Assembly: GCA_025350305.1 (NCBI GenBank)
Contig: JANXYC010000113.1
Coordinates: 1-33,045 of the forward strand
Direction of reading: 5' to 3'
Origin: Cyclobacteriaceae bacterium
GTDB taxonomy: Bacteria; Bacteroidota; Bacteroidia; Cytophagales; Cyclobacteriaceae
DNA length: 33,045 nucleotides
Under the pieces are notes generated by a model that saw only the letters and a list, made by a program, of their open reading frames with translations, made no database searches and was not told the DNA's origin. A program made the position numbers and the translations under genes. Below, one piece after another: positions 1-33,045 of the stretch. Numbering within the stretch: position 1 is the stretch's first letter; every line of letters starts with the position of its first letter.

Positions 1-325
1 ATAGGATTTTAATTTGGGGTTTATGATCAAACAGGAATTAAAAAAGCGCATCTTTAGGAATGAAGAACAAAAATGAGCGTGGATTTTTTGATGAACAATT
101 TCGGTTGGAAAAATTGACCTGTCAAAATGATCCATTGGTAAGGATCCTTCTGAATTGCTCCCAATTAATTTCTTGAAGCAACTTTACCAATGGATCATTT
201 TGACAGGTCAATTTTTCCAACCGAAATTGTTCATCAAAAAATCCACGCTCATTTTTGTTTCTTCATTCCTAAAGATGCGCTTTTTTAATTCCTGTTTGAT
301 CATAAACCCCAAATTAAAATCCTAT
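1..325. repeat. Long near-perfect inverted repeat (arms 1-141 and 184-325, spacer 142-183) made of IS transposase 5' ends
   Basis: Reverse complement of 184-325 matches 1-141 except for a single-base indel (gaagaac vs gaagaaac). May extend upstream of base 1. Confidence 0.95.
60..176 (+). pseudogene. Truncated IS5-like transposase N-terminus (left arm copy)
   Basis: ATG at 60: MKNKNERGFFDEQFRLEKLTCQNDPLVRILLNCSQLIS*. The IS-like reading ends at the repeat junction at about 141. Confidence 0.55.
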
Positions 326-352
326 TCAACTAAGAGTTTTTAGAGGTGCCCT
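142..352 (-). mobile_element. Truncated IS5-like element 5' end (transposase N-terminus fragment, frameshifted)
   Basis: Minus-strand reading gives ...FFDEQFRLEKLTCQNDPLVKLLQEINWEQFRRI, typical of IS5-like Bacteroidota transposase N-termini. Terminal sequence gggcacctctaaaaactc at about 333-350 looks like an IS end. Confidence 0.6.
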
Positions 353-1114
353 ATAGTCCTTTTATTCCTTTTATTAACAATAGCCGTGTATTGGTACTAT
401 ATGCATCAATTTGGATTTACAGCAAAATCAATTGCGGTTATTCGTACAGACGCTCCAGTAGGTAATTTGCTCTCAGACAGTAGCGTGATATTCCTTAATA
501 AAAATTCATCCTTTGTATTCAGTGATCTTCCCGGTAGTCGAAAGCTTCATTTGTCAGGTGAAGCATTTTTTAATGTTAAGAACGATTCTTTACGGCCATT
601 TTATGTACGCTGTGGTAGAGCCACTATAAAGATAATGGGCGCTTCCTTTTTTGTCAGAGCATATCCTGAAGAAGATACAAAAGTATTTATGATCGAAGGG
701 AGCGCTGAAGTAGTATCCAACAAAAATGTTTACCAGCTAATAACCGGTGAAAATATGACGCTATTGCCCACAAATGAAGCATCGATTAAGACCTACTATC
801 GTGATTCAAATTTTGCTTTCTGGTATACGGGCAATCTGAAATTTGAGGACGAGCTCTTGGAAAATATTCTTAAAATTCTTGAAAAGGAATATGGACTTAA
901 ATTTGATGTAAACAAGCAAGAAATTCTTGCTTGTCGTTTCACCGGGACATTTTACAGGGGTGCCACAATAGACGACATCATCCGCACGCTAACGGGCACG
1001 ATGGGCATGGAGTATAAGATCTTAAATACAAAAAAATATCATCTGAAAGGCAAAGGATGTAGCGCTATCTGGTTATTTAAATCCGGTTTTTCTTATTCAG
1101 TCTGTAATACTTAA
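351..1114 (+). pseudogene. 5'-truncated FecR-like anti-sigma factor (begins in the transmembrane segment)
   Basis: Open frame from ~353 reads IVLLFLLLTIAVYWYYMHQ..., then a FecR domain (GEAFFNVKNDSLRPFYVRCGRATIKIMGASFFVRAY) and FecR C-terminal domain. The N-terminal cytoplasmic part is missing and replaced by IS sequence. Confidence 0.8.
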
Positions 1115-1458
1115 GTATTGTTGGGGTTTCGCACCTGCATGTTCACCCAACGCACATCCTTCGACCACTTGCAAGCGATTTCATGGTAATGCATAAAAAT
1201 TCTGTTATGAATATCGTGCAATTTCCCCTGAGCCTCTTCACTTTGTGATTTTAATATTTTCAGTTCCTCCATTTTCTGCATGTAATAGAACTGATCGATT
1301 TTTCTATAAACGTGAAGATCAGTATGACCGTTCAGACGGGTAACAAAATTTTGAAGGAGGCCGATCAGTTTATTTATTTTCTTGGGGCTCACTTTCATAG
1401 CATTATCGCCCGGAACGGTTAGTGAAGTGTAAACAGAAGCCGGATGCTTTTCTTTCAT
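1111..1458 (-). CDS. Hypothetical protein (115 aa)
   Basis: ORF convergent with the fecR remnant; no recognised domain. Confidence 0.45.
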   Translation of the reverse strand: MKEKHPASVYTSLTVPGDNAMKVSPKKINKLIGLLQNFVTRLNGHTDLHVYRKIDQFYYMQKMEELKILKSQSEEAQGKLHDIHNRIFMHYHEIACKWSKDVRWVNMQVRNPNNT

Positions 1459-1530
1459 TTAACCTAAACCGTATTGAAGAAGGTACTTCACACGTTTTGA
1501 AAAAAAGCAATCCGGCCCTGAATATTATTG

Positions 1531-2016
1531 TTACGGAATTTTCTTCCACGGGGCCACCTCAAGGTTGAACTGCCGTTCATCTACCGGCAGGCACATTTGC
1601 TCATTGCAAGCCATGAACTCAACCTTGCCCCGTACAATAACGGCACCTTGATTAAGCTTAATCTTCTGTGAGAATGTAACGGCGCCCGAATACCATATAA
1701 TGCCCATCATAAGATTATCGTCATAGAATTTAACCGCTTCTCCTGTTTCTTCAACTTTTCCTACCCGTGTATAAGCCCCAATAGACTCAAAGGAGAACTG
1801 GGTGGGAAATGGACCTCCCTCCTCCATAAATTGCGAATACAGGTGCCACCCAGGAAGGATCTCGGCTTTAAATATCAACGTTGCTTCCGGGCCTGTCACA
1901 GGTCCGGATTTAAAATACCATTTCACTTGGTGAACGGGTTGCGCAATACAATAAGGCATTTGTATGCCAAGCTGAAAAATGAGAATTAAAAAAGACTTGG
2001 TAATTCCTTCTATCAT
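1531..2016 (-). CDS. Stand-alone DsbD N-terminal-domain-like protein (disulfide reductase/corrector domain)
   Basis: Signal peptide plus WHLYSQ...GGPFPTQFSF...VKFYDD...GKVEFMACNEQMCLPVDERQF, characteristic of the DsbD N-terminal family. Confidence 0.75.
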   Translation of the reverse strand: MIEGITKSFLILIFQLGIQMPYCIAQPVHQVKWYFKSGPVTGPEATLIFKAEILPGWHLYSQFMEEGGPFPTQFSFESIGAYTRVGKVEETGEAVKFYDDNLMMGIIWYSGAVTFSQKIKLNQGAVIVRGKVEFMACNEQMCLPVDERQFNLEVAPWKKIP

Positions 2017-2393
2017 GACGAAATTAGATGAAATGATATGTTTATATCGTCTTCCTGGTCAAAAACCCTAATGGTTTGTCGGATTTTATAGTGGATTTTA
2101 TGTCTCGACTCGGGTTCCCGCTGTCATTCCTGTTCTGAATGGGTACATTAATTATAAATTTTACTGTTACCTTTTCTATATATGAAGGCTGGTCAATTAG
2201 ATCCTTTCTTCTGAGGATTATTTTGAACTAAAGATTCTGCAAGTACATCACCACTGCCCATGCAAAGGGGTGGCAGCGCTTTCCATTATTGATCATTAAA
2301 AAAAGGTAAAAACTTATCGATACAAATAAACCTGAACAGGAAGGTGTACTTTTCATAAAAGACATCCCTTTGTGGAAGTCAAACCAGTAACAT

Positions 2394-2675
2394 TCAGGCA
2401 TCCAAATTCTCCTTTGTCTCATTTTCCGACTGGATTACTTCCAGCAGATCGAAAAGCCCTTGCAGATCGTAAAGAAGATCTTGAAGGTAGCTTGCTTCTA
2501 TTGCCCCTTCATACATCAGGAATTCGATCAACAAGGTGCGGAGGTTTCTGGAGAAACGCTCAACCGGGTGATATTCCTTGAAGCGGATTAGTTCTTCTCC
2601 GACCACCTTGCTGAGAATTGACTTTTTTTGTGTCCTCATTCGTAGCTTGCTTTTTCTTTGATTCCTGAATTTCAT
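2394..2675 (-). CDS. Small conserved-type hypothetical protein, probably co-transcribed with the upstream XRE gene
   Basis: ORF 9 bp downstream of the XRE ORF, same strand. Confidence 0.55.
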   Translation of the reverse strand: MKFRNQRKSKLRMRTQKKSILSKVVGEELIRFKEYHPVERFSRNLRTLLIEFLMYEGAIEASYLQDLLYDLQGLFDLLEVIQSENETKENLDA

Positions 2676-2683
2676 AGGACTAA

Positions 2684-3022
2684 TTATCTATGTGCTTCAT
2701 CTTTTTTAATTCTTTTCAGGGGCATGGGATGATTTGCTAAGTACCGGATCTTCTTTTCAGCCACGGACATTGCTTTCATCGCGAGTTTTTCTCCCTGTAG
2801 TTCATAAATGATCTTATCGCTGAGATACGCTATCAGCAGTTCATTCTCATCGACCCTCAAGATGGCAGCTAGTTGAATGACATGCTCACGCGTCGCACGT
2901 TTGTGATTGCTTTCAATCCGGCTTAACAGAGATGGATCGATCTGAAGGCTTGCAGCAACTTCGCGAAGAAGCAGGCCTTTCGCGGATCTAAGGTTCCTGA
3001 TGAGTTTACCAAATGATTCCAT
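2684..3022 (-). CDS. XRE-family HTH transcriptional regulator
   Basis: GKLIRNLRSAKGLLLREVAASLQIDPSLLSRIESNHKRATREHVIQLAAIL: clear Cro/C1-type HTH. Confidence 0.88.
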   Translation of the reverse strand: MESFGKLIRNLRSAKGLLLREVAASLQIDPSLLSRIESNHKRATREHVIQLAAILRVDENELLIAYLSDKIIYELQGEKLAMKAMSVAEKKIRYLANHPMPLKRIKKDEAHR

Positions 3023-3036
3023 TTGTTGAATTTGAC

Positions 3037-3053
3037 ATGACCAAATTGGTCAT
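3037..3053. promoter_or_regulatory. Candidate operator: ATGACCA-AAT-TGGTCAT inverted repeat upstream of the XRE gene
   Basis: Perfect 7-bp arms with 3-bp spacer, 15 bp upstream of the XRE start codon. Confidence 0.5.
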
Positions 3054-3179
3054 TTTATATCGCATAATAAAATAAATATTGATTTTGTCAGGTTTTCCTG
3101 ATCAGTATTAGCAATAAAATGCCTTGTTTTTACTTGGCTGGGGAAAAACTGATGCATGACCCCACAGAAGTCGATTATT

Positions 3180-3461
3180 TTAATCAAAGCCTCCGCCAAA
3201 GAACTCTTCAATTGTAAGTCCCATGGAATTGACCATTTTCACAAGCGTGCTTAAGCGCATGTCTTTCCTTCCGGTTTCATATTTTCCGTACTGAGACCTA
3301 TTTATCCCTGTATCATAGGCAAAATCATCACTATTCTTGTATCCCAGCTCTTTTCTCCTTTTCGTGAGCTTCCTTCCTATCACCTTTAACAACTGGTCGG
3401 GATCCTGACTTACCGACTCTGTCTTCTTTTTAGTCCCCTTCATGAAAATAAAATACGCCAT
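3180..3461 (-). CDS. XRE-family HTH protein
   Basis: IGRKLTKRRKELGYKNSDDFAYDTGINRSQYGKYETGRKDMRLSTLVKMVNSMGLTIEEFF. Confidence 0.85.
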   Translation of the reverse strand: MAYFIFMKGTKKKTESVSQDPDQLLKVIGRKLTKRRKELGYKNSDDFAYDTGINRSQYGKYETGRKDMRLSTLVKMVNSMGLTIEEFFGGGFD

Positions 3462-3790
3462 TAGGGTAGTCAGTATTTACTCCCAAAAAGCATACTCCTT
3501 ATTAGGAGATTAGTTGAGCATTTAGTATTTTTGGTATGTAGTGGACTAGTAGATGTCTCCAATTTACTAAGCCCTGTGAAACCAAAAGTGATGCGAGATC
3601 ATGGGACAGTTCCTAAAAATATTCACCGCTTTGAATGCGGGGTTTCTCTGCTTACTGGAATACCCGGGCATTTCTCAAGCCTCAGTAATGAGGGCAAGCA
3701 AAGCCCAGCACTTTCCACTTTTTTATTCCTCACGCTTCCCAGGCATCCAATTTTCTTAACTGCGAGGAAAGGGCGATATCAATATAAATT

Positions 3791-4363
3791 GTGCGCTTCG
3801 TGAACCAGTTCCGTGGCTATACTGACCAGGAACTAATCGCCTTGCTCATCCAGGGAGACAAGCAAGCCTTTGCAATCCTTTATAAGGAGAATGCCTCAGC
3901 ATTGCTGAACTATGTCAGAAGGAGCATACCCGTCAAAGAAGATTGTGAAGAAATTGTTCAAGAGGTCTTTGAATCGCTTTGGATAAAACATGAAGGGCTT
4001 CATCATGTTACCGCCTTGCGGGCCTATCTTTTCAAGATGGTGAAGTACAAGATTGTGGATTACATCCGGCACAGCCTTGTAAAAAAGAAATATGAAGAGC
4101 ACTATGTCATATTCGAAACCGTGTATGAAAACTTCAGTGAGGCGATGAATGATCCTTCCGATTTTCAACTGCTGCTCGATAAAAGCATATCTGAATTGCC
4201 CGACCGATGCCAGGCCGCGTTTCGTTTGCGCCTCCACGATAACCTTCCTTACAAAGACATTGCTGAACGCATGCAGATCTCGACCAAGACCGTGGAAAAG
4301 CATATATCGGCTGCACTCCAGCATTTGCGAAGCGCCTATCAGAATACATATAAGGCAAGCTAA
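3791..4363 (+). CDS. ECF-type RNA polymerase sigma-70 factor (GTG start)
   Basis: Sigma2 region (FAILYKENASALLNYVRR...EEIVQEVFESLW) and sigma4 region (LPDRCQAAFRLRLHDNLPYKDIAERMQISTKTVEKHISAALQHLR). Confidence 0.9.
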   Translation: MRFVNQFRGYTDQELIALLIQGDKQAFAILYKENASALLNYVRRSIPVKEDCEEIVQEVFESLWIKHEGLHHVTALRAYLFKMVKYKIVDYIRHSLVKKKYEEHYVIFETVYENFSEAMNDPSDFQLLLDKSISELPDRCQAAFRLRLHDNLPYKDIAERMQISTKTVEKHISAALQHLRSAYQNTYKAS

Positions 4364-4582
4364 TTGCTCCCGTTCGGTATCTTTCCGTTTCCTGCGTTCT
4401 ACTAAGCAATTTCAATATTATCAGGTTTTTCTTGAGCTGGAAAAACTCAACCAATTGTCTAATTTCTCTCAAAATAATTTTGTAAATTCATGGGGGATTT
4501 AAGACCTCATTTCGATTATATGGTTACAGTCATGCTCACCAAGACTGACTATTTCGAGTTCCACTAAGAGAATTGTGCTATC

Positions 4583-5557
4583 ATGGAAAAATCAAATTTT
4601 GACCGTCTTCTGGAAAGGTACATGGAGGACCAGGTCACTGCGGAAGAGAAAAACAAAATTGAAGCGTGGCTGGATTCCAATAAGGCAAAGAATGGAAGGC
4701 ATTTTATCTGGACAAAAGAAGACGAAGAGGAATTGTTCAAAAAAATCACAGGCCGCCTGGACACTGTGGAAGAAATTGTCGAATACCGTCCCAAGGAAGA
4801 TACGATACGCTCCATCCAAGTTAATCGTTGGCTCGCAATAGCAGCTACCCTCTTGTTACTCGTTGCAGTATCATATGTCGTATGGGATCTAATAGATAAC
4901 AGATCGACAACGCAACAAGTCGCGGCTATCAATGATATCGATAAAGTAATCCTGAATGATGGTACAATTGTTTGGCTGCACAAGGATAGTAAATTGATCT
5001 ACTTCGAGAATCAGGATAAGTCCGAACGGCATGCGGAACTGGTTGGCGAGGGGCTTTTCGAAGTAGCTAAAGATGCCAGCCGTCCGTTTATAATTGATTG
5101 TGGTGAAATCAAAGTGAAAGTATTAGGAACAAGTTTCAATTTAAAGACCGGCAAGGGGACCATTGAGTTAAAAGTGCTTACCGGTAAAGTCAATCTTTCA
5201 TCAGCTACTAATAAAGAGGGTATTGACGTGGAGCCTAATAATAAGGTGATCTACGCTGTTAAAGGTGATCTTGAAAAGGTATCTATGGATAAAACAGAGG
5301 TCAATACCCTAGCCATGCGTACAGAATACAATATGCAGTTCAGGAATGCCGCTATGGATCAGATCATTAATAAGATTGAAAGGAAATTTGACGTAAAGTT
5401 TAAAGTTGACAATAAGCAAGTAAATAAGTGCAAAATCACGGCTGACTTTACAGATCATTCACTGGAGAGCACCCTTCGAATGATTTCCGAGGTTTTGGAT
5501 TTTGAATATGAAATAAACGGCAGCACGGTTACCGTAACCGGGAGCGGATGTAAATGA
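4583..5557 (+). CDS. FecR-family anti-sigma factor
   Basis: N-terminal cytoplasmic domain, TM (WLAIAATLLLLVAVSYVVW), FecR domain (GEGLFEVAKDASRPFIIDCGEIKVKVLGTSFNLK). Confidence 0.92.
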   Translation: MEKSNFDRLLERYMEDQVTAEEKNKIEAWLDSNKAKNGRHFIWTKEDEEELFKKITGRLDTVEEIVEYRPKEDTIRSIQVNRWLAIAATLLLLVAVSYVVWDLIDNRSTTQQVAAINDIDKVILNDGTIVWLHKDSKLIYFENQDKSERHAELVGEGLFEVAKDASRPFIIDCGEIKVKVLGTSFNLKTGKGTIELKVLTGKVNLSSATNKEGIDVEPNNKVIYAVKGDLEKVSMDKTEVNTLAMRTEYNMQFRNAAMDQIINKIERKFDVKFKVDNKQVNKCKITADFTDHSLESTLRMISEVLDFEYEINGSTVTVTGSGCK

Positions 5558-5643
5558 TTTTGAAAACCTAACCACCTAAAACCTAACCACCCGAAATATG
5601 AACACCTCCGGCTTTCTCTTCACAAATACCACTTGAAAATAAA

Positions 5644-5670
5644 AACAGGAGTGTTGTTACCACTCCTGTT
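5644..5670. promoter_or_regulatory. Hairpin in the fecR-susC intergenic leader (10-bp perfect stem, 7-nt loop)
   Basis: AACAGGAGTG-TTGTTAC-CACTCCTGTT. Confidence 0.6.
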
Positions 5671-5691
5671 GTGTTTCCCTCAGTATTAAAT

Positions 5692-5711
5692 CCGGCCCTT
5701 GCAGGGGCCGG
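5692..5711. promoter_or_regulatory. Second GC-rich hairpin in the fecR-susC leader (7-bp stem, 6-nt loop)
   Basis: CCGGCCC-TTGCAG-GGGCCGG. Confidence 0.5.
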
Positions 5712-5723
5712 CATGAGGGTGCT

Positions 5724-8700
5724 TTGCCTTTTTTCGAATCAAGGAAACAAAACAAAACTGTTAAAAGTATGAAAAAATGGTTTACTGCTGAAATAAAATT
5801 CTGGAAAGTTATGAAGATCTGCGGAGTGCAATCGGCGTTAGCAATGATCCTGGTCGGAGTATCACTTGCCTACGACGGCAAGAGCCAGATGCTTGAAAAG
5901 AAGATCACCATCAATTTGGAGAATGTTACCCTTGAAGTTGCATTAAGGGAGATTGCGACAGAAGCCAAAGTGAAATTCGTTTATAGCAATGATCAGCTTG
6001 ATCTTAAGGAAAAGGTTTCAATTGATGCTGATCAGCAACCACTGGGAGAATTACTTGATGACCTGCTTACTCTCCGTCAGATAAAATACAAAGTGCATGA
6101 AAAGGAATCTGCGATAACGCTGCGAAGGGACGTACAGCGCGAAGGTGGTCAATCATTTCGTAGTAGGCCAGAGTCGAGGGCCATGCCTGAAACCATAACC
6201 GGAACCGTAACAGGCGGGGCCCAAGCGGAGCCTTTGGCTGGCGTGAATGTGATTATTAAAGGGACGACCGTCGGAACCACCACAGATGGCGATGGGAGGT
6301 TTGCGATTCAAGCAGGAGACAAAGACATTCTCGTGTTTTCATTCATCGGATACGTTTCTTTCGAGACTCAGGTGAGCGGTCGCAGTGTAATTGATGTTGT
6401 GTTGCAGGAGGATGCGAAGAATCTAAACGAAGTGGTTGTCAATGCCGGTTACTGGACGTTAAAAGAGAAAGAAAAAACGGGAAATATTTCGAGAATTACA
6501 TCCGAGGAGATTAAGGCTCAACCTGTTTCCAACTTCCTCCAGACAATGGCCGGCAGGATGGCGGGTGTTGTGGTTACTCAAGAGACAGGCCTTGCTGGCG
6601 GTGGAATCCAGGTACAGATCAGAGGACGTAATAGTATAAACAGCGGTAACGATCCTCTTTACATAGTTGACGGGATCCCCGTACTCTCCACTTCATTAAA
6701 GTCACCTTATTTCGGGTCGGCGTTAGGCAATGGAAATCCTTTAAGTACGCTAAACCCGAATGACATCGAAAGTATTGAAGTGCTGAAGGATGGCGCAGCG
6801 ACGGCAATCTATGGTTCAAGGGGCGCAAACGGAGTTATTCTGATAACAACAAAAAAAAGTGGAGAAGGGACCACCAAGATAGACGTCGGTGTGTCGTCGG
6901 GTTTCAGCCAGGTCAACCGCACTATGAATCTCTTGAACACGCGGGATTATCTGACTATGCGCAGAGAGGCATTTAAAAATGACAATAGAATACCATCCAC
7001 ATCGAATGCCGCCGACCTTTTACGATGGGACACTACTAGGTATACTGACTGGCAAAAACAGCTCATTGGTAATACAGCACATGTGACAAATTTCAATTTG
7101 AGTATCTCAGGCGGTGACAAGCATACGACCTTCCTTTTAAGCGTGGGTTTCTACAAAGAAAGCACAGTCTTCCCCGGAGACTTCGGTTACAAACGGGGCA
7201 CAAGTAATTTCAGCTTAAGGCACAAATCATCCAATGAACGTTTGCAGATATTATTTTCCGCGAATTACGCGCTGGAAGACAACAAGTTGTTTAATGGTGA
7301 TCTGACCAATCCAGCACTTTTGTTGGCGCCCAACGCTCCGGAAGGCTATCTGAACGGACAGATCAACTGGGGTCCGTTGTCAAGCTTTGGGTCCAACCCG
7401 TACGCAATTTTGTTAAACAGATACAATGTCAGAAGTAATAACCTGAGGACTAATGCCCATATCGATTACAAAATAATTAATGGCCTCCAGTTCAAAGCAA
7501 ATCTTGGCTACACAAGAATTCAGACAGAATCCTTTGCTGCGGCACCGGTTGCAGCGATAAACCCTGCATTCGGCGTAACTACCGGATCATCCAACTTCGG
7601 AAGTGGTTCTAACGAAACCTGGATCGTCGAACCGCAACTGGAGTACAAGAGGAATATTGGCGAGAGTTCGCTGACTTTTTTGGCTGGAGCGACCTTCCAG
7701 CAAAGCATGAGAAATTCTTCAACCCTTGCGGGAAGTGGCTACACTAACGATCAGTTATTGGATAATCTCCAGGCTGCGTCCTCCATCTTCGTTGTTGAAG
7801 CTTCAAACACCGAATATAAATACAATGCTGTATTTGGCAGACTTAGCTACGCGCTCAAGTCCAGATATATTTTTGATCTCATCGGCAGAAGGGACGGGTC
7901 GAGCCGCTTCGGACCTGACCGGCGCTTTGCCAATTTCGGGTCAGTGAGTTCGGCCTGGCTTTTCGGCAATGAGGTCTTCATCCGGGAAAATTTTCGATTC
8001 CTCAGTTACGGGAAACTTCGCGCAAGTTATGGCACGTCCGGAAATGATCAGATAGGAGACTACGGATACCTGGACACCTTTTCGGCTACCTCGTTTCCCT
8101 ACAAGGGAGTACCGGCGTTGTTGCCAACGCGGCTGGCAAATCCAAATTATTCCTGGGAAACAAATAGGAAAGCTGAAGTCGGTTTAGAACTTGGATTTCT
8201 TAACGACAGGATTCTTGTAACAACCAGCTATTACTTGAATAGATCGACTGATCAACTTGTAGGTATTCCCGTATCTGCCGTTACTGGTTTTAGCAGTGTC
8301 CAGGCTAACCTGGCGTCAACGGTGGAGAACAAGGGCCTTGAGATTGAGCTTTCGACTGTTAACGTCAAAACTGTCAATTTTTCCTGGTCCAGCAACATTA
8401 ACGTTTCGCTCCCACAGAACAAGCTGATTGAATTTAAGAACCTTGAGAGTTCTTCTTATGCCAACCGGTTTGTGGTGGGTCAATCGGTCAATATCGATAA
8501 GGTCTATCAGTACCTTGGGGTTGATCCTCAGGCTGGGATTCATAAATTCAAAGATGTTGACGGGGATCAGATCATAAGGTCCCCCTTTGATAACCAGACG
8601 ATAGTGAACCTTAGCCCTAGCCTGTATGGTGGTTTTAGCAATACTTTTCAGTATAAGAACTGGTCCATGAACCTTTTTTTCCAGTTCGTGCAGCAAAAGG

Positions 8701-9092
8701 GTCCCAACTATTTGGCAAGCTTTAATATGCCAGGGTTGCTCCGAAATCAACCTGAGGAGGTTATGGATCGGTGGCGAAACCCGGGCGACACGGCACCGAT
8801 CCAGAGGTTCGGAATGTCGGCAGGGCCAACATTCACCGCGTTTCAAACCAGTTTGCGTTCCGAAATCAATTATGACGACGCCTCGTACGTTAGACTAAAG
8901 AACCTCAATATCAGCTACCGGTTTCCAAAACAGTTGGTTCAAAAGATCAAACTAACTAGCAGCGAAATTTACCTGCAAGGTCAGAACCTTCTCACCGTTA
9001 CAAGTTACAAGGGACTCGACCCTGAAACGAAAAGCTTTATCAACCTTCCGCCGCTCAGGACAATAACCCTGGGACTGCGTTTCACATTTTAA
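5724..9092 (+). CDS. SusC/RagA-family TonB-linked outer membrane protein with STN signalling domain (true start probably 5769)
   Basis: STN domain (ITINLENVTLEVALREIATEAKVKFVYS), carboxypeptidase-like domain (ITGTVTGGAQAEPLAGVNVIIKGTTVGTTTDGDGRF), plug (GRNSINSGNDPLYIVDGIPV), C-terminal TITLGLRFTF. Confidence 0.95.
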   Translation: MPFFESRKQNKTVKSMKKWFTAEIKFWKVMKICGVQSALAMILVGVSLAYDGKSQMLEKKITINLENVTLEVALREIATEAKVKFVYSNDQLDLKEKVSIDADQQPLGELLDDLLTLRQIKYKVHEKESAITLRRDVQREGGQSFRSRPESRAMPETITGTVTGGAQAEPLAGVNVIIKGTTVGTTTDGDGRFAIQAGDKDILVFSFIGYVSFETQVSGRSVIDVVLQEDAKNLNEVVVNAGYWTLKEKEKTGNISRITSEEIKAQPVSNFLQTMAGRMAGVVVTQETGLAGGGIQVQIRGRNSINSGNDPLYIVDGIPVLSTSLKSPYFGSALGNGNPLSTLNPNDIESIEVLKDGAATAIYGSRGANGVILITTKKSGEGTTKIDVGVSSGFSQVNRTMNLLNTRDYLTMRREAFKNDNRIPSTSNAADLLRWDTTRYTDWQKQLIGNTAHVTNFNLSISGGDKHTTFLLSVGFYKESTVFPGDFGYKRGTSNFSLRHKSSNERLQILFSANYALEDNKLFNGDLTNPALLLAPNAPEGYLNGQINWGPLSSFGSNPYAILLNRYNVRSNNLRTNAHIDYKIINGLQFKANLGYTRIQTESFAAAPVAAINPAFGVTTGSSNFGSGSNETWIVEPQLEYKRNIGESSLTFLAGATFQQSMRNSSTLAGSGYTNDQLLDNLQAASSIFVVEASNTEYKYNAVFGRLSYALKSRYIFDLIGRRDGSSRFGPDRRFANFGSVSSAWLFGNEVFIRENFRFLSYGKLRASYGTSGNDQIGDYGYLDTFSATSFPYKGVPALLPTRLANPNYSWETNRKAEVGLELGFLNDRILVTTSYYLNRSTDQLVGIPVSAVTGFSSVQANLASTVENKGLEIELSTVNVKTVNFSWSSNINVSLPQNKLIEFKNLESSSYANRFVVGQSVNIDKVYQYLGVDPQAGIHKFKDVDGDQIIRSPFDNQTIVNLSPSLYGGFSNTFQYKNWSMNLFFQFVQQKGPNYLASFNMPGLLRNQPEEVMDRWRNPGDTAPIQRFGMSAGPTFTAFQTSLRSEINYDDASYVRLKNLNISYRFPKQLVQKIKLTSSEIYLQGQNLLTVTSYKGLDPETKSFINLPPLRTITLGLRFTF

Positions 9093-9101
9093 CAACACAA
9101 C

Positions 9102-10508
9102 ATGAAAAACACGAAATACTCTATGACCAAGATCGGCTTATTCTCAACACTACTCAGCGCGACACTCTTCATAACTACCTCTTGCGGAGACTTCTTGGTT
9201 TCAAAAATTCCGAACACGCAACTAGTCTCCCAGTCGGTCTTTGAAACAGACGCATCGGCTATTTCAGCAACGGTGGGAATGTATGAGCAAATGATGGAGA
9301 ATTACAATTCGGCATTTAACGGACAGCTAACCCTGTGTGCTGGACTTTCTTCAGATGAACTGCTGAATTCTGCGGGAAACCCCACGCTTGATGAGTTTTT
9401 CACTTGTTCGATAACCACGACCAATGATCAGATAAAACAGAACTTTTGGGGTGCACTTTACAAGTACGTCTATCAGGCTAACACGATTATAGAGGGAGTA
9501 TCCAGGAGCAAGGGATTGTCGAAATCTGTTTCCTCTCAAGTTGAGGCTGAGGCGAGGTTCATACGAGCATTTTCGCACTTTTACCTGGTTAATCTCTTTG
9601 GCTCGGTTCCTTATGTTTCGAATTCCGATTACCGCCAGAATTCGGTTGCCGTACAAACGTCCTCCGATAAAGTTTTCGATGGGATCATAAGTGACCTCGT
9701 TCTTGCGCAAACCCTTATCGCCGATGATTATCCTTCCGCTGACAGGTCAAGGCCCAACAAGGCTGTTGTCACGGCTTTTTTATCGCGTGTGTATCTCTAC
9801 AATAAAAACTGGGCAGCCGCCGAAATAGAAGCATCGAAGATAATAGGGAACAATGCTTATTCTCTTCAATCTGACCTTTTGAAAGTGTTTCTTTTCGATA
9901 GTCCTGAAACATTATGGCAGATGATGCCAGTGATCCCGGAACTGAATACTGCGGAGGGTAACCGATTTGCCCAGACTAGTGGGACGCCATCTTATGCGGA
10001 AATGTCGCCGTCGCTAGTTAATGCGTTTGAGGCTGGAGACCAGCGCTTTTTGAATTGGACAAATAGCTATTCAGAATCTGGACACTCTTACACGCTGCCT
10101 TTTAAATATAAAGTGAGAACATCTTCAGAAATCACGGAGTACTATCAGGTGATAAGGCTGGCCGAGGTTTACCTTATTCGGAGCGAAGCGCGAGCGAATC
10201 AAGGAAATCTTGTTAATGCGCTCACAGATCTGGATGCTGTCAGAGTGCGTGCGGGTTTAGTTCCGGTACAAACTACAAATCCGTCTATCACACAAGCAGA
10301 CCTTTTACTGAGGATTGAGCGAGAGCGCCGAATTGAGCTCTTCTGCGAGTGGGGACACAGATGGCTTGATGTTAAACGGACCAACCGGGCTGACGCTATT
10401 CTAGGACCGCTTAAGCCATCCTCATGGAAATCGACCGCCGTTCTATATCCAATACCGGCCTCGGAAATCTTGATCAACGGCAACCTGCAGCAAAACCCAG
10501 GTTATTGA
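9102..10508 (+). CDS. SusD/RagB-family nutrient-uptake outer membrane lipoprotein
   Basis: Lipobox-like LFITTSCGDFL, SusD C-terminal motifs (RLAEVYLIRSEARANQG, RIERERRIELFCEWGHRWLDVKRT). Confidence 0.93.
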   Translation: MKNTKYSMTKIGLFSTLLSATLFITTSCGDFLVSKIPNTQLVSQSVFETDASAISATVGMYEQMMENYNSAFNGQLTLCAGLSSDELLNSAGNPTLDEFFTCSITTTNDQIKQNFWGALYKYVYQANTIIEGVSRSKGLSKSVSSQVEAEARFIRAFSHFYLVNLFGSVPYVSNSDYRQNSVAVQTSSDKVFDGIISDLVLAQTLIADDYPSADRSRPNKAVVTAFLSRVYLYNKNWAAAEIEASKIIGNNAYSLQSDLLKVFLFDSPETLWQMMPVIPELNTAEGNRFAQTSGTPSYAEMSPSLVNAFEAGDQRFLNWTNSYSESGHSYTLPFKYKVRTSSEITEYYQVIRLAEVYLIRSEARANQGNLVNALTDLDAVRVRAGLVPVQTTNPSITQADLLLRIERERRIELFCEWGHRWLDVKRTNRADAILGPLKPSSWKSTAVLYPIPASEILINGNLQQNPGY

Positions 10509-10532
10509 CCAAAAATTTTTGATAGAAAAAAG

Positions 10533-11933
10533 ATGAGGACAAGTGTACTATTATCAATGGCGATGTTGATACAACTAGCGTCTTGGGCGCAGGGAGAGCG
10601 TGCGGCTTTGGAAAAAGATAAAAGAATGCCTGAGTTCAAACTGAAGAACCTGATGCATCATAAGAAGTCTGAATTTAACAATACAGATCTTTTAGGGAAA
10701 TGCACGATTATAGATTTCTGGACGACAGGGTGCCCGGCATGCATCAGCAGTTTTCGAAAGTTCGATGCCCTTCGCAGAAAGCTAGGCGATTCTATTGAAT
10801 TCATCCTTATTGGCAAGGACTTCCTCAACAAGCAAACCATAAATGCCGCCAAGATCACTTTTCAGAAGTACAAAGAAAAGTGGAAGTTCGATTTGCCCGT
10901 TGCCTTTGATGCTGAAAAGTTTGATCGGTTCGGAGTGCCCTTTGTGCCTTACTGCATTTGGATTGACCAAAATGGAATAATTCAGGAAATCACCACAACG
11001 ACCGATGTGACTGAATCGAATGTGAGATCGTTCGTCTCAGGGAAAGCTATAAAAATATCGCTGCAGGTTGATAAGGAGGTTGCCGGGCCGTCCATGCCTT
11101 TTGACTACGACAGGCCATTGCTAATAAATGGTAACGGTGGTTATGATTCGGCATTCCTTTTCCGCTCAGTTCTTTCCAGGTGGAACAAGGAGAGTCCGCC
11201 ATATCTGCAGCCCTTCATCACGAGCATGAACACCAATAGTAAAGGTGTTCCTTACTGGGCGGGCATCGAGAAGAACAGAGTCCAAATGAATGGCGTATCT
11301 ATTAAACAGCTGATTGAACTAGCTTACGGAGATACCGTTAATCACTCTCCCGGTTGGTTAGAAGGTAGAGACGAGGAGAGTATTGATTTCAATGCTCAAT
11401 CGTCGTACGGAGAATATTGGATGGAGCCTATACTCCAGGTTGCTGACACGTTGCCCTTTACGATTGATTGGGCGATGGGAAAGAATGCGTACTCGTATAG
11501 CCTGATCATCCCTGAACGAAAAGCATCGGCTTTGCTACTCCGGCGGGCAATGCAGGATGATGTTGAAAAATATTTCGGATACGACGTATCGGTGGAGGAA
11601 AGAACGATGCCGTGCTGGAATCTGTATGCAACTGTTTCCGCTCGTACGCTACTAAGAAGCAAAAGCGAAAGGACAATTAAGATAAACCGGCCTGCCGAAA
11701 TGTTATTGTCAAACGTGCCTGTTTACCAGTTAATACGGAGTATATATGAGTATAATACAAGTCAGCCACCCATCATCGATCAAACCGGCATTAGCTATAG
11801 AATTGATATAAACCTCAGAGTTCCTCTGATGGATTTTGACGAGGTGAGAAATGCCTTGGCAAAGAATGGTCTGAGGCTTGAGAAGGGAACGAGAACCATG
11901 AAAGTAATTGTAGTACGCGACAAGATTCAGTGA
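10533..11933 (+). CDS. TlpA-like thioredoxin-fold protein with C-terminal DUF3738-like region
   Basis: CTIIDFWTTGCPACISSFRKFDAL (CPAC active site), then NRVQMNGVSIKQLIELAYG... resembling DUF3738. Confidence 0.8.
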   Translation: MRTSVLLSMAMLIQLASWAQGERAALEKDKRMPEFKLKNLMHHKKSEFNNTDLLGKCTIIDFWTTGCPACISSFRKFDALRRKLGDSIEFILIGKDFLNKQTINAAKITFQKYKEKWKFDLPVAFDAEKFDRFGVPFVPYCIWIDQNGIIQEITTTTDVTESNVRSFVSGKAIKISLQVDKEVAGPSMPFDYDRPLLINGNGGYDSAFLFRSVLSRWNKESPPYLQPFITSMNTNSKGVPYWAGIEKNRVQMNGVSIKQLIELAYGDTVNHSPGWLEGRDEESIDFNAQSSYGEYWMEPILQVADTLPFTIDWAMGKNAYSYSLIIPERKASALLLRRAMQDDVEKYFGYDVSVEERTMPCWNLYATVSARTLLRSKSERTIKINRPAEMLLSNVPVYQLIRSIYEYNTSQPPIIDQTGISYRIDINLRVPLMDFDEVRNALAKNGLRLEKGTRTMKVIVVRDKIQ

Positions 11934-11936
11934 AGA

Positions 11937-13010
11937 TTATTTCAATGAGATGCGATACCTGGTTACGTAGTGGTCCTGCAGTACGACAAGAATCGAATCG
12001 TTGAAAGCAAAACTCTTTACCTTGAAACCATTGAGGTCTGCGATGTAGAAACTACAATGGTAGTGACCCAAGGTCAAATCGTAGACATCAAATACACTTG
12101 ACGATTGAAATCGACTCAAATCCTCGCCGTCTCCTCGCAGGGCTGAATGAACGATAAACCAGCTTTTGGATAAAAATCCCTTCTTGTTCACCATGACCGG
12201 CGGGGCCGCCATTGTGCGAATTCCTTCTGAAGAGATTGTTCCGACCTTAAGATGAGCCGTTGACACGGTGTCGATGGTTTTTAGCGTACGTATAACGTGT
12301 AAATTCGTATCCAGGTGCATCATCCTGTTCCTATAGAAATAGACAAACATTAACTGAGCGGAGTATGGATCATACAATAATTGACCATCGGTGCAAAGTA
12401 TGCCGTCTATTTGTTTCTCCAAAATATCTGCCTCTCCTTCCGTTGCGGAGTGACCTAGTAGCGTTTTCTTGAAGACAGCTTTGACCTTTGTCAAATTATT
12501 GGACTTCACTATTAGCGATGTCCTTGACAAAACTGAGCCAACGGAGAGAAAATTCGGTTCCTCGACGGCATGATATGTCATTCTCGGATCTTTCAGATAT
12601 CCAGACACAAAAGCTGGTGTTATGTTTTCGAAAGCTATGATTTCCTCGCCAACGACATTAACTTGAAGTGCACGCCGTGCGAGTCGGTCACTGGGAAACT
12701 GAAGTCTTATTGGGATCGAATCCTCGAGATTCTTTGATAGTGTCAACAAGTAAGACGGGGCCACCGAATTTCCGAAATAAATTCTCTCATCTGAGAGTCC
12801 GGCTACATAGTATGAATTGTACAGGAGATCGAACCGAATTTTGTCGCGCACCACACCTTGAGCGAACGTTCTTGTAAAGCCGCCTCCAAATTCGGGGCGA
12901 GTCTTAAGTTTTAAAACAAAAAAAAGTGCACTACCGAATAGCAAGATTCCGCCGACAATTAGTCCGACAACAAGCGTTTTCATGCTTAAAAAAATCCGGC
13001 AGTCGAACAA
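11937..13010 (-). CDS. Membrane-anchored hypothetical protein, possible beta-propeller-type fold
   Basis: N-terminal TM (LVVGLIVGGILLFGSALFFVL) then beta-rich extracytoplasmic region; fold call is inference only. Confidence 0.55.
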   Translation of the reverse strand: MFDCRIFLSMKTLVVGLIVGGILLFGSALFFVLKLKTRPEFGGGFTRTFAQGVVRDKIRFDLLYNSYYVAGLSDERIYFGNSVAPSYLLTLSKNLEDSIPIRLQFPSDRLARRALQVNVVGEEIIAFENITPAFVSGYLKDPRMTYHAVEEPNFLSVGSVLSRTSLIVKSNNLTKVKAVFKKTLLGHSATEGEADILEKQIDGILCTDGQLLYDPYSAQLMFVYFYRNRMMHLDTNLHVIRTLKTIDTVSTAHLKVGTISSEGIRTMAAPPVMVNKKGFLSKSWFIVHSALRGDGEDLSRFQSSSVFDVYDLTLGHYHCSFYIADLNGFKVKSFAFNDSILVVLQDHYVTRYRISLK

Positions 13011-13039
13011 TTATTCGCAGCTGCCGGATTCGCGGAAAA

Positions 13040-13270
13040 TTAGATAGGCTTGAACCTCGTAATGTTTCCGCACGTCGCCGTCTTCACCTGAAAGCTACAG
13101 GTTACGCCTGAGGTGAGTGTGCAGTCCGTCTGGGTAATACACGAGCTCGTGTTAAGCGGATCCACCATATAAACGGTGTCAAAGTCATCCGACTTCGGAT
13201 TGAACGAGAATGCGGCGGCAGCTGCAAATAAAATTGCAAGCAGTGGGAGAAATAATCTGACTTTTTTCAT
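13040..13270 (-). CDS. DUF6520-like small exported peptide with four cysteines
   Basis: 76 aa: MKKVRLFLPLLAILFAAAAAFSFNPKSDDFDTVYMVDPLNTSSCITQTDCTLTSGVTCSFQVKTATCGNITRFKPI. Confidence 0.65.
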   Translation of the reverse strand: MKKVRLFLPLLAILFAAAAAFSFNPKSDDFDTVYMVDPLNTSSCITQTDCTLTSGVTCSFQVKTATCGNITRFKPI

Positions 13271-13327
13271 GTTGATGTTATTTGAATTTTGTCCTACTCT
13301 GTTACAGGTTTTCGGAGTTCCCTGATC

Positions 13328-13795
13328 TTATTGCAATAAAATGTTTTTAATGGTGCTGGTCTTTTTATCTGGGTTATTGTATTGTAGAAAGGTTCCCAGG
13401 ATTCCAAGAATAACGAAGACTATGTTAAAGATCAGGTGATCTCTCCAGTTTAGTTGTTGCAACACACCGCCACATGAACAAGGAATATGCTCGCCGGAAT
13501 TCATGATCAACACTATGTACGTCGTGAACATTATCATGAGACAAAGGGAGGCTAGTAACCCTGGAAGCCTTGTTTTGGGAAACACCAGAGCTATTGCAAT
13601 GAGAACCTCTATCAGTGGTACCGCGATGGCAACTAATCCAGCTATATTCGCGAGGATTGGAGACTGTCCGATTTGAATTCGGAACTTTTGAAGATCCATT
13701 AATTTACTCACTCCCGCGTAAACAAAAAGAAGAATGAAGAAAAAGACGATGATTTCTACGATGATATGGCGTTTCATTCCGTTTGAAATATTCAT
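13328..13795 (-). CDS. MauE/DoxX-type redox-associated membrane protein
   Basis: Four hydrophobic segments, YAGVSKLMDLQKFRIQIGQSPIL near the N-terminus and a GEHIPCSCGGVLQQLNWRDHLIFN motif. Confidence 0.82.
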   Translation of the reverse strand: MNISNGMKRHIIVEIIVFFFILLFVYAGVSKLMDLQKFRIQIGQSPILANIAGLVAIAVPLIEVLIAIALVFPKTRLPGLLASLCLMIMFTTYIVLIMNSGEHIPCSCGGVLQQLNWRDHLIFNIVFVILGILGTFLQYNNPDKKTSTIKNILLQ

Positions 13796-13838
13796 GTGAA
13801 TGTAATTATGTGTTTATGACTTATCGATTGTCTTGCGT

Positions 13839-14452
13839 TCAGTCCTTCTGAATCGAATGTTCAGATTTTCGCTTATCGCATGTTAAGTATCTCCTTTTTC
13901 TCTTTTTAAGGCGGCTAAGAGATTGGGGAGTAATGTTTAAATACGAAGCAATGCTTTCTTGCGGGATGATTTGTTCTATGTCCGGGTAAATATTGAGGAG
14001 AATCTCAAGTCGTGCCAACGCACTCAGTCGCTGAATATCCGATATCCTTGCCCTGCATTTCGCATAATGCCTGTTCATGATCATGTTGTACAGGTATGGT
14101 GCTTTTCAAAGAGTCGGTGCAGGCTCGCGTGACTGAGGCAAATTAGATCACTTTTCTCCATCAACTGTATCGTCTCAGTCGAGGGAGCCTGGTCATAGAA
14201 GCTTCCAGGGATGGTCATGATCTGACCCGGCTTCCAGAATGATTCAATGATTTTTTTTCCGTCTTGATGGCTGTACGACATGGCAAAGCCACTCTTGATG
14301 AAGTAAGCGTATTCCGCAATCCGTGGCGCCTCAAGCAAGACATGATTTTTTGGTAAGGAAAGAGATACCAACTCTTTTTCCAGAGAATCTTTAAAATCGT
14401 CAGACAAGGGATGGATCGCCACCAAGGATTGAAACAGGCCGGATGAACTCAT
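13839..14452 (-). pseudogene. Frameshifted Crp/Fnr-type (cyclic-nucleotide-binding) regulator, decayed copy
   Basis: ORFs 14081-14485 and 13839-14084 together align along the intact paralog at 14534-15112. A ~10-nt deletion near 14085-14105 (aagcaccata|cctgtacaac vs aagcaccgggaagctcatttcttgtatcac) breaks the frame. Confidence 0.85.
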
Positions 14453-14453
14453 A

Positions 14454-14519
14454 GGCAATATCTGTGAGCAGAGGTGATTGACCAATCTGAATACGAAATT
14501 TCTCTAACTCCATAAGCTT
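14454..14519 (-). pseudogene. Internal mauE fragment (22 codons)
   Basis: Reads KLMELEKFRIQIGQSPLLTDIA vs intact MauE KLMDLQKFRIQIGQSPILANIA (17/22 identical). Confidence 0.85.
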
Positions 14520-14533
14520 TTACTTATCGAATG

Positions 14534-15112
14534 TTAAGAGTTTTTCCTTTCTCTCTTGAGCCTACTTAAGGATTGAGGTGTAATGGATAGGTATGATGCT
14601 ATACTCTCCTGGGTGATGGCCTGCTCAATATCCGGAAACAATTTTAGCAATGTCTCAAACCGCTGTGATGCGCTAAGCAATTGAATGTCATGAATCCTTG
14701 CCCTACAGTGCAGGTAATGCTTGTTCATGATCTTGTGATACAAGAAATGAGCTTCCCGGTGCTTATCGAAGAGGCGCTGCACACCGGCGCGACTAACACA
14801 GAGTAGTTCACTTTTCTCTACGAGTTGGATGTATTCCATAGATAGGACCTGTTCAAAAAAACTATTGACAGAAGTCATAATTTGTCCGGATTTCCAAAAC
14901 GCTTCCGTCAGTTTTTTGCCTTCTCGAAAAGTATAGGACATTGCAAATCCATTTTCTATGAAGTAAACGAATTCCGCAATTCTAGGGGCCTCAAGCAAAA
15001 GGTAGTTTTTGGGGAGGGAAAGTGGGATCAATTCTTCCTCTAGCGACGCTTTAAAGTCCTCCGATATCGGGTGGATGGCTGACAGTACTTTAAATAGGGC
15101 ATCTGCATTCAT
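14534..15112 (-). CDS. Crp/Fnr-family transcriptional regulator
   Basis: cNMP-binding domain (LLLEAPRIAEFVYFIENGFAMSYTFREGKKLTEAFWKSGQIM) and C-terminal HTH (ITQESIASYLSITPQSLSRLKRE). Confidence 0.85.
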   Translation of the reverse strand: MNADALFKVLSAIHPISEDFKASLEEELIPLSLPKNYLLLEAPRIAEFVYFIENGFAMSYTFREGKKLTEAFWKSGQIMTSVNSFFEQVLSMEYIQLVEKSELLCVSRAGVQRLFDKHREAHFLYHKIMNKHYLHCRARIHDIQLLSASQRFETLLKLFPDIEQAITQESIASYLSITPQSLSRLKRERKNS

Positions 15113-15198
15113 GCTTTTAAGGGGGACTGTGAGACCGTTCCATATTACTACTCCATTTTTTCGGTCTGATCCCTATGCTGTAGAGAAAAGAAATTTTA

Positions 15199-15306
15199 TT
15201 ACTCTCTAATGGATGCCCTTTGACTGTCTTTGAAGTACGTCGTACCAAATACAACCATCACACCTGTCACCAACACCATTCTCAGCATTAATCTTAATTG
15301 TTTCAT
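15199..15306 (-). CDS. Possible 35-aa signal-peptide-like small protein or remnant
   Basis: MKQLRLMLRMVLVTGVMVVFGTTYFKDSQRASIRE; start resembles the DUF6520-like leader (MKKVRLFLPLLAILFAAAAAFSF). Confidence 0.35.
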   Translation of the reverse strand: MKQLRLMLRMVLVTGVMVVFGTTYFKDSQRASIRE

Positions 15307-15729
15307 AAATAATTTAGTTGAGGTTATTATTTAAAAACTTATTCATTCTTCCAATCGTCATTCCGAATTGCCTTGAGACAGTATGCCGTGGTGAGTTGTT
15401 TTAATTGGGCAGTCCGCCCGAAGTACACACGACAACAGCAACTCACAGGCGTTTACCTACAGTCGTTTTAAATTGATACTCCACAGGAGATCGCTAGACC
15501 ACCACTTGCTTCCAGTACGTCATCTTATTGCGTTTCAATCGAATGTCTTGTTGTGGGACAAAAAGACATGCCATCGCGCCCGTTCGAAGGAATTCGCAAG
15601 GGATGATCGTTAGAAATAAATATTTGGCACTAAATTCCACAACCGTATTCATCATTCGTAAATCGTAATTCGTAATTTGAGTGGCCAGGATGAACTATCG
15701 TTTTTGCGGGATATCCTGACTTTCTCCAA

Positions 15730-18051
15730 TTGTCCTTGCTCCATCGCAATGAAAAGCACTACTTTCATCTTCTTTTTACTCGTCCGATGAAAGACCTTTT
15801 GTCCGCTGCCGCTCAATTCATAAACACAACCTCAGGCCACATTTTTCTTACGGGCAAGGCTGGCACGGGCAAGACTACATTTTTAAAGAACCTTGAAAAT
15901 CTCACACATAAATCACATATCGTCGTCGCGCCAACGGGTATCGCTGCGTTGAATGCCGGCGGCGTCACCATCCATTCACAGTTTTTATTGCCCCCGGTTA
16001 CATTTCTGCCTGATCGTTTTCTGCCCGATGACTTTACCGACGGCGGAAAATTCATTAACCAAAATACATTGGCGCGGAAGCATCCCCTGAACAGTGCCCG
16101 TAAGCAAGTACTCCGCTCAATTGATTTACTGGTAATTGACGAAGTGAGCATGTTACGGGCCGATCTGCTTGATGCCATCGACTATCGCATGAAGGCCGCC
16201 CGCGGAAATTTCCGCCAGAGCTTTGGTGGAGTGCAGGTACTCTTCATTGGCGACCTGTACCAGTTACCGCCCGTGGTAAAAAACGAAGCGTGGGAAACCC
16301 TCCGTCGCTATTACAAGAGCGCCTGGTTTTATGAGGCGAAGGTGTTACAAGATGATTCGCTGATCTATATTGAATTGGACAAAATCTTCCGGCAGCACGA
16401 TCCTGCGTTTATCCACATCCTTAACAACCTCCGCAATAACACCCTCACCCCGGAAGATATTGACGCACTCAACAAGCATTACAAAACGACCGACGAAATC
16501 AGTAACCTTCGCGAAGTGATCGCCCTCACCACGCACAACTACAAGGCTGACGAGCTTAACCAAAAAGAACTGCGTAACCTCACAACTCCGTCACATTTTT
16601 TTGACGCCCGTATCGAAAGTGATTTTCCAGAAAGTATGTATCCCGTACCGCTGCGAATAGAGCTCAAGGAAGGCGCGCAGATCATGTTCGTACGCAACGA
16701 CAACGAAAATAAAATGTATTTCAACGGGAAACTGGCCACGGTAAAAGAGATTTCCAATAGCGATGTTTGGGTTGAAATGGCCGGTACCCACACACACTAC
16801 CAACTGAAACGCGAGCGGTGGGAAAATAAGAAATACACGGTAAACGAAGTCACACGCGACCTTGAAGATGATGTGATTGGTGCGTTTGAACAATATCCCA
16901 TCAAACTAGCCTGGGCCATCACCGTTCATAAGAGCCAGGGCCTAACATTCGACCAGGCAATTATTGACGTGGGGCAGGCCTTTGCCGATGGACAAGTGTA
17001 TGTGGCGCTATCGCGGCTGCGAACCCTGGAAGGACTAACCCTGCGCACACGCATCCATTCATCTGTCATCAGCACCGACCAGCAGGTGGTGACTTTCGCA
17101 CAAAGCAACCACCGGCCTGATCAATTGGGCGAGGTGATGAAAGAGCGGCAACTACAATTCATCCGGCAACTGCTTAACAAAACCTTCGACTTCACTATAC
17201 TCATTAAAGACATCCGCTACGTTCAAAAAGAACAAGCCGCAGAAGGTTTTACTGAAGCTACTATGAAACCCGTGCTTGAACAAATTGCAGCAGCGCTGGA
17301 AGCCGAGCACACCAACACCGAAAAGTTCAGACAGCAATTGACAGTCTTGCTTAACACCAACGACTCAGCACAGTTGGTGGAGCGGATCCGCAAAGGAAGC
17401 GCCTACTACAAAGCCCACCTTATTCAAAATATAAAGACCCTCATACACCACCTTGAAGCCATGCGGCAACGCAAGCGCGTAAAAACGTACGTGAACCAAC
17501 TCACTGAACTCGACCAGGCGATGACCAAAAAATGCGAAGAGGTGGACAAGGCCGCCTTTCTCACGGAAGGTATTTTGAACGGTCACGAAAAATTTGAGTT
17601 CAGCACCCTCACCCGGCAACGAGCAGAAGAGCGTAGCGCACTGCTCGCCGAAATCCGCAAAAAAGTGGAGACAGAAAAGCCACCCGCCCGCAAACGGAAA
17701 CCGCGCAAGGAGCGCCGGTCTGCCGACAGCCTTGGAAAATCCAAAAGTCCAGACGACCGCAGCACATACGATATCACGTTAGACCTCCTCAACAGCGGTA
17801 TGACTGCCGGGCAGATTGCCAGGGAACGCGGCCTTGTCACTGGCACCATCGAAGTTCACCTCGCCAAGGCCGTGGAGACCGGACGGGTGAGCATTTTCAA
17901 ATTTATGACCGAAGAGTCCGTCATGGAGATTATCAACGCCCGTCGCCAACTTCCCGAAGGTGCTACTTCAAAAGAACTGTATGACAGGTTGAATGGAAAA
18001 TTTGGCTACGGTCAATTACGCGCTGCCGTGGCCTATTCAAAGATAAGTTGA
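15730..18051 (+). CDS. PIF1-like ATP-dependent helicase with C-terminal HTH_40-like domain (likely start 15787)
   Basis: Walker A GKAGTGKTTFLKNL, IDLLVIDEVSML, GVQVLFIGDLYQLPPV, AWAITVHKSQGLTFDQAIIDVG; C-terminal STYDITLDLLNSGMTAGQIARERGLVTGTIEVHLAKAVETG. Confidence 0.88.
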   Translation: MSLLHRNEKHYFHLLFTRPMKDLLSAAAQFINTTSGHIFLTGKAGTGKTTFLKNLENLTHKSHIVVAPTGIAALNAGGVTIHSQFLLPPVTFLPDRFLPDDFTDGGKFINQNTLARKHPLNSARKQVLRSIDLLVIDEVSMLRADLLDAIDYRMKAARGNFRQSFGGVQVLFIGDLYQLPPVVKNEAWETLRRYYKSAWFYEAKVLQDDSLIYIELDKIFRQHDPAFIHILNNLRNNTLTPEDIDALNKHYKTTDEISNLREVIALTTHNYKADELNQKELRNLTTPSHFFDARIESDFPESMYPVPLRIELKEGAQIMFVRNDNENKMYFNGKLATVKEISNSDVWVEMAGTHTHYQLKRERWENKKYTVNEVTRDLEDDVIGAFEQYPIKLAWAITVHKSQGLTFDQAIIDVGQAFADGQVYVALSRLRTLEGLTLRTRIHSSVISTDQQVVTFAQSNHRPDQLGEVMKERQLQFIRQLLNKTFDFTILIKDIRYVQKEQAAEGFTEATMKPVLEQIAAALEAEHTNTEKFRQQLTVLLNTNDSAQLVERIRKGSAYYKAHLIQNIKTLIHHLEAMRQRKRVKTYVNQLTELDQAMTKKCEEVDKAAFLTEGILNGHEKFEFSTLTRQRAEERSALLAEIRKKVETEKPPARKRKPRKERRSADSLGKSKSPDDRSTYDITLDLLNSGMTAGQIARERGLVTGTIEVHLAKAVETGRVSIFKFMTEESVMEIINARRQLPEGATSKELYDRLNGKFGYGQLRAAVAYSKIS

Positions 18052-18093
18052 TCGATTGAATTTTATCACAACAAAGAAATCACATTAATCAAA

Positions 18094-18474
18094 TCAATTC
18101 CCGTAAGCCAATCTCATAAATTCCAGTACTTCTTCGTTCACATCTTCGCAAATACACATCCGAAAGTGGTGATTGAACTGTCTGACATCACCCGGTACCT
18201 GGGCAATTTTCTGAAAGCATAAATTATTCGGATACGATTTTTCAAAGGGGAAAACGACATGAATAAAGTCTTTGCCAAGGTGTGTAACGTAGGCGATACG
18301 TTTCCGTTATGAGGCTATCGCAATCATGGCTTTAGCCGGGTGCAAGGTTATTTTGCCGATTTTGTTGTAATGTTTTATGAAGTGATTGAACAGCGCTATC
18401 GTGTGATCTGATTTTTCATGGAGGAAATCTTCCAGTGTTCTATCCCTACCAGAAGAAGTTTGCTTACGGCTCAT
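18094..18474 (-). pseudogene. DUF5655-like protein interrupted by one in-frame TAA
   Basis: Single frame of 127 codons: MSRKQTSSGRDRTLEDFLHEKSDHTIALFNHF...TLHPAKAMIAIAS*RKRIAYVTHLGKDFIHVVFPFEKSYPNNLCFQKIAQVPGDVRQFNHHFRM...MRLAYGN*. Stop at 18307-18309. Confidence 0.7.
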
Positions 18475-18528
18475 CGGGTATCATTAAATGAATACTAATT
18501 TACTATGGCAACCGAAGGGCTACCTTTC

Positions 18529-19569
18529 TTATTTCTTCACAAAAATACCTTTCGGAAGCATCGCGTGAACTCCTACATTGCCATCTACCAATTGTGTGAT
18601 GTTCACATCAACGGCTACACTGGAGAGCATGTAAGCATCTGCTTGTGATAATTTTTTTTCATCCATCAGGTAGTGTATCATTTCGCGCACTGCGATGCGC
18701 GTAGCGGCGGTAAGGTCCCTGTCACAGCCCATGGTGATGATATGGGTGGCCGTTTCTGCCCGCGGCCAACGCAAAGTCTTGCCTTTGTGTACGACGAATT
18801 GAAGTTCACCTTTCAGTGATGTTTCGATGGCCGTGATATCGACCTCTCCATTTCCCTGGGCGGCATGACCATCGCCGATCTCAAACAGCGCACCTTTCAC
18901 ATGCACGGGAATAAAAAGTATAGTACCTGCAATTAATTCTTTGTTATCAAGATTTCCGGCATGGACCCACGGTGGGGCACTGTTCCAGCGGCCTGCCTCC
19001 GGTGGCGGGGCTACACCCATGCTTCCAAAAAAGGGGCGCAGTGGTATTTCTATCCCGTCGGCAAAGTGCCCCATCATTTTTTCGCGATCCAGGGCGATGA
19101 TCTTCATCTTTCGATCAAAGATTTCATCTGATAAAAATCCGTTCTGCCCAATGGCATTATATCCGTAGGGTATGGCCAGGTCAATGGAAAGAATTCGGAC
19201 CTCCAGCACATCGCCGGGTTCTGCTTCCTCAATATAGATAGGTCCGGTGAGTACATGACCACCGGGTCCACGGTCTTTGATAACTTGCACATCGCGCAAT
19301 TCCTTTTCGACTTGCTCCGCCGGAAGTCCTGCACCTTCCAGTCGCTCGGGGGTGGAGGTAAGAAGGGTGTGTACCTTCAGATAATCTCCGGATTGAATGC
19401 GAAGGGAGGGTGGCATCTCCGACCAGTAGTGACCCCACGCCACTGTCGTTGGAGAAGGATTCAATACATGTGGATTCGATGCAGATCCTTTTTTCTGTGC
19501 TGCTAATGAAAGCGATTGTGCGAAGAGGATAAGAGCTGCGAGTGTTTTGAACGTGGATGCAGAGAGCAT
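18529..19569 (-). CDS. Acetamidase/formamidase-family protein (signal peptide)
   Basis: SGDYLKVHTLLTS, GPIYIEEAEPGDVLEVRILSI, FEIGDGHAAQGNGEVDITAIET: typical of FmdA/AmdA. Confidence 0.9.
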   Translation of the reverse strand: MLSASTFKTLAALILFAQSLSLAAQKKGSASNPHVLNPSPTTVAWGHYWSEMPPSLRIQSGDYLKVHTLLTSTPERLEGAGLPAEQVEKELRDVQVIKDRGPGGHVLTGPIYIEEAEPGDVLEVRILSIDLAIPYGYNAIGQNGFLSDEIFDRKMKIIALDREKMMGHFADGIEIPLRPFFGSMGVAPPPEAGRWNSAPPWVHAGNLDNKELIAGTILFIPVHVKGALFEIGDGHAAQGNGEVDITAIETSLKGELQFVVHKGKTLRWPRAETATHIITMGCDRDLTAATRIAVREMIHYLMDEKKLSQADAYMLSSVAVDVNITQLVDGNVGVHAMLPKGIFVKK

Positions 19570-19813
19570 AGCTTCGTTGTTATTAGTTCATCTGTAAGAT
19601 ACCGGAATTTCTCCGATCATGCGGCAGTAGTGCCATTCTCCTAGGCTCTATTCAAATAAGGGCATCTCCGGAAAATGAGTAACGGGAGTTTTTTAGACCC
19701 AGCCATGGCGGAAAACGATTTGATAAAAGAATAACAGGAAATGGAAAGGAAAGCTTGTTACATGGAAGAGACGCCAACCGTTAACTGAATAGCGAACAGT
19801 GTCATAGCCGTAT

Positions 19814-20087
19814 TCAATGCCTAAAATACCGAAGCCGGGTGACGATTGAATCTTGCCGATCGAAAGCTTTTTGTACAGGAGAACCATTCACTGTATCGCA
19901 TATAAAGATAGCGGTAAGGGAAGAATTGAAAGTCAATAAGTCTTTTATCCTGGGAGGAAATGGGTTTTTGCTTCTTGCTTCCTCGATCCCCATTTCCATT
20001 TTCGAAATCCAACTATCCAGTACATCGTCGGAGTATTGATTAACCGAAAATAAAATAGCTTCGAGTTGCTTGTTATAAATTTCCTGA
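19814..20087 (-). pseudogene. Truncated gene fragment, possibly a sensor-kinase N-terminus
   Basis: Minus-strand frame QEIYNKQLEAILFSVNQYSDDVLDSWISKMEMGIEEARSKN... is coding-like and stops where MFS similarity begins on the other strand. Family call from memory. Confidence 0.3.
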
Positions 20088-20416
20088 TCGGTCAGTTGCT
20101 GTGCGGCCCGTTACTTGACCGGTTTGGAAGAAAACGGCCATTGGTTATTGGGCTGATACTATATATACTGGCTTCCATTGGGTGCGCAGTGTCTACCTCC
20201 ATCGAAACACTCATTGCCTTCCGGCTACTACAGGCCCTGGCATCGGCGATGGTGGGTTTACTGGGCCCTCAAACGGCCATTCCCATGGCTGTCGTTATGG
20301 CTGTTTGTACTTCCTTCGGTTTGATGATCTTGTTTATTGGCAGAAGAAAAAATTTATATAAAGTCAAAAAACAGGATATTGAAGAGCAAGCCCTTGATAT
20401 GATTGAAAAATATTAG
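20066..20416 (+). pseudogene. Bcr/CflA-type MFS transporter remnant with missing N-terminus and internal deletion
   Basis: TM2-TM4 sequence (GQLLCGPLLDRFGRKRPLVIGLILYILASIGCAVSTSIETLIAFRLLQAL) fused directly to TM11-12-like sequence (ASAMVGLLGPQTAIPMAVVMAVCTSFGLMILFIGRRK). Confidence 0.8.
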
Positions 20417-20544
20417 CCCTGGTCCTGCACCCTGCCGAAGATATTCCAACCCAACGCCGGTTTCGAAAGTAGATCGATTTTCGGTTTTACAGGCAACAAT
20501 GTCCTGAACGTTCATCGATGCGTGGGCCATTTTTCAACCCTTTA

Positions 20545-20982
20545 TTACTTCCCGATATCCTCATTCCAAAGGGCAGGATTATTCCGGATAAATTGTTTCA
20601 TCAATTCCTTGCATTCCGGGCTGTCAGCCACGATCACTTCCACGCCTCTTTCTTTCAGCAATGATTCGTCTCCCAGGAACGTCTCATTTTCACCAATCAC
20701 CACCTTGGGTATTCCATACAACAAGATCGCACCGCTGCACATGGGGCAGGGAGACAGAGTGGTGTACAAGATGCATTCCCTGTAAACGGAAGCGGGCTGT
20801 CTGCCGGCATTCTCAAAGGCATCCATTTCTCCATGGAGCACGACGCTGCCTTTTTGGATTCTTCTGTTATGGCCTTTGCCCAGGATTTTACTGTTATGCA
20901 CAATGACGGATCCGATGGGTATTCCACCCTCCGCAAGCCCTTTTTTTGCTTCGCTGATTGCTTCTGTCAGGAACTTGTCCAT
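20545..20982 (-). CDS. Nucleoside/cytosine deaminase-family zinc enzyme
   Basis: HGEMDAFENAG and SPCPMCSGAILLYGIPKVVIGENETFLG motifs; resembles yeast Fcy1-type cytosine deaminases. Confidence 0.85.
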   Translation of the reverse strand: MDKFLTEAISEAKKGLAEGGIPIGSVIVHNSKILGKGHNRRIQKGSVVLHGEMDAFENAGRQPASVYRECILYTTLSPCPMCSGAILLYGIPKVVIGENETFLGDESLLKERGVEVIVADSPECKELMKQFIRNNPALWNEDIGK

Positions 20983-21177
20983 TTCTTCTTAATGACGTAT
21001 GATATTTGATAATGGTTCAAATTTAAGCATAAAGCGCAGTTCAGTCTATAGTTCAATGTCCTGATGCAGCTGATCAACAGGAATTAAAAAATATTTTTTC
21101 CTTTTTTCAAAAATATTAGCATAAAACGGAGACTTTTTTGTCAGTAAGCTCATCGGTGGCACAGTATTTTTAAGAGT

Positions 21178-22785
21178 GTGAATTCAATGGAAATACTCAC
21201 AGAACAAACGATTGAAGGTCTTCAAATTAAGGGTTTTTTGCATGCCGGCTACAAAAACATTCTGACCCATGAAGCACTGCAATTTGTAGCATCACTACAA
21301 CGGCAATTTAATTCAATGCGTCTGCAGTTACTCAGGCGGAGGAAGGAAAGACAAAAAAGTATTAACCTGGGCGAACTTCCCAAATTTCCACCGAATAGTT
21401 TATTAATAAGAGAAGGTGAATGGAAGGTTGCCGCGATCCCGGCATGCCTGCAAGACCGTCGTGTCGAGATCACGGGGCCGGTTGACCGGAAGATGATCGT
21501 CAATGCATTGAACTCCGGTGCAAAAGTCTTCATGGCTGATTTTGAAGACTCTACTTCCCCAACCTGGGAGAATGTGATGGAGGGTCAGCTCAATTTGTAT
21601 GATGCGGTCCGTAGGCAGGTGGACTTTGAGTTGCCCGATGGGAAAAAGTATAAGCTCGATGACCAGACCGCCGTCCTAATGGTGCGCCCCCGCGGTTGGC
21701 ACCTGGAGGAAAAACACTTTCTTATTGACGGTGAACCTGCATCCGCTTCCCTGTTTGACTTCGGATTGTTTTTCTTTCACAACGCAAAAGTATTGGCCTT
21801 ATCGGAGAAAGGGCCGTTCTTCTATTTACCCAAACTGGAAAATTCGCGTGAAGCAAGGCTCTGGAATGATGTCTTTATTATCGCTCAGGACTTGATTCGG
21901 ATACCCCGCGGTACAATTAAAGTAACGGTGTTAATCGAGACCATTCTTGCTGCATTTGAAATGGAAGAGATCATTTACGAACTGCGTGAACACCTGGCGG
22001 GTCTAAATGCGGGAAGATGGGACTATATCTTCAGCATCATAAAAAAGATGAGGCGCCATCCCGATTTTATTCTTCCCGATCGTTCTCGAGTAACAATGGC
22101 CGTGCCCTTCATGCAGGCATACGCCCAGCTCCTAGTCAAAACCTGTCACAAAAGAGGTGCGCACGCCATCGGTGGCATGTCGGCGTTCATTCCCAGCAAA
22201 GATGAAGCCATCAACGCAAAAGCATTCGAACAAGTACGGGCCGACAAGGAACGTGAAGCCGGTTTCGGCTATGACGGTACGTGGGTGGCCCATCCAAAAT
22301 TAGTAACAGTAGCCAAAGAAGTGTTTGATAAAAAACTCGGAAACAATCCTCATCAGAAACAAGTAATGCTTAAAAGTCTTGCCGTAACGGAGGCACAATT
22401 GCTGGATATCAAAGCGACGGACCGAATTATTACGGAAACAGGTTTCCGAACGAATATAAATGTAGCCCTACAGTACATCGAGTCGTGGTTGCGGGGTGTT
22501 GGGGCGGCCGCACTCTACAACCTTATGGAGGATGCGGCGACTGCCGAAATATCGCGGGCACAACTCTGGCAATGGATCCACCATGAAGGCATTACGCTGG
22601 AAGATGGACGGCCCGTGACGGAAAATTTGTACCTCCAAACAAGAGAAGAAGAATATTCGAAAATCAGCCAGGGCATGAGCGACACGGGGCACCTGCAACA
22701 AGCACGCAGTATCCTGGATGCCCTTGTTGTAAACGAACATTTCGAAGATTTCCTCACGACTAAAGCTTACGAATATCTGGATTAG
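21178..22785 (+). CDS. aceB: Malate synthase A
   Basis: FMADFEDSTSPTWENVMEGQLNLYDAV, RPRGWHLEEKH, RGAHAIGGMSAFIPSKD, DGTWVAHP. Confidence 0.96.
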   Translation: MNSMEILTEQTIEGLQIKGFLHAGYKNILTHEALQFVASLQRQFNSMRLQLLRRRKERQKSINLGELPKFPPNSLLIREGEWKVAAIPACLQDRRVEITGPVDRKMIVNALNSGAKVFMADFEDSTSPTWENVMEGQLNLYDAVRRQVDFELPDGKKYKLDDQTAVLMVRPRGWHLEEKHFLIDGEPASASLFDFGLFFFHNAKVLALSEKGPFFYLPKLENSREARLWNDVFIIAQDLIRIPRGTIKVTVLIETILAAFEMEEIIYELREHLAGLNAGRWDYIFSIIKKMRRHPDFILPDRSRVTMAVPFMQAYAQLLVKTCHKRGAHAIGGMSAFIPSKDEAINAKAFEQVRADKEREAGFGYDGTWVAHPKLVTVAKEVFDKKLGNNPHQKQVMLKSLAVTEAQLLDIKATDRIITETGFRTNINVALQYIESWLRGVGAAALYNLMEDAATAEISRAQLWQWIHHEGITLEDGRPVTENLYLQTREEEYSKISQGMSDTGHLQQARSILDALVVNEHFEDFLTTKAYEYLD

Positions 22786-22837
22786 ATAATACCGATAAAT
22801 CAAATTTTAAAACAAACACTAAAAAACAATTTATTTT

Positions 22838-24163
22838 ATGGCAACAAAAGCAGAACGCATCGCGCAGTTGGAGCAAGATTGGAAAACGAATACCCGCTGG
22901 AAAGGGATCAAGCGTCCTTACACTGCGGAAGATGTAATAAAACTATCCGGCTCTGTAAAAATTGAATATTCCCTGGCCCGTTTGGGGGCCATGCGATTCT
23001 GGGAACTGTTGCATCATGAATCTCCGGTCTCGGCGTTAGGTGCGATGACCGGCAACCAGGCAATACAGCAGGTGCAGGCTGGATTGAAAGCAATCTATCT
23101 CAGCGGATGGCAGGTAGCGGCAGATGCGAATCTTGCCGGTCAAATGTATCCGGATCAAAGCCTGTACCCGGCCGACAGTGTTCCGGCTGCGGTGAGAAAA
23201 ATTAACAATGCCTTGTTGCGCGCCGACCAGATCCAGTCTGTGTCGGGAACAGATGAAAACATACACTGGCTGGCCCCGATCATTGCAGACGCCGAAGCTG
23301 GCTTTGGTGGAAACCTGAATGCGTTTGAGTTGATGAAAGCCATGATTGAAGCAGGTGCAGCGGCTGTTCATTTTGAAGATCAGCTTTCCTCTGCGAAAAA
23401 ATGCGGGCACATGGGTGGCAAGGTATTGGTTCCTACACGCGAGGCGATCGATAAATTAATTGCAGCACGTCTCGCCGCCGATGTAATGGGTGTGCCTTCC
23501 CTGATTATCGCGCGGACGGATGCCGATGCAGCAAATCTGTTGACCAGTGATGTCGATGAGCGGGACCGGCATTTTATCCACGGAACACGTACCCATGAAG
23601 GATTTTACAAAGTTAAACACGGAATTGAGCAGGCCATCTCACGCGGTGTGGCGTATGCGCCGTACGCTGACCTGGTTTGGTGCGAGTCATCACACCCGGA
23701 TCTTGGTGAGGCCAGGGAATTTGCGCAGGCAGTGAAAGCCCGCTACCCTGATAAACTCCTGGCATACAATTGCTCACCATCGTTTAATTGGGCACTCAAA
23801 CTGAACACCAACCAGATGTTAACGTTCCGCGAGGAGCTTGCGGCGCTTGGATATAAATTCCAGTTCATAACCTTGGCAGGATTCCATGCCCTGAATACAA
23901 GCATGTTTGAACTTGCAAACGCTTACTTCAACGAAGGAATGCTGGGTTATTCACAATTGCAGGAGCGGGAATTTGCTCTTCAGCAAATTGGCTTTAAAGC
24001 AGTGCGCCACCAGGCCTTTGTTGGCACTGCCTATTTTGACGCAGTACAAGAAACGGTGACTGCAGGAATGGCATCCACGGGAGCGCTGAAAGGATCTACC
24101 GAAGAAGAGCAGTTTCACCAAATTATCATGACGGTGGATGAAAATGAGCGTAAGAGTGCGTAG
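22838..24163 (+). CDS. aceA: Isocitrate lyase
   Basis: [60 protein letters not shown]. Confidence 0.97.
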
Positions 24164-24295
24164 TATCTGGATGTCTGATATCCGTTAAATTGATGAATAC
24201 CACATGATCAGGAATCTTTCGTAAAAAACGTGGGAACCTCACCATGATCGACAAACTCTGCTGAACCCTTCGTGGTTCTAACAAAGAGAGTTTCG

Positions 24296-24889
24296 TCATT
24301 TAATTATCCTGAACTTTAGCACAAGCTTCTTTTTCTCCAGGAGCGTGCGCCAGTCAACAAACAACAGCACAAAAATAAGGATCAGTCCCACCACCAATCC
24401 TGTTATCGTTTTCCAGGATACCATCCCTTCCGTGAGGCTGGAGGCATTTTCAGCTGCGTACTTGCCGAGCAGCACAGCCACCATATCGCTGATTAGTTTA
24501 CCGATCATAAAGGGAGGAATTATATAAATTGGTTTCATCTGTGCCATGCCGCCTGCAATAAAAAGTGGAGTGGTGGGTAAGGGCATCAGTGAATACACCA
24601 GTATCGCTGCCTGGCTTTTCCATCCTTTCTGCATCAGCTTCTTTCCCAGGAATTGCACATCTTCATTCTTGGTCTGTTTGAACATTTTACCCGAAAGCTT
24701 CGGAATGTAGAGTGTCAGGATATACCTGCCCAGGATGGAGCCGGCTACACCAATGCCAATCACGGCCCAGATATTCAAGTCATACACGATCTGCAGAAAG
24801 ACCATCACAGTAAACGCTGGGGGCAACGGAAGTGGCACGACGTCCACCAGGAGGGCGCCTATAAAAACTAATGCATACTGCCACCACAT
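24296..24889 (-). CDS. Small integral membrane protein (VTT/DedA-like)
   Basis: Multiple TM segments; GSILGRYILTLYIPKLSGKMF and LVYSLMPLPTTPLFIAGGMAQMKP. Confidence 0.6.
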   Translation of the reverse strand: MWWQYALVFIGALLVDVVPLPLPPAFTVMVFLQIVYDLNIWAVIGIGVAGSILGRYILTLYIPKLSGKMFKQTKNEDVQFLGKKLMQKGWKSQAAILVYSLMPLPTTPLFIAGGMAQMKPIYIIPPFMIGKLISDMVAVLLGKYAAENASSLTEGMVSWKTITGLVVGLILIFVLLFVDWRTLLEKKKLVLKFRIIK

Positions 24890-25102
24890 GCTTGTATTGC
24901 TTTATTTGATTTCGGATTTTTTGTCGAAATGGTTAGACAAGTACGCCTTCAATTTTGAAAGGTAGTGGATAAGAGTTTGAAATTTGCAAAGGATTAGAAC
25001 ATTATCAAATTTTGACGTACACTCGATCCAGACAAACGGTCGCCCCCGAAGCCACTCCTTGCTATAAACTTATGAGGATTTCAAAATCCTTATTCTGTAT
25101 TT

Positions 25103-26554
25103 TTGTCGGACAACAGTGTTATTATATTTACATTTTCCAATTCTAAACGTCAGTCAGCTATTACGTTGGTTAAATCTCCATTCCTACGCGGCTCTTTCCT
25201 CTATTGGATAAACTATTTGGTTGTCCGGTGGCAATTAATCCTGACCCTCCTGGTACTTTGGTTAGGCGGTCTATGGCTGAAAACACAGTACGGGCAGGAT
25301 GATTCCAACCTATGGATTGTCATGCACCAATTTTTAGTAATCATTCAATGGACAATTCTTGGCCTTTTTAGTGTTAGCATATTCATGGCGATTTCTGCCT
25401 GGACGCTCTTTATATATAGTGCTGGAAACGATCGAGTGGGTGTGCAGATCCAGTTCGGGGATGGTCAGCGGGCGGAGGCAGGATTTGCGCCACTGGCAGT
25501 GACACTGACGGGCATGGTTATCCGGCCGTTGCTAGGTACGATCCGTGCACGGCTTATTTTTGCTGAAAAAAAACTTTCTGACACGATCCCACTGGACGCG
25601 GATGTATATGAAAGAGGTGGGTTGTTAAGAAAGGCTATTCGGGGAACCGGAAAAACCCTCCTTCATGACCGCGGGATCTATGATGTGGAGGAAGTGGGCA
25701 TCACCTTTTGTGATATGTTCAATCTCATCGCCCTACCCTATTCGCTTCCTTTTTCGCAACAACTCTACACCGTACCCAAGGAACTGAAGGAACAAGGCAT
25801 CAAGGCGCAACCCAATACTACGGAGGAACAAAAGCACCGGATCGAAATACCAAAACGCGTAGAAGGCGAGTACATTAACTACAAAGAATTTGAAACCGGT
25901 GATAATATTCGGAGGATTGTATGGAAAATCTACGCCAAGAGCGGGCAGCTGGTCGTGCGCGTCCCTGAAACGAAAGATCAATATGCTTCCCATTTATATT
26001 TCTATGCCAGCTTCTTTGATGGATTCAGTTTGCACGGTGGAATTTTTGACACTGAATTATTGAATGTTTATAAAGACAAGGTGCGCAACCTTTTCGAAGC
26101 GCTGAAAAAAAATGGCTTTGATGTGCGTATTCCGCAGGATCAGGAAGTCCCTAAACTTTCGGGGATGAGCGATAAGAAAAACGAATTATTTCAAATCACT
26201 GCAGCAAGCTGGCAACACGGGAAAACGCCCAATACTTTTGTTGTGCCAACCAAAGCCGCCTTCGTTTGCCTGTCCGCGCTGACACCGGTTGCTGAACTTG
26301 AACTCCTCTTACGCAACCTGGCAGTCAACATTCCGGTGGTCGTGGTGAAGTTATCCGATGCAATCCCCTCCCCCTTCCGGATAAAGCTTAAGGATATTTT
26401 CTTCCGGCCGGCAAAACAACCTTACGACAAGCTGCGCAAACCCTGGTTTGTTTCTTCACTGCGTAGCCGCCTGCAAAAAAATGAAATTGAAATTGAGCAC
26501 GTTCTAAAGCAACGGGGTAATGGTTGGGTAATACGTTCAATTGAAATCCTATGA
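25103..26554 (+). CDS. DUF58-domain protein
   Basis: TM pair, then YINYKEFETGDNIRRIVWKIYAKSGQLVVRVPETKDQ, the DUF58 signature region. Confidence 0.8.
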   Translation: MSDNSVIIFTFSNSKRQSAITLVKSPFLRGSFLYWINYLVVRWQLILTLLVLWLGGLWLKTQYGQDDSNLWIVMHQFLVIIQWTILGLFSVSIFMAISAWTLFIYSAGNDRVGVQIQFGDGQRAEAGFAPLAVTLTGMVIRPLLGTIRARLIFAEKKLSDTIPLDADVYERGGLLRKAIRGTGKTLLHDRGIYDVEEVGITFCDMFNLIALPYSLPFSQQLYTVPKELKEQGIKAQPNTTEEQKHRIEIPKRVEGEYINYKEFETGDNIRRIVWKIYAKSGQLVVRVPETKDQYASHLYFYASFFDGFSLHGGIFDTELLNVYKDKVRNLFEALKKNGFDVRIPQDQEVPKLSGMSDKKNELFQITAASWQHGKTPNTFVVPTKAAFVCLSALTPVAELELLLRNLAVNIPVVVVKLSDAIPSPFRIKLKDIFFRPAKQPYDKLRKPWFVSSLRSRLQKNEIEIEHVLKQRGNGWVIRSIEIL

Positions 26555-29262
26555 TAGATCAGGCGAGCATGCGGGACAGGCTTATGCAGTTACTCATCCG
26601 GTGGGTTTTTGTAGTATTCCCGACGGTTGTGATCGGGTACATCACCCTTCGGTTCGTTAATTTTTCCTATACGGCCTTTAGTGCGGGCATTCCTGTCCAG
26701 ACATTGTATTTTGCCGCTGGCCTCTTGCTGGCCTATTCTCTTTATTTCTTCCGTGCCCGTTGGATTGTGACGTTCGCCGGATTGTGGCTGGCATATTGGG
26801 TCGTGGGGCGAATCATCGTAAAACTTCCAGGCGAGTTTGATGTTTTTTATACCACTGCCAAATTTCAATTGTATTCTTCCCTGTTCCTGTTCGGCTGGCT
26901 CTTCGGATTCCTCCTGGTGCGTGTGAAATATTCCTACATCATCCTTTTTGGAGTCCTCGCGGTCACCACCATGGTGGCTATCTCCAACACCATTGATATG
27001 AGCCTCACCTACATGTTGCTTCATCTTGCTCCGGTGATGGTCTATGGATTGTACATGTTGTTCCTGTCGCCCGTGCTGACGGAGACTGTGGAAATGGACC
27101 TGAAAAAATCCGGACGACTTTTGCTTCGATTTTCCCTTTTCCTGCTCCTGGTGATACTGGCATTTATTTTTGTTGAGCGCATTTTCAAGAAAGACCTCCA
27201 GGCAGTGGAAAAAGAACTCGCATCACGCGGCGCCAAAGAAAACAAGGAAGGTCCTGAAAAGATGGATGGCGGGTATGATGACCGATTTGGCTTAATGGAA
27301 AAACGCCCGGATGGAAAGGATGATGGGTATCGGCTGAAAGACACCATGAAGATCAACTCAAAGATGAGTCAATCTGACCGGTTAATGTTCTGTAGTAAAC
27401 TCAATAATTACTTTCCGGACGGCAATCCGAAACCGTTGTATTTTGTCTATCATTATTTGACCAAGTATGACCCGGTGAGAGAGACGTTTATCCGGGATGT
27501 GGCGGTTCCTTTTTTTGATGAATTTAATGCTGATCCATCAGAGTTGGCGATGTATCACTCTAAAGAAGACAGTGCTGTTATCCGGAATTCCTTGGCGAAG
27601 AAAAAACGAGTTGTAGTGGAAGCAGAAGTATATCTTTCATCCAGTACCTGGAAGCATTCATTGCTTGCTCCGGCCAGTGCTTTTTATTGTCAGACCATTC
27701 CGGTTGAAAAAGATTTTCAAAAAACGTTTATATCAGCCTATAAAGTTAAATCCTACGCGTCCGAACTGAACAATGCGTACTTCGTTTACAATCCTTCCTC
27801 CAATCCGATGCTGGAGGGCTACCAGGAGGAACGCTTTGAAGAATTGCGGAATGTGAATGGTTACCGGAACGTTGACTCTTCTTTTTATTCGTACTATACG
27901 GAATTGCCTTCCGGTCCGCTCTATGATTCTATTTCCAAACTCTCGAACAGTCTAACGAAGAATGTAACACGGCCGGTTGATAAAGTCATCGCGGTACGCG
28001 ACCACTTTTTACAGAGAGGTGAAGACGGGAAACGCATTTTCAGGTACACCCTGAAACCCGGAGGTGTGGATGATCCCAATATTCCCAATGCCTCCATGCT
28101 CAATAACTTCTTATTCAAGACGCATGCAGGGTACTGCACCTACTATGCGGGTGCCTCTCTTTTAATGCTTCGTGCCTTGGGAATACCTTCTCGTTTCACA
28201 ACCGGTTTTGCTACAATAAACCGGAGTGACAAGAACAAAGGATGGTATTGGTTTTATGCAAGCCAGGCCCATGCCTGGACCCAGGTGTATTTTCCAGGCT
28301 ACGGATGGCTGGATTTTGATATGACCATTGGCAATGAAGAACAGCAAAGCGCACCCCGGCCTGATGGAACTCCGCCCCTTCCGCCGCCGCAGCCATGGCT
28401 TGTACTGAATGCAAAGGCAGTATCAGCCCCGGATCTGAAGCGGAAACGCCTCGATGTATCTTTCACCAACATTATTTATTTCGACGAGGCGTATCCATTG
28501 AATAAATCATTTGAACGAACGATTGACGCTTCGATTTGCAGGATTTTATATGACAAAAAAGATACCACCCTTTCCGCCATCCTGCCGGGTGATTCGGTGA
28601 TTGTTGTTTCTTATAAAGATGATGCAAAAATGATTCCCCGACCAAAGAGAGGAGTACCTATTGAAAGCCAGGTGGCAGCATTTCCCGTACCGATCATTGC
28701 TGACGAGATCCACATCAAACCAAATGAAAAAACCGTGAAAGAAGATTCGGTAACGAAAAAAAATACGACGACGGAGGAAAAGGGAATGACCTGGCAGGAG
28801 ATTTTGATTTTAACCGGAAAAATAATTGGCATGATGATTCTCTTGATTTTCCTGCTGCCACTCTTCTATTTGATTTACCTGACCCTGCGGTCAACGTTTA
28901 CAACCAATCCAAAATCAAAAGCCAACAGCGTCTATCAGTCTGCGTTATATCAATTCCACATGGCTGGAGTAGAGCGGACTAATGAAACGCCGTTGGACTA
29001 TGCAAGAACAAAAGCAGATCCAATCTTCCATGTAGGATTTGAGGAATTCATGCATATTTATCTGCGCCTTAAATATGGCAGAGGCACATTCCTCCCTGGC
29101 GATACGGATACCATCAATCGTTTTGCCGGTGAGTTCGGCCCGGCCGTAAGGAAGACAAAAGGATTTTTCACCCTTACCGGGAATTACTTCAATATTCTCC
29201 TTGCCAGTCGTTATTTCCTCCGATCAGAAAAAAATGAATACGAAAATCAATCACCATTATGA
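26551..29262 (+). CDS. Transglutaminase-like (TgpA-type) multi-pass membrane protein
   Basis: N-terminal TMs; transglutaminase core KTHAGYCTYYAGASLLMLRALGIPSRFTTGFA...SQAHAWTQVYFPGYGWLDFDMT. Overlaps the DUF58 gene by 4 bp. Confidence 0.9.
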   Translation: MIDQASMRDRLMQLLIRWVFVVFPTVVIGYITLRFVNFSYTAFSAGIPVQTLYFAAGLLLAYSLYFFRARWIVTFAGLWLAYWVVGRIIVKLPGEFDVFYTTAKFQLYSSLFLFGWLFGFLLVRVKYSYIILFGVLAVTTMVAISNTIDMSLTYMLLHLAPVMVYGLYMLFLSPVLTETVEMDLKKSGRLLLRFSLFLLLVILAFIFVERIFKKDLQAVEKELASRGAKENKEGPEKMDGGYDDRFGLMEKRPDGKDDGYRLKDTMKINSKMSQSDRLMFCSKLNNYFPDGNPKPLYFVYHYLTKYDPVRETFIRDVAVPFFDEFNADPSELAMYHSKEDSAVIRNSLAKKKRVVVEAEVYLSSSTWKHSLLAPASAFYCQTIPVEKDFQKTFISAYKVKSYASELNNAYFVYNPSSNPMLEGYQEERFEELRNVNGYRNVDSSFYSYYTELPSGPLYDSISKLSNSLTKNVTRPVDKVIAVRDHFLQRGEDGKRIFRYTLKPGGVDDPNIPNASMLNNFLFKTHAGYCTYYAGASLLMLRALGIPSRFTTGFATINRSDKNKGWYWFYASQAHAWTQVYFPGYGWLDFDMTIGNEEQQSAPRPDGTPPLPPPQPWLVLNAKAVSAPDLKRKRLDVSFTNIIYFDEAYPLNKSFERTIDASICRILYDKKDTTLSAILPGDSVIVVSYKDDAKMIPRPKRGVPIESQVAAFPVPIIADEIHIKPNEKTVKEDSVTKKNTTTEEKGMTWQEILILTGKIIGMMILLIFLLPLFYLIYLTLRSTFTTNPKSKANSVYQSALYQFHMAGVERTNETPLDYARTKADPIFHVGFEEFMHIYLRLKYGRGTFLPGDTDTINRFAGEFGPAVRKTKGFFTLTGNYFNILLASRYFLRSEKNEYENQSPL

Positions 29263-30269
29263 CCGATACTCCTCTCTCCACCGGTAGCCACAGTGCGAAG
29301 CTCCTGACGCTTACGCAAAACATTGAAAAAATTATTCGTGGGAAGCCGCAGGAAATTAAATACGTCGTCACGGCCCTGCTGGCCCGCGGTCATATTCTCC
29401 TGGAAGATAATCCAGGCGCTGGAAAAACCGTGTTAGCCAAAACACTGGCACTATCAATTTCTGAAGGAGCCAATGATGTTAGCCACGCATCCGGTGGCGG
29501 TGTTGCGTTCAAACGTATTCAGTTCACACCGGATCTGCTGCCGATGGATCTGATCGGCTCTTATATCTTTGATGAAGAGAAGAAAGATTTCGTGTTCAAG
29601 AAAGGACCGCTGTTTACGCATGTTCTTTTGGCTGATGAAATCAACCGGGCATCGCCAAAAGTTCAGAGCGCGTTGCTGGAGTGCATGGCTGAGAACCAAA
29701 TTTCAGCCGGCGACACCACCTTCCAACTCGACAAATTCTTCTTTACGATTGCCACCCAAAACCCGATTGAAATGGAGGGTACGTATCCACTGCCGGCAGC
29801 GCAGCTTGACCGCTTTTTTATGAAAATTACCTTTGGGTATGTAACTGAAGAGGTGGAGCTGGATATTTATAATAATTATTTGAAAATCGGAGACGTTAAA
29901 AATTCTGTGAAGCAGGTGCTTACGTATAACGATGTAATAAACTTACAAGAGGAAGCGGAGAACGTTAACCTGCATCCGGAAATTGTGAAATCGATTGTCA
30001 AATTGGTGCAAGGAACGCGTCATCACCAGGAGATAGCGCTTGGTTGCTCTACCCGTGGCGGAATTATCTTCATTAAATGCCTGAAAGCATGGGCGCTCGT
30101 GAACCAGCGAACCTATGTGATAGAAGATGATATCCGTGCGTTGGCACAGCCTGTCCTGCATCACCGCCTTATTTTCCGCAACCGGGAAGCGTCACGGGTG
30201 GCGTTGCAGCAACTTGTAGACCAGGAAGTCAATCGCCTGTCCAAACTCGGTATCAATTCAAAACAATAG
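29259..30269 (+). CDS. MoxR-family AAA+ ATPase
   Basis: GHILLEDNPGAGKTVLAKTLA, RIQFTPDLLPMDLIGSYIF, GPLFTHVLLADEINRASPKVQSALLECMAE, ATQNPIEMEGTYPLPAAQLDRF. Confidence 0.95.
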   Translation: MTDTPLSTGSHSAKLLTLTQNIEKIIRGKPQEIKYVVTALLARGHILLEDNPGAGKTVLAKTLALSISEGANDVSHASGGGVAFKRIQFTPDLLPMDLIGSYIFDEEKKDFVFKKGPLFTHVLLADEINRASPKVQSALLECMAENQISAGDTTFQLDKFFFTIATQNPIEMEGTYPLPAAQLDRFFMKITFGYVTEEVELDIYNNYLKIGDVKNSVKQVLTYNDVINLQEEAENVNLHPEIVKSIVKLVQGTRHHQEIALGCSTRGGIIFIKCLKAWALVNQRTYVIEDDIRALAQPVLHHRLIFRNREASRVALQQLVDQEVNRLSKLGINSKQ

Positions 30270-30273
30270 CTTA

Positions 30274-32364
30274 GTGGAAAAGCACTTCACGTTTTATTGC
30301 CGGGTCTTCTGCAGCTTCCTCGCGATGCTCGGGTGTCTGCTTCCGGGCAAGTCCTTTGCACAGCACAGTGAACGCGCCGCCATTGACAGCGAACGGGAAG
30401 GACTTTCATTCTTCGATGACAAAACACTTGAGAAGTCGCGCGGCTTCATCCGCCGGGACAGCACGTACTTCGTGGGTCATCTGTACCAGGGCGCCTACCT
30501 TTTTTTTCGGGCCAATGATAAGTTGGGTTTTACCAAGGCAATCATTCCATTGAAGTGTGCACTCCGCCTGATGGAAAAAGATTATGACAAACAGCTGCGG
30601 ACTCGGAGTAATAATTATGTTGTGTATAGTGATGCGTACAAGTATCACCGTGATTATGGTTTGATTGCGTATTTACTTGACCGGAGTTATCAGAATGTTG
30701 AGATGCCGGATAAGGCCATCGCGGTGCTGCGTCACGTGGTCGACAGAAATTTTCAGCTGGAGCAAAATGTAAGTTCCTATAATACGATCGCGTGGATCTA
30801 TCATCGCAACAGGGTCTATTCGTCCAAACAATTCGGATTCCTAAGAAATTCGGTGCGTGAAAATGTAAACATGGCCAACCGTTACCTTGATTCTGCGCTG
30901 ATGAAAATTTCTAATGATAACTCGCTCAACATGGGATTGTTTGATCCCTCCTACCTCAATCGTCAATACCTTGGCACGTTTCATTATAAGGCCATGATCG
31001 AGGACTACAAGCTTGAAATTGATTCGGCTAATTATTTTTATAATGTACTGATACAGAATGATGCCTACTCCAGCAATAACTATGCGGAATTCAAACTGGC
31101 CATGGGGGAACTGGAGATGGCCGATGAATTCTTTAAAGAAGCGGAACAACGGGAATTTAGCCCCGAAAAAACCACCAAGGAATATTATTATATGCGTGGC
31201 ACTTTAAACACGTATCGCGGACACCCGGAAGCTGCTGACACCCTCCTGCGAAAAGTATTGGATAAACAAGGTTCCACACCAGGGTATGGTTGGCATTGTA
31301 TCGGCCTGGCGCGGGCCCAGCACTATGAAGGATTGACCGCTGAAAGTCAGGAGCGCACAAACAAAGCATCCCGCTTTCAGGAGCTACACATTGGCACCAC
31401 GTGGGGGCAGGAACAATACAATATGACTGTAGCTTCAATGAACTACATCAATCAATTGCAATTTGAAAAGGAATATTTTTTTGAGAATGATCAGTGGTGG
31501 TTCTGGCTTAATCCGGTCAACTGGTACCGCTGGATAAAGTATTCCCTCGAGATTCATCACTATAAACTATTGTTGGCCTCGCTCGTTGCCGAGAACCCGG
31601 AACGGGAACAAGTTATTTATTCCATATTCTCCTCCGAAAATCTTATCACGTTTGACGAAATCGGGTCGGCCATCGATGGGTTTGGTAACGAATATTTTAT
31701 TGATGTGTACAAAAAAATGCTGGTAACGGATAAGCGGCCCCGGCTCAAAAAATACATTCGCTACTTTCTTGGCAAACTTTACCTGGCCGAAGGGAATGAT
31801 CGGGAAGCAACAAAATATTTTCATGAAGTTTTAGCGGATGCTGAAGCTACCGATGAATATCAAAGTTTGCTGTACGCCAGGGTCTTCGAGGGATTGGCGC
31901 TTGCCAGTTCCAGTGATGCGGAAAAAGAAGACTGGACGTTGAAATTCTATGAAAAATTTCCTCAATTGGTTCCATTTTCAGATTTGACGATGAGCTTCCG
32001 GCTGGAGGTAAGTGGTCAGACCGAATCGAAGGGTATCCAAGATATTCTGGCTGAATTGAAGAATTGCAACCTGAATTTTACCGATGGAAATAAAGCGCCT
32101 GTCGTTTCCATTCAATTTTCTGAGACAAATGATGCAATAGAAATAAACTACTCCGTACAATCGGGTGATGGAACTGCAATGATGAGTCATGGCACCCTGC
32201 GGATTAGAAAGAATGAAATCGATTCCGATAGCCCCGATCCCGACAGCTATCGGGATGGAGGCAAGTTGCTGGCCTATCGTTTTTTTGGAATCAACAAGAA
32301 GAATATCGGTGAGAAACCGGAGGCCGTGAAAATGGAAGCAGCGAAAGAATTGCTACAGCCTTAA
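30274..32364 (+). CDS. TPR-like repeat protein, fourth gene of the DUF58/TGase/MoxR operon (GTG start)
   Basis: Signal peptide, repeated helical motifs (PDKAIAVLRHVVDRN, YIRYFLGKLYLAEGNDREATKYFHEVLADAE); starts 4 bp after moxR ends. Confidence 0.65.
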   Translation: MEKHFTFYCRVFCSFLAMLGCLLPGKSFAQHSERAAIDSEREGLSFFDDKTLEKSRGFIRRDSTYFVGHLYQGAYLFFRANDKLGFTKAIIPLKCALRLMEKDYDKQLRTRSNNYVVYSDAYKYHRDYGLIAYLLDRSYQNVEMPDKAIAVLRHVVDRNFQLEQNVSSYNTIAWIYHRNRVYSSKQFGFLRNSVRENVNMANRYLDSALMKISNDNSLNMGLFDPSYLNRQYLGTFHYKAMIEDYKLEIDSANYFYNVLIQNDAYSSNNYAEFKLAMGELEMADEFFKEAEQREFSPEKTTKEYYYMRGTLNTYRGHPEAADTLLRKVLDKQGSTPGYGWHCIGLARAQHYEGLTAESQERTNKASRFQELHIGTTWGQEQYNMTVASMNYINQLQFEKEYFFENDQWWFWLNPVNWYRWIKYSLEIHHYKLLLASLVAENPEREQVIYSIFSSENLITFDEIGSAIDGFGNEYFIDVYKKMLVTDKRPRLKKYIRYFLGKLYLAEGNDREATKYFHEVLADAEATDEYQSLLYARVFEGLALASSSDAEKEDWTLKFYEKFPQLVPFSDLTMSFRLEVSGQTESKGIQDILAELKNCNLNFTDGNKAPVVSIQFSETNDAIEINYSVQSGDGTAMMSHGTLRIRKNEIDSDSPDPDSYRDGGKLLAYRFFGINKKNIGEKPEAVKMEAAKELLQP
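32237..32256. repeat. 20-bp near-palindrome ATCCCGACAGCTATCGGGAT inside a CDS
   Basis: Symmetric apart from one mismatched pair. Confidence 0.6.
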
Positions 32365-32669
32365 GGCCGTGGCAATTCAAGTCCTGCCGAAGGCCTCGCC
32401 TGCAATTTTTCATTTTCGAATCCCTCTCTTCAAAAAATTAAGAAATAATTTTCGTTAAATCGGAAAAAAAAATTAGCCGAAAAGCAAAATCAGAGACAAA
32501 AAATTGACTTTGTGGCAATTCATCAAAATTTCGTATGCCATCGAAATCCGTGGACTCCCTGAGCACAGAAATGGTGTGACGGCCCGACGCACCAATTAGC
32601 TGAGGCTGGCCTTTATTTCTATGAAATTCAGGTACTTTCTTTTTATTTTTGAAACCTAATCCTCGAGTC

Positions 32670-33045
32670 ATGAGAACAAAAAATTCAGGGAAACAAAATA
32701 AACCTAATGCGTCGCAGGTTCTTGAAAGTGGAGATGAAAGAAGGGGACTAAAAAAGGCGTCGACCAACGGTCAGACTGAAACCAGTAATCACGATCCATT
32801 AAGTGATGCATACAATTCAAGGGAACTGTTGCGTGTGCTCATGGAAGTAAAAAACGGAAATTTTACCGTTCGCATGCCAATTCATGAAGTTGGCGTAAAC
32901 GGAAAAATCTATGATACCCTCAACGAAATAATTTCACTCAATGAGAGAATGATGCTGGAGTTTACCCGCGCCGGCAATACCATCGGTAAGGAAGGTAAAC
33001 TTACTCAACGCATTGAATTGCCAAGTACAAAAGGTTCCTGGAGTC
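32670..33045 (+). CDS. N-terminus of a HAMP-domain signalling protein (probably hybrid sensor histidine kinase), truncated by window end
   Basis: LLRVLMEVKNGNFTVRMPIHEVGVNGKIYDTLNEIISLNERMMLEFTRAGNTIGKEGKLTQRIELPSTKGSWS: HAMP-type repeat pattern. Confidence 0.7.
   Translation, partial: MRTKNSGKQNKPNASQVLESGDERRGLKKASTNGQTETSNHDPLSDAYNSRELLRVLMEVKNGNFTVRMPIHEVGVNGKIYDTLNEIISLNERMMLEFTRAGNTIGKEGKLTQRIELPSTKGSWS

Follow-up and report, generated by a model that had tools for sequence, protein, structure and literature searches.

A conserved gene set in Bacteroidota joins MauE and a DUF6520 cysteine peptide to a facing SusCD operon: a candidate self-peptide uptake system

Background

In the maturation of methylamine dehydrogenase, MauE, a DoxX-like protein, and MauD act on MauA, its small subunit. 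The known role of SusCD complexes is to import nutrients from outside the cell. RagAB, which is of the SusCD type, is described as implicated in protein uptake (PMC11817032). Bufferin-type precursors have been described with Sec signals (PMC12452194), and candidate RiPP clusters proposed by decRiPPter in Streptomyces place MauE, once together with MauD, beside a predicted Cys-rich precursor (PMC7794033). There these proteins were suggested to modify the peptide, and MauE was speculated to form disulfides in a small subunit (PMC7794033).

Here we present a conserved and apparently undescribed gene set, found in many Bacteroidota, in which MauE and a DUF6520 cysteine peptide face a SusCD operon. 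The set shares with methylamine dehydrogenase maturation a MauE gene beside a small exported polypeptide with several cysteines, a thioredoxin-fold protein and a propeller, but it differs in having no MauA or MauB match (a weak negative), no conserved Trp, a SusCD and peptidase partner, and a propeller that comes from another family and is dispensable. With bufferins and other MNIO peptides accompanied by DoxX it has in common a Cys peptide that carries a Sec signal and is encoded next to a small membrane protein; it differs in its even, disulfide-like Cys counts, in its SusCD partner and in lacking an MNIO gene (PF05114 was missing from 11 of the 12 genomes examined that bear the system, that of the window among them, while control genomes matched). 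The Streptomyces clusters belong to another phylum, have precursors with at least 8 Cys, and no SusCD, propeller or peptidase is described for them. The SusC/SusD pair is common to RagAB and other SusCD transporters, whereas here the locus also encodes a peptide that is a candidate ligand, together with the genes for its maturation.

The action of MauE on a Cys peptide thus appears to have a precedent, and its pairing with SusCD none in the literature searched. As far as that search reached, with few subscription papers in it, no kind of SusCD locus has been described that encodes an exported peptide along with the genes to mature it. DUF6520 was not mentioned in the literature searched. Queries for MauE with SusD, Flavobacterium or TonB returned apparently only citations of authors named Maue, and the literature search yielded no paper on MauE and DoxX together.

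Organization of the locus

The window, by which we mean the whole 33,045-nt stretch of DNA that was analysed, had been read in an initial annotation as a plus-strand SusC/SusD/TlpA operon converging on a minus-strand set for a MauE-type membrane protein, a 76-aa exported peptide with four cysteines and an anchored protein, with a stand-alone DsbD_N-like gene about 8.5 kb from the TlpA-like gene. All of these parts were found in place:

1531..2016, minus strand: stand-alone DsbD_N (DsbD alpha)-like domain with a conserved C-x4-C pair (PF11412, E 1e-8)
3791..4363, plus strand: ECF-type sigma factor (PF08281, E 5.2e-13; PF04542, E 1.9e-8)
4583..5557, plus strand: FecR-type anti-sigma protein (PF16344, E 5.7e-17; PF04773, E 3.4e-16)
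5724..9092 (first ATG 5769), plus strand: SusC TonB-dependent transporter (TIGR04056, E 1.3e-226) with an N-terminal STN-like signalling domain (E 1.1e-5, under the Pfam cut-off)
9102..10508, plus strand: SusD-like surface lipoprotein, the proposed peptide receptor (PF14322, E 3.2e-27; PF07980, E 4.9e-26)
10533..11933, plus strand: TlpA/Redoxin-like protein with a CPAC motif (PF08534, Redoxin/AhpC-TSA, E 1.4e-8) and a C-terminal DUF3738 (PF12543, E 3.5e-5); last gene of the SusCD operon
11937..12983, minus strand: TM-anchored beta-propeller of 348 aa, undescribed family (AlphaFold2 model; propeller matches in the PDB)
12992..13031, minus strand: hairpin and T-run directly 3' of the peptide gene, terminator- or attenuator-like (-21.9 kcal/mol, z -4.2)
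13040..13270, minus strand: DUF6520 peptide, 76 aa, with a hydrophobic Sec signal and Cys 44, 50, 58 and 67, the proposed module product (PF20130, E 4.4e-8)
13328..13795, minus strand: MauE membrane protein with a PCSCGG motif, proposed to carry out redox maturation of the peptide (PF07291, E 4.8e-34)
13839..14485, minus strand: Crp/Fnr paralogue, apparently frameshifted (two overlapping ORFs with cNMP and HTH halves)
14534..15112, minus strand: intact Crp/Fnr-type regulator upstream of MauE (cNMP_binding, E 2.5e-4; HTH_Crp_2, E 0.002; both under the Pfam cut-offs)

Profile matches place SusC and SusD in adjacent genes. The window MauE scores 117.9 bits against a PF07291 cut-off of 27, and the peptide 33.8 bits against the curated PF20130 cut-off of 25.4, so that both belong to their families. 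The DUF3738 at the end of the TlpA-like protein (10533-11933) is of unknown function and had been missed earlier. Because the window genome holds only 6 SusD genes in 4.2 Mb and a single DUF6520 peptide, and this convergent arrangement is met again across Bacteroidota, the set is no chance neighbourhood.

Conservation across Bacteroidota

PF20130 (DUF6520) had matches in 35 of 393 Bacteroidota genomes, and a profile of 54 related peptides matched 24 of 297; a genome of the same genus as the window lacks the system, which is widespread but patchy. The scan alignment was the closer set, A2, as alignment A1 had no sufficiently conserved stretch. Among the loci listed MauE adjoins the DUF6520 peptide, with the exception of two weak hits (L017, L025) that look spurious by frame or composition.

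Two samples of MauE loci were compared. The first comprised 80 named loci fetched with MauE as query; the second comprised 60 loci picked by E-value from a phylum-wide PF07291 survey, in which 58 MauE genes were counted. Because both favour close relatives of the window MauE, the following fractions describe this MauE branch and not all MauE: in the 80-locus sample the peptide accompanies 73 and the propeller 70 of the 75 MauE genes having enough downstream sequence, and a convergent SusD lies at 63 of the 73 peptide-bearing genes; in the survey sample 36 of 58 MauE genes have a DUF6520-like peptide, and each of these 36 lies opposite a convergent SusD operon, against 3 of the 22 peptide-less genes, which come from two loci (L180, L217) and one of which has a peptide-like frame. 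The co-occurrence that the initial annotation had set as a check is therefore strong, with SusCD as a regular partner. MauE genes without the peptide (for example L168, L184 and L197) belong, in those read out, to another branch, which is marked by a CGCF motif and lies in unrelated operons, whereas the PCSCGG motif is conserved among peptide-linked MauE.

About a dozen peptide-MauE units, in Chitinophaga and others, have no nearby SusD. The Chitinophaga loci L115-L118, L120 and L126 carry MauE, the propeller and a strongly conserved peptide, mostly with no SusD in the stretch retrieved; a SusD-like fragment lies upstream in L120. In L080 and L083 two complete peptide units stand back to back, one facing a TlpA-type and the other an M16-type SusCD operon.

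The most frequent gene orders are a MauE-propeller fusion followed by the peptide (59), MauE, propeller, peptide (24) and MauE, peptide (15), and the fusion is often seen in Flavobacteriaceae. The order of the window (MauE, peptide, propeller) occurs at 6 loci, plus 2 with a further peptide. From these orders, and the 15 units without a propeller in particular, MauE and the peptide emerge as the minimal unit. Genes upstream of MauE include AraC or Crp regulators, often in this position.

The peptide and the propeller

PF20130 matches 50 of the 54 related peptides at E <= 0.001. In the alignment of all 54, C44, C50, C58 and C67 of the window peptide are the four conserved Cys columns, and conservation is low outside the peptide start and the cysteines. 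The Cys count is even in 122 of 125 distinct peptides (99 with four, 19 with two, 4 with six) and odd in 3, a pattern compatible with disulfides without being proof of them. By operon class, there are four Cys in 59 of 60 S9-type peptides and two in 9 of 9 peptides of the SusD-direct and TlpA-after-SusC kind. AlphaFold2 gave no confident fold for the mature peptide and nothing confident beyond the signal helix.

Most loci have one peptide copy, with a range of 1-4; the four copies are in L110 (10527-13584), from Pedobacter sp. ok626. A terminator-like hairpin follows 11 of 20 operon-internal peptides, compared with 0 of 109 gaps between MauE or propeller and peptide; the generic hairpin scan skipped the 12992..13031 element of the window because of its longer loop. 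Such hairpins are consistent with a higher peptide dose, short of demonstrating it, and together with the tandem copies they suggest an abundant product.

The anchored protein had been annotated as beta-rich, with 357 aa, and a propeller fold was among the points to check. The open frame of that length reaches 13010, and 348 aa are counted from the ATG at 12983. AlphaFold2, run with 61 relatives, predicts a single TM helix and then an all-beta propeller (pLDDT 91.3, pTM 0.86), so that this check came out in favour of the initial reading. Foldseek returned many propeller matches at about 10% identity, with DUF4221 (3s9j) at the top and no MauB structure among the 50 matches listed. Neither Pfam nor NCBIfam gave a convincing match for any of the 61 relatives, the family matches no MauB model, a search for sequence relatives in the PDB gave only chance matches at E about 0.05, and no relatives were found in viral contigs. 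The 348-aa protein represents an undescribed propeller family.

An exchangeable last gene in the SusCD operon

The thioredoxin-fold, TlpA-like gene closes the SusCD operon of the window, as annotated. In related loci this last gene is interchangeable, being TlpA-like or a peptidase from one of four unrelated families. By Pfam it is TlpA-like in the window and L078, an S9 prolyl oligopeptidase in L084, an M16 peptidase in L083, a metzincin (DUF4953/DUF5117) in L162 and an S8 subtilase in L086 and L196, adjoining a TlpA-like gene in L196. By classes assigned from gene length and labels, with the length classes motif-checked in part, the 125 peptides divide into 60 S9-like, 26 TlpA, 9 TlpA beyond SusC, 7 SusD-direct, 6 metzincin-like, 3 M16-like and 14 without SusD. 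TlpA as part of the module thus holds to the extent that it recurs in related loci; it is not universal, and its slot is more often occupied by a peptidase. The last-gene products have an N-terminal hydrophobic signal in 75 of 81 cases and usually no lipobox. The exchange of unrelated peptidases and a thiol protein for one another is the main reason to see a peptide as what SusCD would import.

The stand-alone DsbD_N gene of the window lies outside the SusC operon, since it is on the opposite strand from SusC. Its proposed link to the set was borne out by homologues within or next to eight related loci (L078, L080, L081, L083, L087, L123, L230 and L232). Judged by open-frame length, S9-type genomes showed only full-length DsbD, and the short stand-alone form is present in most TlpA-type genomes; in several of the latter it adjoins full-length DsbD or lies at another site, with no linkage to the peptide locus. 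The association is real for some loci without being general, and the DsbD_N gene is probably an accessory of the TlpA-type form.

Co-variation of the peptide with its partners

Across 52 S9-type loci, of which only 18 could be scored for the planned regulator-divergence control, distances between mature peptides correlate with those of S9 (0.41), SusD (0.40), the propeller (0.32) and MauE (0.26). Beyond MauE and the propeller, the partial r is 0.12 for SusD (permutation p 0.012) and 0.13 for S9 (p 0.006); in partial correlation mature-peptide divergence does not follow the propeller. For the signal peptide alone, r is 0.095 against SusD (p 0.048) and 0.125 against the propeller (p 0.021). The co-variation of peptide and SusD is weak and confounded with locus history, of which SusD could partly be the better clock. 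At 70-80% propeller identity, mature peptides are on average 53% identical beside SusD (12 pairs) versus 80% with no SusD nearby (13 pairs), a difference only suggestive of faster divergence beside SusD, as the SusD-less pairs are largely Chitinophaga.

Discussion

We propose that these loci encode a disulfide peptide which the cell makes itself, matures through MauE, recognises and imports through its own SusCD, and then cleaves or reduces; we rate this reading as plausible, at somewhat under an even chance. From its sequence, the DUF6520 peptide would be made with a Sec signal and exported. Periplasmic MauE, through its CxC site and often with the membrane-anchored propeller, would oxidise paired Cys and aid folding, a step suggested by MauE biology and by the minimal MauE-peptide unit. 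The mature peptide would exit the periplasm by some route, for which no outer-membrane gene was found. The facing SusC/SusD would recognise the peptide of its own locus, either bare or carrying a cargo (a metal, for example), for TonB-driven import; in the window the STN-like domain, FecR and the sigma factor could convert binding into transcription. A periplasmic last-gene product would end the cycle, a peptidase cutting the peptide in most loci and, in the window, the TlpA protein, perhaps with the DsbD alpha-like domain feeding it, reducing the peptide. This last step is proposed because the peptidase and TlpA genes are interchangeable and all act on peptides or thiols. The initial annotation had left SusCD as an export or uptake partner: export is without support, and uptake fits better, although it is maybe not universal given the units with no nearby SusD.

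The peptide may be a pheromone or other signal or a scavenging carrier, and the data fit either. The wider claim is tentative, possible rather than probable: across the phylum, a disulfide-bonded ribosomal peptide would be released and specifically retrieved by co-encoded SusCD, as pheromone or scavenging carrier, and the cycle would be ended by periplasmic peptidases that can stand in for one another or by a thioredoxin-like/DsbD alpha pair. If true, it would represent a new use of SusCD, the retrieval of the cell's own peptide as signal or carrier, by a set whose conservation extends from Flavobacterium to Chitinophagales and Cytophagales and whose partners include several unrelated peptidases. 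It would give DUF6520, the new propeller family and one MauE branch a joint testable function, in culturable named species, for example of Flavobacterium or Pedobacter.

It is unlikely, yet deserves weight, that the peptide instead remains within the periplasm or envelope, where it partners or inhibits SusCD or the peptidase, MauE only folding it, with neither secretion nor re-import. A Sec signal alone delivers to the periplasm, the exit gene was looked for and not found, small disulfide proteins encoded next to peptidases often act as inhibitors, and mature-peptide divergence tracks S9 as well as SusD. However, one peptide family occurs with four unrelated peptidase families and with TlpA, where there is no peptidase to inhibit, and units occur with no SusCD or peptidase nearby. 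An antagonistic toxin or bacteriocin, with SusCD and the peptidase serving the producer to feed on or dispose of it, would suit the fast divergence, the tandem copies and a distribution so patchy that even a congener lacks the system, but we consider it improbable: no dedicated exporter, recognised immunity gene or match in the PADLOC defence library was found, and a toxin imported by its producer beside its own receptor would be unusual. Very improbable indeed is a minimal mau-like redox enzyme with the peptide as small quinone-bearing subunit and the propeller as large subunit: MauE, a TlpA-like protein, a small Cys peptide and a propeller do stand together in the window, but MauA (PF02975) and MauB (PF06433) have no match in its genome (a weak negative, control genomes being likewise without match), the conserved Trp that a mau small subunit carries for its TTQ cofactor is missing from 72 of 125 mature peptides, in which no tryptophan-derived cofactor is therefore possible, and the propeller has DUF4221 as its nearest fold and is dispensable, being absent from 15 MauE-peptide units.

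What remains of the minimal mau-like maturation module first suggested is its core, MauE and a Cys peptide as a conserved minimal unit with a predicted propeller; as a strict mau system it is not supported, on the same evidence.

Three further features of the window were noted. The Crp/Fnr gene split at 13839-14485, beside its intact paralogue, may be a real frameshift or an assembly error, which the sequence does not distinguish. A second FecR-like frame lies near the left end at 386-1114, with no sigma factor identified beside it. Adjoining the regulators, at 15730-18051, is a PIF1-like helicase with a C-terminal HTH_40 domain.
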